From positions 1 through 64,000 of the forward strand of contig DWXC01000022.1 of assembly GCA_019119395.1 (NCBI GenBank): a stretch of 64,000 nt of DNA, read 5' to 3'. The stretch is from Candidatus Borkfalkia stercoripullorum. Its GTDB lineage: Bacteria > Bacillota > Clostridia > Christensenellales > Borkfalkiaceae. A program made the translations under genes and the position numbers. The notes under the pieces are model-generated. The model ran no database searches, was not told the origin of the DNA, and saw only the letters and a program-made list of their open reading frames with translations. Shown in pieces: positions 1 through 64,000 of this stretch (positions are counted from its first letter, which is position 1; each line of letters starts with the position of its first letter).

Positions 1-488
1 GGGGTGCGCAGCGGAAAATTGCGATTTCCCTTGCGCGATTTATTATTTAAATAATTTAAGGCGCGTTCCGAAATCGCTATTTTGGATAAGCGCACTCAAT
101 TTGCCGCATACCTGCGGTCTCAACGGGTGAATGCGGCGCGCATGTTATTGGGTGTGCTCTCAAAAAGCGCGCCGCAGAGGGCAGAGCCCTCAAACTCACG
201 GAAAAATGATTTGTCAGCACAAATCATTTTTCGTGAACACAAATATTTACTTGCGTTTCCGCAAACCACGCTTTGCGGAACAAGCCCCCGATTTGCCGCG
301 ATGAGCGGCCTCGGGCAGGAAAGGTGAATTTGCCGCATTCATAATAGTGTAAGCCCTTAAAAAGCGGCAAAGAGGAAAAATCCGAACGCAGAGCCGTTTG
401 TAAAACGGCGAACGTTGGGGTTTTCCTAAAAATCACGACAAATTGCGTGCCTTTGCGCGCAATTTGTGTGAACACGAACATTTTTCGC
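1..488 (-). repeat. Structured repeat array 1 (minus orientation, cut by left edge)
   Basis: No convincing gene is present before rpsB. Read on the minus strand, this stretch holds two units of the repeat family also found at 7539-8232. Boundary hairpins lie at 433-472 (9-bp stem 439-447/458-466) and 196-237 (13-bp stem 202-214/219-231, identical to the hairpin at 7539-7580). Core hairpins lie at 329-371 (stem 329-336/364-371) and 133-175 (stem 133-140/168-175). Their loops share the pattern TTTTxAGGGC or close variants. Each core is followed on the minus strand by a conserved ATTCACC segment and a small hairpin (CCGC/GCGG in one unit, GCCGC/GCGGC in the other). The array probably continues left of position 1. 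Short open frames here (82-327 and 224-481) follow the hairpins and lack ribosome binding sites, so I treat them as non-coding. Confidence 0.75.
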
Positions 489-517
489 TTGCAAAAAGCA
501 ATAACTTATGCTAAAAT
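489..517 (+). promoter_or_regulatory. Sigma-A promoter of rpsB-tsf
   Basis: TTGCAA at 489-494, a 17-bp spacer, then TAAAAT at 512-517 preceded by an extended -10 TG at 509-510. It lies about 120 nt upstream of the rpsB start and just outside repeat array 1. Confidence 0.7.
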
Positions 518-540
518 AGTAAGGCTATAAAATTCACACC

Positions 541-639
541 GTGCGCGTGCCGCATACCGTTCCCGCCAAAATCTCAACCGGGCGGGCTGATGCGGCTGTC
601 TATGCGCGTGCGGGAGGAAACAAACGGAGGAATATTTTT
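541..639 (+). promoter_or_regulatory. Structured 5' leader of rpsB (candidate r-protein leader)
   Basis: The leader folds into nested stems: GCCGCAT (549-555) with ATGCGGC (590-596), and CCCGCC (562-567) with GGCGGG (581-586). The ribosome binding site GGAGG (626-630) follows. Ribosomal protein operons often carry such leaders for autogenous control. That role here is inference, because no specific Rfam family is recognised. Confidence 0.4.
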
Positions 640-1428
640 ATGGCAGTCATCACAATGAAGCAGCTGCTCGAAGCGGGCGTGCACTTCGGTCATCAGACCA
701 GAAAATGGAACCCCAAGATGAAGAAGTACATCTTCGCTGCGCGCAACGACATCCACATCATCGACCTGCAGCTTACCGTTGGCCTCGTGGAAGAGGCGTA
801 CAAATTCGTCGTCGAAACGGTCAAAGCGGGCAAAAGCATCCTGTTCGTCGGCACGAAGAAACAGGCGCAGGAAGCCATCAAGGAAGAGGCTACCCGTTGC
901 GGTCAGTTCTACATCAATTCCCGCTGGCTCGGCGGCACGCTGACCAACTTCAAGACCATCCGTTCCAGGATCGACCGCCTCAATAAATTGCAGAGGATGG
1001 AAGAATCGGGCGACTTCGACCTTCTTCCCAAAAAGGAAGTCCTCGGGCTGAAAAAGGAAATGGAAAAGCTGGAAGCCAACCTCGGCGGCATCCGCGAGAT
1101 GAAAAACCTTCCCGGCGCCATGTTCATCGTCGACCCGCACAACGAAGATATCGCCGTGCAGGAAGCGAGGAAGCTGCACATTCCGATCGTCGCGATCACC
1201 GATACCAACTGCGATCCCGACCTGATCGACTACGTGATCCCCGGCAACGACGACGCGATCCGCGCGGTCAAACTGCTCTCTTCGGTCATCGCGAACGCGG
1301 TCATCGAGGCCAACCAGGGCGAAGCGGTGAATGCGGAAATGGCGGAAGCGGCGGCGGAAGTTCCCGCGGAATCCATTGAAGAAGTCGTGGAAAACGCTGC
1401 GGAAGAGACCCCCGCGGCGGCTGAATAA
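640..1428 (+). CDS. rpsB: 30S ribosomal protein S2
   Basis: Structural protein of the small ribosomal subunit. The 262-residue product starts [19 protein letters not shown], typical of bacterial uS2, and contains the conserved NPKMKKYIF and FVGTKKQAQ segments. I place the start at the ATG at 640, which follows GGAGG with good spacing. The frame is open upstream to 541, but that extension has no family similarity and overlaps the leader hairpins. The last 35 or so residues form an Ala/Glu-rich acidic tail beyond the usual fold, a common lineage-specific extension. It is followed 30 bp later by tsf, the usual rpsB-tsf operon. Confidence 0.97.
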
Positions 1429-1458
1429 TCGAATACAGAGAATACGGAGGAAAGATAT

Positions 1459-2118
1459 ATGGCTATTACGGCAAGCGACGTAAACGCTTTGAGGCAGAAA
1501 ACGGGCGTCGGCATGATGGATTGCAAAAAGGCGCTCACCGAAGCGAACGGAGATATGGACAAGGCGATCGAGATCCTTCGCGAAAAGGGCATGGCAACCG
1601 CCGCGAAAAAGGCGGGCCGCATCGCCGCGGAAGGCATCGTGGACAGCTACATCCACATGGGCGGCAAGGTCGGCGTTCTCGTCGAAGTCAACTGCGAGAC
1701 CGACTTCGTGGCGCGCGGCGATCAGTTCAAAGAGCTCGTGCACGACATCGCGCTGCAGATCGCGGCGGCAAAACCCCTCTACGTGACCAAAGAAGAAGTT
1801 CCCGCGGAAGTTCTTGAAGAGGAGAAAAAGATCCTCAAGATTCAGGCGATGAACGAGGGCAAGCCCGAAGCGATCGCGGAAAAGATGGTACAGGGCAGGA
1901 TCAAAAAGTATTACGAAGATTTCTGCCTGCTCGAACAGCCGTTCGTGAAAGATTCTTCCAAAACCATCAATCAGCTCATCACCGAAGCGATCGCGTCCAT
2001 CGGCGAAAAGATCACCGTACGCCGTTTTGCGCGCTTTGAAATGGGCGAAGGCATCGAAAAGAAGAAAGACGACCTCGCCGAGGAAGTCGAAAAACAAGTT
2101 TCCAAGATGAAAGGCTAA
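1459..2118 (+). CDS. tsf: Elongation factor Ts
   Basis: Guanine-nucleotide exchange factor for EF-Tu. The 219-residue protein has the N-terminal UBA-like module (residues 1-50, [12 protein letters not shown]) and the signature ETDFV at residues 80-84, which contacts the EF-Tu nucleotide site. It is shorter than the usual 290 or so residues of Bacillus EF-Ts because the core has a single dimerisation subdomain instead of two. Short forms of this kind are known in Thermus and some Clostridia. The start has GGAGG at 1446-1450. It is co-transcribed with rpsB and ends at a strong terminator. Confidence 0.96.
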
Positions 2119-2125
2119 AACCTGC

Positions 2126-2158
2126 AAGGCACACAATTGATTTTTGTGTGCCTTTTTT
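2126..2158 (+). terminator. Intrinsic terminator after tsf
   Basis: Stem GGCACACAA (2128-2136) pairs with TTGTGTGCC (2144-2152), followed by six T residues at 2153-2158. Confidence 0.9.
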
Positions 2159-2230
2159 CAAACATTTCGAAAATTGCATGCGCGCGGCGGAGAGGCGCGC
2201 GCCGCATAAAACAACCGTTCGGAGGGTGTA

Positions 2231-2953
2231 ATGGAAAAACTCAAACCCAAGTACAAGAGGATCATCCTCAAACTTTCGGGCGAGGCGCTCGCGGGGGAAA
2301 GCGGCTTCGGCCTGGACGAAAAGATCATCGCCGGCGTCGTAGACCAGATCGTCCGCATTCACGATATGGGCGTTGAAGTGGGGCTCGTCATCGGCGGCGG
2401 CAATTTCTGGCGCGGCAGGCAGGGCACGCAGATGGACAGAACGACGGCCGACCATATGGGCATGCTCGCGACGGTCATCAATTCCCTCGCCATGCAGGAC
2501 GCGATCGAACAGCGCGGCGTTCCCGTGCGCGTGCAGACGGCGCTGAACATGATCAGCGTTGCCGAACCGTTTATTTTGCGTAAGGCGCTCCGCCATTTCG
2601 AACTCGGCAGGGTCGTCATCTTCGCCTGCGGCACGGGCAACCCTTACTGCTCCACGGATACGGGCGCGGCGCTCCGCGCGGCGGAAACGCATTCCGATAT
2701 TCTGCTCCTCGCGAAGAATGTGGACGGCGTGTACGACAGCGACCCGAAAACCAATCCGGACGCGAAAAAGATCGATAAAATTTCGCACATGGAAGTCATC
2801 AACCGCGGGCTCAAAGCGATGGATACCACGGCGATCACCATGTGCATGGACAATAATATCCCCGTGCTCGCGTTTGCGCTTTCCGAAAAGGACGCGATCG
2901 TGCGCGCCATCTGCGGCGAACGCACGGGAACGCTCATCGCAAGCGAAAATTAA
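2231..2953 (+). CDS. pyrH: Uridylate kinase (UMP kinase)
   Basis: Phosphorylates UMP to UDP in pyrimidine nucleotide synthesis. It is a hexameric amino-acid-kinase-fold enzyme regulated by GTP and UTP in bacteria. The 240-residue protein carries KLSGEAL at residues 14-20 (phosphate binding), GGGNFWRG at 55-62 and [13 protein letters not shown] from residue 69, all hallmarks of bacterial PyrH. The start ATG follows GGAGGG. It heads the run pyrH-frr-uppS-cdsA, with only 14 bp to frr, an arrangement widespread in bacteria. Confidence 0.97.
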
Positions 2954-2967
2954 AGGAGAAAAGAAAA

Positions 2968-3540
2968 ATGATCGACAACGAAAAGGCGCAGGAAGTCATG
3001 CTCGTTTTGGAGGATAAGCTGGATAAAACGGTCAGCGTCCTCCGCGAAGAATTTACAAGCATCCGCGCGGGCAGGGCAAACCCGCACGTGCTCGACAAGA
3101 TCACGGTGGACTATTACGGCACGCCGTCCCCCCTCAACCAGGTGGGCAATATCGCCGTTGCGGACGCGAAATGCCTTGTCATCAGCCCGTGGGACACGAG
3201 CCTTCTGAAAGGCATCGAAAAGGCGATCTTGCAGTCGAACATCGGCCTCACGCCGACAAACGACGGCAAGGTCATCCGCCTGATCTTCCCCGACCTCACC
3301 GAAGAGCGCCGCAGGGAGATCGCAAAGCAGATCAAGGCGCTTTCCGAAGACGCAAAAGTCGCCGCGCGCAACATCCGCCGCGACGCGATGGAGTCTTTCA
3401 AAAAGATGAAAAACGGCAAGGAGATCTCCGAAGACGAGGCGTCTTCGCTCGAAAAAGACGTGGAAAAAACTGTTTCCAAATATATGGAGCAGATCGAAAA
3501 GCATACTGCGGAAAAAGAAAAAGAGATCATGTCCGTATAA
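2968..3540 (+). CDS. frr: Ribosome recycling factor
   Basis: Splits post-termination ribosomes together with EF-G. The 190-residue product is the usual length for RRF. It includes the diagnostic TSIRAGRANPHVLDKI segment near residues 30-45 and the long helical C-terminus (ALSEDAKVAARNIRRDAM) of the three-helix bundle. AGGAG lies just upstream of the ATG. It sits between pyrH and uppS in a tight co-directional operon. Confidence 0.97.
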   Translation: MIDNEKAQEVMLVLEDKLDKTVSVLREEFTSIRAGRANPHVLDKITVDYYGTPSPLNQVGNIAVADAKCLVISPWDTSLLKGIEKAILQSNIGLTPTNDGKVIRLIFPDLTEERRREIAKQIKALSEDAKVAARNIRRDAMESFKKMKNGKEISEDEASSLEKDVEKTVSKYMEQIEKHTAEKEKEIMSV

Positions 3541-3552
3541 CGGGGAGAAGGT

Positions 3553-4248
3553 ATGAAAAGGATCAAACTCCCCACGCACGTCGCCTTTATCATGGACGGG
3601 AACGGCAGGTGGGCGCGCCGCCGCTTCCGCCCGCGCGCTTTCGGGCACAGGGCGGGCGTTCAGAACATGATAAAAGTCTGCTCGCACGCCTTTAAACTGG
3701 GCGTGCGCATCGTTACGGTTTACGCGCTCTCATCGGAAAATTTGTCCCGCCCCAAAGAGGAGCTGGACGAGCTTTTCGATCTTTTCCGCTCGTATTTCGG
3801 CAAAAAACGCGACCGCCTTACCGAACTGGAAGTCAAGGTCAACGTGCTCGGCGATATTTCCGTTTTGCCGGAGGATATTCAGGAAAGCGTTCTCGAAGTG
3901 GTGCAGGAAACGTCCGGCTATACGGACGGGCTGATGAATATCTGCCTCAATTACGGCGCCCGCGGGGAGATCGTTCGCGCGGTCAATGCCGCCGTCGCCT
4001 GCGGCAGGTTCGTGGACGAGACGAGTTTCAAAGACCTTTTGTCCACGGCGGGCTTGCCCGACCCCGACCTCATCATACGCACGGGCGGGGAGGTGCGCCT
4101 TTCCAACTTTTTGCTGTATCAGGCGGCGTATTCCGAACTGTATTTTTCCAAAAAGATGTGGCCGGAGTTTTCAAAAAGAGATCTCGAACGTGCCATCGAA
4201 AACTATTCCGCGCGCGACAGGCGTTTCGGCAACGTAAAAGGGGAATGA
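3553..4248 (+). CDS. uppS: Isoprenyl (undecaprenyl) diphosphate synthase
   Basis: cis-Prenyltransferase that builds undecaprenyl diphosphate, the lipid carrier for peptidoglycan. The 231-residue protein has the catalytic DGNGRWA motif at residues 15-21 (Asp15 binds Mg/diphosphate), GHRAG at 31-35, YALSSENLSRP near residue 55, and the C-terminal RTGGEVRLSNFLLYQ...SELYF block. In the usual RTSGE motif the Ser is Gly here, a minor variation. It is followed by cdsA after a single base, so translational coupling is likely. Confidence 0.95.
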   Translation: MKRIKLPTHVAFIMDGNGRWARRRFRPRAFGHRAGVQNMIKVCSHAFKLGVRIVTVYALSSENLSRPKEELDELFDLFRSYFGKKRDRLTELEVKVNVLGDISVLPEDIQESVLEVVQETSGYTDGLMNICLNYGARGEIVRAVNAAVACGRFVDETSFKDLLSTAGLPDPDLIIRTGGEVRLSNFLLYQAAYSELYFSKKMWPEFSKRDLERAIENYSARDRRFGNVKGE

Positions 4249-4249
4249 G

Positions 4250-5158
4250 ATGAAAAAGAGACTCATCACCGGCATCCTCTATATCGGCGTCATCGTCGGG
4301 TTCTTCTTTTTGAGGAATATCCACCCTTGGTTTTTCGGCATACTCGTGTATGCCTTTTCCCTCATCGGCACGTATGAAATGGTGCACGCTTTTTCTTATC
4401 GGAAAGTGAAGGAAGACGGAACGGAAGAACCGCCCGCATTCGAAATGGCGCTGTCGCAAAAGATCGCCGTGTTTGCGTTTGCGGCGCTCTTTACCCCCGT
4501 TTATTACCTCGTGGAATGGCTTGCGGGCGAAGGGGTCGGATACCGCGGCATGCTCATCCTCGCTTTTGTCTTCGCTCTGGCGCTTTTGTGCCTTTTGGTG
4601 TTCGACCATAAGCGCTGTTCGCTGCAGGGTGCGGGCGGGGCGATGCTGTGCGCGTTTTATCCCACCGTGCTTCTGGCCACGATGCTGCTTGCCAACGACC
4701 TCGCGGCGGGCACGCTGGCGCTTTTGATCATCTTCGTCATCTCGCCCGTGGCGGACACTTTTGCGTTCGTCGTGGGGAGCATTTTCAAGGGCAAAAAACT
4801 TTGCCCGAACATCAGCCCGAACAAGACGGTTTCGGGCGCGGTGGGCGGCATCGTGTTCGGCACGGGCGCAAGCGTGCTTTTATACTGGCTGTACACGCTG
4901 TGCAGCGATTACGTATACACGGGGCTGGGCAGCGGATACGCATGGGCGCCGTGGGTGATTTTTGCGGCGATCGGGCTGATCGCTTCGGTCATGACCGAGT
5001 TCGGAGACCTTGCGGAGAGCATCATCAAGCGCAAAGTGGGCGTCAAAGACATGGGCAAACTCCTGCCCGGCCACGGCGGCATACTCGACAGGATCGACGG
5101 CACGCTGTTTGCGAGCACGTTCGTGTACATCGTGTTCGAGATATTCGTCCTTTTATAA
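4250..5158 (+). CDS. cdsA: Phosphatidate cytidylyltransferase
   Basis: Integral membrane enzyme making CDP-diacylglycerol from phosphatidate and CTP. The 302-residue protein has many hydrophobic segments and the C-terminal signature region DLAESIIKRKVGVKDMGKLL followed by PGHGGILDRID, which carries the conserved metal/CTP-binding Asp residues. It starts one base after the uppS stop. The pyrH-frr-uppS-cdsA order matches many bacteria. A strong terminator follows, so dxr likely has separate or read-through transcription. Confidence 0.94.
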   Translation: MKKRLITGILYIGVIVGFFFLRNIHPWFFGILVYAFSLIGTYEMVHAFSYRKVKEDGTEEPPAFEMALSQKIAVFAFAALFTPVYYLVEWLAGEGVGYRGMLILAFVFALALLCLLVFDHKRCSLQGAGGAMLCAFYPTVLLATMLLANDLAAGTLALLIIFVISPVADTFAFVVGSIFKGKKLCPNISPNKTVSGAVGGIVFGTGASVLLYWLYTLCSDYVYTGLGSGYAWAPWVIFAAIGLIASVMTEFGDLAESIIKRKVGVKDMGKLLPGHGGILDRIDGTLFASTFVYIVFEIFVLL

Positions 5159-5164
5159 AGAGAA

Positions 5165-5192
5165 AAAATACCCGCCCGGGCGGGTATTTTTC
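5165..5192 (+). terminator. Intrinsic terminator after cdsA
   Basis: Nearly perfect palindrome AAAATACCCGCCC/GGGCGGGTATTTT, 5165-5190, with further T residues. It separates the pyrH-cdsA operon from dxr-rseP. Confidence 0.85.
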
Positions 5193-5258
5193 GTATTGTG
5201 CGGCGCGGGGCGCATAAATACCGCATCCCCGCGCGTAAACTATTTACGGAGAGAAGAT

Positions 5259-6398
5259 ATGCGAAAGAAGATCGCCCTGATCGGCAGTACCGGCTCGATC
5301 GGCAGGCAGGTGATAAACGTCGTAAACAGATACCCGGAACGCTTCGAGCTCGTCGCGATCGCCGCCAACACGGGCGGAGAACTGTTTCAAAGACAGATGT
5401 CGGAGCAAAAGCCCGCATTCGCCGCGCTGCGCGCGGAAGGCGAAACGCCGTGCGGCGTGCCCGCGGGCGTGCGCTTTGCGCGGGGCGAAGGGGCGTTCGA
5501 AGAGGCGTGCGCCTATCCGTCCGCCGACGTCATTTTCGTCGCCGTGACGGGCTTTGCGGGGTTGAAAGCGGCGCTTTCGGCCATCAATGCCAAAAAGGTC
5601 GTGGCGCTCGCGAACAAGGAGTGCCTCGTTGCGGGCGGGGAGATCGTCATGCCCGCGGCGAAGGCTGCGGGCGTGAAGATCCTGCCCGTTGACAGCGAGC
5701 ATTCCGCAATCTGGCAATGCCTCGCCTTCGACAGGGGCGCGCCCTTTTCCAAACTGATACTTACGGCGAGCGGCGGCGCGCTGCGCGACGTACCTCTCGG
5801 TAAACTTTCCGAAATGACGGCGAAAGACGCGCTCGCGCACCCGAATTGGGACATGGGCGCAAAGATCACCGTAGACTGCGCCACCATGCTCAACAAGGGC
5901 TTCGAAGTCGTCGAGGCGATGCGCTTATACGATGCGCCGCTCGAAAAGGTAGAGGTCGTCATGCACCGCGAAAGCATCGTGCATTCCATGGTCGCGTTCG
6001 AGGACGGCGCGGTGCTCGCGCAGATGAGTTATCCTTCCATGGAAGTCCCGATACAGTTGGCGCTCACCTACCCCGAAAGGCTTCGGGCGAACGTCGCGCC
6101 GCTCGATCTGGCAAAGATCTCCGCACTGCATTTTTCCGCGCCCGATCCCGCGCGCTACCCCTGTTTTACGCTCGCCCTCGAATGCGCGAAGCAGGGCGGG
6201 GATATGCCCTGCGCGCTCAACGCCGCGGGCGAAGTCGCCGTGCAGGCATTTTTGCGGGGGCAAATAAAATACACGCAAATTGCCGAAATTATAGAAAAGA
6301 CCCTCCAAAAGACCGTCCGCCGCAAAGCGGAAAGTTACGCCCTTTTGGAGGAAACGGACGGGGCCGCGCGCCGCACGGCGCGCTCCTTCCTGCCGTAA
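5259..6398 (+). CDS. dxr: 1-deoxy-D-xylulose 5-phosphate reductoisomerase
   Basis: Second enzyme of the MEP (non-mevalonate) isoprenoid pathway, converting DXP to MEP with NADPH. The 379-residue protein has the NADPH-binding GSTGSIG at residues 9-15, the metal/substrate loop TASGGALRD, the flexible PNWDMGAKITVDCATM(L)NKG block and the HRESIVHSMV segment. I use the ATG at 5259 preceded by GGAGAG. The frame is open back to 5010, but that part overlaps cdsA and has no similarity. rseP starts 9 bp after the stop. The dxr-rseP pairing is common in Firmicutes. Confidence 0.97.
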   Translation: MRKKIALIGSTGSIGRQVINVVNRYPERFELVAIAANTGGELFQRQMSEQKPAFAALRAEGETPCGVPAGVRFARGEGAFEEACAYPSADVIFVAVTGFAGLKAALSAINAKKVVALANKECLVAGGEIVMPAAKAAGVKILPVDSEHSAIWQCLAFDRGAPFSKLILTASGGALRDVPLGKLSEMTAKDALAHPNWDMGAKITVDCATMLNKGFEVVEAMRLYDAPLEKVEVVMHRESIVHSMVAFEDGAVLAQMSYPSMEVPIQLALTYPERLRANVAPLDLAKISALHFSAPDPARYPCFTLALECAKQGGDMPCALNAAGEVAVQAFLRGQIKYTQIAEIIEKTLQKTVRRKAESYALLEETDGAARRTARSFLP

Positions 6399-6407
6399 CG
6401 GAGCGAT

Positions 6408-7535
6408 ATGTGCAATCTGCTTTCTTTCAGCAGCGTAATGGGCACGATCGGCTCGGTGCTTCTGGCGATCCTCATCCTGCTCGCCATGATCACCGTGCAC
6501 GAATTCGGGCATTACGTCGCGGGCAAGATCTTTCGTTTTAAAATCAACGAATTCGCGATCGGGTTCGGCCCGGCCGTTTTCAAGCATAAAAAAAAGAACG
6601 GCGAACTCATTTCCGTCCGCTGCCTGCCCCTCGGCGGATACTGCGCTTTTGAAGGCGAGGATTCCGACGAGGCGCACCCCGACGCGTTCAACAACAAAAA
6701 ACCGTGGCAGCGCATCATCGTTCTGCTCGCGGGCGCGTTCATGAATTACGTGCTCGCGCTCCTGCTCATCGTCGTCTCCTTTTTCGCCTGCGGCCAGCTT
6801 TTGCTGATGACGTATACCGAACCTTCCGACGTCGCCGTGTATAACGAATATTCCCTGCACGACAGGGACGTCATCCTTTCCTGCGAGGGGAAGGACATAT
6901 ATCTTACGAGCGATCTGATGGACGCGCTCGAGGGCAAAAAGCAGGGCGATCTTGTCACATTCGTCGTATCGCGTGAGGAAAACGGCGGGCGATCCGAGCG
7001 GGAAGTGCAGGTCATGCTCCGCGCCGACGCGTCGTTCGACGATGTGACCGATACGGCAGCGCTCTGGAACGCGCTCGGCATAGAGCGGCAGTATTCGGAG
7101 GACGGGCAGAGTTTTACCTACCGCATTTATTCCGCGTCCTATAAAGGGTTCGGATTTTTCGAGACGATCGGAAGGTCGTTTACCTATTCTTTCCGCATCG
7201 GCGGCACGATCTTCAAAGTCCTGGGGCAGCTGCTTACGGGCGATCTGGGGCTGTCCGCGTTCGGCGGGCCGGTCAGCACCATAAAACTGACTTCGCAGAT
7301 CGCTTCGCGCAGTTTGCAGCAATTTTTGGAAATTTCCGCCTATATCGGCGTCAACCTTGCGGTTTTCAACCTGTTGCCGATTCCCGCGCTCGACGGCTCG
7401 AAAGTCGTCTTTACCGCGATCGAGTGGGTGCGCGGCAAGCCGATCAACCGCAAAGCGGAAGCGATCATCCATGCGGTCGGCTTCGTGCTCCTTTTGGGCT
7501 TTGCGGTGCTTGTGGACGTGTTGCAGTTGTTTTAG
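6408..7535 (+). CDS. rseP: RIP zinc metalloprotease (site-2 protease)
   Basis: Membrane-embedded protease that cleaves transmembrane anti-sigma factors and remnant signal peptides. The 375-residue protein has HEFGH (residues 31-35) inside the first transmembrane helix as the zinc site, a PDZ-like periplasmic region around residues 140-200, and the second metal-ligand motif PALDGSK near residue 325, followed by a last transmembrane helix. The start ATG at 6408 follows CGGAG. A second in-frame ATG at 6438 is possible but lacks an equally good ribosome binding site. The stop lies 3-4 bp before repeat array 2, with no separate terminator visible. Confidence 0.93.
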   Translation: MCNLLSFSSVMGTIGSVLLAILILLAMITVHEFGHYVAGKIFRFKINEFAIGFGPAVFKHKKKNGELISVRCLPLGGYCAFEGEDSDEAHPDAFNNKKPWQRIIVLLAGAFMNYVLALLLIVVSFFACGQLLLMTYTEPSDVAVYNEYSLHDRDVILSCEGKDIYLTSDLMDALEGKKQGDLVTFVVSREENGGRSEREVQVMLRADASFDDVTDTAALWNALGIERQYSEDGQSFTYRIYSASYKGFGFFETIGRSFTYSFRIGGTIFKVLGQLLTGDLGLSAFGGPVSTIKLTSQIASRSLQQFLEISAYIGVNLAVFNLLPIPALDGSKVVFTAIEWVRGKPINRKAEAIIHAVGFVLLLGFAVLVDVLQLF

Positions 7536-7574
7536 AGATTCACGAAAAATGATTTGTGCTGACAAATCATTTTT

Positions 7575-7802
7575 CCGTGATGTGAAAGACAACCCGCCGT
7601 CGGCGTTGCGCCGAGCGGCGGGATTTTCTCTCTGCGCGGCATTTTTGAGGGCACGCATAGTATGCAATGCCGCGCATTCACTCTTTCCCCGCAAGGCAAA
7701 GGATTGCCAAACAGGGGTGCGCCGCGGAAAAGCGCGGTTTTCCTTGCGCGATAAAATGTAAAACCGTTCACACATTTTGTTTTGTGCTGACAAAACAAAA
7801 TG
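7575..7802 (+). repeat. Long direct repeat, copy 1 (unit A)
   Basis: About 228 bp repeated at 8006-8232 with only a few substitutions and one length change. It contains a nested CCCGCCG/CGGCGGG hairpin, the core hairpin with the AGGGC loop, a GGCA/TGCC mini-hairpin and the left part of the next boundary hairpin. Confidence 0.9.
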
Positions 7803-8005
7803 TCGTGAGTTTGATGGGAAACCCGAGCGGTTTTTCCCTCTTTGCGGCACTTTTAAGGGCACGCAAAATATATAGTGCCGCAAATTCACCCTTTCCGTGA
7901 GCCAAAGCATTGGCAAATTGAGTGAACGGGCAAAAAGTGTCATTTTTGCCCGTTCGAAAAAGAAGTATTTGGCTTCACACTCGGCGGGATGCCGCCTGCA
8001 ATTTA

Positions 8006-8232
8006 CCGTGATGTGAAAGACAACCCGCCGTCGGCGTTGTGCCGAGCGGCGGGATTTTCTCTCTGCGCGGCATTTTTGAGGGCACGCATAGTATGCAATG
8101 CCGCGCATTCACTCTTTCCCCGCAAGGCAAAGGATTGCCAAACAGGGGTGCGCCGCGGGAAAGCGCGGTTTCCCTCGCGCGAAAAATATAAAACCGTTCA
8201 CACATTTTGTTTTGTGCCGGCAAAACAAAATG
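8006..8232 (+). repeat. Long direct repeat, copy 2 (unit C)
   Basis: Second copy of the 7575-7802 sequence. The high identity between A and C compared with unit B suggests a recent duplication or gene conversion inside the array. Confidence 0.9.
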
Positions 8233-8252
8233 CAAGTATAATAGAGTAAAAA

Positions 8253-8281
8253 ATCGGCGGCGCAATTTTTGCGCCGCCGAT
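8253..8281 (-). terminator. Terminator of the 8302-9429 lipoprotein gene
   Basis: 13-bp stem ATCGGCGGCGCAA (8253-8265) with TTGCGCCGCCGAT (8269-8281). On the minus strand it is followed by a T run (8247-8252). Confidence 0.85.
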
Positions 8282-8301
8282 GCGGTTTGTTTGCCGGTTT
8301 T

Positions 8302-9429
8302 TTATTCGCCGGAAGGGGCGGTGTAACTCGCGTCCTGCAATACGTAGAGGAACGCGCCCATGCCGTAGGCAAGGTTCATTTCTATGCGCATGGGGAGATT
8401 CCTGTAACGGTTGTTGGACGCGTTCGTGCTGCGCGCCGCATAGTCTACGGTGTGCGTCTGCCCGTTGTTCTTTCCCGATACGGCAAAGTTGACCACGCAG
8501 GTCGAGATGGACGTGCCCGTCTCTTCTTCCCCCTCGGAACCCTCTTCGCCGTCCGTTCCTTCTTCCGAATCGCTGCCCGTGCCGGTATCGGGCAGGGGCT
8601 GCCCGTCCATCGTAAAACTGTAATTGCGCGCGACCACTTCCGAGCAGGAAAGGGTCACGTACTGTCCGCCGGCCGCCCCGCTCACGACGGTCACGGTGTT
8701 GGAACTGTCCGCTTCGAAGGCGAGCCCGCGCGCCGAAAATATGAGCTGCGCGGTGTCGAAAACCGAATAGCGGTCTGTCAGGTCGGAATAACTCGTTTCG
8801 CCTGCGTTGAACGTTCCCACAAACACGCGCGAATTTTCTTCGGGCAGCGTTTCCGCGATCGAATCGGAATTGTCCGTCACCGTCACGGTCGCGCGGGAAG
8901 CGTCCTCATTGTATACGGTTTTCGTGGTATAACTGTAAATGACGATACTCCCGTTTTGCCGGGGGGTGTGCGAATAGGTGGTCGTCGTGCTTTCCAGCGG
9001 GGTCATGCCGTCGAGCGCGTCGCGGAACCAAACAGACGTTGTAATGGTATCCGCGGGCGCGCCCGTGTCGCCGCCGAACGCGTAGACGAGCTCTCCGTTT
9101 TGCAGGATAGACGCGCTCACTTCGAGCACGCTCGTAAGGCGGTATACGTTGTTCGCCGTAAATCCGCTCTCCGAACGGTAGGAGGCGACCGACTCCGTCG
9201 TCACCGTGTAGGTGCCCGAAACGTTCGCGTAAGAGGGGGCGTTGGGCAAAGAAGAATCGGGCGCTTCGAAGCGCACGTCGTAGGTGAGCCGTTCGTAAAA
9301 CGTCTCGTACCCGCCGCCGGCGTTCGTCTGCCAGTTTCTGTTGAGCGCCACCGTGACCCGGGAAGAGCACGCGGCAAAGGCGAAAACGCACGCGAGGAGC
9401 GCGGCGGCCGCCGTCAATTTCTTTTTCAT
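8302..9429 (-). CDS. Lipoprotein of unknown function
   Basis: Unrecognised 375-residue secreted lipoprotein. The signal peptide begins MKKKLTAAAALLACVFAFAAC, with the lipobox Cys at residue 21, so it should be anchored to the outer face of the membrane. I chose the start whose signal peptide is intact rather than the upstream frame extension. The mature part looks like beta-rich, Thr/Ser-rich sequence without a known motif. A low-complexity Gly/Ser/Glu/Asp linker (around residues 300-325) precedes a short C-terminal domain, and the linker may be flexible. The gene is divergent from addB, with a TTTACA/TATACT promoter at 9469-9497. Function is unknown. Confidence 0.8.
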   Translation of the reverse strand: MKKKLTAAAALLACVFAFAACSSRVTVALNRNWQTNAGGGYETFYERLTYDVRFEAPDSSLPNAPSYANVSGTYTVTTESVASYRSESGFTANNVYRLTSVLEVSASILQNGELVYAFGGDTGAPADTITTSVWFRDALDGMTPLESTTTTYSHTPRQNGSIVIYSYTTKTVYNEDASRATVTVTDNSDSIAETLPEENSRVFVGTFNAGETSYSDLTDRYSVFDTAQLIFSARGLAFEADSSNTVTVVSGAAGGQYVTLSCSEVVARNYSFTMDGQPLPDTGTGSDSEEGTDGEEGSEGEEETGTSISTCVVNFAVSGKNNGQTHTVDYAARSTNASNNRYRNLPMRIEMNLAYGMGAFLYVLQDASYTAPSGE

Positions 9430-9468
9430 TTCAGGTAAATCTCCGCAATGTATAAAGATTACCGTATC

Positions 9469-9497
9469 AGTATAGCACAAAAGGGGGATTTTGTAAA
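9469..9497 (-). promoter_or_regulatory. Promoter of the lipoprotein gene
   Basis: On the minus strand TTTACA (9497-9492), 17-bp spacer, TATACT (9474-9469), 40 bp upstream of the start. The -10 lies in GTGCTATACTG, which also occurs on the plus strand at 9537-9547. Confidence 0.6.
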
Positions 9498-9597
9498 AAC
9501 AAAAAAGGTGAAAATCAGTTAAAAAAAAGAGAAAAATGTGCTATACTGAAAAACAAGAAGCCCGATCGTGCAAAAACGGGCAAAACAAAGGGATAAA

Positions 9598-12500
9598 ATG
9601 CAGGTCAAAATCATTCTCGCGCCCACGGCCGAAGAGCTCGTGCGGTATCTTTCAAAACTTCCCGAAGAGGGAAAAACGGTCATATTCTGCGAGGACAGGC
9701 TCACGCTCGAAGTTGAGCGCGCCGTCGCGGAAGAAAAGGGGGTCACCTTCGACACGTCCGTCACCACGTTCGCGCGCTTTCTGCGCCCGTTGCGGGAGGA
9801 AAAGGTGCTCTCCAAACAGGGTTCGGTGCTCGTCGTCGGTTCGATCGCCGCGAAAAACGCGCAAAAACTCGGCTGTTTCGGCAAGAACCCCGCGGGGGCT
9901 GCGGCGCGGCTGTACGAGACGATCGCCCAGCTGCGCGCGGCGCTCGTTACGCCCGAAATGCTGGAAGAATCTGCGCGCGGCGTGGACGGCAACCTCGCCG
10001 AAAAACTTGCCGACATCGCCCTCGTCTACCGCGAATATCTCGGTTTTCTTTCGGGCGGGTATCTCGACGAGAGCGGCGTTTTGGCGCTTCTGCCCGATGC
10101 CGTGGCGGATGCGAAGCGGGGCGTTTCGGGCTCGCACGCCGTCTTTGCGGGGTTTACTTCGTTCACGCGGCAGGCGGCGGCGGGCATCGCCGCGGCGGTC
10201 TCCTGCGCGCGCGCGGTCACGGGCGTGTTCATCGGCGGGCGGGAGGATATTTATACCATGGAAGCGGCGCGCGCCTTCGAAAAATACTGCAAAGAGGCGG
10301 GCGCGGAGTGCGCCTACGAAACGCTCCCTTCCCTTCTCCCACCCGAAGCGGACAAGATCCGCACGGGCGTTTTCGGCGCGGAGCGGGGTGAGCCGCTCGA
10401 AACGGGCGCCGTACATATCTACGAGGCGGCGGACGCGGACGACGAACTCTCCTTTATCGCCGCGATGATCAAAAAGGAAGTTCTGGACGCGGGACTCCGG
10501 TACAGGGACATGGCCCTGCTCCTTTCCGACCCGAAGGACTACGCCGTCCTTTTGGAAAAGACCTTTTCCGAGTACAACATCCCGTATTTTTCGGACGTAA
10601 AAAAGAGCGCCGCCGAGCACCCGCTCTGCCGCTTCCTCATAAACTGGCTGAACGTTCTTGCCGAGGGGTTCGCTGCGGAAGAGGTCTGCGCCTTCGTCGG
10701 CAGCGAATTTTTCGCCGAACCGCGCCCTTCGCGCGATATTTACCGCAACTATCTCCTGCGCTACGCCAATTTCCGCGGCGGCGTGAAAAAGGAGATCTCT
10801 TCCGCCGGGCGCGACACCATGCTCCTGACCGCCCTGCGCGGAAAGTTTTTATCCGCGTTCGAGGGGGCGGGCGCGTCCGCTTCGGTCACGGCGTACTGCG
10901 CGTTTTTGCGCGCGCTCATGGAAAAATACGGCGCGGAAGGGGTGCAGGACGATCTTTCGAAAGCGCTGAAAGAGGCGGGGTACGCCGCCGAGAGCGAATT
11001 CATGTCGCGCGGGCTGGAAGTGTGTCTGCGGGTGCTTTCGGAAGCGGAGTCGCTCGATTCCGGCGCGCCGATGCGCGCGGAAGAGTTTGCGTCCCTTCTT
11101 CGGGAAAGTTTTGCGAGCGTGGAGATCTCCCTCATTCCCCAAAAACTGGACGCCGTGTTCGTGGGCAGCCTTTCCGAGAGCAAAAAGACGGCGGCGAAGG
11201 TGCTGTTTGCAGGAAGGCTCACCTCCGACGTGCCGCCTTCCGGGGCGGACACCGCGCTCATTTCGGACAGAGACATCGACCGCCTGCGCGCACTGCGCGT
11301 GGAGATCGAGCCGAAAATACGCGAAGTCAACGCCCGCGCCGCCGAAAACTGCGCGCTCGCGCTGGCGGGCTTCACGCAGAGGATATACCTTTCCTACCCG
11401 CTTTCCGCGGGCGGCAAGGAGTGCAAAAAGAGCGAGGCGGTCGACTTCTGCCGCGCCGCTTTCACGAACGCGGGCAAGCCGCTCGGCGTTCTCTCGCGCG
11501 GGGTGCTCGAACGGTCGGAGCGCTTCAACGGGGCGGCTTACACGCGCTATCTCGCCTGCGCCGCCAGCGAAAAGATCCCCGCCCTGCGCCGCCTTCTGAC
11601 GCGCGCGGACGATTACAGGCGCGGAAGGAGCGATTTCTCCGCGCATTCGGGGCTGTACGCCGCGCTCAAAGAGCGGGGCGAGGACGCGGACGGCGCGCTG
11701 TTCGCCGAGCCCGCGCCGCGGTTCGTGCCCGAAGCCGCGAACGTCGTCTTCAAGGGAAAAACCGCGGTGGCGCCCACCCTCGCGGAGGGGTATTTCGCCT
11801 GCCCGTACCGCAATTTCGCCGAGCGGGGGCTTTTGCTCAAAGAGCGCGAAGAAAAGAGCGTGCGCCCCGTCGATACGGGCAATTTCATGCACGAAGTGCT
11901 CAAAGAACTGGCGGAAAACATAGGCAGCCTCGAGGACGAGCGCGCCTGCGCCGAATTTTTGCGCGAAAAGGCGGAAAAACTGCTCGAAGCGCCGCCCTAT
12001 TGCTATCTCAAAGACACAAAGACGGGCGGGTTTTCCGCGGGGGCGCTCGCCAACGAGGCGGTCATCGTCGGGCTGAACGCCTGCGAACAGCTGAAAAATT
12101 CGGATTTTTCCGTGTTCGGCGCGGAAAAGACGTTCGGCTACCCCGATTCTCCATTCCCGCCCGTCGTACTCGAATCGGGTGAAAATTATATGCGCCTTGC
12201 GGGGAAGATCGACCGCATCGACCGCGCGGGGGACTGGTACCGCGTCGTCGATTACAAGACGGGCGGCTTCGAAGTGAGCGCGAAGAGTTACTACACGGGC
12301 AGGAAACTGCAGCTCGAACTTTACCTCTGGGCGGTCTCCCGCGGCGGAAAAATGGCGGGGGCGTACTATTTTCCCGCGCGCGTTGCGTACAGCGGCGAGG
12401 ATAAGGACAGCCCCTTCCGCATGCAGGGCTACACCGTGGGCGACGACGCCGTCGTCGCCATGAGCGAGCGCGGCATCGAAAAGGGGAGCAAGAGCCGATA

Positions 12501-12762
12501 TATCGACGCGTATTTCGGCAGGAAGAGCGCCAGGGCGATGAGCGAGGAGGATTTTGAGGACTTCATCGGATATTCCGTGCTCGCCGCGCGCAATTTCGTA
12601 AAGGAGACCCGCGCGGGGTGCATCGCCGCTTCGCCTTACGAGGGGGCGTGCGATTACTGCCCCTACGGCGGGGTGTGCGGGTTCGACGGCGTGCCGCGCG
12701 AGGCGGGCCCGATCGACCAGGCGGACATCGTGAACGCGGTCAGAAGGAGGAGAGGACAATGA
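9598..12762 (+). CDS. addB: ATP-dependent nuclease subunit B (AddB/RexB)
   Basis: Nuclease subunit of AddAB, which resects double-strand breaks and generates the RecA-loading 3' end. Length is 1054 residues from the ATG at 9598 (AAAGGGA upstream). The C-terminal RecB-like nuclease has GKIDRID (Asp at 872) and DYKTGG (Asp885, Lys887). The 4Fe-4S cluster cysteines appear as Cys735 and Cys1018, Cys1021, Cys1027 (CX2CX5C), matching the AddB arrangement. The N-terminus lacks a recognisable Walker A motif (it starts MQVKIILAPTAEEL), as in lactobacillar RexB and unlike Bacillus AddB. It overlaps addA by ATGA, so translation is coupled. Confidence 0.93.
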   Translation: MQVKIILAPTAEELVRYLSKLPEEGKTVIFCEDRLTLEVERAVAEEKGVTFDTSVTTFARFLRPLREEKVLSKQGSVLVVGSIAAKNAQKLGCFGKNPAGAAARLYETIAQLRAALVTPEMLEESARGVDGNLAEKLADIALVYREYLGFLSGGYLDESGVLALLPDAVADAKRGVSGSHAVFAGFTSFTRQAAAGIAAAVSCARAVTGVFIGGREDIYTMEAARAFEKYCKEAGAECAYETLPSLLPPEADKIRTGVFGAERGEPLETGAVHIYEAADADDELSFIAAMIKKEVLDAGLRYRDMALLLSDPKDYAVLLEKTFSEYNIPYFSDVKKSAAEHPLCRFLINWLNVLAEGFAAEEVCAFVGSEFFAEPRPSRDIYRNYLLRYANFRGGVKKEISSAGRDTMLLTALRGKFLSAFEGAGASASVTAYCAFLRALMEKYGAEGVQDDLSKALKEAGYAAESEFMSRGLEVCLRVLSEAESLDSGAPMRAEEFASLLRESFASVEISLIPQKLDAVFVGSLSESKKTAAKVLFAGRLTSDVPPSGADTALISDRDIDRLRALRVEIEPKIREVNARAAENCALALAGFTQRIYLSYPLSAGGKECKKSEAVDFCRAAFTNAGKPLGVLSRGVLERSERFNGAAYTRYLACAASEKIPALRRLLTRADDYRRGRSDFSAHSGLYAALKERGEDADGALFAEPAPRFVPEAANVVFKGKTAVAPTLAEGYFACPYRNFAERGLLLKEREEKSVRPVDTGNFMHEVLKELAENIGSLEDERACAEFLREKAEKLLEAPPYCYLKDTKTGGFSAGALANEAVIVGLNACEQLKNSDFSVFGAEKTFGYPDSPFPPVVLESGENYMRLAGKIDRIDRAGDWYRVVDYKTGGFEVSAKSYYTGRKLQLELYLWAVSRGGKMAGAYYFPARVAYSGEDKDSPFRMQGYTVGDDAVVAMSERGIEKGSKSRYIDAYFGRKSARAMSEEDFEDFIGYSVLAARNFVKETRAGCIAASPYEGACDYCPYGGVCGFDGVPREAGPIDQADIVNAVRRRRGQ

Positions 12763-15700
12763 GCGAAAGGAAACCCACGCCCGAACAGCGGGCGGCGATC
12801 GACGCGGAGGGGCGCATCCTCGTTTCCGCTTCCGCGGGGAGCGGAAAAACGTTCGTCATGATCGAAAAGATCATCTCCCTCATCCTCTCGGGCAGGGCGC
12901 AGGCGCAGTCCGTGCTCGCCGTGACCTTTACCAACCTCGCGGCGGAGGAGATGAAAGAACGCCTGAAAAAGGCGCTCGTCGCGCGCATCAACGAGGAGAG
13001 CGACGCTTCCCGCCGCCGTTTTTTGAAAGACCAACTCTTTTCGGTGAATACCGCCGACATCTGCACGCTGCACTCTTTCTGTTCCAACGTCATCCGCCGC
13101 CACTTTTATCGCATCGATGCGGACGGGAACTTCCGCGTGGCGGAAGAAGCGGAGTCGGACAAACTTAAAGCGCGCGCGCTGGATCTGCTGTTCGAAAACA
13201 GCCTGGAAGAGGGCGACGCGGACTTCGCGCTTCTGAGCAGGGCATTCGCGGGCAGCAGGGGGTTTTCCCGTTTGGGTAAACTCGTGGGCGAAGCGTACGA
13301 AAAGGCCCGCGTGCGCGCGGACGTGCGCGCGTTTCTGGAAGGTATCCCCGCTCTGTACTCTGAGGAGGGGTTTGCGGCGCTCGCGGACGAGGCGCTCGCG
13401 CCCGCCAAGCGGCGCGCCGCAAGGCTGCTCGAAGAGGCGGAGCGCATCGCGGAGGAGATCGAGCCCTTCGTAAAAGAGGGGCTGATGGGCAAAAAACATG
13501 CCGAATACTGCGACGCGCGCATCGCCTTCGCGCATGCCGTACTGGATGCGCCCGACCTGTTTTCCGCCGCCGCGGCCGCGGCGCAGGTTTCGTTCCCGAA
13601 CAAGCCGCCCAACACCAAACTGAAAAGCGCGGAAAGAGAGGACGCGCTCGCGCTCGACAAGCGCATGTCGGGGCTGAAAGAGTTTTCCGACGCGGTGAAA
13701 GAATCGCTCGAAGGCTTTGAAGGCGAGCAGGATCTGCGCGCGGGCTTTTACGCCTCGGGGGAGATCGTTTCCGCCCTTTCCCGCGTCGTCCTCGCGTTCG
13801 ACGAGGAATACGCGCGGCTCAAAAAACGGGCGGGCGTGCTCGACTTTTCCGACCTCGAGCACAAGTGCCTCGAACTTTTGCGCATCCCCGAAGTGCGCGA
13901 AGAAGTGCGCTCGAAGTACACCCACGTGTTCGTGGACGAATATCAGGACGTCAACCCCGCGCAGGAAGAGATCCTCTCCCTCGTTTCGGGCAAAAACGTA
14001 TTCATGGTGGGCGACGCGAAGCAGTCCATTTACGGCTTCCGCGGGTGCAGCGCGGCGTTTTTCACCCGCAAATACGAAGAGTTCAAAGGGGAAGGGCGCG
14101 CCCTCGAACTCAACGGCAATTTCCGCAGCGCGGACGCGGTGCTCGATGCCGTGAACGCGATCTTTTCCGCGTGCATGACGCGCGAGACCTGTTCGATCGA
14201 CTATGCGGCGACCTCGCTCATGCGCGGCGGCGGGCTGTACCCCGCGGGCGCGGGAGGGGTGCGGTTCGACCTTCTGCCCGAAAAGGAAAAGAAGGAAAAG
14301 GCGCAGCCCGAGGTGTATTCTGTCGCCGAACATCTCGACGGCAACGTCGAAGAGGAGAGCCGCGAGGGCGCGAAGATCGCCGCGATCGTCGCCGAAGAAC
14401 TTTCCAAGCGGCGCTACGACCTCGCGTCGGGCGGGTTCGTCAAGACCGATTTCAAGGACATCGCCGTGCTCACGCGCGGCAAAACGGCAAAGGCGGAGCG
14501 CATCATCGCCGAACTCGTCAGGCGCGGCGTGCCCGTCGCGTCGTCCGCCGAGTACAACATCTGCGACTATGCCGAAGTCAAAACGATGATCGACATCCTC
14601 AAATATATCGACAACGCCGCGCAGGACATCCCGCTCGCCGCCGCGCTCAAAAGCGCCGTCGGCGGGGTCACGGACGGGGAACTCGCAAAGATACGCGCCT
14701 CGTCGGCGCAATATATTTCCAAAGTGCCCGAAAACGCCGGCGCGCGCGAGGACGTACCTTTTTACGTCGCCTGTGCCGAGTATGCGCGTACGGGCGCGGA
14801 CGGCCTCGCGGAAAAGTTGAAAAAATTCTTTTCCGTCACCGAAAAATACCGCCTGCTCTCGTCGGTGCGCGGCGCTTCCGAGATCATGGCGGGGATCCTT
14901 TCGGAAACCGACCTGCAAATTTCTTTGCTTTCGAAGCCCTGCGGGGAAGAGCGGCTGTCCCGCGTCATGCGGCTCATCGCCGAGGCGGGCGGTCTGACCG
15001 TGGCGGAGTTCCTCGAAAAGCTCAAAACGGGCGGCTACAAGGTCGGCTTTTCGGAGAGCGGGGGCGAAAACGCCGTCAAGGTGATGACCATGCACGCCTC
15101 GAAGGGGCTGGAATTCCCCGTCGTCATCGTGGCGGGCATGAACGACCGCTTTTCGGGCGAGGACATGAAGGGGGACTTCCTCTTCGACGACGAATGGGGC
15201 TTCGCGCCCTACGCCTATGATTTCGACTCTTTCAGGCAGAAAGATACCCTTTTACGCCGCATTGTGCGCGCCCGCCTTGCGAAAAAGCGCGCGGAGGACG
15301 AAATGCGGCTCCTGTACGTGGCGGCGACGCGCGCGCAGTACAGCCTGCACTTCGTCTTTTCGGAAGAAAAGCCGTTCGACCTTGCCCGCGCGGCGGAAGC
15401 GACCTGCTTCGCCGACTTCGTCGATTTTGAAAAATGCGGTTATTTCGGCGAAGGGGAAGGGGGCGAACTCCCCGCTTTTTCCGAGCGCACCCTTGTCCTC
15501 GGCGCGCCCGACGAAGAGGCGAAGCGCGAGGTCTTGAAGCGCTACCGCGCCCCGTACCCGCATGCGGAAAGCCTTTCCCTGCCCGTCAAAACCAGCGCTT
15601 CCGAAATACTCAAAGAGAGCGGTGCCTTTGCCGAGCCTTACTATGCCGAGGCGCGGTTTGCGGGCGAAGAACGGATCCCCGCGGCGGATGCGGCTACGGG

Positions 15701-16175
15701 CACGGCGTACCACGCGTTTTTGGAGCGCGCAGACTTTTTTGCGGAGGACAAGGCAAAGGAAACGGCGCGCGCGCTCGCCTCGCTCGCAAAGGACGACCCC
15801 GCCGCCGCGGCGCTCGTCGACGCGAAAAAAGCGGAAGGCATCCTGTCCCTTCCCGTGTTCGGCTCTCTGCGCGGCTTTGCCCTTTCGCGCGAACGCGAAT
15901 TTCTGACGAGCGTGCCCGCGGCCGAAGTGTATCCCTCTTCCGCGTGCGGCGACAGCGTGCTCGTGCAGGGCGTCATCGACCTGATGGCGGTGAAAGGGGA
16001 GGCGTGCGTGCTCGTCGATTACAAATATTCCGCGCACCCCGCCGAAAGGCTGAAAAAGGACTATACGCCCCAGCTGAAAGTGTACGCGGCGGCGGCAAAG
16101 CGCGCCGAGGGCGTAAAAAAGGTGGAAGCGTACCTCGTCAACATCCTGCGCGGCGAGTGGGTGAGGGTGCTGTAA
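12759..16175 (+). CDS. addA: ATP-dependent helicase/nuclease subunit A (AddA)
   Basis: UvrD-like 3'-5' helicase with a C-terminal nuclease domain, the motor of AddAB. The product has 1138 residues. Walker A SASAGSGKT lies at residues 23-31. Helicase motif II VFVDEYQD lies near 391-398, GDAKQSIYGFRG (motif III) just after it, and VKVMTMHASKGLEFP (motif V) near 775. The C-terminal nuclease motif LVDYKYS is around 1085-1091 (Asp1087, Lys1089). The start overlaps the addB stop as ATGA, with AGGAGGAGA upstream. It is a complete gene with no visible damage. Confidence 0.96.
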   Translation: MSERKPTPEQRAAIDAEGRILVSASAGSGKTFVMIEKIISLILSGRAQAQSVLAVTFTNLAAEEMKERLKKALVARINEESDASRRRFLKDQLFSVNTADICTLHSFCSNVIRRHFYRIDADGNFRVAEEAESDKLKARALDLLFENSLEEGDADFALLSRAFAGSRGFSRLGKLVGEAYEKARVRADVRAFLEGIPALYSEEGFAALADEALAPAKRRAARLLEEAERIAEEIEPFVKEGLMGKKHAEYCDARIAFAHAVLDAPDLFSAAAAAAQVSFPNKPPNTKLKSAEREDALALDKRMSGLKEFSDAVKESLEGFEGEQDLRAGFYASGEIVSALSRVVLAFDEEYARLKKRAGVLDFSDLEHKCLELLRIPEVREEVRSKYTHVFVDEYQDVNPAQEEILSLVSGKNVFMVGDAKQSIYGFRGCSAAFFTRKYEEFKGEGRALELNGNFRSADAVLDAVNAIFSACMTRETCSIDYAATSLMRGGGLYPAGAGGVRFDLLPEKEKKEKAQPEVYSVAEHLDGNVEEESREGAKIAAIVAEELSKRRYDLASGGFVKTDFKDIAVLTRGKTAKAERIIAELVRRGVPVASSAEYNICDYAEVKTMIDILKYIDNAAQDIPLAAALKSAVGGVTDGELAKIRASSAQYISKVPENAGAREDVPFYVACAEYARTGADGLAEKLKKFFSVTEKYRLLSSVRGASEIMAGILSETDLQISLLSKPCGEERLSRVMRLIAEAGGLTVAEFLEKLKTGGYKVGFSESGGENAVKVMTMHASKGLEFPVVIVAGMNDRFSGEDMKGDFLFDDEWGFAPYAYDFDSFRQKDTLLRRIVRARLAKKRAEDEMRLLYVAATRAQYSLHFVFSEEKPFDLARAAEATCFADFVDFEKCGYFGEGEGGELPAFSERTLVLGAPDEEAKREVLKRYRAPYPHAESLSLPVKTSASEILKESGAFAEPYYAEARFAGEERIPAADAATGTAYHAFLERADFFAEDKAKETARALASLAKDDPAAAALVDAKKAEGILSLPVFGSLRGFALSREREFLTSVPAAEVYPSSACGDSVLVQGVIDLMAVKGEACVLVDYKYSAHPAERLKKDYTPQLKVYAAAAKRAEGVKKVEAYLVNILRGEWVRVL

Positions 16176-16337
16176 AGCGTTGAAACGCATCCCGAAACGC
16201 GGCGCGCCCGGTCTTGCCTGCGCAGTACCGAAGCCGCGGCGCGTTTCGCCGTAAAATGCCGCCGTTCGGCAAAATATCCCGAAATACCGCATGCGGAAAA
16301 GGCTATAATTGCCGCAGAAGTATTTCGGGGTGTTTTT

Positions 16338-17087
16338 ATGTACGGGTTTTTTCTCCGCGCGGCGGAAGTTTTGTACGCCGCGCCGTCTCCCGCAAAGGAT
16401 GCGGCGTATCTTTTTCTCTTCTTCGCGCCGTTCGCGGCGTTTTTTGCCGCTTTTTTCGTATATCTGTTCAAAAAAGGTCTGCGCGTCCGTTCCAAAAGTT
16501 GGTTTTTATACCTCGCGGGGGCGTTCTCTTTCGCCTCGTCCGCCTTTTCCGTCTTTGCGTTCGGGGACGCGGCGGTATACGGGGCGGCGGCTTCCCTCCT
16601 GCAGTTCGCGCTCTGCGTCGCCCTTTACGGTGTGCTGGCGCTCCTCTGCCGAGATAAAAAGCCGAAAGCGCGGGGGCGCCGCAGGGCCGTGCCCGAGGCG
16701 TTTTTTACGGACGACGAAGAACCTCCGCTCCCCGCCGAGGCGGGCGGAACGCCCGCAGAACCGGCGGAAAAACCCCGCATCGTCCGCTGTTTTTCGGGCG
16801 GCGCCGCGGAAAGCGGGGGAGAAAAATCGCCTCCGCGCGCCTTCCGCTCTTTCGGGCCCGCCGCGCCCGCACGCCCCGCCAAAGACGTGCGTCTGGATTA
16901 CGTCCTTTCCGTCGCCGAACGGCTGAAAGAACTTCCCCTCGGCGCGGGAGATCGGCTGGAAGCGGAAAAGATGAGCGAACTGCTCAACATCTATCACGGG
17001 AAAGGCGATCTCGCGCCCGCAGAATCGCAGACGCTCAACGACATCCTCGCCGCACTCCTCAAAATGATGGCAAAGTACGACGTGTAA
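16338..17087 (+). CDS. Membrane protein of unknown function
   Basis: Not recognised. The 249-residue protein has an N-terminal membrane part with about three hydrophobic segments (roughly residues 22-45, 53-72 and 75-100). These are followed by a Pro/Ala/Arg-rich, low-complexity cytoplasmic stretch (105-180) and a helical C-terminal segment (about 185-249). The start is weak: GGGGTG lies ten or so bases upstream of the ATG, and a TATAAT-like -10 occurs at 16302-16307. It sits alone between addA and a large hairpin terminator. Confidence 0.65.
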   Translation: MYGFFLRAAEVLYAAPSPAKDAAYLFLFFAPFAAFFAAFFVYLFKKGLRVRSKSWFLYLAGAFSFASSAFSVFAFGDAAVYGAAASLLQFALCVALYGVLALLCRDKKPKARGRRRAVPEAFFTDDEEPPLPAEAGGTPAEPAEKPRIVRCFSGGAAESGGEKSPPRAFRSFGPAAPARPAKDVRLDYVLSVAERLKELPLGAGDRLEAEKMSELLNIYHGKGDLAPAESQTLNDILAALLKMMAKYDV

Positions 17088-17150
17088 AAGCCCTCCGGTT
17101 GCCGCTCATATGTCTCGGCTGTAATTTATTGCCGAAATAATAAAACATGT

Positions 17151-17203
17151 AATATAAACGCAAAGCTCCCGACGGTCAACGGCGGGAGCTTTGCGTTTAT
17201 ATT
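17151..17203 (+). terminator. Long perfect inverted repeat (terminator)
   Basis: Perfect 21-bp stem 17151-17171 with 17183-17203 around an 11-nt loop. Flanks are AT-rich rather than a clean T run. Its position fits a terminator, possibly bidirectional, for the upstream membrane-protein gene. Confidence 0.65.
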
Positions 17204-17309
17204 GTCTATATATATATTGTCTATATTAGAGAAAGATGCATCGCGGATTTTAACACATATCGAAAGGATCGGGTCTCTGAAAAAATAAAGACGAATAGAC
17301 AAAAAATAG

Positions 17310-17338
17310 TTGCAAATTATTCATAAAGGTAGTATAAT
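17310..17338 (+). promoter_or_regulatory. Promoter of the SipW/TasA-like locus
   Basis: TTGCAA 17310-17315, 17-bp spacer, TATAAT 17333-17338, about 150 nt upstream of the first gene. Confidence 0.65.
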
Positions 17339-17492
17339 GAAAATAGAAAATTGCAAAATCGTTTAAAAATTTCGTGTAAAGCACGGGTGTCGGTTTATCA
17401 AATCGTAAATGACGAGAACGCCGTATTGTGTAACAAGCCGCGGACGGCCGCGGCGGACATATCGGGCTGTTCGATGTTCCGGAGGAATGCGG

Positions 17493-17954
17493 ATGAAAAG
17501 AATTTTGATGATCGTAGCGGCTGCCGTACTCACGGGGCTTATCGCGATGTCGGTCGTGCTCATCGTGCAGCAGGCACAGGCTCCGGGCGGCGGGATCGGC
17601 ATAACGCTCGGCGAAAACGGCGCGGAGGACGAATTCCGCATCGAAGGGATGCTCCCTGGAGACAGCGGGTCGCGCGTGTATGACGTAGAGTGCGGCACGG
17701 GCGGCAGGCTCGGCCTCACCTTTACGGCGGGAGACGAGCAGTCGTTGCTGCCCTTTGTGGAAGTGAGCGTGTCTTTCGGGGAAGAAGTTCTGTATGACGG
17801 CGCGCTGTCGGATACGGTCGGGGAAACGATTTGGGGGGATGCGTCCGGCAAAACCTCCGTCACGGTGGAATATTCCCTTCCGCTCGACGTGGGCAACGAG
17901 GCGCAGGGGGCAAGCCTTGCCCTTACCCTTCTTTTCCGGGCGGAGAGCGCGTAA
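17493..17954 (+). CDS. Small secreted TasA/camelysin-like protein
   Basis: A 153-residue protein with an N-terminal hydrophobic segment (residues 3-25) and a beta-sandwich-like body. The pattern EGMLPGDSGSRVYDV, then a Leu-x-Leu-x-Phe strand and YSLPLDVGNEAQG near the C-terminus, resembles the Leu-Pro-Gly-Asp region of camelysin/TasA-like proteins. I place the start at the second ATG (17493), because GGAGGA (17481-17486) abuts the first ATG at 17487. It opens the locus that ends with the SipW-type peptidase. Assignment is by pattern, not strong similarity. It could be a minor fibre subunit or assembly factor. Confidence 0.55.
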   Translation: MKRILMIVAAAVLTGLIAMSVVLIVQQAQAPGGGIGITLGENGAEDEFRIEGMLPGDSGSRVYDVECGTGGRLGLTFTAGDEQSLLPFVEVSVSFGEEVLYDGALSDTVGETIWGDASGKTSVTVEYSLPLDVGNEAQGASLALTLLFRAESA

Positions 17955-18034
17955 AATCAAAACGGAACGAAAGGCCGATCGGGAAAATATTTCGGGCGCA
18001 TGCCCGTTATAAATAATGCAAGGAGAAATATGCG

Positions 18035-18817
18035 ATGGATGGAACATTGATGGCTGTGTACATCGGAATTTTGTGCGCGGCGATGCTTGTGCTTCTGGCG
18101 TGGCTCATCATTCAGTTGGTGCTTGAGTTCCGCCGCAAAAACAAATTTGACGGTAAAGACATCGTAGAGCTGGACGGGAAATACTACCGCGTCGTTCCGC
18201 TTACGGGCGATGCGGGGGAGGAGGTCGCGGTCTCTTCGGCCGGGCAGGAATCCGCCCCTGCGGCAGAACGGCCCGAAGCCGATACGCGGGAAGCGGAATC
18301 GCCCGCGCAGGCTGCGGAAGTGCAGGAAGGGGCCGAACTCGTCGCGGTCGACGAGGACACGGTCATTCTCCGCCGTTCCGAAAACCTTTCTTACGAGGAA
18401 GCGTATCCCACCCTGTCCCAGGAGCAGAAACGTTTTGCCGACGACATCATCGCATATGCGGTTTCGAAGGAAGACGGGCTGAAAGACCAGGTGGGCGGAC
18501 GCTATGCGAGCGTTTATATCGGCAAAAAACCGCTCGTGAGGCTGTTTATCCGCAAGGGGATCGTGAATGCGCGTCTGCTCGTGCTCAATAACGACCTCGC
18601 GGAGTATGCCGACAGCAGCAGCATCAGCATTCGTGAAAAGCCGATCGATCTCAAAGTCGACCGCGCGGAAATGGTCGGCGCCGTCAAAGATCTGATCGAC
18701 ATCACTTACCGCAACATCATGGAGGATCGCCGCCGCCGCGAAGAGGCGCGCCGCGAACGCCGCCGCCAGAAGAGACTGGAAAAGAAACTCGCCGCGCAGA
18801 CGCCTTCGCAGGAATGA
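18035..18817 (+). CDS. Single-pass membrane protein with charged coiled-coil tail
   Basis: Not recognised. The 260-residue protein has one N-terminal transmembrane helix (about residues 7-30) and a Glu/Ala-rich linker (60-110). A conserved-looking domain follows around 120-235 (LSYEEAYPTLSQEQKRFADDI; KKPLVRLFIRKGIVNARL), and it ends in an Arg/Glu-rich helix (238-258, many RR and ER pairs). AAGGAG precedes the ATG. The domain is likely cytoplasmic. It lies inside the TasA/SipW-like locus and is followed by its own terminator. Confidence 0.6.
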   Translation: MDGTLMAVYIGILCAAMLVLLAWLIIQLVLEFRRKNKFDGKDIVELDGKYYRVVPLTGDAGEEVAVSSAGQESAPAAERPEADTREAESPAQAAEVQEGAELVAVDEDTVILRRSENLSYEEAYPTLSQEQKRFADDIIAYAVSKEDGLKDQVGGRYASVYIGKKPLVRLFIRKGIVNARLLVLNNDLAEYADSSSISIREKPIDLKVDRAEMVGAVKDLIDITYRNIMEDRRRREEARRERRRQKRLEKKLAAQTPSQE

Positions 18818-18856
18818 CGCCGGAGCGGCCGGGCCGCAATTACTTATATGCAAGGA

Positions 18857-18878
18857 AAACGGGATCCCGTTTTTTATT
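18857..18878 (+). terminator. Terminator after 18817
   Basis: Palindrome AAAACGGGATCCCGTTTT followed by T residues. A second hairpin ACAGC/GCTGT with TTTTAT follows at 18890-18908. The next gene (18937) would depend on read-through or its own promoter. Confidence 0.7.
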
Positions 18879-18936
18879 GTAACGGATTACAGCAAAATGC
18901 TGTTTTATCGTCTTAAAATTCAAAAAGGAGAGATCT

Positions 18937-19572
18937 ATGAGCAAAAAGAAAGTCTGGCTGGCAGCCGCGGCGGCATTCGCGCTGGCTTTGTCCGTTTCGG
19001 TTCTCCTGCTTACGACGTATGCGCTGTTCTCCGATTCCGCTGAAACGCACAACCGTTTGCAGGCAGGAACGCTGGATATCGGGCTGTTCGAAACGAGCAT
19101 GACGGGCAACGCGCTCAACGCCGAAGGAAGGTTCGAAGATTACAGCGAACCGATAGACGGCGGCCGCCGCGACCTCGAAACCTATGACGGCAACGTGTTC
19201 GAAATCGAAAACGCCTGCCCCGGCATCTGGCGCGAAGGCGCGTTCGCGGTCGTGAACAACGATTCTTCCACGGCTTTCACCTATTCCGTCACGATCGTCG
19301 GCGTCGAAGCGGGCGCGGAGGATGCGGAGGCGTCGCAGGCGTTGCTTTCGGAAATCATGATCACCGTTACCGACTGCGAGGAAAAGGAAACTTCGTTTTC
19401 GCTTTCCGAAGCCGCAGGGGATGAGGGCAAAACCGTCGCTCTCGGAGAAATGCTTTCGACCGATACCGAGGAGACGTTCACGATCCGTGCCGAATTTATC
19501 GATTCGGGCACGGCTCAAAGCGGAAGCGTCACCTTCGACATCCGCGTGACGGCGGTACAGGCAACCGAATAA
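18937..19572 (+). CDS. TasA/CalY-like secreted protein with SipW-type signal
   Basis: A 211-residue secreted protein. The signal ends in LLTTYALFSDSAETHNRLQ followed by AGTLDIGLFET, the classic layout of SipW-processed TasA/camelysin family proteins: a hydrophobic core, then A-x-F-x-D, then the first beta strand with xAGTLDI. The body is beta-rich with a Glu/Asp-rich second half. AGGAG lies just upstream of the start. It is likely a fibre or matrix subunit exported by Sec and cleaved by the signal peptidase encoded at 23522. Which known paralogue it resembles most cannot be said without alignment. Confidence 0.8.
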   Translation: MSKKKVWLAAAAAFALALSVSVLLLTTYALFSDSAETHNRLQAGTLDIGLFETSMTGNALNAEGRFEDYSEPIDGGRRDLETYDGNVFEIENACPGIWREGAFAVVNNDSSTAFTYSVTIVGVEAGAEDAEASQALLSEIMITVTDCEEKETSFSLSEAAGDEGKTVALGEMLSTDTEETFTIRAEFIDSGTAQSGSVTFDIRVTAVQATE

Positions 19573-19679
19573 AATACAGGATCGATACCCGCCGCCCGCA
19601 AACGCCCGCGGCAACGTTCTATGGAACAGATGTAAAACAAAGCGAATAAATTTGTAATTTTATTTCAGGAGAAAAAGAT

Positions 19680-21302
19680 ATGAAAGCTTTAAAGAAAAGC
19701 ATCGTCGCTTGCGGCGTCACGCTTGTCATGTGCGTTTCGCTCCTGCTCGGCACAACCTTCGCGTGGTTTACCGACAGCATCACCAACGAAGGCAACCGCA
19801 TCCAGTCGGGCAGCCTGAAGATCGACGCGTATGCGTACGACCTCGGCGAAGGCGGCGTTTCCGTTTCCATCGACGGCGCGCCCGAAGATACATACACCTT
19901 TGCCGCGGACGGGCAGAATCTGAAAACGGACACGGCTCCGATCATCAGCGGCACGCTCGCGCCCGGCGAATCCTCGGCGAAACTCCTCAACGTTTCCAAT
20001 GCGGGCAGCCTCACGGCAAAAGTCAAACTCGACTTTGCGATCGTTTCCGAAACGAACAACATCAGCGACGTTTTGTGGTTCGACTTTATCGGCATCACCG
20101 TCGACGGCAATACCGCGACGGCCGTCACGGGCGAATTTACCGAACGCGAAATGTCTCAGCTTGCCGAACTTTCCGAACGCGAATTTGAACTCGCGCCCGA
20201 GGCGGGCATGTGGTACGTGTTCGTGTACGGCATGAAGGGCGCGGAAGCCGGCAACGAATATCAGGGAGGCGAATTCGAGCTCGACGTCACCATCCTCGCG
20301 AAACAGGCGGTCGACGGCGCGGAGTATGCCACAAGCGTCGCGAGCAGCGAAGCTTTGACGGAAGCCATTTCCGAAGGCGGCAATATTTCCCTCGACGGCG
20401 ATATGGATTTGAATCTTGAAGCCAACGAGCAGGGAACGGGCGAAAATGTCATCACCCAGGACACGACGATCGACCTCAACGGCCATACGCTTACGAACGA
20501 TGCTATGTTAGCCTCTATTCAGCCGGCGGCAGGCGTGTCGCTGACGATCGAAAACGGTTCTCTCGATTTCCGCGTTACCGAAAACTGGAATGTGGCGCAC
20601 GCATATATCAGTGTAAGACAAGAGGGGAGCGAACTTGTCGTCCGCAACTGCGACGTTGTCAGTTATCAGTCTTTTGCGGTCATCGAAACGCCGGGCAACA
20701 CCAGGATCACGATCGAGGACAGCGATATTTTCTGTGCAAATTCCGTTGCGATCAGCACGAACGCCACGAAGTCGTATCCGTGCGAAATCGTGATCAGAAA
20801 TTCTACGATCGAGTGCGGCGTGAGCGAATCCGACGGCTATCAGGCGTATGAAAACGACAACTGCGCCGTATGGCTGAATGTTGACGGCCGTCTTACGATC
20901 GAAAACAGCACGATCATCGGTCAGCGCCAGGGCGTTATGGTTCGCGGCGGCGAGGCGAATATCAGCAATACAACGATCATTTGCAAAGGTGAATATTCTG
21001 ACTTTACCACGAACGACAAATATGTGAACGGAGGGTGGAGTACGGGCAACGAAGTTCCCATGGCAGCGCTTGTCGTCGGCGACCGCAACGAGAGTTTTTA
21101 TCGATACAGCGCAAGCGTCATAGTGACGGGCGGCTCGATTATTTCGGAAAACCCCCGCGTTCCCGCAATTTATATTTGGGGAGAAGACGCTTACAGCGCA
21201 ACGCTCAAGTATACGGCGACCACGATCACCGGGGAGATCAAGGGCGGCGGCAACAATACCGTAAACGGTACGGCTGTTACAGACAATAAGCCCCTTTCCT
21301 GA
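19680..21302 (+). CDS. TasA-like domain fused to beta-helix (surface adhesin-like), paralogue 1
   Basis: A 540-residue secreted protein. Residues 1-30 form a SipW-type signal (LLGTTFAWFTDSITNEGNR then QSGSLKIDAYAYDLGEG). Residues 30-210 form a TasA-like beta-sandwich. From about residue 225 the sequence changes to short repeats with Asn/Ile/Thr ladders (NVITQDTTIDLNGHTL; ITIEDSDIFCANSVAI; LTIENSTIIGQRQGV), the look of a right-handed parallel beta-helix. The fusion suggests a fibre-anchoring module carrying a carbohydrate- or surface-binding rod. AGGAG precedes the ATG. It is paralogous to the next gene. Confidence 0.75.
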   Translation: MKALKKSIVACGVTLVMCVSLLLGTTFAWFTDSITNEGNRIQSGSLKIDAYAYDLGEGGVSVSIDGAPEDTYTFAADGQNLKTDTAPIISGTLAPGESSAKLLNVSNAGSLTAKVKLDFAIVSETNNISDVLWFDFIGITVDGNTATAVTGEFTEREMSQLAELSEREFELAPEAGMWYVFVYGMKGAEAGNEYQGGEFELDVTILAKQAVDGAEYATSVASSEALTEAISEGGNISLDGDMDLNLEANEQGTGENVITQDTTIDLNGHTLTNDAMLASIQPAAGVSLTIENGSLDFRVTENWNVAHAYISVRQEGSELVVRNCDVVSYQSFAVIETPGNTRITIEDSDIFCANSVAISTNATKSYPCEIVIRNSTIECGVSESDGYQAYENDNCAVWLNVDGRLTIENSTIIGQRQGVMVRGGEANISNTTIICKGEYSDFTTNDKYVNGGWSTGNEVPMAALVVGDRNESFYRYSASVIVTGGSIISENPRVPAIYIWGEDAYSATLKYTATTITGEIKGGGNNTVNGTAVTDNKPLS

Positions 21303-21425
21303 AAAATCACAGTCCCCTTCGTGTGCGTGCGGGGCGGAAACGTTTCCGCGCGCACATGAGCGGGCAAAAATTTCAGCGTAAAATCAAAGAGAAAAAAATC
21401 AACGTTTTTGTAAAAGGAGAAAAAT

Positions 21426-23444
21426 ATGAAAAGTATAAAAAGAAGCATCGTCGCGTGCGGCGCGGCGCTTGCGGTCAGCGCGGCAGCGTTTGCCGGCACG
21501 ACTTTCGCATGGTTTACCGACAGTATCACCAACGAGGGCAACCGCATTCAGGCAGGCAGCCTGAAGATCGGCGGCTACGCGTACGACCTCGGCGAGGGCG
21601 GAATGAGCGTTTCCGTTCCCGAGGCGTCGGATACGCCCTTCGTTTTCGAAGCGGAGGGGATGAACCTCAAAACGAGTTCCGACCCGATCGTGAACGAAAA
21701 CAACTTCGCACCCGGCGATATAAACGCAAAACTTTTGGAAGTCGTCAACGAAGGTTCGCTCGACGCGATGGTCAAACTCAATTTCGTTATCGGCGGTTCG
21801 CTGACGGACGCGCTTTGGTTCGACTTTGTCGCCGTTGCGGATGACGGTACGGTCACGGGGCAGTTTATGCAGCGCCCGATGAGTTCGATATCCGAACTCG
21901 CCGCAAGGGAGTTTGAAATTTCCGCAAACGAAACGCTGCGCTTCGCGCTCATCTACGGCATGAACACTTCTGCGGGCAACGAATATCAGGACGGCGTTTT
22001 TACGGCCGACGTCACCATTCTCGCCAAGCAGACGGCGGAAGGCGCGGACTATGTTGCGGCGGCAACGAGTGAAAGCGAACTGAAAACCGCGCTTGCTTCG
22101 GGCGGCAACGTGACGCTGGCGGGGGATATCTCCGTCGCGACGGATAAAGAATATAACGATCCGGAAAGAGCACTCCCGTTGATGGATGTTCGAAAAGATA
22201 CGGTCATCGAATTAAACGGGCAGACGGTCGCTTTGAATCCGGAAGATTATACGGATATAAGCATACCGTATACGCCCGTGCTGTTTGCCGTTTATGACGG
22301 TGCAACTCTAACGTTGAACGGAGAGGGTACGGTCAACGCTGAAGCCGCCATGAATAACAGTTACGGTATCAACGTTATGGGTGGTACACTCGTTATCAAC
22401 GGCGGCGAGTATTATGGCGCGATGTCTGCCGTACAGGTGCAAACCGGCAAGGCGATCATCAACGGCGGGTTCTTCGATCTTGCGCCGACCGTGAAAAAAG
22501 TCGCGCCGCAATATGTAACTTATCTTATCAACGGAATTGACGATAACTTTGCAAACGGTTCTGCCGAGATAGAGATTCGTGGAGGTACGTTTGTAAATGT
22601 AAATCCTGCGGAATCTTGGAGCGAAATAGAAAAACCTATCAGTTTTGTCGCCGACGGTTACACCGTCATTTCCGAGAAAAAGAGCAACGGGGACGTGTGG
22701 TACACCGTCGTTCCCGTGGAAGAGTCTGCCGATTCCGCGCAGTCTTTCGCAAACGCGCTGACGGGGCTTGACGTTGCGGGCAATGTCGAAAAGGTCATCA
22801 ACGTCGAAAGCGACATAACGGGGATTACGGGCATCAAAACGGCCGCGGGCAACGACCTTACGGTCAACTTCGGCGGCAACACGGTCACGGTGGCACAGCC
22901 CGTCGGTTCTCCGAATACGGTCACGAATGGCATGCAACTTTTGCGGGATTCTGTCGTCACTCTTTCGAACGGCACATATAAGCCCGCGGGCCCGTTGATC
23001 CAAATCCTCGTTCAGAACTATTGCAACCTGACTTTGAAAGACGTTACGCTCGACGCAAGGGGTTTTTCGAATGTGAGTTACGTGCTCTCCAATAATTTCG
23101 GCACGACCACGATCACGGGCAGAACCAATATCTATGCTCCCACGGGGAAAGTCGCGTTCGATGTTTATGATTATACTGAGGGCGGATATCCGACCCCGCC
23201 CACGGTCATCGTCGATGAAAACATGACGGGGACGATCGAAGGCGAGATCGAAGTGACGGGCGGAACGCTTATCATCAAAGCGGGTACGTTCAACGGCATA
23301 ATCGAAATGACGGGCGGTAACCTCATTATCATGGGCGGCACGTTCAAAAATACGGGCATGGACTTCGAAACGTTCCAAGAATACGTTGCGGACGGATACG
23401 TCGTAACGGAAGGCAACGGCGTTTACACGGTGACTGCCGAATAA
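21426..23444 (+). CDS. TasA-like domain fused to beta-helix (surface adhesin-like), paralogue 2
   Basis: A 672-residue paralogue of the preceding gene. The first 210 or so residues are closely similar in layout (AGTTFAWFTDSITNEGNRIQ, GSLKIGGYAYDLGEGG). The C-terminal part is different and longer: beta-helix-like coils with repeated NGG/GGT turns (LVINGGEYYG, AIINGGFFDLAP, EIEIRGGTFVNV, LIIKAGTFNG, LIIMGGTFKN). The conserved signal-plus-N-domain followed by variable helices suggests duplication and domain shuffling. AGGAG precedes the ATG. A 9-bp hairpin (23476-23498) without a T run lies between it and sipW. Confidence 0.75.
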   Translation: MKSIKRSIVACGAALAVSAAAFAGTTFAWFTDSITNEGNRIQAGSLKIGGYAYDLGEGGMSVSVPEASDTPFVFEAEGMNLKTSSDPIVNENNFAPGDINAKLLEVVNEGSLDAMVKLNFVIGGSLTDALWFDFVAVADDGTVTGQFMQRPMSSISELAAREFEISANETLRFALIYGMNTSAGNEYQDGVFTADVTILAKQTAEGADYVAAATSESELKTALASGGNVTLAGDISVATDKEYNDPERALPLMDVRKDTVIELNGQTVALNPEDYTDISIPYTPVLFAVYDGATLTLNGEGTVNAEAAMNNSYGINVMGGTLVINGGEYYGAMSAVQVQTGKAIINGGFFDLAPTVKKVAPQYVTYLINGIDDNFANGSAEIEIRGGTFVNVNPAESWSEIEKPISFVADGYTVISEKKSNGDVWYTVVPVEESADSAQSFANALTGLDVAGNVEKVINVESDITGITGIKTAAGNDLTVNFGGNTVTVAQPVGSPNTVTNGMQLLRDSVVTLSNGTYKPAGPLIQILVQNYCNLTLKDVTLDARGFSNVSYVLSNNFGTTTITGRTNIYAPTGKVAFDVYDYTEGGYPTPPTVIVDENMTGTIEGEIEVTGGTLIIKAGTFNGIIEMTGGNLIIMGGTFKNTGMDFETFQEYVADGYVVTEGNGVYTVTAE

Positions 23445-23521
23445 AATCAGACCGGATTCAAGCGAACGAAAGGCAACGGGCGCGGTTTTCGCGCCCGTAA
23501 GTCGGTTTAAGGGAGTGCAAT

Positions 23522-24310
23522 TTGACGGATAAAGTTAAAAAAGTTTTTTCTGTCCTGTCCACAGTCCTGACTGTTCTGATCGTGGCGTTTACGGTGTTCG
23601 TCATGCTGTTTACGATCATTTCCGTAACGACGGTGGACAAGCAGGACCGCACGATTTTCGGGTACAGGATGTACATCGTTATGTCCGATTCGATGCAGGA
23701 CACTTTTCAGGCGGGCGACATCATTTTTTCCAAGGCGGTCACCGACGACGGTTCGCTGGAAGCGGGCACGATCATCACGTTCTATTCGAGAGATTACGAC
23801 GAAGTCGTCACGCATATGATCCGCGAAAGGACGACCTATGACGGCGCGCCCGCATATATCACATACGGTACGGCAACGGGAACGAACGACGAAACGCCCG
23901 TCACCGCGTCCGAAGTGTTGGGCGTGTATGCGTTCCGTCTGCCCAAAATGGGGTACTTTTTTAACTTTTTGAAAACGCCCGCGGGCTACGTGTGCGTCAT
24001 TCTTATTCCGTTTTTGATCGTCATAGCGTTTATCGCCGTACATTTCGTGCGGTTGATATCCGCATACCGCAAGGAAAAGGGCAAGCAGGAACGCGAGGCG
24101 CGCGCCGCCGCGGAAGCTGCAGCCGCTGCCGACAGGGAGGAAGCGGCGCGCCTGCGCGCGGAAATGGAAGAATTAAAGGCGCGCATGGCGGAACTGACGG
24201 GAAGCTCCGCTGTTGGGAACGGCTCTTCCGCCCCTCGGCAAGAGGACGGCGCTTCGGCCGTGCAGGATGCGGACGGCGGGAAAGACGGAGAAGGGGAAGA
24301 AGAAAAATAA
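23522..24310 (+). CDS. sipW: SipW-type (archaeal/ER-type) signal peptidase I
   Basis: Processes the TasA-like precursors encoded upstream. The 262-residue protein has a long N-terminal transmembrane helix (10-34), catalytic Ser57 in MSDSMQ, and His98 in VVTHMI, the Ser-His arrangement of the ER/SipW-type peptidases instead of Ser-Lys. A second transmembrane helix lies at about 160-185. Unusually, an Ala/Glu-rich coiled-coil tail of about 75 residues follows on the cytoplasmic side. The start is TTG at 23522, with AAGGGAG correctly spaced upstream. It is the last gene before a strong terminator. Confidence 0.85.
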   Translation: MTDKVKKVFSVLSTVLTVLIVAFTVFVMLFTIISVTTVDKQDRTIFGYRMYIVMSDSMQDTFQAGDIIFSKAVTDDGSLEAGTIITFYSRDYDEVVTHMIRERTTYDGAPAYITYGTATGTNDETPVTASEVLGVYAFRLPKMGYFFNFLKTPAGYVCVILIPFLIVIAFIAVHFVRLISAYRKEKGKQEREARAAAEAAAAADREEAARLRAEMEELKARMAELTGSSAVGNGSSAPRQEDGASAVQDADGGKDGEGEEEK

Positions 24311-24373
24311 ATGCTTTTACGTTTCGCGCATAAATCTGCGCGAAAAGACAACGGAAAAATATCGGAAGTGAGA

Positions 24374-24408
24374 TAAACCTGCCGTACGCAAAGCGTACGG
24401 CAGGTTTA
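24374..24408 (+). terminator. Bidirectional terminator between sipW and the PRC-barrel gene
   Basis: 16-bp perfect stem 24374-24389/24393-24408 with loop AAA between convergent genes. Confidence 0.8.
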
Positions 24409-24470
24409 CGTATGCCGGTGGATCATGTTGCCGAATATCGGGTTCGGCCCTTTAAGGGGCGGCCGCACTT

Positions 24471-25190
24471 TCAGTTCGCCGCGCTCTCCGAAAGCACGCA
24501 CAGGGTCAGTTCGAACAGTTTATTGTGCGTCATCGCGCGCTTTAAAACGTCCGCGGTGACGACGGTATCCTTTTTTACGATCACGTTGCCCCGCACGTCG
24601 CAAACGTCCGCAGGCACGCGTTTGCCCGTGAGCAGGGCGCTCCCCGCTTTCGGTTTGACCGCGGCAGGCCGCGCGGCTTCCCGCGGTTGTGCGGCAGGCC
24701 TGCCCTCTTGCGACGGCGCGGGGCTGCCGCCTTCGGGCGAGGGGCGTTTCCTTGCGGGCGCGCTCTTTTTCTGCTTTAAGGGCAGGGGAGAGGTCAGGTC
24801 GAAAAACAGAGCGTCTTTTACGCTCGCAATGCGCGCGGCTTCGATCTCCTGTCCGCCCGTCAAAAGCAATGCGCGCACCTCTCCGTTTTCCGTAAGAAAG
24901 TCGCACACGTTGCCGAGCGATTCGCCCGTTTCCGAATATGCTTGCATTCCGAACGGGGCGGGTACGGCGTCTTTATACTGCCGTTCGGCGAGCGACTTCA
25001 CGATGAGCGCGTCCTGCACCGAGATCACGGAGGAGGCGGGCAGCTCGTGCTCGTCCTCGCGATCGTCGAAGTATTCGAACGCGCGCACCGTTTTCAGGTT
25101 CTTGGAAAGGAGCGCGTTTTTCACCGTTCCCGCGTTTTCCCCGGATTTTGTAAAGATGTTTTTGCCGATGCAGTCTGATAATCTTTGCAT
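24471..25190 (-). CDS. PRC-barrel domain protein
   Basis: A 239-residue cytoplasmic protein. Residues 1-75 form a PRC-barrel module (MQRLSDCIGKNIFTKSGENAGTV...LSKNLKTVRAFEYFDD), as in YlmC/YmxH family proteins, and residues 75-140 a second related one (YSETGESLGNVCDFLTENGEVRALLL). A Pro/Ala-rich linker (150-195) follows, then a small C-terminal segment resembling a third PRC-like strand pair (LLTGKRVPADVCDVRGNVIVKK). I selected the ATG at 25190 because the upstream frame extension has no similarity. Role unknown. It is divergent from the GNAT gene, with its own promoter at 25218-25246. Confidence 0.7.
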   Translation of the reverse strand: MQRLSDCIGKNIFTKSGENAGTVKNALLSKNLKTVRAFEYFDDREDEHELPASSVISVQDALIVKSLAERQYKDAVPAPFGMQAYSETGESLGNVCDFLTENGEVRALLLTGGQEIEAARIASVKDALFFDLTSPLPLKQKKSAPARKRPSPEGGSPAPSQEGRPAAQPREAARPAAVKPKAGSALLTGKRVPADVCDVRGNVIVKKDTVVTADVLKRAMTHNKLFELTLCVLSESAAN

Positions 25191-25217
25191 GTTAGACCTC
25201 GCTTTTCTGTTTATTTT

Positions 25218-25246
25218 ATTATATCGCCCGTCCGTGCGGAAAAGAA
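25218..25246 (-). promoter_or_regulatory. Promoter of the PRC-barrel gene
   Basis: Minus strand TTCTTT (25246-25241), 17-bp spacer, TATAAT (25223-25218). Confidence 0.5.
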
Positions 25247-25298
25247 CGGCGCAATTTGAGAGAAAAGGGCGAAGCGCGTCGGCTTTTGGCATATCCGT

Positions 25299-25327
25299 TT
25301 GACAATATTTTTTCATCGGCGTATAAT
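25299..25327 (+). promoter_or_regulatory. Consensus sigma-A promoter of the GNAT gene
   Basis: TTGACA 25299-25304, 17-bp spacer, TATAAT 25322-25327, a full consensus match 28 bp upstream of the start. Confidence 0.85.
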
Positions 25328-25355
25328 TGTGGAAAGAAAGGGAGGTGCTACGGAT

Positions 25356-25853
25356 ATGTGTGAAATCAAGGTCGAAAAGACGCAGGACTATGAAACGCTC
25401 GGGAAAATGGCGTATGAAAGCTGGCATTCGGCATACGACGGCCTATTGGGGGCGAAGCAGGTCGATTACATGCTGAACAAGTTCCAGAACGCCGCCGCCA
25501 TGCGCATGCAGTGCGAAAAGCAGAACTATACCTATTATTTCATCGTTTGCGGAAACGAAAAGATCGGCTATTGCGGCTTGCAGGGGCAGGGGAAAGATCT
25601 GTTCCTTTCCAAAGTTTATCTTGCGGAAGGGGAACGCGGCAAGGGGCTGGGGCAAAAGGTCTTGGCATTCGTTTTGGAAGAAGCGGGGCGGCAAGGCGCT
25701 TCGCGCGTGTACCTGACCGTGAATAAAAACAATGCCCGCGCCGTCCGCGCGTACGAAAAGTTCGGGTTCGAGCGCGAAGGGGAGGAGTGTACCGCCATCG
25801 GCGACGGGTATTACATGGACGATTATATTTATTCGTACCGCCTGCAAAAATGA
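25356..25853 (+). CDS. GNAT-family N-acetyltransferase
   Basis: Acetyl-CoA-dependent transferase. The 165-residue protein has motif A KVYLAEGERGKGLGQKVL (R/Q-x-x-G-x-G/A pyrophosphate loop) around residues 88-105 and the C-terminal LTVNKNNARAVRAYEKFGF (motif B), followed by a typical final strand. Substrate unknown. The ATG at 25356 follows GGGAGG. It is monocistronic with a consensus promoter, ending just before a hairpin (25878-25907). Confidence 0.9.
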   Translation: MCEIKVEKTQDYETLGKMAYESWHSAYDGLLGAKQVDYMLNKFQNAAAMRMQCEKQNYTYYFIVCGNEKIGYCGLQGQGKDLFLSKVYLAEGERGKGLGQKVLAFVLEEAGRQGASRVYLTVNKNNARAVRAYEKFGFEREGEECTAIGDGYYMDDYIYSYRLQK

Positions 25854-25877
25854 CCTTCGCCCGTCTGTCTGCGAAAA

Positions 25878-25907
25878 CCGCCGCGGGGCTGACTGCCCCG
25901 CGGCGGC
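25878..25907 (+). terminator. Hairpin after the GNAT gene
   Basis: 12-bp perfect stem CCGCCGCGGGGC/GCCCCGCGGCGG with loop TGACT, followed by an AT-rich run. Confidence 0.6.
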
Positions 25908-25935
25908 AAAATAAAAATTTTCCGTTTGTACGGCG

Positions 25936-25968
25936 AAAAAACGCGCGCGGCACGAAGCGCGTTTTTTT
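25936..25968. terminator. Bidirectional terminator
   Basis: AAAAACGCGC (25936-25945) pairs with GCGCGTTTTT. T runs are present on both strands. Confidence 0.75.
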
Positions 25969-26024
25969 GTTTTCCGCGGCGGCCTCTGCCCGCGCGAACG
26001 GAGAAAGCCCGTATGCCCGACAAC

Positions 26025-26062
26025 ATAAAAACGCACCCCGCGGGCAAATCGCCTCGCGGGGT
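26025..26062 (-). terminator. Terminator of the candidate RNA
   Basis: Minus-strand stem CCCCGCG (26061-26055) with CGCGGGG (26042-26036), followed by TGCGTTTTT. Confidence 0.75.
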
Positions 26063-26542
26063 ATTGGTTTTCATTGCATTATTCAGTTTTAAGAGACTGA
26101 TAAGATGTATCCGCAAAAGTACCGTTTCGGCCGCGAACGCATAGGCCTGCAGAGCACCGTGCCGTCCGCAAAGGTCGGATCGATTCTTATTTTACTGCCC
26201 CTTTCGTAAATTTGTACATTGGACCGTACCCCCGTCAAGCAAGTTTCCTTAAATCGGATCTGTACATAACAGTACCTCCTCGGCATAGGGCGCGGATACA
26301 TGAAACTCTTGTTCCTTCAGGCTTCTTTTCCGACAGCAAAGGTGTGATAAAGAGCTCTCTGCACCCCGCGGCGTTTCTCCCGAAAAATTTCTTCTTCTCC
26401 TTCTTCTTTTTTACCCTGCGGCCCGAATCCCAAGCGCTTGATTTCCGGAAACGGACGCACGCCGCAAAAATTTGGAAGAGAGAACCCGCGTGCCTTCTGC
26501 ATTGGTTGTACCGAGGGAAATTTACGATTTTTCCCTTTGGTC
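26027..26542 (-). ncRNA. Candidate structured non-coding RNA, about 515 nt
   Basis: Transcription from the consensus promoter 26549-26576 would begin near 26542 and stop at the 26025-26062 terminator. No long credible reading frame exists: the frame at 26317-26544 needs a GTG start at the transcript end, and the frame at 26089-26301 has a Shine-Dalgarno-like GAGGAGG inside it. That GAGGAGG lies ahead of a 10-codon mini-ORF (MYRSDLRKLA) near 26270. Several local helices are visible: GGGAAA/TTTCCC near the 5' end, GCACGC/GCGTGC, TTTCCGGAAA, TCCG/CGGA, GGCC/GGCC, and TCAGT/ACTGA near the 3' end. The size resembles large ornate RNAs such as OLE or ROOL, but I see no motif that proves membership. 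Confidence 0.5.
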
Positions 26543-26548
26543 ACCTCT

Positions 26549-26576
26549 ATTATAGCACGGTTTTTCCGTTTGTCAA
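26549..26576 (-). promoter_or_regulatory. Consensus sigma-A promoter of the candidate RNA
   Basis: Minus strand TTGACA (26576-26571), 16-bp spacer, TATAAT (26554-26549). Both hexamers are perfect, and no annotated protein gene lies directly downstream. Confidence 0.85.
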
Positions 26577-26633
26577 GAGTGTTTTGAAAAAAAGTTTCAA
26601 AAATTTTTATTTTTTATCAGTTTTACACATTTT

Positions 26634-27947
26634 TCACTTCATGCTCGTAAACCGTATATCGTAGCGCACTTCTGTTTTTTCGAGTATGGTGTCTTTGAAA
26701 TCGGGGTATTGCCTGTGTCGGAAGCGGTGCAGTTTTTCTTTGACTCCGAAAAGGTCGCACCCCGACGCGGCAGACTTTTGCCATGCGGAAGTAAGTTCTT
26801 CCCGAAATTTGTTTTCCGCCGCTTCGAGCACGTTTTCCCGCACGATCAGCGTCTTTGCCACGTCGAGAATGGTGCCGGCGCTGTCCGTGTCCGCGACGCG
26901 CGCGTTGGCGCGGATGGAAAAGGTCAGCACGGGCATGCCGTTTTCGAAGGTCAGTTTGCGCTTTTTTTTGGAGATCTTCATTTTCAGGCTGTAGGTGATC
27001 TCCCTGCCCTCCGCGTCTTCGGCGGTCACGTTGCCGTAGGCAAAATCGGTATCCGTGGCGGCAAGGTTGTAGGCGAGCGTCTCTTCCGGCGTCAGCATCC
27101 CCGCGCGTTTTCCTTCATAAAAAAGCATGGTTTCGGATGCCTGAAAGATATCTTCGCCGCCGCTTTTCCCGTTTCCGCCCTGTCCGCCGCTCCCGCTCTC
27201 TGCGGAAACGGGCGCGGCGATCGGCAGCGGACGCTTTTTCGGATGCCACCACTTATTGCGTTTGATGAACGGCCCGAACGCATCTTCCGCGTTTTCCGCA
27301 GCCGCGGCTGCGGATGTCGGGGAAGAAGAGCCGCCGCCCTGGCTTTCCGCTTCGCTTTTTACCGAAACATAGGGCAGGATCCCGCTTTTTCCTTCCGAAT
27401 AATAGCCGATCGCAAAATTTTTGAGGATGGTAACGGACACGAGCCCCGTCTTTTGCGCTTCGGAGGAGAGGACTTTCGAGATCGCCGAGGCGGAAATGTC
27501 GTTTACGGGAGACTGCGCCTGAAAAACTTCGCGCGCCGTCCCCGAGCATGCGGCGACCAGGCAGGAATCTTCCACCGCGTCGTTGCGTAAGAAATAATCG
27601 AGTACGTTAAAAACGTTTTCGTTTGCCGTTTCTTCGCCCAAAAGGATGAGTTTGCAGTGTACGAGGGTGGGGTACCAGCCCGTTTCGTGGTTGAGCTCCG
27701 CGATCGCCTCGCCCACCGTCCGCGCGTTTTTTACGGTCACGTTGCCCGCCGAGCCGCTTCCCGTGCTCGCGGGCACGGCGATCTGCGCGGTCACGTCGTA
27801 GCCTTCGCCCTCTTCGGCCGTGTCGATGCCGAGCGCCACGACGATCGCCGTTTCCTGAATGTCGATCAGTCCGAAATCGTTGGAGAAAAACAGCAGTAAA
27901 AGCACCGCCGCCGCCGCGAGAAAGATGCGCGTCCAAAGTTTATTCAT
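26634..27947 (-). CDS. gerAC: Spore germination protein, GerAC/Ger(x)C family
   Basis: Third subunit of a GerA-type germinant receptor in the spore inner membrane. It has 437 residues. The N-terminal hydrophobic segment (7-22) is followed by GLIDIQETAIVVALGID, matching the Ger(x)C start. The usual lipobox Cys is not there (FFSNDFGL where family members read xxxGCWD), so the protein may be held by an uncleaved helix instead of a lipid. A Gly/Ser-rich low-complexity insertion occupies about residues 200-265. The C-terminal part looks like the Ger(x)C C-terminal domain. It lies directly after gerAB with an 8-bp overlap. Confidence 0.85.
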   Translation of the reverse strand: MNKLWTRIFLAAAAVLLLLFFSNDFGLIDIQETAIVVALGIDTAEEGEGYDVTAQIAVPASTGSGSAGNVTVKNARTVGEAIAELNHETGWYPTLVHCKLILLGEETANENVFNVLDYFLRNDAVEDSCLVAACSGTAREVFQAQSPVNDISASAISKVLSSEAQKTGLVSVTILKNFAIGYYSEGKSGILPYVSVKSEAESQGGGSSSPTSAAAAAENAEDAFGPFIKRNKWWHPKKRPLPIAAPVSAESGSGGQGGNGKSGGEDIFQASETMLFYEGKRAGMLTPEETLAYNLAATDTDFAYGNVTAEDAEGREITYSLKMKISKKKRKLTFENGMPVLTFSIRANARVADTDSAGTILDVAKTLIVRENVLEAAENKFREELTSAWQKSAASGCDLFGVKEKLHRFRHRQYPDFKDTILEKTEVRYDIRFTSMK

Positions 27948-29007
27948 GTTTTTCCCTCCGTTTCAGCAGGAGTGCCGCCGCGGGCAAAAGGTAAGCAAAC
28001 AGCGCGAAGATAAACCACAGTTTTTGGGTGAACAGCGTCTGTACTTCGAGAAACGAATAATTAAAGAATATCGAAAGCGCCAAAAGGAGCGCGTTCACGG
28101 CCGCGGCGGGGATAAAGGGTTTGCACCCGAGCGCCTTGCACACGCAGTGCACGCAAATCTGCGCCGGCACGCAGAGTCGGAAAACCATCACGAGCGCGAT
28201 CGCAAAAATAAACAGGTAGTCCACCCTCCCGAGGGACGTGAAGGAAGTGGTGTATTTCGAGATCTGCGCCACGGCGTTCTGCTGCCTTACGGCGATGTCC
28301 GAAAAGATGCCGTAAAACACGGCGAGGAACAAAAGCACCGCCGCGCATCCCGCCGCATAGGCCGAAAGCACCTTCGCGGACGCGCGTTTTTCGTATTTGA
28401 AGTTCCCGAGGAAAAAGAGGAGAAACGCGGCGTCGGTATACCAGTTGGCGGAAAACAGGCTGCCTTTGAGCACGTCTTTTGCGGGCACGCCCGCGATCGG
28501 CAGGAGAGCCGAAAAGTCGGCGTGCGGCACGGCGAGCAGGATAAGCACCGCAAAGGCGGAGGCAAATACGGGCAGGGCGATGTCCGCCATCCTTCCGATA
28601 CTTTTGAATCCTTTCACGCAGGCGTAAAAGCAAACGAAAAAGAAGGGCGCAAACGAAATGATGGACGGGACGTTTTCATAGAGTACCCGCAAAACAAAGT
28701 TTTTCTGCTCCATGACGGGCAGGAGCGCGGAGGCGAAAAAGAAAACCGCAAACAGCCCGTAAACGATTTTTGCGGCGATCTTCCCGAAGGTGTTTCCGAT
28801 GAGTTCAAAGAGCGACATCTCCGTCTTTTTGGAAAGGAGCATGACGGCGGCGACCGCCGCGCCTTCGATCAGGCAGTTGACGAAGGCGGATAAGAGCAGA
28901 TCGTTGCGCGAATTGTACACGAGCGTCGCGGGATATACCAGCAGTTTTGAAACGGGCATCATCGCGGCGAAAAAAAAGCAGATCTGCCGCACTTTAATTT
29001 TGTCCAT
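27940..29007 (-). CDS. gerAB: Spore germination permease-like protein, GerAB family
   Basis: Integral membrane subunit of the GerA receptor, member of the amino acid/polyamine/organocation superfamily. The 355-residue protein shows about ten hydrophobic segments and starts MDKIKVRQICFFFAAMMPVSKLL, the usual N-terminus that begins with a short charged stretch and TM1. Length is the family norm. It overlaps gerAA by 14 bp at its 5' end and gerAC by 8 bp at its 3' end, so the three subunits are translationally coupled. Ligand not predictable from sequence. Confidence 0.88.
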   Translation of the reverse strand: MDKIKVRQICFFFAAMMPVSKLLVYPATLVYNSRNDLLLSAFVNCLIEGAAVAAVMLLSKKTEMSLFELIGNTFGKIAAKIVYGLFAVFFFASALLPVMEQKNFVLRVLYENVPSIISFAPFFFVCFYACVKGFKSIGRMADIALPVFASAFAVLILLAVPHADFSALLPIAGVPAKDVLKGSLFSANWYTDAAFLLFFLGNFKYEKRASAKVLSAYAAGCAAVLLFLAVFYGIFSDIAVRQQNAVAQISKYTTSFTSLGRVDYLFIFAIALVMVFRLCVPAQICVHCVCKALGCKPFIPAAAVNALLLALSIFFNYSFLEVQTLFTQKLWFIFALFAYLLPAAALLLKRREKHE

Positions 29008-30460
29008 GATTCACCTTTGCGCCTTCGTTTTTCAGGCGCGTTTCGTTTTTGGTCTTAAAAACTTCGGGGCGCTTGTCCAGCCCGTACAGGGAGGTTTTGA
29101 CGAGGGAGTCTTTCAGGTCTCTGCGCACGATCGGGGAAAAGGGCGCGAGCATCGGCGCGCCGTACGCGTCCGCCGTCACGAGGTAATAGAGGATGAGCGC
29201 GGTCGTCAGCACCACGCCGTACGTGCCGATGCTCCCCGCCACCACGACGAACGCGATGCGCAAAATCGAGGTCGTACCCACGAGATCGGGCACTGTATAG
29301 GCTGAAATGCCGCTCAATGCCGTGATGATGATCGCCGACGAGGACACGAGCCCCGCTTTGACTGCCGTGTCGCCGAGCACGAGCGCGCCGATTACGGAGA
29401 GCGCGAGCGCAACGTATTTCGGCATCCGCACGCTCGCTTCGATGAGGATCTCTAAAACCAGCAGGAGGAAAAAGAGTTCCAGGCTGGGCGAAAGGGGGAT
29501 GCCCTGAATGCTGCCCGAAATGGTCAAGAGAAAGGAAAGGGGCAGTATCTGCAATTTAAACAGCTGCGCCGCCACGTAAAACGCGGGCAGAAAAACAGAT
29601 ATGAAAACGCCCAAAAAGCGCAGTATCCTCGAAGCGCTCGCGCGGTAAGGGGAAACGAAGTAATCCTGCGCGCCCTGAAAATCTTCGACGAGCAGATAGG
29701 GCAGCGTCAGCGCGATCGGCGAACCGTCCACCAGAACCGCCACACGCCCTTCGAGCATTTTCGCGGCGAGCACGTCGGGTTTTTCGGTCGTGCCCGCGGG
29801 TTTGAACAGCGAGCCGGGCCGTTCTGCGAGGAATTTCGCGACGTAGGAGGAATCGGGTATGCCGTCGATCTCGATGCATCCGATCTTGTTCTCGATCTTT
29901 TTGACGATCTCTTCGTCCGCGATGCCCTCGAGCCAGCCCACGGCGATCGCCGTTTTGCTCTGTTTGCCCGCCGTAAGCGTTTTGAATTGCAGTTTCGGGG
30001 TGCGCAGGCGGTTTCTCACGAGCGACATGTTCGTCTTCAGATCTTCGATAAAACCCTCCCGCGGGCCCTTTACGGCAACGGCGCCCGGAGGTTCCATGAT
30101 GGCGCGCATGCTCAGTTTTTTCATGCCCGCGATCAGCGCTTCGGAAACGCCGTCGATGAACAGCGCCGTATTGCCCGCCAGCACCTCGTCGGCGATCTTC
30201 GCGGCGTCCTTTTCCTTTTTGATTTCCGGCGCCTGCAGGAGTTTTGCCGCCTCGTTCGCAGTTCCGGGCGCGTTTTCCGCGGAAAGAGGGCGGGCGATCT
30301 GTTCGCCCAAAAGCGCCTTGTCCGTCATGCCGTCGGCATATACGGCCGCGCACGCCGCGCCGTCTTTCGTTTCGAATCCGAAAACGAGGATGTCCTCCGA
30401 CGTCAGAATGTTTTTCAAAAGTTCTACGTTGTCTTTGCACTTGTCTGTGAGTTTTTTCAT
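28994..30460 (-). CDS. gerAA: Spore germination receptor subunit, GerAA family
   Basis: First subunit of the germinant receptor. The 488-residue protein has a large soluble N-terminal domain (1-280; GerAA signatures include LRTPKLQFKTLTAGKQSKTAIAVGWL and VAVLVDGSPIALTLPYLLVEDFQ). Membrane segments occupy roughly 290-440, and the C-terminus ends in SPIVRRDLKDSLVKTSLYGLDKRP, as in the family. I use the ATG at 30460, since the frame extension to 30505 is not similar. A terminator for the upstream gene lies at 30486-30519. The 26-bp gap holds GTATACT about 12 bases before the start, and GGATA lies 17 bp further up, within the terminator stem. This is a weak match to a forespore (sigma-G) promoter. 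Confidence 0.9.
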   Translation of the reverse strand: MKKLTDKCKDNVELLKNILTSEDILVFGFETKDGAACAAVYADGMTDKALLGEQIARPLSAENAPGTANEAAKLLQAPEIKKEKDAAKIADEVLAGNTALFIDGVSEALIAGMKKLSMRAIMEPPGAVAVKGPREGFIEDLKTNMSLVRNRLRTPKLQFKTLTAGKQSKTAIAVGWLEGIADEEIVKKIENKIGCIEIDGIPDSSYVAKFLAERPGSLFKPAGTTEKPDVLAAKMLEGRVAVLVDGSPIALTLPYLLVEDFQGAQDYFVSPYRASASRILRFLGVFISVFLPAFYVAAQLFKLQILPLSFLLTISGSIQGIPLSPSLELFFLLLVLEILIEASVRMPKYVALALSVIGALVLGDTAVKAGLVSSSAIIITALSGISAYTVPDLVGTTSILRIAFVVVAGSIGTYGVVLTTALILYYLVTADAYGAPMLAPFSPIVRRDLKDSLVKTSLYGLDKRPEVFKTKNETRLKNEGAKVNHGQN

Positions 30461-30485
30461 TCCGCAATGAGTATACGCAAAGGCA

Positions 30486-30519
30486 ATAAAAATATCCGCA
30501 GGCATGGCGCCTGCGGATA
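30486..30519 (-). terminator. Terminator of the 30531-31028 gene
   Basis: 11-bp stem TATCCGCAGGC (30493-30503) with GCCTGCGGATA (30509-30519). The minus-strand T run follows. Confidence 0.8.
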
Positions 30520-30530
30520 CTTTGGGGAAA

Positions 30531-31028
30531 TCAGATTTCTTTGAGCGCGTTTACGGCAAGTTCCGCCGCCGTCTCGGGCGCGCCGAGCGACAGGATGAAC
30601 GCCTTTGCCTGTTCTTCGTCCGTTTCCGCGAGCGCGGCGACTCGCTCCGCATCCGCCTTCGTGATCGCGCAGTAAGGGGAAAGCATCTCCTCCGCGCATT
30701 CGGCGCGGAGCGCCGCCCTGTCCGGCGCTTCGCCCTTTTTAAAGAGCTGCGCCGCAACGACTTTCGCCGCCGTCGCGAACGACCCGCAGGAAAACCCGTT
30801 TTTTACGAAGATCCCCGCGTTTTCGGCGACGTTTCCCGCAAACACCGCGCCGTACGCGAAGTACAGCGCCGCGCCCAGAAGGAAGGGCAGAAATACGAGA
30901 AATTTGTCGCTCACCCTGCCTTTGAGCGGCTTTCCGAGAAAGAAACAGCACACGGCTACGATCCCGCCGATGACGAGCACGTCCGCATTGAACTGCCGCA
31001 AGTACCCAAACAATTCCAAAAGATCCAT
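30531..31028 (-). CDS. Small membrane protein of unknown function
   Basis: Not recognised. The 165-residue protein has hydrophobic helices at about residues 18-33 and 43-62 with a short basic linker between them. A soluble Ala/Glu-rich C-terminal half (70-165) follows. A ribosome binding site-like AAAGGCGG sits before the ATG at 31028. The gene sits between spoIIE and the gerA operon on the same strand and ends in a good terminator. The neighbourhood suggests a sporulation or envelope role, but this is inference only. Confidence 0.6.
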   Translation of the reverse strand: MDLLELFGYLRQFNADVLVIGGIVAVCCFFLGKPLKGRVSDKFLVFLPFLLGAALYFAYGAVFAGNVAENAGIFVKNGFSCGSFATAAKVVAAQLFKKGEAPDRAALRAECAEEMLSPYCAITKADAERVAALAETDEEQAKAFILSLGAPETAAELAVNALKEI

Positions 31029-31281
31029 GTGTCCGCCTTTCAGAAGGCGAAAAGGCTGTCCACCGCCTCGAAAGCGGCATTCGCCGCGTCATGGTATCTC
31101 AGATGAAACGCAAACGGCATCCTCCCGTTCACCTCCCGCAAAATAAATTTCCCCGCCGCGTCGCCATTATAGCGCGCGGCGGGGCGTAAAATCCAGCGTG
31201 ACTGCCGGGAATTTGCCGAGGGAGGTTTTTCCGCACACGGGCGGCGCGCCCGTCCGCGTGCCGCCGATGCATTGCCTGAAA

Positions 31282-33594
31282 TCAGCCCTGCGCTTCGTCG
31301 TCGGTCGGCGCGGAAAGGAACAGCCGCGCGGCGACGGCGGTCATGTCGTCTTTCGCACATCCGTTTTCGCGGGCGAGCGCTTCGGCGACGAGGCTGTCGC
31401 AGATCGACTGCGGGTTGCGCGGGGAGAGCGCCGTCAGAAAGTCCGCGATGTCCGCGCTCGAACCGAACGCGTCCGTCACGCCGTCGCTGATGAAGAGGAG
31501 GGTGTCTCCGTCCGACAGTTTTTTGCGCAGGGTCGTTGGGCGCACGCCGTCGAGTATCCCCAGGGGCAGAGATTCGCTTTCCAGCACCTCTATCTTGTTT
31601 TCGGAGAGGATGAAGCCGAGCGGAGAGCCGATCTTCACGATGTCCGCATACCCTTCGGCGAGGTCGACCGTCGCAATGTCCACGCACGCAAAACTTTCTT
31701 CTTTGTTGAAGGAAAGCAGCCTGTTCACCGTTTCCAGGATGAGCGGGGACGGCATCTTCGCCCGATAAAAACTCTCCACCAGCGAAACGGTGCAGTCGGA
31801 GATCTTTCTTGCGTATTCCCCGCTGCCCATCCCGTCGGAGAGCGCCATTAAAAAGGTCTTTTCGTCGATTTTGAGCACGGAATGGGTATCCCCGCTCGCG
31901 CTTTCGCCCTCTTTTTTCGCCGCCGCCGTGCCGAACGCCGCGTCGAACGCGGGGCGCTTTCTGAATTCGTAATAATACTTGTCCGCCGCGATCGCCCGTT
32001 TTTTGGAGAGAACGGCGGGCGCGAACACCTTTTCCGCGGCGATCAGGATTTTCTGCGTGTCGTAATTGCCTGCGGCGGTGAGCGAAACGCATTCTTCCGT
32101 CACCATTGCTTCCTGGCACACCACGCCCGCGCGCGCGAGCAGGGATCTGAGCCGCCGCTCCTTTTCCGCGTCGGGGGAAAAGGGGCGCGATTCGTCCACG
32201 GCGAGTTCTTTGAGCATGGCGCCGATGCACCGCGCCTGGTCGGCGAGCAGCTGCCTGCCGAGCGCGGCGTTTTCCAGGTCGATCGCGTGCCGCCTGTATT
32301 CGGCGAGCAGTTTGTTGAGGCAAAAGAGCATTCCCGAAGGGTTCACGCATTCGGAAGAGAGTTTTGCCGGAAGGTCGAGCAGGGTAACTTTTCCTTTCCC
32401 CGCGCCGATGCCGACCAGTTTTTCGATCGCTTCCCCCGCGCCCGACTGTTCGCACCGCTGCCTGTTTTCGCATTCCGCGCACACCGACGAAAAGAGCGCC
32501 TCTTCCATGGCCTGCCGCGCGCCCGTTTCGTTTTCGGACGAAGCGTCGAGGGCTGAAAACGCGTTTTCGATCTCGCGGAACACGGCGGCCATGTCGAACA
32601 GCCGCTCGCCCGCAAGCGAGCGTTCCGCGTTGATCGCAATGCGCGTGAGCTGTTTTTCCCCGTACGTTTTGAGCTTTTGCGACCATTTGGAGAGGAGGGA
32701 TTCCGGAAGAAGTGCGAAGATGAAGCAGGGGACGAGCGATGTGAGCAGCGTCAGGTAAAAATCGCCCGCGGGGACGCTGCTAGAGCCTTCGAGCAGATAG
32801 CGCAGTATCACGTCCGAAAGGAAAACGGCGAGGGCGGCGGGGAGTTTGCCCGAGCGCAGAAAAGCCAGCCCGACGCCGGCGTATACGGCGAACACGGCGA
32901 CGGGCGCGGACAGCGCTTCCCCCGCGGCCGCGCTCTTTGCGATCGCCTCGGGCAGGGCGAGCACGAGCGCGCAGAAAAATACGTTCGCGTTTTTCAGCGT
33001 GCCGAGCGCGACGAGAAGGAGAAGGATCGCCGCGCCTTCGTAAACGTAAGTGCCCGCCAGTTTGTAAAAACCGATGCCTGCGGCGGCGGCCGCCGTGCCG
33101 CAAAAGATGAGTTCTTCCGCGCTCAGGCGGCATCTTCCCGCGCGGAACAGCGCGCAGCGGAGCGCGCCCGTTGTCACGAAGCAGAGCACGTATATCACCG
33201 CGCCCGCGATGAGCGCCTTTATGTAATCGCCGTAAACGTATCTTCCGAACAGCCCTATGAAGATTCCGGCGGCGGGCAGCAGCCACAGCGCGATCTCCGC
33301 GCGCATCTTTCGCTTTGCGCGCGCGTAAAAAAAGTAGACCGCGCCCAAAAATACGCATTCCGCCGCATACACGGCGAACGGTATCCACCCCGCCGCGAGG
33401 GAAATTCCTCCCGCAAGGAGAAAGAGCCCGGCCGAAGCGAATACGTTCAGCCCGCAGGCGAGCATCGCGGCATACAGCGCGAAGGAAAATGGTTCGAAGC
33501 CGTCCATGGTAAAATTCATGCACAGCATTGCAAAAAAGAGCGCCGCGTAAAACAGGGCGGCGGTGTAGCCGTATTTCAGGCGAAATCGTGGCAT
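31282..33594 (-). CDS. spoIIE: Stage II sporulation protein E (SpoIIE) phosphatase
   Basis: Membrane-bound PP2C phosphatase that dephosphorylates SpoIIAA and so activates sigma-F in the forespore; it also binds the polar septum. The 770-residue protein has an N-terminal membrane region (about residues 10-310, around ten helices) and a central helical domain. The C-terminal PP2C domain starts near residue 560, with MALSDGMGSG at 582-591 (metal-binding Asp586) and SDGVTDAFG further on. GGAGAG precedes the ATG. Upstream, TATAAT is seen on the minus strand at 33647-33642, and TTCGACC (33638-33632) resembles half of a Spo0A box. Confidence 0.93.
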   Translation of the reverse strand: MPRFRLKYGYTAALFYAALFFAMLCMNFTMDGFEPFSFALYAAMLACGLNVFASAGLFLLAGGISLAAGWIPFAVYAAECVFLGAVYFFYARAKRKMRAEIALWLLPAAGIFIGLFGRYVYGDYIKALIAGAVIYVLCFVTTGALRCALFRAGRCRLSAEELIFCGTAAAAAGIGFYKLAGTYVYEGAAILLLLVALGTLKNANVFFCALVLALPEAIAKSAAAGEALSAPVAVFAVYAGVGLAFLRSGKLPAALAVFLSDVILRYLLEGSSSVPAGDFYLTLLTSLVPCFIFALLPESLLSKWSQKLKTYGEKQLTRIAINAERSLAGERLFDMAAVFREIENAFSALDASSENETGARQAMEEALFSSVCAECENRQRCEQSGAGEAIEKLVGIGAGKGKVTLLDLPAKLSSECVNPSGMLFCLNKLLAEYRRHAIDLENAALGRQLLADQARCIGAMLKELAVDESRPFSPDAEKERRLRSLLARAGVVCQEAMVTEECVSLTAAGNYDTQKILIAAEKVFAPAVLSKKRAIAADKYYYEFRKRPAFDAAFGTAAAKKEGESASGDTHSVLKIDEKTFLMALSDGMGSGEYARKISDCTVSLVESFYRAKMPSPLILETVNRLLSFNKEESFACVDIATVDLAEGYADIVKIGSPLGFILSENKIEVLESESLPLGILDGVRPTTLRKKLSDGDTLLFISDGVTDAFGSSADIADFLTALSPRNPQSICDSLVAEALARENGCAKDDMTAVAARLFLSAPTDDEAQG

Positions 33595-33746
33595 TGCGTC
33601 TCTCCTCGGTCGATATCCGCCCTTGCCGGGCGGTCGAACCTATTATATCTTTCCGCGCGGCGCGAAAATTCTCCTCTTTTGCCGAATGTGAAAGAATATT
33701 AAGAAAATGTTTTTTCGGCGTTCATCTTTTCTGCGCGGGGGAAAGA

Positions 33747-33775
33747 TTGACAGATTTTCCGCGATATTGTATAAT
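33747..33775 (+). promoter_or_regulatory. Consensus promoter of cysS
   Basis: TTGACA 33747-33752, 17-bp spacer, TATAAT 33770-33775, 65 nt before the start. Confidence 0.9.
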
Positions 33776-33840
33776 TTATCGGAACAGACGAGGGGCGGGA
33801 AAACGCCGCCCGCCGCACGCGCGGCACAAGGAGAGAGACA

Positions 33841-35244
33841 ATGAGGATCTACAACACGCTGACCAGAAGGATCGAGGAGTTTGTCCCCCGCGAGGAGGGC
33901 AAGGTCAAAATGTACACCTGCGGGCCGACGGTGTACAACTTCGCGCACATCGGAAACCTGCGCACCTATATGATGGAAGACGTGCTCGAAAAGTACCTGC
34001 GCTACATCGGGTACGACGTGACGCGCGTGATGAACATCACCGATATCGGCCACCTTTCTTCGGATGCGGACAGCGGCGAGGATAAAATGCTCCTCGGCGC
34101 GAAGCGCGAACATAAAACGGTTCTGGAACTCGCAAAATTCTATACCGACGCCTTTTTTAAGGACTGCGAAGAGCTGCACATCAAAAGGCCCGACGTCGTT
34201 CAGCCAGCCACGGGTTGCATAGACGAGTTTATCAAGGTCATCTCTTCCCTCATCGAAAAGGGTTACGCGTACTTTGCAGGCGGCAACGTGTATTTCGACA
34301 CCTCGAAACTCAAAGAGTACCACGTGTTTTTCAATTTCAAGGAAGACGATCTCGAAGTCGGCGTGCGCGAGGGGGTGGACGAGGACGGCAACAAGCGCAA
34401 CAAAAACGACTTCGTTCTGTGGTTCACCAAGTCTAAATTCGAAGACCAGGCGCTCAAATGGGAAAGCCCGTGGGGCGTGGGGTATCCCGGCTGGCATATC
34501 GAATGTTCGTGCATCGCCATGAAGTACCTCGGCGAATACGTCGATATCCACTGCGGCGGCATCGACAACGTGTTCCCGCACCACACCAACGAGATCGCGC
34601 AGAGCGAGGCATACCTCGGGCACAAGTGGTGCAATTATTGGTTCCACGTTCTGCATCTCAACACGCAGGGCGGCAAAATGAGCAAATCGTCGGGAGGATT
34701 CCTCACCCTTTCCAAAATGAAAGAGGACGGCTTCACCCCGATGGAATACCGCTTTTTCTGCCTGCTGTCCCATTACAGGAAATCTCTCATCTATTCGGAA
34801 GACAACCTCGCCAACGCGGCGAACGCCTACAAAAAACTCAAAGCCAAAGTGCAGGCGCTGCCCGAAGAAGGCGGCGTGGACGAAGCGGGTTTTGCCCGTT
34901 ATAAAAAGCAGTTCACCGACGCGCTGGACAACGATCTGAATACTTCGCTCGCGATCACCGCGCTGTACGACGTTTTGAAGGCGAAAGACATAGGCGGCGC
35001 AACGGCGCGCGCGCTCGTCGAGGATTTCGAAAAAGTGCTCTCTTTGGGGCTGTTCGATAAAGAAGAACAAAAAGAGAGCGCGGGCGGCATTTCCGCCGCG
35101 GAGATCGAAAAACTCATCGCCGACCGCGCGGCGGCGAAAAAGGCGAAAAACTATGCCGAGGCGGACAGGATCCGCGCATACCTTTCCGAAAAGGGCGTGA
35201 CCCTTACCGACACGCCGAACGGCACGACGTATAAGATAGGCTGA
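33841..35244 (+). CDS. cysS: Cysteinyl-tRNA synthetase
   Basis: Charges tRNA-Cys. Class I synthetase of 467 residues with CGPTVYNFAHIGN (Cys27 is a zinc ligand; HIGN at 36-39 replaces HIGH). Further zinc-site residues lie in PGWHIECSCIAM and HCGGIDNVFPHHTNEIAQSEA, and KMSKS is at 279-283. The C-terminal DALR-type/anticodon domain follows, and the length is normal. GGAGAGAG before the ATG is a strong ribosome binding site. The gene is monocistronic between a consensus promoter and a strong hairpin terminator. Confidence 0.97.
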   Translation: MRIYNTLTRRIEEFVPREEGKVKMYTCGPTVYNFAHIGNLRTYMMEDVLEKYLRYIGYDVTRVMNITDIGHLSSDADSGEDKMLLGAKREHKTVLELAKFYTDAFFKDCEELHIKRPDVVQPATGCIDEFIKVISSLIEKGYAYFAGGNVYFDTSKLKEYHVFFNFKEDDLEVGVREGVDEDGNKRNKNDFVLWFTKSKFEDQALKWESPWGVGYPGWHIECSCIAMKYLGEYVDIHCGGIDNVFPHHTNEIAQSEAYLGHKWCNYWFHVLHLNTQGGKMSKSSGGFLTLSKMKEDGFTPMEYRFFCLLSHYRKSLIYSEDNLANAANAYKKLKAKVQALPEEGGVDEAGFARYKKQFTDALDNDLNTSLAITALYDVLKAKDIGGATARALVEDFEKVLSLGLFDKEEQKESAGGISAAEIEKLIADRAAAKKAKNYAEADRIRAYLSEKGVTLTDTPNGTTYKIG

Positions 35245-35258
35245 TTTTTCTTTTCATG

Positions 35259-35297
35259 CCCCCGCGGGCGGCCGTAAAAGGCCGCCCGCGGGGGTTC
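35259..35297 (+). terminator. Terminator after cysS
   Basis: 15-bp perfect GC-rich stem 35259-35273/35280-35294 with loop GTAAAA, followed by a T-rich run. Confidence 0.85.
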
Positions 35298-35323
35298 TTT
35301 CCGGTTATTTTTTTCGCACGGGC

Positions 35324-35352
35324 TTTACAAACGCCGCGCGAGCGGGTATAAT
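35324..35352 (+). promoter_or_regulatory. Promoter of the GH127 gene
   Basis: TTTACA 35324-35329, 17-bp spacer, TATAAT 35347-35352. Confidence 0.75.
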
Positions 35353-35400
35353 AAAAGCGAGAAAAAAGCCGCGCGTCGGAGCGCGGCGCAAGGAGAATTT

Positions 35401-37710
35401 ATGACCCTTTCGGCATTCCCTCTTAAAGACGTGACGATCGAAGACGAGTATTCGCGCAACGCCTATGCCAAGGAGCGGGCGTATCTTCTTTCTTTGGAAG
35501 AGGGCAGGCTCCTTGCGGGGTTTTACGAAAACGCGGGGCTGCCCGCGCCCTTTTCCCGTTACGGCGGGTGGGAAAATTCCCTCATTGCGGGGCATACCCT
35601 CGGGCACTACATGACGGCGCTCGCCCAGGCGTATGCCAACCCCGCGACGCCCGAAAACGAGCGCGGACTGTTCCTGCAAAGGGCGCAGAACATAGCCGAA
35701 GCGCTTTCCGACTGTCAGAAAAACAGCAGGGGCGGGCAGGGATTCATCTGGGGCGCGCTGCCCGCGGCGGGCGGCGCCGAGGCGCAGTTCGACAACGTGG
35801 AGGCGGGCAAAACCAACATCGTGCGCGAGGCGTGGGTGCCCTGGTATACGATGCACAAACTCATCGCGGGGCTCTGCGACATTTATCTTCTGACGGGTAC
35901 GCAGCGTGCGAAAGAAGTCGCTTCCGCCCTCGGCGACTGGGTGTTCGCGCGCGTTTCCCGATGGGACGGCGAAACGCAGAGGCGCGTGCTGTCCGTCGAA
36001 TACGGCGGCATGAACGACTGCCTTTATACCCTGTATTCGATCACGGGTAAGCCCGAACACGCCCTCGCCGCGCACGTTTTCGACGAGGAAGCGCTTTTCG
36101 ACGCCGTGCTCGAAGGAAAAAAAGACTGCCTGAAAGACAAGCACGCCAATACCGCGATCCCCAAGATCCTTGGCGCGCTCAACCGCTATCTGACCCTGCA
36201 TAACAGGTCGTTCGGCGGAGAGACCGTGGACGCGTCGCGCTATCTCGACGTCGCCAAGGCGTTCTGGCAGATCGTAACGGAGCGCCATACCTATGCTACG
36301 GGCGGCAATTCGGAGTGGGAGCATTTCGGGCCCGACTACGTGCTTGACGGCGAGCGAACCAACTGTAACTGCGAAACGTGCAACGCGTACAACATGCTCA
36401 AACTCTCCCGGGGCCTGTTCTGCGTTACGGGCGAAAAAAAATATACCGACTTTTACGAAAACGCCTATATCAATTCCATACTCTCTTCACAAAATCCCGA
36501 AACGGGCATGACGACGTACTTCCAGCCCATGGCGAGCGGGTTTTTCAAGGTCTACGGCGAACCGTTCACAAAATTCTGGTGCTGTACGGGCAGCGGCATG
36601 GAAAGTTTTACCAAACTCGGCGACAGCATTTTTTACCGCGCGGAGGGCGCGCTGTATATCGAACTGTATTTTTCCGCGCATATCCGTACGGATGCGTTCG
36701 AAGGGGTGCTGGAAGCGGATTTTCCCTTCTCCGACACCGCAAAATTCACCCTTTTGCGCGCGGACGCACCTCTCAAAGTGTATTTCCGCGTGCCGTTTTG
36801 GGCAAAGCGGGGCGCAGAGGTGCAGAAAAACGGCCAGCGTGTGAAGGCGCGCGCGGAGGACGGGCACGTTTCGGCGGAAATGCGCGCGGGCGATACGGTG
36901 CTGGTGCGCCTGCCCGAGGAGGTGACCGCGGAAAACCTGCCCGACGCGGAAAATTGTTACGCTTTCCGCTACGGGGCGGCGGTGCTTTCGGCCGATCTCG
37001 GCACAAAAGACATGACGACGGCGCAGACGGGCGTCGAGGTCACCATTCCCGAAAGAAAGATCGTAAAGACGGAGCGGCTGTATTTCCCGTCCGTCAGGGC
37101 GTTTCTGGCGGATCTCCCCGCACATTTTAAAAAAGAAGGGGAAAAATTCGTGCTGACGGGCGCGGACATTCCGCTCACGTTCTCTCCCCACTTCGAACGG
37201 TATAAAGAGCGCTACGGCATTTACTGGTATCTCGAAGAGGGCGCGCGCCGCCCCGAAACGTACGACGGGCGCGAACTTGCCGATACCGTCCGGCCCGGTT
37301 ACGGCCAGTACGAAAACGACGCCCTGCACGGCATGCAGGAAGAAAAAACCCGCGGCGTGACGGACGACGGCACTTACCGCTATGCCGAAGCGGGCGGCTA
37401 TTTCGCGTACGACATGGCGGTTCTGCCCGAAAAAAAGAATACTTTGCAGATACGCCTGCGCGCGGAGGACAACGGCAAGCCGCTGCGCGTAAAGGTCGGC
37501 GGACGGTTGCTTTTTGACGAACGGCTTCTGTACACGCAGGGGGAAGCGGAATACGTGCGCGAGATCGGAATCCCCGCCGAAATCGCCTCGTCCGCCGCAC
37601 AAAAGCCGGCGGGCGGCAAAACGCACCGCGTACTGCCCGTGCGCTTCGAGGGGGCGGAAAGCGAACCCTCCGCGCGCGTCTGCGGCTTTATCCGCATTTA
37701 TGCGGAATAA
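35401..37710 (+). CDS. Beta-L-arabinofuranosidase, GH127 family
   Basis: Retaining enzyme releasing L-arabinofuranose from beta-linked arabino-oligosaccharides (plant extensin and arabinan side chains). The 769-residue protein starts at 35401 after AAGGAG. Zinc-thiolate site residues fit HypBA1-type enzymes: Glu325 and Cys327 in CETCNAYN, and Cys394-Cys395 in FWCCTGSGMESF, where the first Cys of the pair is the nucleophile. GGWENSLIAGHTLGHYM near the N-terminus is typical. No signal peptide, so the enzyme is cytoplasmic. It is monocistronic between cysS and mnmG. The importer for its substrate is not adjacent. Confidence 0.9.
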   Translation: MTLSAFPLKDVTIEDEYSRNAYAKERAYLLSLEEGRLLAGFYENAGLPAPFSRYGGWENSLIAGHTLGHYMTALAQAYANPATPENERGLFLQRAQNIAEALSDCQKNSRGGQGFIWGALPAAGGAEAQFDNVEAGKTNIVREAWVPWYTMHKLIAGLCDIYLLTGTQRAKEVASALGDWVFARVSRWDGETQRRVLSVEYGGMNDCLYTLYSITGKPEHALAAHVFDEEALFDAVLEGKKDCLKDKHANTAIPKILGALNRYLTLHNRSFGGETVDASRYLDVAKAFWQIVTERHTYATGGNSEWEHFGPDYVLDGERTNCNCETCNAYNMLKLSRGLFCVTGEKKYTDFYENAYINSILSSQNPETGMTTYFQPMASGFFKVYGEPFTKFWCCTGSGMESFTKLGDSIFYRAEGALYIELYFSAHIRTDAFEGVLEADFPFSDTAKFTLLRADAPLKVYFRVPFWAKRGAEVQKNGQRVKARAEDGHVSAEMRAGDTVLVRLPEEVTAENLPDAENCYAFRYGAAVLSADLGTKDMTTAQTGVEVTIPERKIVKTERLYFPSVRAFLADLPAHFKKEGEKFVLTGADIPLTFSPHFERYKERYGIYWYLEEGARRPETYDGRELADTVRPGYGQYENDALHGMQEEKTRGVTDDGTYRYAEAGGYFAYDMAVLPEKKNTLQIRLRAEDNGKPLRVKVGGRLLFDERLLYTQGEAEYVREIGIPAEIASSAAQKPAGGKTHRVLPVRFEGAESEPSARVCGFIRIYAE

Positions 37711-37766
37711 AGGTTGAGGTGCTTGCGGATATAGAGTATCTGCAAAAAATTTTCGGCGGCAATTTA

Positions 37767-37804
37767 AAAACGCGCGAAAGCGGTATACCGCTTTCGCGCG
37801 TTTT
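37767..37804. terminator. Bidirectional terminator between GH127 gene and mnmG
   Basis: Perfect 38-nt palindrome (arms AAAACGCGCGAAAGCGGTA / its complement) with T runs on both sides. Confidence 0.9.
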
Positions 37805-37819
37805 GTTTTTCACGTTCTG

Positions 37820-39694
37820 CTATTTTTTATGTTTTAAGGAAAGGTACACCATCAAAACGGCGATGTCCGCGGGGTTCACGCCCGAAATGCGCCCCGCCTG
37901 CCCGAGGTTTTCGGGGCGTATTTTGTTGAGTTTCTGCCGCGCCTCCAACCGCAGGCCGTCGATCTTTTCGTAGTCGATGTCGGCGGGCAGTTTTCTGTCT
38001 TCCAGCGCTTTCGCCTTTTCGATCTGTTCCAAGCCGCGCTTGATATAGCCTTCGTACTTTACGTCGATGACTGCCGTCTCTATGTCCGCGCGGTTTCTCC
38101 CCCGTAAAATGCCGAAGTGTTCTATTATGTCCTTCGGATCGATGGCGCGGCGGATCATGTCGGCATAACTGATGCCGCCGAACAGCGTTTCGAACCCGTG
38201 CGCGCGCATAAAACTTTCCGCCTCTTTGGGCGATACGCGCGTATCCAGTTCGGCGCGGATCTCTTCCACCGCCTTTTTGCGTTCGAGCGTGCGAAGGCAG
38301 CGCTTTTTCGTCGCCAATCCCGCCCTGTAACCGAGTTCGGTCAGGCGGAAATCCGCATTGTCCTGCCGCAGCTGTATGCGGTATTCCGCGCGCGAGGTCA
38401 TCATGCGGTAGGGCTCGTTCGTGCCCTTTGTCACGAGGTCGTCGATGAGCACGCCGATATACGCCTGATCCCGCCTTAAAATGAGCGGGGGCAGCCCGCG
38501 CAGTTTGAGGGACGCGTTCAGTCCCGCGATCAGCCCCTGCGCCGCGGCCTCTTCGTAGCCGCTCGTGCCGTTGATCTGCCCCGCCGTGTACAGGTTTTCG
38601 ATCTTTTTGAATTCGAGGGTGGGGTACACGTCGAGGGTATCGATGCAGTCGTATTCGATGGCGTAGGCGTAGCGCATGATCTTCACGTTTTCCAAGCCCT
38701 CTATGGAGCGGTACATCTCCCGCTGTACGTCGTGGGGAAGGGAAGAGGACATGCCCTGCACATACACCTCGTTCGAATTTGCGCATTCGGGTTCGAGGAA
38801 TATCTGATGCCGCTCCTTGTCGGCAAAGCGCACCACTTTGTCCTCGATGGAAGGGCAGTAGCGCGGCCCCGTGCCCTTTATGACGCCCGAATAGAGGGGA
38901 GAGCGGTGCAGGTTCGCGCGGATGATGTCGTGCGTCTTTTGGTTGGTATAGGTCAGGTAGCAGGGCTTTTGTTTTTGCGGCACGCGCTTTGAAAGGAAAG
39001 AAAAAGGATAAATATCCGTTTCGCCGCGCTGAATTTCGAGTTTTGCATAGTCGATGGTGCGCCCGTCCACGCGCGCGGGCGTACCCGTTTTAAACCGCCG
39101 CACGTTGAAGCCGAGGTCGATGAGGTTCTGCGTTAAAAGGTTCGCGGGCGCAAACCCGTTCGGCCCGGAGCTTTGCTTGTATTCTCCCGCGACGACTTCG
39201 CCTTTCAGGTACACGCCCGTGGCAAGAACGACCGCTTTCGCGGTGATCACTTCGCCCACGGCCGTCTTTACGCCCGAAACTTTGCCGTTTTCCACGAGTA
39301 TTTCCGCCGCTTCGCCCTGCAGAATGGAAAGGTTTTTTGTGTTTTCGAGCACCTGCTTCATGCGCGCGTGGTATGCGTGCTTGTCCGACTGCGAGCGCAG
39401 GCTCTGCACCGCCGCGCCCTTGCCCGTATTCAGCATGCGGATCTGGAGCGCGGTCTTGTCGGCGTTGATGCCCATTTCTCCCCCGAGCGCGTCTATCTCG
39501 CGCACGAGGTGCCCCTTCGCCGTGCCGCCGACGGAAGGATTGCACGCCATAAAAGAGATGCTGTCGAGGTTGAGCGTCAGCATCAAAGTCTTTATGCCCG
39601 TGCGGGCGAGTGCGAGGGCGGCTTCCGCGCCCGCGTGCCCCGCGCCTACGACCACGGCGTCGTATTCGGTTGTGTAAAATCGATTTGTGATCAT
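37820..39694 (-). CDS. mnmG: tRNA uridine 5-carboxymethylaminomethyl modification enzyme
   Basis: FAD-dependent partner of MnmE that modifies wobble U34 of certain tRNAs. From the ATG at 39694 the protein has 624 residues with the Rossmann motif GAGHAG at 17-22, CNPSVGGTAKGHLVREIDALGG near 50, and the C-terminal GidA helical domain. The frame is open upstream to 39739 with a GTG, but the shorter form matches the family start (MITNRFYTTEYDAVVVGAGHAG). No strong ribosome binding site precedes either start. It lies downstream of dnaA on the same strand, with a hairpin between them. Confidence 0.94.
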   Translation of the reverse strand: MITNRFYTTEYDAVVVGAGHAGAEAALALARTGIKTLMLTLNLDSISFMACNPSVGGTAKGHLVREIDALGGEMGINADKTALQIRMLNTGKGAAVQSLRSQSDKHAYHARMKQVLENTKNLSILQGEAAEILVENGKVSGVKTAVGEVITAKAVVLATGVYLKGEVVAGEYKQSSGPNGFAPANLLTQNLIDLGFNVRRFKTGTPARVDGRTIDYAKLEIQRGETDIYPFSFLSKRVPQKQKPCYLTYTNQKTHDIIRANLHRSPLYSGVIKGTGPRYCPSIEDKVVRFADKERHQIFLEPECANSNEVYVQGMSSSLPHDVQREMYRSIEGLENVKIMRYAYAIEYDCIDTLDVYPTLEFKKIENLYTAGQINGTSGYEEAAAQGLIAGLNASLKLRGLPPLILRRDQAYIGVLIDDLVTKGTNEPYRMMTSRAEYRIQLRQDNADFRLTELGYRAGLATKKRCLRTLERKKAVEEIRAELDTRVSPKEAESFMRAHGFETLFGGISYADMIRRAIDPKDIIEHFGILRGRNRADIETAVIDVKYEGYIKRGLEQIEKAKALEDRKLPADIDYEKIDGLRLEARQKLNKIRPENLGQAGRISGVNPADIAVLMVYLSLKHKK

Positions 39695-39734
39695 AATGTT
39701 TTCGAAATTTGCCCCGAGGGCAGAAAAGTGCAAT

Positions 39735-39772
39735 CGCACAAATCTCGGAATATGCTTTCCGGGATTTGTGCG
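39735..39772 (-). terminator. Hairpin between dnaA and mnmG
   Basis: 16-bp stem with one mismatch: 39735-39750 with 39757-39772. On the minus strand a weak T-rich tail (ATTGCACTTTT) follows, so it may terminate or attenuate dnaA transcripts. Confidence 0.65.
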
Positions 39773-39779
39773 AAATAAG

Positions 39780-41129
39780 TCATTGTTTAAGGATCATGTT
39801 GCGTATGTCTTCCACTTCTTTGGCGATGCGGTCGTTCACCTTGATCAGGTTGGTGATCTTCTCGCGCGAGTGTATCACGGTGGTGTGGTCTCTGCCGCCG
39901 AGCGCTTCGCCTATGGAAACGAGGGGGATGTTCATGATCTCGCACATGAGGTACGCGCAGATCTGCCGCGGCTGCACGAGTTCTTTTTTCTTGCTTTTGC
40001 CCAAAAGGTTCTCGCGGCTGATTTTATAAAAGAAACAGATGCTGCCGATGATCTTGTCCGCCGTGACCGTTTCGTGCTCTTCGCTCACCGCTTCGCGCAG
40101 CGCCGTCATGGCAAGTTCCATGGTCACGGGCTGCTCGTGCAGTTTGCTCGCGAACACCACTTTCGTCAGCCTGCCTTCCAATGTCCTCACGTCCGTACCC
40201 GAGTCGCGCGCCAGAAATTCGAGCACGTCGGGCGGAACGATCGCCTTGCGCTCGAACGCTTTCTGTTTGAGGATGGCGATCTTCGTTTCCGTGTCGGGCG
40301 GCTGTATGTCGGCGATCAGCCCGCCTTCGAAACGGGTGCGCAGCCGCTCTTCGAGGGTGGCGATCTCCTTCGGCGGCACGTCCGAGGTGAGAACGACCTG
40401 CTTGTTTTCCGCCTGCAGGGCGTTGAAGGTATGGAAGAGTTCTTCCTGTACCGCCTGTTTGTTGGCGAGGAACTGCACGTCGTCGATGAGCAGCACGTCC
40501 ACGTTGCGGTAGCGGTTGCGGAACTTCGCCTGCAGATCGCGGCTGTTGCCCCCCTTGAGGTAGATCGAGTCGATGAATTCGTTGATAAACTTCTCGCACG
40601 CCGTGTAAAGCACGCGCAGGGAGGGCTTGTGCAGGTTGAGGTAGTTCACGATGGATTGCAGAAGGTGCGTTTTACCCAGCCCCGAAGCGCCGTAGATGTA
40701 GAGGGGGTTGAAAACCGCGCCCGGGTTTTTCGCCACCGACTGCGCCGCCGCGAACACGAATTCGTTGCTCTTGCCCGCAACGAACGATTCGAAGGTGAAG
40801 CGCGGGTCTACCGCGACGGGCGTATAATCTTCGTCGAATTCCTCTTCGTCGGGGCGGTAATAGGGCTCGTCGCTGCCTTCCACCATCAGCACGAAGTCTG
40901 TGATGCCCGTGTCCGCTTTCGTAATCGCCGCTTTGATCTTGTCTTTGAGCTGATGTACGATGGTCTTTGCGAAAAATTCTGTGTCCGTTTTCAGCACGAT
41001 GCGCGTCCCGTCGATGTCGACGGGTTTCAGGCCGGAAATGTAGGTGGTGTATGTGATGTGCGCGAGCGTCTGTTCAAGATTCTCTCGGATCGCTTTCCAT
41101 AAAATTTCGTACTGATTGTTTTCGGACAT
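39780..41129 (-). CDS. dnaA: Chromosomal replication initiator protein DnaA
   Basis: AAA+ initiator that binds oriC and opens it. The 449-residue protein has DnaA domain I at the N-terminus, Walker A GASGLGKTHLLQS near residues 150-161, Walker B with LLIDDVQFL, and the C-terminal DNA-binding signature GGRDHTTVIHS. I use the ATG at 41129 (CAGAGG just upstream). The open frame extends much further upstream without family similarity. It is divergent from recF, and dnaN is not between them. Confidence 0.96.
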   Translation of the reverse strand: MSENNQYEILWKAIRENLEQTLAHITYTTYISGLKPVDIDGTRIVLKTDTEFFAKTIVHQLKDKIKAAITKADTGITDFVLMVEGSDEPYYRPDEEEFDEDYTPVAVDPRFTFESFVAGKSNEFVFAAAQSVAKNPGAVFNPLYIYGASGLGKTHLLQSIVNYLNLHKPSLRVLYTACEKFINEFIDSIYLKGGNSRDLQAKFRNRYRNVDVLLIDDVQFLANKQAVQEELFHTFNALQAENKQVVLTSDVPPKEIATLEERLRTRFEGGLIADIQPPDTETKIAILKQKAFERKAIVPPDVLEFLARDSGTDVRTLEGRLTKVVFASKLHEQPVTMELAMTALREAVSEEHETVTADKIIGSICFFYKISRENLLGKSKKKELVQPRQICAYLMCEIMNIPLVSIGEALGGRDHTTVIHSREKITNLIKVNDRIAKEVEDIRNMILKQ

Positions 41130-41332
41130 AATTACCTCTGAACACTTTATCTTTTTTCGTAAATTTGCTATAATAATAACCGCAGTATGCAAAAAACCGC
41201 GCCTTATCCCGCGTTTTTTCGCCGTTTGAGCAAATATTCTCCCGCCATATACGCGCGGGGCGGCTTTGCGCCCCGCAGGTATGTATCCCATTATAATATA
41301 AATCGCAGAGAAAATCAAATCAAAACAAAGAG
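41130..41332. other. Divergent dnaA/recF intergenic region
   Basis: About 200 bp with an AT-rich right part (TATAAT at 41292-41297, a likely -10 for recF) and a hairpin GCGGGGCG/CGCCCCGC at 41256-41277. A second hairpin of AAAAAACCGCG type lies near 41190-41215. No clear DnaA-box cluster (TTATCCACA) is visible. Confidence 0.55.
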
Positions 41333-42430
41333 ATGAAAATAAAAAATCTGTACCTCAAAAATTTCAGGAATTACCGAGAGGAAACTTTTACCTTCGAGGG
41401 CGGGCTGAACGTGCTTTACGGCAGGAACGCGCAGGGCAAGACCAACTGCGCCGAGGCCGTGTTTTATCTCTGCACGGGCACGTCGCCGCGCGCGAGGAAG
41501 GAAAAGCAGCTCATCCGCACGGGGGAAGCCGCCGCATTCGTGCGGGCGGACGCGGAGAGCCGTTTCGGCACGGTGCGCATCGAAGCGGATATTTACGAAA
41601 ACAGGCGCGAGATCCGCGTCAACGGCATGAAGATCGGCAAAAACGCCGACCTTTTGGGCAACATCAACGGCGTGTTTTTCAGCCCCGCGGAACTCCGCCT
41701 CGTGCAGGACGGGCCGGACGAGCGCAGGCGGTTTCTGAACGTTTCCATATCGCAGCTTTCCAAAAGTTACTATACGGCGCTCATACGCTACAACAAGATC
41801 CTCGAACAGCGCAACGCGCTCCTCAAAAACCGCGACCTCGGAACGGTGTTCGAAACGCTGCCCGTGTGGGACGCGCAGCTCTGCCGCTATGCCGCCGAGA
41901 TCGCCGAAAAGCGGCAGGATTTTATCCGCGAACTCGCGCCGCTCGCGTCCGAAATGCACGCTTATCTTACAGACGGTGCGGAAAAACTGGACGTTTCTTC
42001 CGAAAAGAAGTACCCGCAGACCAAAGAGGAGATCGAAAAAAAACTTTCCGAAGAGTTCGCCGGGAACTACGAGCGCGACGTGCGCCTGGGCTTTACCGCG
42101 TCCGGCCCGCACAGAGACGATCTGAAAATACTCATCGGCGGGGAAGAGGCGCGCGTGTTCGGCTCGCAGGGGCAGGCGCGCACGGCGGCGCTGTCGCTCA
42201 AACTCGCGGAACTTGAAATTTTCAAAAAGCATGCGGGCGAATATCCCGTTCTCATCCTCGACGACGTGCTCAGCGAACTCGACCTGCCGCGCCGGCGCAA
42301 ACTCGTTGCCCGTCTCGGCGAGGTACAGACCCTGCTCACCTGCACGCATGCGGAAAAAGTACTCTTCGGCAAGGCGGTCAACAAGATCCGCATCGCCGAC
42401 GGGAAGATCAAACGGCAAACCGAAAAATAA
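41333..42430 (+). CDS. recF: DNA replication and repair protein RecF
   Basis: SMC-like ATPase that helps load RecA at gaps. The 365-residue protein has Walker A GRNAQGKTN (residues 30-38, Lys35), a helical middle part and the C-terminal signature FTASGPHRDDL...GSQGQARTAALSLKLAEL, followed by Walker B LILDDVLSELD. Ribosome binding site AAGAG is weak but close to the ATG. It is transcribed away from dnaA and followed by a small gene with its own hairpin structure between. Confidence 0.95.
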   Translation: MKIKNLYLKNFRNYREETFTFEGGLNVLYGRNAQGKTNCAEAVFYLCTGTSPRARKEKQLIRTGEAAAFVRADAESRFGTVRIEADIYENRREIRVNGMKIGKNADLLGNINGVFFSPAELRLVQDGPDERRRFLNVSISQLSKSYYTALIRYNKILEQRNALLKNRDLGTVFETLPVWDAQLCRYAAEIAEKRQDFIRELAPLASEMHAYLTDGAEKLDVSSEKKYPQTKEEIEKKLSEEFAGNYERDVRLGFTASGPHRDDLKILIGGEEARVFGSQGQARTAALSLKLAELEIFKKHAGEYPVLILDDVLSELDLPRRRKLVARLGEVQTLLTCTHAEKVLFGKAVNKIRIADGKIKRQTEK

Positions 42431-42462
42431 GGAAAAAAGCGGGGGAGCTCCCGTTTTTTCCG
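42431..42462 (+). terminator. Terminator after recF
   Basis: GGAAAAAAGCGGG / CCCGTTTTTTCC imperfect stem, central GGAGCTCC, T run at 42454-42459. Confidence 0.8.
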
Positions 42463-42591
42463 TATTACGGAAATCGGGAATAAACGCATGAAAAATTTTG
42501 CTACAATCATAATTGGGGCGAAACAGCGGGAAGTCCCAAAATGCGGCCGCCGCATCTGCTTGCGGGCGGCTTACGCAAAGGAGGAGAATGG

Positions 42592-42798
42592 ATGAAAAAG
42601 ATGAACGCAAGGGAGACGCTTCTGTATTTGGCGGAGTTGTTGACGGCATATCTCGAAGAGCTGCGCTCTGCCGCAAAGGACGGGTTCGCTTACGGGGAAA
42701 AGACGGCGTACACGGAATGCCTGGAAATCGTGCAGCTGTGGGACGAAGCAGCCGTGAACGGGTTGGATTACAAGATCGAAAAACGGTATCCTCTATAA
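42592..42798 (+). CDS. Small protein of unknown function
   Basis: A 68-residue protein (MKKMNARETLLYLAELLTAYLEELR...) with a perfect ribosome binding site AAAGGAGGAG (42578-42586) before the ATG at 42592. Helical and amphipathic, weakly acidic, with three Tyr-x-Glu segments (AYLEEL, AYGEKT, AYTECLE). The strong ribosome binding site and start support it being real. No family recognised. It lies downstream of recF where some Firmicutes carry small replication-associated genes. Confidence 0.6.
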   Translation: MKKMNARETLLYLAELLTAYLEELRSAAKDGFAYGEKTAYTECLEIVQLWDEAAVNGLDYKIEKRYPL

Positions 42799-42830
42799 AC
42801 GGCCGTTCGGTCGCCATGCAAAACGAGCAC

Positions 42831-42840
42831 GGGGGGGGGG
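42831..42840 (+). repeat. G10 homopolymer
   Basis: A run of ten G residues just downstream of the small gene. It may be a slippage hot spot or simply low complexity. Confidence 0.8.
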
Positions 42841-42881
42841 AGCAGAGCCCGCCGCCGTAAAACCGGCTTCGGCCATGCGCC

Positions 42882-42922
42882 GCGGGCGGGACGCTTTCAG
42901 CGTCCCGCCCGCATTTTTTTTG
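42882..42922 (+). terminator. Strong terminator downstream of the small gene
   Basis: 14-bp stem GCGGGCGGGACGCT/AGCGTCCCGCCCGC, then T9. Confidence 0.9.
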
Positions 42923-43076
42923 CAAAATTTTACCGCCCGGAGAGCGTTGCCCGCATTTTTGCGGGAGCATAGAGAAAAGTGGTGCTTTTGTGGAGAATTG
43001 TGCCTTGTTTCATCGGCACAAAAGGGATTATAATATAAGAGACTGCGATTTTGCGCCGGCGAGAAGCCCGCCGGGC

Positions 43077-43970
43077 TCATGTTTGTTCCGCGCGCGTTGT
43101 TTCGGGCGCGGCGTGCGCTTTTCTGTATTCGGACGGGGTTTTCCCGAATTTCTTTTTAAAGTTATGGTTGAACGAACTGACGCTGTCGTAATAGATATCG
43201 TTGGAAATTTCCAGAATTTGTCTGTCGGTCGTGCGCAGAAGTTTTTTCGCGTAGACGAGTTTGAGTTCGTTTATGTATTGCAGCAGCGTCTGCCCCGTAT
43301 AAAATTTGAACAGGGTGGTCAGGCGGGAATAACTGTAAGGGGTCTGCCTGGCGAGCTCGCGGACGGACATCGCGAACCGATAGGGGGAATTCAGGTAGGA
43401 AATGAAGTCGTTCAGCCAGTCGGGATAGGAGGATATGTTGTTCATCCTCTTTTCGAGCAGCACGAGAAAAAGGCGGTTGATGACGATGGTGGAGATCGTC
43501 TGATACTTGTCCTTGGGCTGCATCTGCGCGGTCAGACAGCATTCGATCGCATAATCGACCAGTTCGCCGTCTATGGTAAAGGAAAGGTTGGCGTCGCTTT
43601 TGCGCACGTCGTAACCGTGCCCGTAGGCGGACGAGAGTTTTGCGAACAGTTCGTCCGTGAATACGAAGGTGATCGACTGGTAATCTTTATGGTCTTTGTC
43701 CGCATAGGTGAGTTTATGCTTGTCCTCCGGGCGGACAAGCCATACGTCTCCCTTGGTGAGCACCTTTTCCTTGCCGTTGATCGTATGCAGGATGCGCCCG
43801 CTGGTCACGAGCAGGATCTCCCAGTGCGCGTGGGTATGTTCCACGGGGTATTCGACGTTGTTCCAGTTGAAAGCGGCGTCGAGCGAGTCGAACGGGCAGC
43901 TCAATTTCCATGTGGCCTTTGCGGGCATGCTTCCGATCGGCCTGTAGATCGGTTCACGTTTTTTGTTCAT
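43077..43970 (-). CDS. AraC-family transcriptional regulator (locus regulator 1)
   Basis: A 297-residue regulator. Residues 1-100 form a cupin sensor (HTHAHWEILLVTSGRILHTINGKEKVLTKGDVWLVRPEDKHKL), 100-190 a linker, and about 195-290 the double helix-turn-helix (FAMSVRELARQTPYSYSRL; ILEISNDIYYDSVSSFNHNFKKKFGKTPSEYR). The ATG at 43970 has no Shine-Dalgarno and lies 6 nt after a TATAAT, so the mRNA is probably leaderless. It is divergent from the LppM-like/permease operon and likely its activator. Confidence 0.9.
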   Translation of the reverse strand: MNKKREPIYRPIGSMPAKATWKLSCPFDSLDAAFNWNNVEYPVEHTHAHWEILLVTSGRILHTINGKEKVLTKGDVWLVRPEDKHKLTYADKDHKDYQSITFVFTDELFAKLSSAYGHGYDVRKSDANLSFTIDGELVDYAIECCLTAQMQPKDKYQTISTIVINRLFLVLLEKRMNNISSYPDWLNDFISYLNSPYRFAMSVRELARQTPYSYSRLTTLFKFYTGQTLLQYINELKLVYAKKLLRTTDRQILEISNDIYYDSVSSFNHNFKKKFGKTPSEYRKAHAAPETTRAEQT

Positions 43971-43976
43971 GTTTAC

Positions 43977-44005
43977 ATTATAAACAAGGAGACGGGCAAA
44001 GTCAA
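43977..44005 (-). promoter_or_regulatory. Promoter of AraC regulator 1 (leaderless start)
   Basis: Minus strand TTGACT (44005-44000), 17-bp spacer, TATAAT (43982-43977); the ATG begins 6 nt further on. Confidence 0.7.
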
Positions 44006-44096
44006 GCCTTTGGACGTTTTGCAATAAAATCACGCGAAAAATAAGGCAATTACGGCTTAAATAGTAATTTTTTACAAGAATATAAAATATTTCGAC

Positions 44097-44125
44097 TTGA
44101 AAACGCATTTTGCCCAAGTTTTAAT
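44097..44125 (+). promoter_or_regulatory. Promoter of the transport operon
   Basis: TTGAAA 44097-44102, 17-bp spacer, TTTAAT 44120-44125, 76 nt ahead of the 44202 gene, whose ribosome binding site is GGAGG. Confidence 0.55.
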
Positions 44126-44201
44126 AGAAGAGGAAAACGGGTTCACCTTTGCGGCGGGCGCGCTTGCCGTTTTACGGAATGCGATTGAGACGGGAGGAAG
44201 G

Positions 44202-45125
44202 ATGAATAAAACAAAAAGATGTGCCATGGCCGTTTGGCTTGCCGCCTTTCTGGCGGTCACCGCCCTTTTTGCGGGCGGGGCGGCGTTGCAGTACGACGTG
44301 CGCATCAAGCACAGCGGCAAAGGGGAAGCGACGGTCTCGGTGCAGACGGACGAAACCCTGCAGGAATTTACGGAGCGGGTCAACGCCGTCATCGGCGATT
44401 ACCTGGTTCTTTCCGCGGACGACATGTACGAAGTGGAGAAAATCACAAAGACGGACGGCGGATACGACGTGCGCGTTTCCTTCCGCAGGATCGATAAGAT
44501 ACGCGGCATGGGCCTGACGGATTTTGCCGACGCCTCCGAATACTTTGTGGAAACGGGCGAAGATTATATGAAGCTGCTTCGGTGGCAGTCCGGGAATCTG
44601 CGCATCGTCGCGTCGATGATGATCGAGCACCGCATGGGAACGGTCAGGATCTCGGGCGGGGACGGATATCCCGTATTGGCAAAGGATATCGGCGGCCGCG
44701 ACGCGCCGCTCGAATCCATCCTCGCCGACACGGAAACGATCGCAAAATCCAAGATCGTCTCCCTGTCCCTTTTGAATCTGGAGGGCGTGACGTCTATAAA
44801 AGTGACCGTCCCCGGCAAGATCGGTTATTATGCGGGCGGGAACTGCGAACTCGTCTCGGAGGACACGGTCGAATATTTCCCGATCGCGACGCCCGTCGTG
44901 ACAGAAATGGCGGACGAGGACGGCAACCCCGTATTCGTGGAGGGAGAATCGCCCACGGTGTTCGGGTATATCATTTTCGACCCGTCGCTGTCGCCGTTGG
45001 AGATCGCGGTCATCGTGATCGCGTCGGTTGTCGTCGTCGGGCTGGTGACTTCGGCGCTCGTCTATCTGTACAGGAGGGGCAGGCGCGTGGTCGAAAAACA
45101 ACGAAAAGAGGGGGAAAGCGAATGA
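44202..45125 (+). CDS. Membrane-anchored LppM-like protein
   Basis: A 307-residue protein with an N-terminal hydrophobic segment (7-30), an extracellular beta-rich body and a C-terminal transmembrane helix (about 266-288) with an Arg-rich end. The segment VTSIKVTVPGKIGYYAGG followed by VEYFPI is reminiscent of the LppM/DUF3153 pattern, a weak match. I use the ATG at 44202 (GGAGGAAGG upstream). The last bases overlap the first permease gene as ATGA. Its place at the head of the importer operon suggests an accessory surface role, but the function is unknown. Confidence 0.55.
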   Translation: MNKTKRCAMAVWLAAFLAVTALFAGGAALQYDVRIKHSGKGEATVSVQTDETLQEFTERVNAVIGDYLVLSADDMYEVEKITKTDGGYDVRVSFRRIDKIRGMGLTDFADASEYFVETGEDYMKLLRWQSGNLRIVASMMIEHRMGTVRISGGDGYPVLAKDIGGRDAPLESILADTETIAKSKIVSLSLLNLEGVTSIKVTVPGKIGYYAGGNCELVSEDTVEYFPIATPVVTEMADEDGNPVFVEGESPTVFGYIIFDPSLSPLEIAVIVIASVVVVGLVTSALVYLYRRGRRVVEKQRKEGESE

Positions 45126-46123
45126 AAAGAGCGCAGGCAGAGGCGAGCGTCGGCGAGCCGGTCAAAGACAATCATTATATACGCGCGGGCCTGAAAGACG
45201 TGATGCGCGGGAAAACGATGGGGAACATCAAGCGGCATTGGATGCTGTACCTGTTCCTGCTCCCTTCCGTGACGCTCGTGGGCATTTTCTGTTACGGCTC
45301 GATGTTCGGCATATTCATCGCCTTTCAGGAATACGAACTGCTGGGCGGCGTTCTGGGGAGCGAATTTGTCGGGCTGAAAAATTTCATCGACATTTTCACG
45401 GCGGACACGCTCGGCACGTACCGGTATTTCCGCAATACCATTTACATATCTCTCATCCGAATCGGGACGAACTTCCCGATCATCCTCATTTATACCCTTC
45501 TCGTGAACGAGATCAAGCGGCGCAGGATCAAATCCGTCGTGCAGACCATATCGTTTCTCCCGCACTTCATCTCGTGGGTCGTGGTCGGAGGCCTCGCGTA
45601 CAACCTGCTCACCGTAAACGGCGGCACGCTGAACAGGATCCTGGAAATATTCGGGCAGGAAGAGATCTTCTGGTATTCCGAACCCAAGTACTGGTGGGGC
45701 ATCCTCGCCGTTTCCTCCCTATGGAAGGGCATGGGCTGGGCGACGATCATGTACCTTTCCGCGCTCGGTTCGATCGACGGCGAACTGTACGACGCCTGTC
45801 TGATCGACGGGGGAGGAAGGTTCCGCCAGGCGATCTCGGTCACGTTGCCCGGCATCATGAACGTCGTCGTTTTGCAGATCATTCTCGACATGGGCGGCAT
45901 CATGGGCGACAACTATGACCAGATCATCTCCATGATCAACGGTTCGCAGTCTCTGAGCGAAACGACGGAAGTCGTCGGCGTCCTTACGTTCAATGCCGCC
46001 ACGGGTTCGGGCAACCTTTCGCGCGCGACGGCGTTCGGGCTCATCCAGAGCGTGATCGGCTTTATGCTCGTGCTTATTTCCAACAGGGTCGCCAAAAAAG
46101 CCGGCCAGACAGGTATCGTATGA
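45122..46123 (+). CDS. ABC transporter permease, LplB/YtcP-type (oligosaccharide import)
   Basis: Inner-membrane permease of the CUT1 carbohydrate importer family, about 333 residues with six or so transmembrane helices. The N-terminal KRHWMLYLFLLPSVTLVGIFCYG segment matches LplB. The EAA-like loop region (YDACLIDGGGRFRQAISVTLPGI) is present and couples to an ATPase. The ATG overlaps the previous stop as ATGA; the end overlaps the next gene the same way. The ATPase is not encoded here and is probably a shared MsmX-type protein elsewhere. Confidence 0.9.
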   Translation: MKRAQAEASVGEPVKDNHYIRAGLKDVMRGKTMGNIKRHWMLYLFLLPSVTLVGIFCYGSMFGIFIAFQEYELLGGVLGSEFVGLKNFIDIFTADTLGTYRYFRNTIYISLIRIGTNFPIILIYTLLVNEIKRRRIKSVVQTISFLPHFISWVVVGGLAYNLLTVNGGTLNRILEIFGQEEIFWYSEPKYWWGILAVSSLWKGMGWATIMYLSALGSIDGELYDACLIDGGGRFRQAISVTLPGIMNVVVLQIILDMGGIMGDNYDQIISMINGSQSLSETTEVVGVLTFNAATGSGNLSRATAFGLIQSVIGFMLVLISNRVAKKAGQTGIV

Positions 46124-47025
46124 AAACGGCTGCGAAAAAAATGAAGATGAACAGGAAAAAGGTGCGCGTGTTCGACGTGGTGAACGGGTTCCTCATGGTG
46201 TTGTTGTCGCTGGTCTTTCTCGTTCCCTTCCTCATGGTCATTTCCGCATCCCTTTCCGACAATACCGCGCTGCAGCGGGACGGGATCTCCCTCATCGTCA
46301 AAGGGTTTACGTTCGAAGGGTATGCCTTCCTGTTCAACGCGATGAAGGATACCTTTATCCGCTCGATGCTCGTTTCGCTGTTCGTGTCCGTCACCACGGC
46401 GACGCTCGCCATGATCGTGGCGACGTTCGCGGCGTTCGCGCTCACCCGCAAAGTGCTGCCCGGGCGGAAGTTTTTCAACATTTATTACCTCATCCCGATG
46501 TTTTTCAGCGGCGGCATGATCCCCGTATATCTCATCGTGCGTGGTATAGGGCTGTACAATACGCTCTGGGCGCTCATCGTCCCGTCGATCGGCGGCATGT
46601 ATTTTATACTGCTTCTTCGCAATTACATGTCCGCGATCCCGAGGACGCTGGAAGAGGCTGCCGAACTGGACGGGGCGAACGACCTGCAGGTCTTTGTACA
46701 CGTCATCATGCCGGTCACGCTCCCGATGATGGTGTCCATTTGGCTCATGTCGTTCACCTCGAAATGGAACGACTGGGCGAGTTCGCTCCTGTATCTGGGC
46801 GCGAACAACCAGAAGCTGTGGACGCTGCAATACGTGCTCAAACAGATGATCGCCGACATGCAGGCGCTGTTCGGCAGCAGTTCTTCGGGCAGCGTTTCCG
46901 ACGCGCCGCTCATCTCGGCGAAAAACGCGGGCATCGTCGTTTCCGTCATCCCGCTGATCGTCGTCTGCCCGCTCGTGCAAAGGTTTTATATTTCCGGCGT
47001 CATGGCCGGTTCGATAAAAGGCTGA
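46120..47025 (+). CDS. ABC transporter permease, LplC-type
   Basis: Second CUT1 permease, 301 residues with six transmembrane helices. It has the EAA-like motif EEAAELDGANDLQVFVHVIMPVTLPMM around 177-203. Family members are named LplC/YtcP partner permeases for rhamnogalacturonan- or pectin-type oligosaccharides in Bacillus. It starts at the overlapping ATGA and is followed 24 bp later by the binding protein, with AAGGAGGAAAAT in the gap. Confidence 0.9.
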   Translation: MKTAAKKMKMNRKKVRVFDVVNGFLMVLLSLVFLVPFLMVISASLSDNTALQRDGISLIVKGFTFEGYAFLFNAMKDTFIRSMLVSLFVSVTTATLAMIVATFAAFALTRKVLPGRKFFNIYYLIPMFFSGGMIPVYLIVRGIGLYNTLWALIVPSIGGMYFILLLRNYMSAIPRTLEEAAELDGANDLQVFVHVIMPVTLPMMVSIWLMSFTSKWNDWASSLLYLGANNQKLWTLQYVLKQMIADMQALFGSSSSGSVSDAPLISAKNAGIVVSVIPLIVVCPLVQRFYISGVMAGSIKG

Positions 47026-47049
47026 ACAGCCGAAGAAGGAGGAAAATTT

Positions 47050-48687
47050 ATGAAAAAGAGGTTTTTAAAAGCAATTTCCGCCGCGCTGGCGCTCGTGCTG
47101 CCCCTTTCCGTCGCGGCGGCGTGCGGTGGCGGCGGGACGACGCAGATCACCCCCGGCGGAGACGGAACGCGCCCCGCGGGGCAGAAGATCGTCATTTATG
47201 CCGGCGGTTCGAGCGAGTTCTCCTGGGTCAAGGGGAGCGAAGAGGACAAAGTGATCGATTATATCGAAAACAAGTATTACGAAGAGACGGGCAACTCCCT
47301 CGACTTCGAAGTCGCCTATCTCGGCGAGGACATGCGCCAGAAACTGACGAGCGAGCTTGCGGGCGGCACGCAGGTGGACATCGCCATATCGCACACGCGC
47401 GGCGGCGTCGGCATCGACGATTTCGTGCGGACGAACATGCTCTATTACGACCTTGCCGACCTCATCGAAACGTACGCGCCCAACCTGTACAAAAACATCA
47501 GCGGCACGCCGCTCAATTCCATGACCACGTACAGCGAGCAGGTCATCGCGATCCCCGCGGTCATCAATCCGTATAAATTCGGCATCCTCGTGCGCAAGGA
47601 TTACATGGAGGCGTGCGGCTTCACCGACGACCCCGACATGACGGGCGAGGTATGCGCCGAAACGGGCGAGAATTACGTGCTTGTCGACAATCTCGAAGCG
47701 TTCGAGGACATGTGCCTGGCGATGAACGAACTTACGGGCAACAACTATGCGGTGTCCGGCGCCACGTGGGACGCGGAAAAGGTGCTCGTGCTCGGCCCGT
47801 ATACCGACGCGGGGTATTTCTCTTCCGCGATACGCGACTATACGGGCATGGACGGCGTATATCCCGGCAACATGACCGAGGAGTACGGCGACGTTCTGCA
47901 AAAGGAATATGAGTGGGCGGTCAACGGCGTCATGTCCAAAGAGGCGAACGCGACGCTCCTCGAACAGGCGGAGAGCGCGTTCATCTCCGGTTCCACGGGC
48001 GTTTTCATCCAAGACCCGACCATTCAGCACCTTATTCAGGTCGCAAGGCGCACGAAGGCCGCCGATCCCGACGCGGAATTTACCGTTCTCGGCCCGCTCA
48101 CCAAGGATTCCGATAGCACGTTGAAGGGCTTTATGCGCAACACGCCCGCCACATTCGCCGCGGCGATCCTCAAAAATTCCACCAACGCGGTGACCATCCT
48201 CAAATTCCTCAACTGGGTGTATAAGGATGCGGATAACTACAACCTCTGCCGCCTCGGCATCGAAGGGGAGCATTGGGTGGACAACGGCGACGGCACGTAT
48301 TCTTATCCCGAAGGCAAGGAAGACTATCTCACTTCGCCGCCTTATTCGGGCATCCTGACCCTCGTGGAAAACCAGAGGATATCCAATCTCGTATACGACG
48401 GGTACACCGAGGACGAAAAGTCCTGGATCGAACTCGCCGCCACGCCCGAATACTACATAGAAAACGACCTGATCGACTACATCCTGCCCAAGAACGAGAC
48501 GTATGCCGCCCAGGCGCAGAACAACATGTACGAAGCGGTCGTCGTAAAGGCATGGACGGGCCAGGCCGATCCTTCTTTGACTTTCCACGACGCGATCATG
48601 AGTTACCGCAGCAGGGGCAAGGATCACGTGGAGTATCAGGCAACGGCATATAAGAGCATGAAAGCGCGTTTCGAAGCGCTGGGGTAG
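47050..48687 (+). CDS. Extracellular solute-binding lipoprotein, LplA-like
   Basis: Sugar-binding component. The 545-residue lipoprotein has the signal MKKRFLKAISAALALVLPLS then VAAACGG, with Cys25 as the lipid site. Family 1-type extracellular binding protein of the large LplA class; the length fits the class. Conserved-looking aromatic-rich segments in the middle could form the sugar site. It follows the two permeases in the LplB-LplC-LplA order known from Bacillus. Confidence 0.88.
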   Translation: MKKRFLKAISAALALVLPLSVAAACGGGGTTQITPGGDGTRPAGQKIVIYAGGSSEFSWVKGSEEDKVIDYIENKYYEETGNSLDFEVAYLGEDMRQKLTSELAGGTQVDIAISHTRGGVGIDDFVRTNMLYYDLADLIETYAPNLYKNISGTPLNSMTTYSEQVIAIPAVINPYKFGILVRKDYMEACGFTDDPDMTGEVCAETGENYVLVDNLEAFEDMCLAMNELTGNNYAVSGATWDAEKVLVLGPYTDAGYFSSAIRDYTGMDGVYPGNMTEEYGDVLQKEYEWAVNGVMSKEANATLLEQAESAFISGSTGVFIQDPTIQHLIQVARRTKAADPDAEFTVLGPLTKDSDSTLKGFMRNTPATFAAAILKNSTNAVTILKFLNWVYKDADNYNLCRLGIEGEHWVDNGDGTYSYPEGKEDYLTSPPYSGILTLVENQRISNLVYDGYTEDEKSWIELAATPEYYIENDLIDYILPKNETYAAQAQNNMYEAVVVKAWTGQADPSLTFHDAIMSYRSRGKDHVEYQATAYKSMKARFEALG

Positions 48688-48691
48688 GAGA

Positions 48692-49171
48692 ATGATCTGT
48701 TTCATAATCGTCTTTCTCGCCGCGCTGGAATATATCGCCTTCGGCATCGCTTTTCTCGATAAAAAGAGCGGGAACAGGCTTTGGTTTCTCGATTTTATAC
48801 CCTTTGTCGCCTTTTTCCGCGCCGACAGGCTCTCGGGCGGGTTCGACGTGGCCACGGTGCATGTCCGCAAATTGGGCGTCACGTTCGTCATTTTTGCCGT
48901 CGTCATTATCCTGGCGACCGTATATGTGCAGTGGGGGCAGAACAATCTTCCCGATATCGACAGCAATTCCCTCAGGCAGATCATGTATATCCCCGTCGTC
49001 GTTTGCCTCGTCGTCGCTTATGTCGACATCGTAGGCTTCGCGGTGAAAATGATCGCCTTAAAGCGCAGGCGTTTCCGCTTTGACGTGCTTGCGTGCATGC
49101 TGTTTTTGACGATCCCGTTTTTCATCAACATGAAGGAAGGGAACATAGGAGTTGTCACCGCGGAGGGGTGA
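48692..49171 (+). CDS. Small multi-pass membrane protein
   Basis: A 159-residue protein with four hydrophobic helices (about 1-20, 63-82, 97-120 and 128-146) and short charged loops. It begins 5 bases after the binding-protein stop (GGAG overlaps its stop), so it belongs to the same operon. Unknown family. It lies at the point where the importer genes give way to the extracellular enzyme genes. Confidence 0.65.
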   Translation: MICFIIVFLAALEYIAFGIAFLDKKSGNRLWFLDFIPFVAFFRADRLSGGFDVATVHVRKLGVTFVIFAVVIILATVYVQWGQNNLPDIDSNSLRQIMYIPVVVCLVVAYVDIVGFAVKMIALKRRRFRFDVLACMLFLTIPFFINMKEGNIGVVTAEG

Positions 49172-49173
49172 AA

Positions 49174-50997
49174 ATGAAAAAAATCGGTATTCTGTTTCTG
49201 ACTGCGGCGCTCGCGCTCGGCGCGCTCGCCGCCTGTGCGGGCGACCCGCCTCCCGAAAAGGAGGAGCCGGGCCCGGAAGACCCCGTGTATACCTATGAAG
49301 AGGTGACGACGTCGCCCGACTATGCGGAGGTGGATGTTTCGGATTATACCACTTACTATTTCGACTCGGAGGGCGGCAGCGACAGTGCGAGCGGCCTGAG
49401 CGAGGGCGAGGCGAAGAGTTCTCTTTCCGCGGCGAACGACCTCATACAGACGGTGAAGGAGGGGCAGCCCGTCCGCATCCTGTTCAAGGCGGGTTCGGTA
49501 TGGTCGGGCAAACTCGCGCTGGGCGGGTTCACCGCCACGAAGGAGAAGCCGCTGATCGTCGGCGCGTACGGGCAGACGGAGACGGAGCCGTACGCGCGCA
49601 TAGACGGCAGCCATGTCGCCGTGGAGATCAATGCCGGCAAACTCCGCGTTTCCGGGCTGGAAGTGACCGCGCGCACGGGGAGAAACGGCATTTACATCAA
49701 CCTGACTTCCGCGGGCGCGCTGACCGACCTCGTCATTTCGGGCAATTACATTCACGACGTGAATTTCCGTTACGACGGCGAGGAAGACGTCACTTCGTTC
49801 GACCTTTCCCGCGACGACGTCGAGGAGATCTGCCCCGATTCCACCTATACCTACGGCCACGGCGCGATCGTTCTGGAAACGAACACGAGCGACTTTATCG
49901 GCCCGAGCTGGTGCGAGGACGTGTGGATCGAAAACAATAAGATCGAGCGCGTTTCGCGCGTGGGCATGTTCCTCGGCAGCAACTGGGCGCGCCGCCCGGG
50001 CATGAACTGGGGGTATAACCATTACTACGACGACGATACCAATTACTATCCGCACAGGCGCATGGTCATCCGCGGCAACGAACTGAACGCGGTCGGCGGA
50101 GACGGCATCGTGCTTTTGGCCGCGCGCGACAGTTACATCGAAAACAACACCTGCTATTACGCGCAGCTTCTGGGGCGGCCGAACTTCTGGAACGCGGGCA
50201 TCTGGACGCATTCTTGCAGGTATACCGTCATCCAGTACAACGAGGCGGCTTATACGCAGAAGGACAACGGCGCGGGCGACGGGCAGGGGTTCGATATCGA
50301 CATCGGCAATTCCGACGTTATATTCCGCTACAATTACAGCCACGACAACGAGGGCGGCGGCATCCTCTTCTGCAACACGTCGTCGAACGAACCTGTCTAC
50401 GATGAAAACGGCGAGGCGGTGGTCGACGACATCGGGCTTCCGCTCATCGAAAAGCGGTTCAGCGAGTGGGACAGGAACGTCGTCAGCAACAACGTGTTCG
50501 CCGACAACGACGGGCAGCTGATCACCTCGAACGGCAAGATCAACGGGCTCGTGTTCGTGCAGAACACGGTCGTCCTGTCCGGCGACAAATCGTATGAACA
50601 GATCATCAAGACGCAGGACTTCAACAACAGCGGCGTCAAGGGCGGCGGGTGGCTTCTCGCAAACAACCTCTTCGTATCCCGCGGGAACGAGTACACCTAC
50701 TTCAACATGTCTTTTCTGGTTTCGTTCGAGTTCAGGAACAACATTTTCTACGGGTTCAGCGAAGAATTTTACGCGCAGGACGCGGTCGAGGGCGGTTACG
50801 TCGACATAGACCCGCAGGTGTCTTTGCCCGCAAAGGCTGCGGACGGCATGGAGGGCGCGTACGCGTTCGCCGCGCAGGCGGCGGCGGTGTACACGGGCGG
50901 CATCGACATCGACGTGCGCTATAAACTCGACTATGCGTCGCAGAATGCCGAAAACATCGATTATATCGGCGCTTTTTGCAAGGCGATCGATAGATAA
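49174..50997 (+). CDS. Beta-helix surface lipoprotein (polysaccharide lyase-like)
   Basis: A 607-residue lipoprotein: the signal ends LGALAAC (Cys21), followed by a Pro/Glu-rich linker. From about residue 50 a right-handed parallel beta-helix dominates, with an N-terminal cap (FDSEGGSDSASGLSEGEAKSSL) and coils such as LRVSGLEVTARTGRNGIYINL, LVISGNYIHDVNF, and MVIRGNELNAVGGDGIVLLA. Such folds occur in pectate lyases and in other polysaccharide-active enzymes. The exact substrate is not predictable. GGAGGGG precedes the ATG at 49174. Confidence 0.75.
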   Translation: MKKIGILFLTAALALGALAACAGDPPPEKEEPGPEDPVYTYEEVTTSPDYAEVDVSDYTTYYFDSEGGSDSASGLSEGEAKSSLSAANDLIQTVKEGQPVRILFKAGSVWSGKLALGGFTATKEKPLIVGAYGQTETEPYARIDGSHVAVEINAGKLRVSGLEVTARTGRNGIYINLTSAGALTDLVISGNYIHDVNFRYDGEEDVTSFDLSRDDVEEICPDSTYTYGHGAIVLETNTSDFIGPSWCEDVWIENNKIERVSRVGMFLGSNWARRPGMNWGYNHYYDDDTNYYPHRRMVIRGNELNAVGGDGIVLLAARDSYIENNTCYYAQLLGRPNFWNAGIWTHSCRYTVIQYNEAAYTQKDNGAGDGQGFDIDIGNSDVIFRYNYSHDNEGGGILFCNTSSNEPVYDENGEAVVDDIGLPLIEKRFSEWDRNVVSNNVFADNDGQLITSNGKINGLVFVQNTVVLSGDKSYEQIIKTQDFNNSGVKGGGWLLANNLFVSRGNEYTYFNMSFLVSFEFRNNIFYGFSEEFYAQDAVEGGYVDIDPQVSLPAKAADGMEGAYAFAAQAAAVYTGGIDIDVRYKLDYASQNAENIDYIGAFCKAIDR

Positions 50998-51017
50998 AAA
51001 AGATAAGGAGGAGCAAT

Positions 51018-54000
51018 ATGAAACGCAAAAGGATCTTTTATGCAGTCATGCTCCTGGCGCTCGCGGTCTTCGCGCTCGCGCTGGCGGCCTGCACGAAAGA
51101 CGGAGATCCCTCTTTCTCGTTCAAAGAGTCGCGCATCTGGCTGGACAGGTACGAGGAGAGGATGATCGAACTGGAAACGGGCGACGCGTCAAAGCTCACA
51201 TGGACGAGCAGCGACGAAAAAGTCGTAACGGTGACGGGCGGCCTTGCCGTTGCACAGGGCGAAGGCAGCGCGACGGTCACGGCTTCCGACGGAAGTTTTG
51301 AGGCTTCCCTGACGGTCACCGTCAACGACTCGGGCGAACGCCCCCGCATCGTGGTGGGAGACCCGTCCGCATACCTCGGCACGGAGACGGAATTCGAGGT
51401 GTCTGTCGCATATCTCACGTCCGAAACGCCCCTGGATGAGTACCAAGTGACGTTTACCGACGATACCGTCGCCTCATTCGCGGACGGGAAGATCACGGGC
51501 AAAAAAATCGGCTCGACTTCCGCGACCGTATCGGCGACCTATAAGGGGCTCGAACTGGAAAACACCTTCACGCTCACCTGCCGCGCGGCGTACGAGATCA
51601 CCGTGGAAAGCACGGAGATCGAAATTTACGACACGACCAACGAAGACTTCCAGAGCGCCGAGATCGTTGCGTCTTTGCTGTACTGCGGCCGGGAAGACGC
51701 CGACGCCGAGCTGACATATACCGTCGAATCGGGCGCCGATTACGTGAGCGTAGAGGGCAACGTCGTCACGGCGAAGGCTGTGGGGGAAGCGACCGTAAAA
51801 GTCGCCTATGCGGAAAACCCCGACGTTTTTGAAACGATCGCCGTCACCGTGCACGATAATTACATTCCGGAGACCTTCAACAATACATCCGTTCTCGACG
51901 TAACGTACGAAGCGTATACGGGCGAAGAGGAGATCGGCGGGCGGAAAGACGGCGTGTTCGTCTATCAGCAGAACGAGGGCGACGGTTATTACGACTGCCG
52001 CGTGTTCGTGTCCCGCAGGATGGATCTTCTGCGCGACGTGTATGCGGAAGGCGCGCGCTACTTCGCGTACGACATCTATTATACGTCGGACGCCGACCTG
52101 TACCTCGGGCTGGACTATAAGACGTATTACCCCGTAAACAACCGTTTCGATTCGGAATGGATCATGGTTCTCGACGAGGACGGCAAAGTCACCAACTTCC
52201 CCGTAAAGAACGAGTGGTTCACGATCGTATACGACGTGTATGCGCTGCTGTTGGATTACCCCACGGCGAACGCGGCGTTCTACCTCGTGCAGACGGACGA
52301 CACGCCCGTGTACGTGAGCAACATCCGCTGGGAGATGGACGATTCCTTCATCACGGCAAGAGACGAAGTCACCTATACGACGGAGGACGGCTATATCGCC
52401 GCTTCCGACAACGAATTCGTGCTGTTCGGCAACCCCGACGATTCCGCGTACGTGCAGGCAGCGGGCGCCGTCGGCGGGCGCGACAACGTCATGCAGTTCA
52501 CGAACGGGCTTACGACCTGGCAGGGCATGCTCGCCAACCGCGCAAGCCTCGGCGACAGCGCCGCATACGGCATCGAAAAACTGCGCGCGCTCGGCTCTTT
52601 CTTCACCTTCGATATCTATATCGAAGACGCGGATCAGATCTATATCGCGATCAACCACAGCTGGTCTGCCATTCACATCACGCCCGGCGTGACGGACGTG
52701 AGCGAGATCCCCTGGCTGTACCTCATCAATGAGGACGGGCTCCGCCTCGACACGCTTCTGACGGAGCAATGGATCACGGTGGGCATACGCTACTCCGATT
52801 ACTTTGATACGGAGGCATGGCGCGCGACGATCATGTTCTCGACGGGCGACACGGGAGACGTCGTATATATCGATAACCTGCGCTACTATGCGGACGATAC
52901 CCACATCCCCGATACGTTCGCCGAATCCTTCCTCCCGAAGGGCGTCACGGTCACCAAAGACGGCGAAACCATCGTCAAGGTCTCCGATGCGGGCGAATTC
53001 GAGGGCACGTATCTGTATCAGAACGCGTCCGATAAAGACGCGTCGGTCGATTTCGGCAAGGGCATCAAGTTTACCGACGTCATCGGCGTGATGTCCGCGG
53101 ACAACACGGGCGGCTCGCCGGGCAAATATTTCGACGACCCCGACAACAAGTTCCTCACCTTTGAAATGTACCTCGGCGAAAACACGACGGGCATCGGCTA
53201 CTATGCCGCGGCGTCGACGGGCAGCACAAACTACTTCATCAGCCAGATCCTGCCCACCGAACCGCTGAAAGTCGGCGAACTGTTCTCCGACAGGATGAAC
53301 GTCTACAACCTCGACGGCTCGCTCATCGACAGGCTCGAGCAGTACAAGTGGTACAAAGTGTATCTGCCGATGGAGGACGGCGGCGCCGACCCGCAGTGGG
53401 TCTCCCTCATCCTCGCGATCTACGGCGGCAGCCCGACGGCTCCTTCGAACGTGTATGTCAGGAACATCGCCGCCGCGCACGAAAACCCGTACGCGACGGA
53501 GGCGGTCACCGAACTCGTCGGCAGGAAATCGGGCGTGCAGCTCCGCTATGTGGACGACTTCGACGGCGAACCCGCGATCAAGTACGTGGACGAATCGGGC
53601 GACGACTGGGGCGGCGGCGTAGGCTTCGCGTCGATCGAGGACAAGAGCTTCTGGGCGACGGACAACATCTATCTCGAGTTCGAGTTCTACATCGCCAGCG
53701 GCTCCACATACCGCTTCGGCAGTTGGGTGAGTTTCCCGTCCACGGGTGAAGCCATGGCCTCGTACGGTATCGATACTGCGACGGTCGGCGAAACGTTTAC
53801 GAGCAACGGCGGCGTGTATGTATACAGAAACCGCACGGCGCAGATGTCGAAGTGCGTCCTCGAAAAGTGGTATACGGTGCTTCTCGTCATTCCCACGCAG
53901 AACGGGGAGATCGCAAGTTGGACGAACACCATGTTCTATGTCGGCGGGACGGAGGGCGAACCTTCCGAAGTGTATATCCGCAATATCAAGTACGCTGAAA

Positions 54001-54512
54001 AGGGCGAGGATTACATGGAATTCCGTCAGGCGAGCGGTACGCTCACAAAGATCAAGGAAGAGGGCGAATTCCTCAATTCCATGCAACTCGTAAACAGCGA
54101 CACGGGGAACTGGGATAACGGCGTAAAATTCCTTTCTTTCGAAAATCGCATGCTGGTAAAACTGGGTTCGGATACCATCCGGTTCGACGTGTACTTCGTC
54201 GACGCAGTAAAGTTCGGGTTCAGGCAATATTTCAATGACGGCAGTTACAACCCGAACGAGAGCGGGCCCATCGTTGAGCTCGGCAAGGAGATCAACGACC
54301 CGCGCATTACGGCGAAAGACGCCGAAGGGAACGACGTGACCGTCATCAACACGGGCGCATGGTACACGATCACGTTCACCATGTCCTTCTCCGGAGATTG
54401 GACGATCGAAACGTATCCCTTCAAGGGCTGGAGTTTCCTGAACTTCGTCCCGATGAGCGCCTCGTCCGACGTGAGCGTGACGACGTATATGAAGAACATT
54501 CAGTATATTTAA
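51018..54512 (+). CDS. Giant modular surface lipoprotein (Big2-like plus five beta modules)
   Basis: A 1164-residue lipoprotein, Cys25 in LAAC. Residues 30-290 look like three bacterial Ig-like (Big2-type) repeats (LTWTSSDEKVVTVTGG...GEGSATVTAS; VTFTDDTVASFADGKITGKKIG; YVSVEGNVVTAKAVGEATVKVAYAE). From about residue 290 to the end, five tandem modules of 165-210 residues each end in a strand with (Y/V)V(R/K/S)NI(R/K/A). They contain the same motifs in order, W(Y/F)T(I/V/K)xxx near the end and FxxYDIYY or FDIYIE-like strands earlier, so they look like beta-sandwich carbohydrate-binding modules. AAGGAGGAG precedes the ATG. Likely a polysaccharide-binding surface protein. Confidence 0.7.
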   Translation: MKRKRIFYAVMLLALAVFALALAACTKDGDPSFSFKESRIWLDRYEERMIELETGDASKLTWTSSDEKVVTVTGGLAVAQGEGSATVTASDGSFEASLTVTVNDSGERPRIVVGDPSAYLGTETEFEVSVAYLTSETPLDEYQVTFTDDTVASFADGKITGKKIGSTSATVSATYKGLELENTFTLTCRAAYEITVESTEIEIYDTTNEDFQSAEIVASLLYCGREDADAELTYTVESGADYVSVEGNVVTAKAVGEATVKVAYAENPDVFETIAVTVHDNYIPETFNNTSVLDVTYEAYTGEEEIGGRKDGVFVYQQNEGDGYYDCRVFVSRRMDLLRDVYAEGARYFAYDIYYTSDADLYLGLDYKTYYPVNNRFDSEWIMVLDEDGKVTNFPVKNEWFTIVYDVYALLLDYPTANAAFYLVQTDDTPVYVSNIRWEMDDSFITARDEVTYTTEDGYIAASDNEFVLFGNPDDSAYVQAAGAVGGRDNVMQFTNGLTTWQGMLANRASLGDSAAYGIEKLRALGSFFTFDIYIEDADQIYIAINHSWSAIHITPGVTDVSEIPWLYLINEDGLRLDTLLTEQWITVGIRYSDYFDTEAWRATIMFSTGDTGDVVYIDNLRYYADDTHIPDTFAESFLPKGVTVTKDGETIVKVSDAGEFEGTYLYQNASDKDASVDFGKGIKFTDVIGVMSADNTGGSPGKYFDDPDNKFLTFEMYLGENTTGIGYYAAASTGSTNYFISQILPTEPLKVGELFSDRMNVYNLDGSLIDRLEQYKWYKVYLPMEDGGADPQWVSLILAIYGGSPTAPSNVYVRNIAAAHENPYATEAVTELVGRKSGVQLRYVDDFDGEPAIKYVDESGDDWGGGVGFASIEDKSFWATDNIYLEFEFYIASGSTYRFGSWVSFPSTGEAMASYGIDTATVGETFTSNGGVYVYRNRTAQMSKCVLEKWYTVLLVIPTQNGEIASWTNTMFYVGGTEGEPSEVYIRNIKYAEKGEDYMEFRQASGTLTKIKEEGEFLNSMQLVNSDTGNWDNGVKFLSFENRMLVKLGSDTIRFDVYFVDAVKFGFRQYFNDGSYNPNESGPIVELGKEINDPRITAKDAEGNDVTVINTGAWYTITFTMSFSGDWTIETYPFKGWSFLNFVPMSASSDVSVTTYMKNIQYI

Positions 54513-54610
54513 GTTGAAAAGAAATATCTGAATCGGCAAGGCAGTTTCGTAAAAGATTTCCCCGGCGGAAATCCGTCGGGGAAATCCGAATGTTTGCAAG
54601 GGGAACGCAT

Positions 54611-56626
54611 ATGGACATGAAAAAATGGAACGGCCCCGGCCGCGCGCATGCGGTCAATCTGATGTTCCACAACTGGCCGAAAGACCTTGACACGGCGATC
54701 GACGCGATCTTCGATTTCGGCTTTTCGGGCGTGGTGACCAACGTCCCCGTGCCGAAGGGCGGGCGCGTCACGCGCGAAAACGTGCGGGAGTTTTCCGGCA
54801 TCGTGCAAAAACTCAAAGAGAGGGGAATGCCCTTCTGGATCTACGACGAAAAGGGCTATCCGAGCGGGCACGGCTGCCATCAGGTGCTTGCCCGCCGCCC
54901 CGATCTCGCCGCGAAAGGGCTGTACATGCGCAAATTCGAACTTTTTTCGGGCGAAAAGAGTTTTGTCTACACCATAGACGGCATGAGCGACAAAATCGTT
55001 TACGCCGCAAAATACGTGCAAAATCTTTCCGACGTGACGGAAGCCGTCATCGATTTCGACGGCGGCGAAGCGTTGCCGTTCACCCGCAGGCGGGTCAGGA
55101 TTTCCCTGCGCGCGGGCGAGATCGCCTATGTGTTCATCGTAAAGGACGCGTACGAGGGCTCGCACTGCGTGCACAACTGCGCGAGCCGCGAAAAGTATAT
55201 CAACCTTTTAGAACCCGAAGCGGTGCGCGAATTCATCCGCTGCAACCTCGAACCGATCGCAGAGGGCTGCCCCGAGGCGTTCCCCCTGTGCGAGCGGGTG
55301 TTTACCGACGAGCCGAGCCTCATGACGGCGTACGCGCGCTGGTACGAATCCTTCAACTATGCGCTCATCCCGTATTCGGATAAGATGTTCGGCGAATTTT
55401 CGGCGCGCAAGGGCTACGATTTGCGCCCGCTTTTGCCGCTGCTCTTCGAATCGACGGACGAACGGTATAAAAAACTGCGCGTCGATTTCTACTCTTTTAT
55501 CGGCGAGCGCGTGGCGGAAAACTATTCGGGGCAGATCTCCGCGTGGCTGCACGGGCAGGGCGCGGAACTTTCGGGCCATTACCTTGCGGAAGAAAATATC
55601 TATCAGCACGTCACGGAATACGGCGATTACGTGCGCGTGGTGCGCTCCGCCGATTATCCCGGCATGGATATTTTGTACACGCTCCCTACCGATTTTTTCT
55701 GGAACGCGCCGAAATACCTCTCGATGATCTCGCGGAAAAAGGGCACGGACGGATTCATGGTCGAATTCTGCCCTTTCTACAAGCGCGAAATTTTCGACGC
55801 GAACGCGTTCGAAAATTTTATGGCGTGCGCGTCCATACTGTACATGTACGGCGCGCGGGTCATCAATACCTACTTTATGCCGAGGCTGAAAGACTATAAC
55901 GCCGAAGTTTTCCCCGATTTCGGCTGGGGGCTTACGCGGGAAGAGTCTCTGCGGCTCAACGCGTACGTGCGCAGGATATACGCCTGCCTGGGCGGAAGCC
56001 GCCCCGCGTGCCGCACGGTCATGTATTACAACCTGGAGGACGTCATGGCGAAAGCCGTCCCGCACATTTCGGGGGATTACTTCATGTCGTCTTATTATTC
56101 CCAAACGGACAACTCCCTCACCGAATACGCGCGGGTGCTCCTCGCGAACGGCGTCAATTACGAATTCGCGGACAGGGAAGACCTCGTCGGGGGCAAAGTT
56201 TCCCCGCGGGCGATCATCGTCCCCGCGTGCGCGTTCGTCGCGGACGAAACGTACGAGGCGCTCAAAAGGTACGAGGCGGAAGGCGTTAAAGTGTATTTTA
56301 CCGGCCGCCGCCCGCAGACGGTCTCGGGCAGGGCGTTTTCGGACGTGGGCGAAGTCTGCGGCGCGGCGGAGGTGCTCGCGCGCGAAAGGGGAGGGCAGGC
56401 CTTCCCCGAAAACGTGTACGTCACCCCTTACGAAAACGGCATGACTGCCGTGTACAACAACAATACGGATAAAACCTGCCTGTGCATAGGCGACCGCGCG
56501 AGGGTGTACGACCCCGACGCGGGCGAAGTGCGCGAACTGCGCGCGGGGGAAAAAGCGGAGATGCCGCCTTACAGGTTATGGATCTTCGAAAAAACAGCCG
56601 ACGAGGAAGACCCGTCGGCAGGATGA
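54611..56626 (+). CDS. Putative glycoside hydrolase, GH106-like superfamily
   Basis: A 671-residue protein with no signal peptide, so intracellular. Conserved segments resemble the alpha-L-rhamnosidase-type superfamily: FWIYDEKGYPSGHGCHQVL near residue 77, CERVFTDEPSLM around 226, and SAWLHGQGAELSGHYLAEEN around 310-330. I place the start at the second ATG (54611) because GGGGA precedes it. The first ATG at 54590 has no ribosome binding site. Family assignment is tentative; it may belong to a related unclassified family. Confidence 0.55.
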   Translation: MDMKKWNGPGRAHAVNLMFHNWPKDLDTAIDAIFDFGFSGVVTNVPVPKGGRVTRENVREFSGIVQKLKERGMPFWIYDEKGYPSGHGCHQVLARRPDLAAKGLYMRKFELFSGEKSFVYTIDGMSDKIVYAAKYVQNLSDVTEAVIDFDGGEALPFTRRRVRISLRAGEIAYVFIVKDAYEGSHCVHNCASREKYINLLEPEAVREFIRCNLEPIAEGCPEAFPLCERVFTDEPSLMTAYARWYESFNYALIPYSDKMFGEFSARKGYDLRPLLPLLFESTDERYKKLRVDFYSFIGERVAENYSGQISAWLHGQGAELSGHYLAEENIYQHVTEYGDYVRVVRSADYPGMDILYTLPTDFFWNAPKYLSMISRKKGTDGFMVEFCPFYKREIFDANAFENFMACASILYMYGARVINTYFMPRLKDYNAEVFPDFGWGLTREESLRLNAYVRRIYACLGGSRPACRTVMYYNLEDVMAKAVPHISGDYFMSSYYSQTDNSLTEYARVLLANGVNYEFADREDLVGGKVSPRAIIVPACAFVADETYEALKRYEAEGVKVYFTGRRPQTVSGRAFSDVGEVCGAAEVLARERGGQAFPENVYVTPYENGMTAVYNNNTDKTCLCIGDRARVYDPDAGEVRELRAGEKAEMPPYRLWIFEKTADEEDPSAG

Positions 56627-56636
56627 GCGTGAGGAT

Positions 56637-58868
56637 ATGAATTTAAACGGAACGTGGAAACTGTTTTACCTGGACAGAAAAACGGGCAAAAGCGGGGCGA
56701 TCGACGCCCGCGTCCCCGGGAACGTCGAAACGGATATGGCCGCGGCGGGGCTTTTGCCCGAAGATCTGTTTTACGGCACGAACATTACGCAGGCATACAA
56801 ACTGGAAACGTACGACTTTACTTACGAAAAAAAGTTCGACGCCGACGACGAAAGGGCGGAATACGACCTGATCTTCGAGGGCGTGGACTGCTGCGCCGAA
56901 TACTTCCTCAACGGGGAAAAGATCGGCGAGTCGAACAATATGCTGGTGGAACACGTTTTCAGGGTGAAAAATCTCCGAAAAAAGGGGAACGAACTCAAAG
57001 TCGCCATCCGCTCGGTTTTCTATGAAAACAACGGGCGCGGGTATGATCTCCGCACGATGATCAAGTGTTGGGTACCCTCGCTCACGCCGACCGTAAGCGT
57101 CAGGCGCGCGCAGCATACCTACGGCTGGGACATCATGCCCCGCGCCGTCAGCGCGGGAATCTGGAAAAGCGTCCGGCTGGAAAAAGTACAAAAGCACGCC
57201 TTTACGCAGTTTTATATCGTGACCAAGCACATAAACCGAGACGGCAGCGCCGCGCTCTCCGTGTTTTACGAATTCAACCGCGAAACGGAGATCACCGCGG
57301 AAGGGGGATACGTCCTCCGCGTGCGCGGCTCGTGCGGGAAAAGCGCGTTTTGCGCGGAAGAAAAACTGTATTTCCGCGCGGGCAATTTCTGGCTGAACGT
57401 GCCGGACGCCGCGCTGTGGTGGCCGAAAAATTACGGGAAGCCCGCCCTGTACGACGTGCGCGCGGAACTGGTGCGCGGGGAAGAAGTGCTCGCGACGGCC
57501 GCGTGCCGCACGGGCATCCGCACGGCGGAACTGCTTTTCGAAGAGGGCGGCGCGGGCGAATTTTGTTTCAGGATCAACGGCAAAAGGATATTCGCGCTCG
57601 GCACGAACTGGACGCCCCTCTCGCCCTATCATTCGAAGGACGGCGAACGGCTTTCGCCCGCGCTGGCGCTTCTGGACGATATCGGATGCAACTGCGTGCG
57701 GTGCTGGGGCGGGAACGTGTATGAGAGCGACGCCTTTTTCGATTTTTGCGACGAGCGCGGCATCATGGTCTGGCAGGACTTCGCTTTCGCCTGCGCGACC
57801 TATCCCGAGGACGGGGCTTTCCTCTCCGAAGTCAGGGAAGAGGCCGTCAAGGTCATCAGGCGGCTTCGCGGGCATCCCTCGCTCGTGCTCTGGGCGGGCG
57901 ACAACGAACTGGACGAAGTCAACTGCATGCTCGGGTACGACCCCGAGGACAACGAAATCAGCAGGAACGTCCTCAAACGGTGCGTGAGAGATCACGATTT
58001 CCGCCGCGCGTACCTGCCTTCGTCCCCGTACGTTTCGTCGCGTTCGGTTTTCGCGGAAGGTTCATCGCCCGAAAAACACGTCTGGGGAGAGCGCGACTAT
58101 TTCAAGAACGAGTTTTATCGGAATCAGGGTGCGCGGTTTGTCAGCGAGATCGGCTATCACGGGTGCGTCTCGGAGGAAAGCGCAAAAAAGTTCATTCCCG
58201 CGGAGGAATTGGAAGGGCGTTCGTCCGAAAGCTGGATCCTGCATTCGAGCGACTGTTTCGGCAGGCGCGACCGCATTTTTCTCATGGAAAAACAGGCCGC
58301 GTACCTGTTCGGCAAAGCGCCCGAAAAATTTGCGGATTTTGCGGAGGCGTCGCAGTACGTACAGGCGGAAGCGTATAAGTTTTTTATCGAAAACATGCGC
58401 ACCGACGGGGAAAAACGGGGCATCATCTGGTGGAACCTGCTCGACGGCTGGCCGCAGTTTTCGGACGCGGTCGTAGATTACTATTTCGTCAAAAAAGAGG
58501 CGTACGCCGTCATTCAGCGTTCGCAGAGGCCTTTTCTGATCGCCGTACGCGAAAACGAAAACGGGCGCGCGGTGCTCTTCGCGTGCAACCATTCGGGCGC
58601 GGAGACCTGCGCCGAATACGAAGTTTCCGATGCAGACACGCGCGAAGTTTTGTGCCGCGGAAAGGTGCGGGCGGGCGCGGGAGAGATCGTGCGGCTCGAA
58701 ACGATCGGCCATCTCTATTTTGAAAAGAGGATGCTCCTCATCTTCTGGAAGGGGAGCGAAAGCGGCTTCAACCATTACATAACGGGCGCGCCGCCGTATG
58801 CGGCGGCAGATTTCCGCCGCTGGTACGCGCTGCTGCATAAAATCGAAGAAAACGGCGGAAAATTCTGA
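56637..58868 (+). CDS. Glycoside hydrolase family 2, beta-mannosidase-like
   Basis: A 743-residue intracellular GH2 enzyme. The sandwich domain (1-170) precedes an Ig-like middle (170-290) and a TIM barrel. GTNWTPLSPYHS and LLDDIGCNCVRCWGGNVYESDAFFDFCDERGIMVWQDF are typical of beta-mannosidases. Acid/base Glu lies in LWAGDNELDE and the nucleophile Glu in FVSEIGYHG. GAGG lies before the ATG. It starts 10 bp after the upstream gene. The specificity could be for beta-mannoside or a related equatorial sugar. Confidence 0.82.
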   Translation: MNLNGTWKLFYLDRKTGKSGAIDARVPGNVETDMAAAGLLPEDLFYGTNITQAYKLETYDFTYEKKFDADDERAEYDLIFEGVDCCAEYFLNGEKIGESNNMLVEHVFRVKNLRKKGNELKVAIRSVFYENNGRGYDLRTMIKCWVPSLTPTVSVRRAQHTYGWDIMPRAVSAGIWKSVRLEKVQKHAFTQFYIVTKHINRDGSAALSVFYEFNRETEITAEGGYVLRVRGSCGKSAFCAEEKLYFRAGNFWLNVPDAALWWPKNYGKPALYDVRAELVRGEEVLATAACRTGIRTAELLFEEGGAGEFCFRINGKRIFALGTNWTPLSPYHSKDGERLSPALALLDDIGCNCVRCWGGNVYESDAFFDFCDERGIMVWQDFAFACATYPEDGAFLSEVREEAVKVIRRLRGHPSLVLWAGDNELDEVNCMLGYDPEDNEISRNVLKRCVRDHDFRRAYLPSSPYVSSRSVFAEGSSPEKHVWGERDYFKNEFYRNQGARFVSEIGYHGCVSEESAKKFIPAEELEGRSSESWILHSSDCFGRRDRIFLMEKQAAYLFGKAPEKFADFAEASQYVQAEAYKFFIENMRTDGEKRGIIWWNLLDGWPQFSDAVVDYYFVKKEAYAVIQRSQRPFLIAVRENENGRAVLFACNHSGAETCAEYEVSDADTREVLCRGKVRAGAGEIVRLETIGHLYFEKRMLLIFWKGSESGFNHYITGAPPYAAADFRRWYALLHKIEENGGKF

Positions 58869-58879
58869 AAAGAATGAAT

Positions 58880-58904
58880 CCCGCCCGCCGAAAGGCGTGC
58901 GGGA
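58880..58904. terminator. Hairpin between convergent genes
   Basis: CCCGCCCGCC (58880-58889) with GGCGTGCGGG (58894-58903), loop GAAA. It lacks a long T run. Confidence 0.45.
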
Positions 58905-58931
58905 AAACAAAGAACGTGCGGCGGCGACGGA

Positions 58932-59942
58932 CTAAATTTTATCTCCGCAGCATTGCAAAAGCGTTCGGTACAGGAGCAGTTCGTAATCGCAGCCGAACGG
59001 GTTTTCCCGCTCTTTTGCGGCATACTCCCCGAAGGCGGCCATCATGCCGTCGAACCGTTCGAAAGGGGCGGTGTCTTCCGTTTCCCCATAATATGCCCAG
59101 TTGAGGCGGTCTTTGAGGACGCGGCGCGTCCTGGTGCAAAGGTAAGTGCCGGTGTTGCCCGCATAGGCTTCCAGAGGGTTGAGTTCGATCGTGCCCTTGC
59201 TCCCGCAAACGACGATCTGCCTGCGCAGATAGCCGCTCGCTTCCGCGCCGCAGGTCTTGGCAAAGCAGACGCCGTTTTCATAGCGCAGCGCCGCCATGCC
59301 GAAGTCTTTCGCGGCAACGCCGCCGATCCCCGTCGCGCAGTTCATCGGTATGACTTCTCTCGGCTTTCCTTTGATTTGCAGGATGACGTCGACCATGTGG
59401 CAGCCGAGGTAGAACATCATGCCGCCGCGAAACTGCCCGAGCCATGCCCGCTTTTCATCGGAAAGCGCGCAGTTCATCTGCGCTTCCACGCAGAATATTT
59501 CGCCGAGTTCTCCCGCGCGGACGCGCTTCATCATATCGCGCACGGCGGGGTTGTAACGGTACATATAGCCGAGGTGCAGCACTTTTCCGCTCCTCTTTGC
59601 GGCCGAGATCAACGCTTCGAAATCGGAGAGGGTCTCTCCGCCCGGCTTGTCCATGTGCACGTGCAGTCCGCGCCCGATCGCTTGCGCCGCGCAGCGGGTC
59701 AGGTTCTTTTCCTCCGTTTCGATGACCGCGGCGTCCGTGCCCTGCAGGGCAAGCGCCTCTTCGGGCGTAAGCAGCGGGATATCGGCAAAGGGCGCGAGCC
59801 GGTCCGCGTATTTTTCCCTTTCGCATTCGGGCAGGGCCAGCGCGCATACGCGGAAGCGCTCCTTTTGGCGCAGCATGCTTTCCAGCACGGCGCAGGCGTG
59901 GTCGTGGCCAAGCCCGATCTGTATGACGTTCAGTCGCTTCAT
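58932..59942 (-). CDS. Gfo/Idh/MocA-family oxidoreductase
   Basis: NAD(P)-dependent sugar or inositol-type oxidoreductase. The 336-residue protein has the N-terminal Rossmann domain (MKRLNVIQIGLGHDHA, with an atypical His-Asp-His after the glycine motif) and the conserved HMDKPGGETLSDFEAL segment (EKP-like motif, Lys in the active site) near 95. The C-terminal alpha/beta domain binds substrate. The ATG at 59942 overlaps the upstream gene's stop (ATGA). It is the distal gene of a two-gene minus-strand unit. Confidence 0.85.
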   Translation of the reverse strand: MKRLNVIQIGLGHDHACAVLESMLRQKERFRVCALALPECEREKYADRLAPFADIPLLTPEEALALQGTDAAVIETEEKNLTRCAAQAIGRGLHVHMDKPGGETLSDFEALISAAKRSGKVLHLGYMYRYNPAVRDMMKRVRAGELGEIFCVEAQMNCALSDEKRAWLGQFRGGMMFYLGCHMVDVILQIKGKPREVIPMNCATGIGGVAAKDFGMAALRYENGVCFAKTCGAEASGYLRRQIVVCGSKGTIELNPLEAYAGNTGTYLCTRTRRVLKDRLNWAYYGETEDTAPFERFDGMMAAFGEYAAKERENPFGCDYELLLYRTLLQCCGDKI

Positions 59943-60973
59943 TTTATGCCCTCCCAGGAAAACTGTACGCACACGGGGAAATCCTTGTCCTCGGCGAGGC
60001 TGCGGTAAATTTCCGAACAGTCGGCGGGGGAGCAGATGCGGTCGCGCAGCGCGGAATAATCGATGCGTTTATGTTCGAGAAGTTTGAGAATGCTCGAAAT
60101 GTCGTCCCTTTGCGTGAAAAACCCGCGAGAGGAATCCGCCTGCGGGCGCGCCGCCGTGTGCGCCCCGATCAGCGAAACGCCCGGGCCGTGCACCTTGCGG
60201 TAATAATCCACCGTAAAGTTTTTGTCTCGCGTGCAGCCGAGCAGGGCGATCCGCCCGAAGCGCGCCATGCAGTCGAGGCATTCGTTCAGCCCCGAGCCCA
60301 GCCCCGTCACTTCGATCGCGGCGTTCACGCCGCCCGAAGTCATCGCCTTTACCCGTTCGGCAAAGTCGCTCCGGGTCGGGTCGAGCGTGCAGTCCGCGCC
60401 GAGGGCGGCGGCCTTTTCCCTGCGTTCGGGCAGAGGATCCGCCGCGATCACGGGCACGGCGCCCGCCGCATGCGCGAACATGACCGCCTGCTGGCCTAAA
60501 ATGCCGAGGCCCATGACGAGAATGGATTCTCCGATTTCAAGCCCTGTTTTGCGCAGCGCCGCCATGGAAAACGTGCCGATATGGCACAGCGCGGCGTCCG
60601 CGAAGGAGATCTTTGCGGGGTCGAATTTCACGACGTTCTTTTCTTCGAGCGTGTTGAACTTTTTATGCTTGCTCCACGACAGGACGACGGCGTCGCCGGG
60701 GCGGACGGACGTTACGTTCGAACCGACCTCCGCGACCCTGCCCGAGGCGCTGTAACCCGCCGTACGGGGAAAAGTCGCCTCTTTGAGTTCGGCGTAGATG
60801 CTGATGTTCGTGTCACCCGTAAGGTTGGCGCGTTCGGTGCCGTTGCTGATCGTGGAATAGAGCGTCTCCACGACGACTTCGTCCTCTTTCGGAGGTTCGT
60901 AAGGGCAGTCTGAAAGTTCCGCCCTGTTCTTTTGCGTAAATACGATCTGCCTGTTTGCGTTTTGTGAGGGCAT
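59939..60973 (-). CDS. Medium-chain alcohol dehydrogenase-like oxidoreductase (MDR)
   Basis: A 344-residue MDR-superfamily protein. It has the MGLGILGQQAVMFAHAAGAVPVIAADPLPERRE Rossmann segment and the YSTISNGTERANLTG N-terminal segment. The catalytic zinc ligands of classic ADH (GHE and a Cys cluster) are not seen, so it is likely a zinc-free or atypical member. It precedes and overlaps the Gfo/Idh/MocA gene, a pairing seen in sugar-catabolic clusters. The ATG at 60973 lies 10 bases after AAGAAGG. Its promoter is at 61002-61030. Confidence 0.8.
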   Translation of the reverse strand: MPSQNANRQIVFTQKNRAELSDCPYEPPKEDEVVVETLYSTISNGTERANLTGDTNISIYAELKEATFPRTAGYSASGRVAEVGSNVTSVRPGDAVVLSWSKHKKFNTLEEKNVVKFDPAKISFADAALCHIGTFSMAALRKTGLEIGESILVMGLGILGQQAVMFAHAAGAVPVIAADPLPERREKAAALGADCTLDPTRSDFAERVKAMTSGGVNAAIEVTGLGSGLNECLDCMARFGRIALLGCTRDKNFTVDYYRKVHGPGVSLIGAHTAARPQADSSRGFFTQRDDISSILKLLEHKRIDYSALRDRICSPADCSEIYRSLAEDKDFPVCVQFSWEGIK

Positions 60974-61001
60974 TGGCGAGTACCTTCTTCTTTTTTGTTT
61001 T

Positions 61002-61030
61002 ATTATAACGCACGGCGCGCGCAAAAACAA
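61002..61030 (-). promoter_or_regulatory. Promoter of the MDR/MocA unit
   Basis: Minus strand TTGTTT (61030-61025), 17-bp spacer, TATAAT (61007-61002). Confidence 0.6.
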
Positions 61031-61071
61031 GACGGAATCCTGCAAAATAATACCACTATACTGTTACATTC

Positions 61072-61824
61072 ATGGATAAAGAGCTTTTTATAAATAAATA
61101 TACGGTGCAAAAGAGTACGTTCGGCGAAATGTGCGCGGCGGGGGACGAAGTTTGTTTTCAGGCGCCGTGCATCGGGTACGTTACCCGCGGTTCGTTTAGC
61201 ATTCGTTATAAAGGGAAAGTGTTCGAGGTAAAGAGGGGCGACCTTATATGTCTGGCATCTTCCGCCTCGCGTTTTTCTGTTCTGAACGGGAAGCCGGACG
61301 CCGAATTGTATTCGGTCGGGTTCTCGTTTTTTCCGCCGGCGGCTTGCATGAGCGGTGAACTTCAGGTGATCGAGGGATATGCGCGGCACATCGTGGACGA
61401 AATGTTCGCGACGTACGACGACGATTTTCTCTATTCGGTTTCCTGCCTGTATCGCCTCTTGTCCGATCTGCACGGGCGCGCGCGCCCGGCGGAGGAGGGC
61501 GGCGGGGAGCAGATCGTCGCGCCCGCGCTCGAATATATCGGGCGGCACTGCACCGAACGCATCCGCGTGAGCGAACTGGCACACCTTTGCAATTACAGCG
61601 AATCGGGCTTTTACAAAATATTCAAGGAACAGACGGGGATGACGCCGATCCGTTACAAGCACGGCGTTCTGATCCGCCGCGCGGTGGAACTTTTGCAAAC
61701 CTCCGAAAAATCCGTCGACGAGATCAGTTACGAACTGGGGTTTTCTTCGGCGAACTATTTCCGCAAAGTCTTTTATTCGGTCACGGGAAAGACGCCCCGC
61801 CAGATACGCGGCGGGCGGGAATGA
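61072..61824 (+). CDS. AraC-family transcriptional regulator (locus regulator 2)
   Basis: A 250-residue regulator with a cupin-like sensor (1-100: GYVTRGSFSIRYKGKVFEVKRGDLICLA) and a C-terminal double HTH (about 155-247: ERIRVSELAHLCNYSESGFYKIFKEQTGMTPIRYK; EISYELGFSSANYFRKVFYSVTGKTPRQIR). No Shine-Dalgarno: TATACT (61057-61062) lies only 9 nt before the ATG, so translation may start near the transcript end. It diverges from the MDR/MocA unit and likely controls it or the neighbouring sugar genes. Confidence 0.9.
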   Translation: MDKELFINKYTVQKSTFGEMCAAGDEVCFQAPCIGYVTRGSFSIRYKGKVFEVKRGDLICLASSASRFSVLNGKPDAELYSVGFSFFPPAACMSGELQVIEGYARHIVDEMFATYDDDFLYSVSCLYRLLSDLHGRARPAEEGGGEQIVAPALEYIGRHCTERIRVSELAHLCNYSESGFYKIFKEQTGMTPIRYKHGVLIRRAVELLQTSEKSVDEISYELGFSSANYFRKVFYSVTGKTPRQIRGGRE

Positions 61825-61850
61825 CCGCAAAGGAGAAAGGGGACAATACG

Positions 61851-61892
61851 AACAATGCGGCGCGCCGTTTTCAGACGGCGCGCCGCATTGTT
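61851..61892. terminator. Bidirectional terminator between AraC 2 and DeoR
   Basis: 18-bp perfect stem 61851-61868/61875-61892 with loop TTTCAG; convergent genes on both sides. Confidence 0.9.
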
Positions 61893-61904
61893 TTTTTCGT
61901 TTTT

Positions 61905-62657
61905 TCAACTTACCAAAATAAAATTTTTCACTTTGTCCGGCACGGGGTCGGGCAGGGGCGCGTTGCAGATCACGTCGTCGAATTCGGATATGCTGCACAG
62001 GTTGTGCCAGAATCCGTTGTCGATCTTCGTATTGTCGAGGATCAGCACCTTTCTCTTCGATTGCTGCATGATGGCATAGCGCACCTCGTTTTCGGGCACG
62101 GAAGTGTCCGTGACGTATCCCTCCTTCGAAAGCCCGTGGCAGGAAACGAAACAGATGTCCGCATTGTACGCCTTCAGGGTGTGCAGGGCGGACGGGCCGA
62201 TCAGGGAAAAGGACTTGTTGATCGCTTCTCCGCCCGTGCTGATGAATTTGATGTTGGTCTGCCCCAGCAGGTACGCCATCTTGATCCCGCAGGTGATGAC
62301 GATGATGTCTTTGAATTTTTCCAGATACTTTACAAGGTGAGAGGCGGTCGTGGAAGCGTCGAGTATGATGACGTACCCGTCCGAAACCAGGGCGCTGCCC
62401 GCCTCGGCGAGCGTGCTTTTGATGTTGTACATGTGCTGTTCGCGGGCGGAAAGCGCGATGTTCGTGTCCGCGGAGATCTTGTTTGCGATCACGCGGCCGT
62501 GCGTGCGGATGACGAGCTGTTTTTCTTCCAGCCGCGTCAGGTCGCGGCGGATTGTCGGCTCGCTGGCGAACAGCGTTTCGGAAAGTTCCTTGATGCTGAC
62601 GCTGTATTTTTTGTCCAGGATTTTCAGGATCTCTTTTTCTCTATCCGAATTCGGCAT
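61905..62657 (-). CDS. DeoR-family transcriptional regulator
   Basis: A 250-residue repressor-type protein with the N-terminal winged HTH (KYSVSIKELSETLFASEPTIRRDLTRLEEKQLVIRTHG) and the C-terminal DeoR sensor domain that binds sugar phosphates (SDGYVIILDASTTASHLVKYL, VITCGIKMAYLL, FVSCHGLSKEGYVTD). ATG at 62657 with GGAGGATTTT, which fixes the start over the longer upstream frame. A consensus promoter (62677-62705) drives it. It is divergent from the MDR gene at 63018. Confidence 0.93.
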   Translation of the reverse strand: MPNSDREKEILKILDKKYSVSIKELSETLFASEPTIRRDLTRLEEKQLVIRTHGRVIANKISADTNIALSAREQHMYNIKSTLAEAGSALVSDGYVIILDASTTASHLVKYLEKFKDIIVITCGIKMAYLLGQTNIKFISTGGEAINKSFSLIGPSALHTLKAYNADICFVSCHGLSKEGYVTDTSVPENEVRYAIMQQSKRKVLILDNTKIDNGFWHNLCSISEFDDVICNAPLPDPVPDKVKNFILVS

Positions 62658-62676
62658 AAAATCCTCCACGCTTAAA

Positions 62677-62705
62677 ATTATATTGTATAATAATTTTCTT
62701 GTCAA
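62677..62705 (-). promoter_or_regulatory. Consensus promoter of the DeoR gene
   Basis: Minus strand TTGACA (62705-62700), 17-bp spacer, TATAAT (62682-62677). Confidence 0.9.
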
Positions 62706-62761
62706 CCATCCTGACGGGAAGAATGAGAATTTGTTTGATCGGTTTGAGCGTTTATTTGCGG

Positions 62762-62785
62762 TTCGTTTATCAATATTTGAACGAA
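62762..62785. promoter_or_regulatory. Candidate DeoR operator
   Basis: TTCGTT (62762-62767) and AACGAA (62780-62785) form an interrupted inverted repeat between the two divergent promoters. Assignment to DeoR is by location only. Confidence 0.4.
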
Positions 62786-62808
62786 ACGCGCAGGAAATGA
62801 CCGCCTTA

Positions 62809-62837
62809 TTGACAAAAACGCTCACATATTTTATAAT
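62809..62837 (+). promoter_or_regulatory. Consensus promoter of the MDR dehydrogenase gene
   Basis: TTGACA 62809-62814, 17-bp spacer, TATAAT 62832-62837, about 180 nt before the start. Confidence 0.9.
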
Positions 62838-63017
62838 GGCGGCAATAAGATCATCGAAATAGCGAACGCGTAACGCGAACAAAAGGGGCTTTGCCCCGGG
62901 ATGAAGGCAAGAACAAAAACAGGACCGCGGCGGCAGCGCCGCCGCGGCTTGAAATTTATATACGGCTTCGATTTTTGAGCCGATCGTTTGTAAAGTTGCA
63001 TTGAGAGGCTTCCGATT

Positions 63018-64000
63018 ATGAAAAATTTGATGAAAGCGGCCGTGTTCTACGGCAAACACGATATAAGGGTCGAAAATATTCCCGTCCCCGAGATCAAGGG
63101 GGACGAAGTGCTCGTAAAAGTCGCGTACTGCGGCGTTTGCGGCACGGATGTACATATATTCGAAGGCGACAAGGGTTGCGCCGAGGTGCACCCGCCCATC
63201 GTGCTCGGGCACGAATTCGCGGGCGAGATCGTCGCCGTAGGGGAAAACGTAAAGAACAGAAAGGCGGGAGACAGGGTAGACGTAGACCCCAACGTCCTGT
63301 GCGAGGCGTGCCCCGCATGCCTCGCCGCAAAAGGGCACTTCTGCGAGCATATGACGGGCATCGGCACGATGGTCAACGGAGGATTCGCCGAGTACGTGGC
63401 AGTCCCCGCAAAACAGACGCACCTCGTTTCCGCAAAGACGGATTTAAAGGCCGCCGCCATGACAGAGCCGCTCGCCTGCTGCCTGCACGGCATCGACATG
63501 TGCGGCATCGTGCCCGGCGACAAGGTGCTCGTCATCGGCGCGGGGATGATCGGTCTTCTGATGCTGCAGCTCGCGCGCCTTTCGGGCGCGGCGTTCGTCG
63601 CGGTTTCCGAACCCGTCGCCGCCAAGCGCGAAGAAGCGGCCAAGCTGGGCGCGGACTTGTGTCTCGACCCTTCCGCGATGCCCGCGGAAGAATTCGAGGA
63701 AAAGTGCCGCGGGTACAACTTCAACTGCGTTATCGAGTGCTGCGGCCTCGTAAAGACGATCGAACAGGCGGTTCGCGCGGCGGGGTACAAGGCGACGGTC
63801 ATGATGTTCGGTCTTACAAAACCCGACGACGCGATCTCGCTCAAACCGTACGACGTGTTCAGCAAAGAACTCACGCTCCGCTCTTCCTACATCAATCCAT
63901 ACACGCAGGCGCGCGCCCTCGCCCTCATCGAGAGCGGCAGGGTGGACGTTACGGGCATGGTATGCCCGCCGATCCCCCTCGAAAAACTTCCCGAGGTGCT
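63018..64000 (+). CDS. Zinc-dependent MDR dehydrogenase (sorbitol/threonine-dehydrogenase-like), partial
   Basis: The gene continues past the right edge; 327 residues are visible. Catalytic zinc residues: Cys in YCGVCGTDVH and GHEFAGE. Structural zinc cysteines are in CEACPACLAAKGHFC. The Rossmann motif is VIGAGMIGLLML. It resembles L-iditol/sorbitol or threonine dehydrogenases acting on polyols. The ATG at 63018 follows GAGAGG; a second ATG at 63030 would also fit the family start (MKAAVFYGKHDIRV). It is likely repressed by the divergent DeoR regulator. Confidence 0.9.
   Translation, partial: MKNLMKAAVFYGKHDIRVENIPVPEIKGDEVLVKVAYCGVCGTDVHIFEGDKGCAEVHPPIVLGHEFAGEIVAVGENVKNRKAGDRVDVDPNVLCEACPACLAAKGHFCEHMTGIGTMVNGGFAEYVAVPAKQTHLVSAKTDLKAAAMTEPLACCLHGIDMCGIVPGDKVLVIGAGMIGLLMLQLARLSGAAFVAVSEPVAAKREEAAKLGADLCLDPSAMPAEEFEEKCRGYNFNCVIECCGLVKTIEQAVRAAGYKATVMMFGLTKPDDAISLKPYDVFSKELTLRSSYINPYTQARALALIESGRVDVTGMVCPPIPLEKLPEV

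Follow-up and report, generated by a model that had tools for sequence, protein, structure and literature searches.

Five structured repeat units at two loci near the start of a Candidatus Borkfalkia stercoripullorum contig raise the question of what kind of element they are, and of how their stems remain complementary while the stem sequences change. The window analysed here is the whole stretch of 64,000 nt (contig DWXC01000022.1, positions 1 to 64,000). A sequence-only reading had described two minus-strand and three plus-strand units with compensatory changes, and had suggested a non-coding RNA, a REP-like or IS200/IS605-related mobile palindrome, or a recombination array.

Results

The repeat family

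The five units were confirmed at the reported places (Table 1), and the stems named earlier, with their exact partners, are readable in the sequence. They are members of a non-coding repeat family with units of ~190-220 nt and five helices (P1-P5). In the plus-strand array, u1 begins 3 nt after the stop codon of rseP, and u3 matches u1 at 96% identity across 202 nt that exclude most of P1; the P1 helices differ. At the other locus, 167 nt separate the outer P1 hairpin of the unit at 253..472 from rpsB (640-1428), which lies downstream of it. Centres resembling that at 37..60 were seen by eye in other arrays.

Table 1. Repeat units, helices of u1 and adjoining features in the window
Feature	Position	Strand	Basis
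3' end (P5 hairpin) of a unit, cut by the contig start	1..36	+	CM R1 match (L113 1-36), model positions 175-210, 21.8 bits; D3 repeat
Array centre, AT-rich, partly palindromic (TTTATTATTTAAATAATTTAAG), where plus and minus units meet	37..60	.	sequence
Unit, cluster 2, short P2	61..237	-	CM R1 90.2 bits, E 6.9e-28
Unit, cluster 1	253..472	-	CM R1 90.1 bits
Unit u1	7539..7749	+	CM R1 192.7 bits; DNA fold z -8.5
u1 helix P1 (TCACG...CCGTGA), one unpaired pyrimidine in 3' arm (column 39)	7540..7580	+	fold; covariation of helices 1 and 2
u1 helix P2 region	7584..7632	+	fold; covariation of helix 3
u1 helix P3, conserved loop around GAGGGCACGCATAGTATGC	7633..7676	+	fold; covariation of helix 4
u1 helix P4 (GGCAA...TTGCC)	7695..7708	+	fold; covariation of helix 6
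u1 helix P5 region, 6-nt loop GCGCGG	7716..7749	+	sequence; covariation of helix 7
Unit u2	7767..7955	+	CM R1 189.1 bits; DNA fold z -8.2
Unit u3	7974..8180	+	CM R1 169 bits
Sixth P1 hairpin, truncated, array end	8197..8232	+	sequence; D6 repeat
Terminator-like hairpin, GC-rich, beyond the array and outside the repeat, T-run on minus-strand side	8253..8281	.	

The covariance model matched 92 places in the 1.87-Mb genome at E <= 0.01, some of them weakly, and gave matches in 33 of the 36 other genomes of the genus; no unit was found in the remaining three (G002, G005, and G033). Outside the genus, there were a few matches to members of other genera and of other families in the order. Further copies, the absence of which was to count against the original proposal, are thus present in the genome and in its relatives. 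Loops and linkers are common to units of other genera and families, which suggests selection. The arrays coincide with many contig ends and, therefore, probably break assemblies. The impression that no named family has these features agrees with Rfam 15, which gave no match at gathering score over the whole window; at a lower threshold, there were five matches in five loci (E 0.14-0.67), all below gathering scores. Phages, plasmids, and viral contigs yielded no match to the repeat. Among the literature titles covered, a scope outside which most subscription literature falls, none names the family or concerns repeats of Borkfalkia genomes.

Structure and covariation

Two of the five units, u1 and u2, were folded as DNA, and none of 200 shuffles was as stable. 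In an alignment of 26 units made with MAFFT and not fitted to structure, 175 cells were changed on both sides of a pair versus 56.1 in shuffles, and the covariation score was 0.351 versus 0.056-0.118 when the partners were slid by 1-3 columns. Further pair types did not exceed shuffles (44 versus 44.3). The compensatory change claimed from the sequence, therefore, exceeds shuffled and slid controls, both of which leave shared ancestry in. The accompanying description of constant loops and variable stems is half true: where a column had 20 letters or more, identity reached at least 90% in 28 of the 83 unpaired and 49 of the 104 paired columns. Variation in P1 and P3 consists almost only of the replacement of whole Watson-Crick pairs; in P3 of alignment A3, 301 cells were changed on both sides and 1 on one side only, and 71 were unpaired. 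By eye, the rseP unit of genome G012 appeared to have undergone helix swapping, with u1-like P2-P4 and a u2-like P5.

Orientation and array centres

Neighbouring units never pointed outward in the 80 adjacent pairs counted, and 32 pointed inward. The 80 matches in the own genome formed 42 adjacent pairs (16 >>, 13 <<, 13 ><, and 0 <>), and relatives contributed 38 (10 >>, 9 <<, 19 ><, and 0 <>). These counts left out matches above E 1e-6 (own genome) or 1e-8 (relatives), repeated places, and six stretches in which weak opposite-strand matches overlap strong ones; one match left out (L192 262-386, 20.1 bits) would, if real, form an outward pair. With 32 inward and no outward pairs and the dispersal of whole blocks described below, the inverted dimer, a trait of REPs and REPINs, is a dispersed unit here. 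Single units and tandem-only units also occur beside it.

The two units that meet at a centre are unusually different. In the own genome, their mean distance was 0.425 versus 0.342 on random re-pairing (p about 0.0006), and none was below 0.31, whereas tandem neighbours reached 0.03. Distances in relatives were 0.32-0.55. A test on cluster labels gave p = 0.05, compared with p = 0.0006 for the distance test; four clusters and raw distances were used, a two-cluster split having given 79 + 1.

Dispersal and gene context

Many units have copies 93-98% identical at other loci. Whole blocks, too, are found again at loci unrelated to one another; the longest, of 738 nt, lies in opposite orientation at L006 and L012, with 88% identity. 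For the 79 block matches with a length of 230 nt or more and an identity of 80% or more (277 ends), similarity extended at most 16 nt past the outer end. As to the terminal inverted repeats expected of a classical MITE, outer ends are P1 hairpins and 35 of 46 begin with TTCAC, but the stems at either end of an array are usually not the same. Downstream of rseP, units differing in number and type were present in 7 of 30 loci (one weak). Some species have units where others have none. Orthologous spacers of genome G014 are without the element, and exact empty-site junctions are unreadable because this genome is too divergent. Inspection by eye of the sequences flanking the arrays, for which no close empty site is available for comparison, showed no target-site duplication, another trait of classical MITEs.

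Gene positions around the arrays were taken from a retrained gene finder. Relative to a stop codon, 19 outer ends lay between -19 and +12 nt, and these units are, therefore, probably transcribed with the gene. Flanking genes were co-directional for 18 of the 22 arrays with both flanks called, which is not an unusual share (31 of 45 neighbouring gene pairs in the window, p = 0.25).

DNA versus RNA signal

G-U pairs were rare in P1 and P3, where they were no commoner than A-C mismatches. In the model columns, P1 had 22 G-U and 28 A-C in 2563 cells, and P3 had 3 and 15 in 1727, compared with 46 and 0 in 654 cells of 31 tRNAs and 46 and 1 in 604 cells of 56 terminator-like hairpins. Neither in G-U nor in folding did whole units favour the strand read, in contrast to tRNAs and terminator-like hairpins. 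G-U made up 4.76% of whole own units as read and 4.86% when reversed, versus 9.25% and 5.36% for tRNAs and 7.72% and 2.88% for terminator-like hairpins of the genus. Folding energy was lower for the strand read in just 7 of the 62 own units and 20 of the 89 others, the reversed strand folding better by about 5-6 kcal/mol on average.

The absence of a G-U excess on the strand read, together with changes in P1 and P3 that are almost only of whole Watson-Crick pairs, points to DNA hairpins. On the basis of the G-U and strand tests, we rejected RNA as the main reading, and RNA-level selection, one of the earlier readings of the covarying stems, is not supported. However, G-U exceeded A-C when helices were folded singly (27:5 in P2, 28:3 in P3, and 20:6 in P5), a procedure that adds optional G-U pairs and gives as many on reversed strands, so that these three helices are ambiguous. 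The single-helix pattern for P4 matched no unit, and P4 was judged from the model columns; in an early count of P5 and outer-P4 columns, G-U exceeded A-C, which is partly due to a one-column offset between the two P5 types in the model. Since the better folding of the reversed strand also makes an RNA or single-stranded DNA function of the opposite strand possible, we retained RNA as a rival.

Search for a mobiliser

The search covered four enzyme types: Y1_Tnp, reverse transcriptase, and IS110 in 37 genomes, and tyrosine recombinase in the own genome (G000), which is 92% complete. PF01797 (Y1_Tnp) had no match in G000. It matched in 21 of the 37 genomes without following the element, and the unit-free G002, G005, and G033 had 5, 3, and 4 matches, some fragmentary. 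RVT_1 and PF01548 (IS110) each matched in 4 of the 37 genomes, neither in G000, and neither tracks the element. The only Phage_integrase match in the own genome is partial, a fragment at a contig edge. We, therefore, rejected these four enzyme types as the mobiliser, and the proposed IS200/IS605 and reverse transcriptase links are not supported. We also rejected an autonomous copy, in which inward units would enclose a gene: six stretches from other genomes, in which unit pairs lie far apart, encode proteins that appeared housekeeping-like by eye, and none was transposase-like.

Discussion

We consider the family to be probably a non-autonomous, hairpin-recognised, mobile-like DNA repeat. Each ~200-nt half is a row of five hairpins. 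In the basic dispersed form, two unlike halves face inward on either side of an AT-rich centre, which places a P1 hairpin at both outer ends of the element. A putative enzyme may recognise the hairpins as folded DNA, single-stranded or cruciform, the outer P1 above all, with the conserved loops, the linkers, and the unpaired base in P1 as possible cues, and would move or copy whole arrays into intergenic spacers. Complementarity of the stems may be maintained in the DNA itself, through selection on the hairpin, hairpin-templated correction of one arm from the other, or both. We speculate that inward pairs of almost the same sequence are lost, since a long perfect palindrome is unstable. A bolder proposal is that of mobile DNA of a new class, with five-hairpin rows, recognised by shape and not by stem sequence, as the halves of a convergent heterodimer that is served by an undescribed kind of enzyme and subject to palindrome correction at the DNA level; we regard this as rather doubtful.

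An RNA function on either strand, as a cis-acting UTR element or a dispersed non-coding RNA selected for its structure, appears unlikely. Strong covariation, probable transcription together with the gene where outer ends lie near stop codons, the better-folding reversed strand, and the single-helix counts of P2, P3, and P5 speak for it. However, G-U in whole units is about equal on both strands and below the share in tRNAs and terminator-like hairpins read on the true strand, both orientations occur within one array between co-directional genes, and Rfam has no match. Improbable, too, is a passive DNA repeat that spreads only by homologous recombination and duplication, with quasi-palindrome correction and no recognition by an enzyme. 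The near absence of one-sided changes in P3 and the helix swapping in G012 are what such a process might leave, whereas whole blocks at unrelated loci and the selection suggested by the shared loops and linkers argue against it.

We consider it very unlikely that the units are true REPs/REPINs or IS200/IS605-derived elements mobilised in trans by a RAYT/Y1 transposase. The available text on REPs describes inverted dimers, frequent heterodimers, and tandem clusters (PMC3733652, PMC3116915), as found here; however, none of the tetranucleotides GTAG, CTAC, CGTC, and GACG occurred in the 6 nt flanking any of the five helices across the 26 aligned units, and Y1_Tnp has no match in the own genome but has matches in the three unit-free ones. 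Bidirectional terminators or mRNA-stabilising hairpins that spread by their usefulness are a most improbable explanation. Arrays do sit between genes, and 7500-8320 contains seven terminator-like sites versus 2.0 in shuffles, although two of the seven belong to the hairpin beyond the array, one on each strand, and termination between the prevalent co-directional genes would be polar.

The preferred reading, a mobile-like DNA repeat, has several implications. Its helices covary without an RNA signal on the strand read, and covariation alone would have misled. The family offers a natural data set on what maintains complementarity in DNA palindromes and on the need for facing copies to differ. 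A comparison of element-rich with element-free species of the genus could reveal the mobiliser.

Integron attC sites are DNA hairpins recognised by their structure, with unpaired bases, and tolerate changes in stem sequence. Unlike attC sites, the Borkfalkia units had no integrase next to them by eye in the six stretches. BOX, RUP, and SPRITE of Streptococcus pneumoniae, likened here by description only, are also structured interspersed repeats; the abstract judges them parasitic, limited to a few species, and likely to affect co-transcribed genes, and does not mention an inward-only heterodimer rule (PMC3049150). The bcr1-bcr18 repeats of Bacillus cereus, a different host group and again likened by description only, are interspersed and intergenic, some with conserved secondary structure, and often lie in UTRs and operon spacers according to the available text (PMC3446304).

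Of the readings offered earlier, the REP-like mobile palindromic element came closest. REP units are described as 20-40 bp long, with 5-13 bp stems and a tag that is GTAG or CGTC, whereas Borkfalkia halves are ~200 nt with five hairpins and no tag, and G-T pairing is reported to be frequent in GTAG stems but is rare in Borkfalkia P1 and P3. Unlike GTAG REPs, the 92% complete own genome has no RAYT/Y1 match; CGTC families also seem to be without a dedicated transposase (PMC3116915, PMC3733652). The Borkfalkia repeat shares with REPs, BIMEs, and REPINs its nature as intergenic palindromic DNA in inverted dimers and tandem clusters, and shares with REPs and REPINs the heterodimer, which is preferred in most REP families (PMC3116915, PMC3733652).

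Structured repeat units in the window

The sequence-only reading had described five structured units at two loci. All five were confirmed in the window sequence and by the covariance model R1 (210 positions, 54 pairs; seed, 26 units of the own genome). The contig start falls within the first array: positions 1-36 hold the last part of a plus-strand unit, and an AT-rich centre separates it from two minus-strand units. The first base of the second array lies 3 nt past the rseP stop codon.

Repeat units and a neighbouring hairpin in the window
Feature	Position	Strand	Remark
Unit	61-237	minus	R1 match
Unit	253-472	minus	R1 match
Unit u1	7539-7749	plus	R1 match
Unit u2	7767-7955	plus	R1 match
Unit u3	7974-8180	plus	R1 match
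Plain terminator-like hairpin	8253-8281		Beyond second array; T-run on minus-strand side

Each unit contains five helices. P1 consists of T-C-A-C ... G-T-G-A and an upper stem that varies; an unpaired column in its 3' arm was a pyrimidine in 26 of 26 seed units, and the flanking pairs were standard on both sides in 24 of the 26. P2 (GAG ... CTC) is very variable in length, P3 has about 8-11 bp and a long conserved loop around AAGGGCAC, P4 is a small hairpin enclosed by weaker TTCAC/GTGAA pairing, and P5 has a 6-nt loop. When two units were folded as single-stranded DNA, z was -8.5 (u1) and -8.2 (u2). By eye, one type of unit contains a second structured module in its P3 helix, with the core AAAAATCTCACACCGC...GCGATTTTT and further stems; this module was observed in the fetched loci L006 (1069-1180), L012, L026, L029, and L030 and also in L109, from another species of the genus (G030).

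Distribution across genomes

A new family had been proposed subject to further copies in relatives; these were found in the own genome, the genus, and the order. The own genome contained 92 R1 matches (E <= 0.01), including a few weak ones on the opposite strand. Of 36 further genomes in the genus, 33 had units, as did 1 of 24 from other families; up to 39 candidates were scored per genome, and high per-genome counts are therefore lower bounds. Under stricter filters, matches were found in 23 of 297 genomes sampled from the order and 3 of 391 sampled from the class, the latter all of the own family. Of the 23, two belonged to the genus (one of them the own genome), 14 to two further genera of the same family, and 7 to four further families; some matches in these 7 were single, near 1e-5, and uncertain, whereas G065 had adjacent copies. 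An exact-pattern search of named genomes returned 18 stretches, their titles naming Candidatus Borkfalkia avistercoris or uncultured Clostridia bacterium. The avistercoris stretches have the same coordinates as the R1 matches of G012, a genome of the own genus (e.g., 342-562 and 5156-5366). Phages and plasmids had no match to the unit, and viral contigs none to the exact pattern.

Many contigs of the own genome start (C2, C4, C10, C16, C20, C34, and C39) or end (C3, C13, C14, C20, C23, and C27) within a unit or no more than a few hundred bases from one. Therefore, the repeats probably break this assembly and lead to an underestimated copy number.

Covariation and the question of RNA or DNA

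Compensatory change in the stems, noted in the sequence-only reading, exceeded shuffled and slid-partner controls in two alignments, although these controls leave shared ancestry in the statistics. In A1 (MAFFT, 26 rows, structure not used in fitting), paired cells amounted to 92.7% (79.9% in shuffles), 175 cells had changed on both sides (56.1), and the covariation score was 0.351 (at most 0.118 with slid partners); the 44 further pair types were not in excess of shuffles (44.3). A3, with 98 distinct rows, was fitted to the model and leans towards it; the corresponding values were 91.5 vs 69.2%, 1057 vs 296, and 0.510 vs at most 0.109, with 123 further pair types vs 104. In other genera and families, helices of the same layout have quite different letters.

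Structured RNAs tolerate G-U pairs, but not A-C mismatches. The 31 tRNAs of the own genome had 608 Watson-Crick, 46 G-U, and 0 A-C pairs, noting that ARAGORN favours paired stems, and terminator-like hairpins (window and G014) had 552, 46, and 1, with 5 other. Among the units, counted by model columns (178 rows, each distinct within its alignment), the corresponding values were 2495, 22, 28, and 18 for P1 (173 rows), 1603, 3, 15, and 106 for P3 (162 rows), and 729, 5, 4, and 11 for P4 (151 rows). By columns, P2 had 33 G-U and 70 A-C, and G-U exceeded A-C in P5 (62 vs 19) and in the outer P4 pairing (35 vs 5), in part because P5 types are offset by one column. Folding hairpins singly, which also counts optional G-U pairs in loops, gave G-U to A-C ratios of 6:3 for P1 (57 of 85 units parsed), 28:3 for P3 (47 units), 20:6 for P5 (68), and 27:5 for P2 (52). 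A strand test, in which each piece and its reverse complement were folded, is fairer. tRNAs and terminator-like hairpins had higher G-U and lower energy on their true strand. Unlike these controls, whole units showed no preference for the strand read: G-U was 4.76% read and 4.86% reversed in 62 own units and 5.16 and 4.90% in 89 from relatives, and units folded better reversed, the strand read being lower in only 7 of 62 and 20 of 89, respectively. In P1, G-U was 1.13% read and 3.07% reversed. Thus, the data contain no sign that the strand read functions as RNA, and of the proposed selection on RNA or single-stranded DNA structure, the RNA part found no signal on that strand. The opposite strand may be functional, although its proportion of G-U pairs was lower than in the controls.

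Orientation, gene context, and turnover

The 42 adjacent pairs among 80 matches in fetched loci of the own genome comprised 16 and 13 tandem pairs (plus and minus, respectively), 13 inward-facing, and 0 outward-facing; the 38 pairs from other loci (104 matches, repeated places removed) comprised 10, 9, 19, and 0. These counts leave out six stretches in which weak opposite-strand matches overlap strong ones; one such match (20.1 bits) would, if real, form an outward pair. With no outward pairs counted, P1 points outward and the AT-rich 3' end inward.

Gene context was obtained with our own gene finder, for outer array ends with a called gene. Twenty-one ends faced a gene 3' end: 19 were at -19 to +12 nt of the stop, one was 120 nt away, and the last overlapped its gene by about 40 nt. 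The 23 ends that faced a 5' end included 11 at 17-20 nt before the start codon, the rest being at -5 to 170 nt. Genes were called on both flanks for 22 arrays; by hand count, 18 of these lay between co-directional genes, 3 between convergent genes, and 1 between divergent genes. This is unremarkable given that 31 of 45 neighbouring gene pairs in the window are co-directional (p = 0.25). At L031 (586-1461), the upstream gene extends into a partial unit by about 40 nt; since its G014 orthologue carries its own stop codon ahead of the spacer, the gene apparently lost its original end to the insertion. At L181 (1440-1700, genus g26), promoter-like sequence leads directly into a unit, which lies ahead of a gene with a start that we take to resemble McsA; this may be a leader position.

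Many units had copies 93-98% identical elsewhere in the own genome, although some contig-end pairs may be one place split by assembly. Multi-unit blocks were shared between L006 and L012 (738 nt, 88%), L012 and L029 (676 nt, 88%), and L012 and L026 (579 nt, 94%). In 79 block matches (>=230 nt, >=80% identity), similarity ended at most 16 nt beyond the outer P1, and of the 277 ends, 2 exceeded 12 nt. Of 30 rseP loci (best 30 of 35 genomes with rseP), 7 carried units downstream of the gene, one of them weak at 27.5 bits, and of 30 rpsB loci (best 30 of 37), 5 had units near the gene; therefore, sites are gained and lost between species. By eye, the unit at the G012 rseP site shares P2-P4 with u1 and has other P1 and P5 modules. 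In the window, u1 and u3 share 96% identity over 202 nt, yet their P1 stems differ, which suggests an exchange of individual hairpins among units. Tandem units at L032 (1096-1462) are 96.7% identical, and those of two other genomes (G024 C1 58-455 and G034 C16 5502-5933) have equal model scores, which suggests recent tandem duplication.

Candidate mobilisers and comparison with known repeats

The sequence-only reading had also considered IS200/IS605 and reverse transcriptase, and neither idea gained support. Among 37 genomes searched, Y1_Tnp matched in 21, including all three genomes of the genus in which no unit was found, but neither in the own genome nor in the unit-rich G001, G003, G017, G021, G032, and G035. 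RVT_1 and IS110 each matched in 4 of the 37, not including the own genome. A Phage_integrase search, which covered the own genome and the tool's controls, yielded one fragment in the own genome, at a contig edge.

We concluded that these multi-hairpin interspersed repeats are a genuine family, found within these searches in one order only. The family is most plausibly non-autonomous mobile DNA whose organisation resembles that of REP/REPIN/BIME elements, but it does not belong to these by tag or transposase. Facing units are unlike each other: the 13 facing pairs of the own genome had a mean distance of 0.425 vs 0.342 for random re-pairing of the same units (p about 0.0006), and the closest was at 0.31, matched by 0.3% of re-pairings, whereas tandem neighbours came as close as 0.03. 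Cluster labels differed in 11 of the 13 (p = 0.05), and the 19 facing pairs of relatives were at 0.32-0.55. A similar preference for unlike halves is described for REP dimers in PMC3733652, in which the authors invoke the instability of large DNA hairpins.
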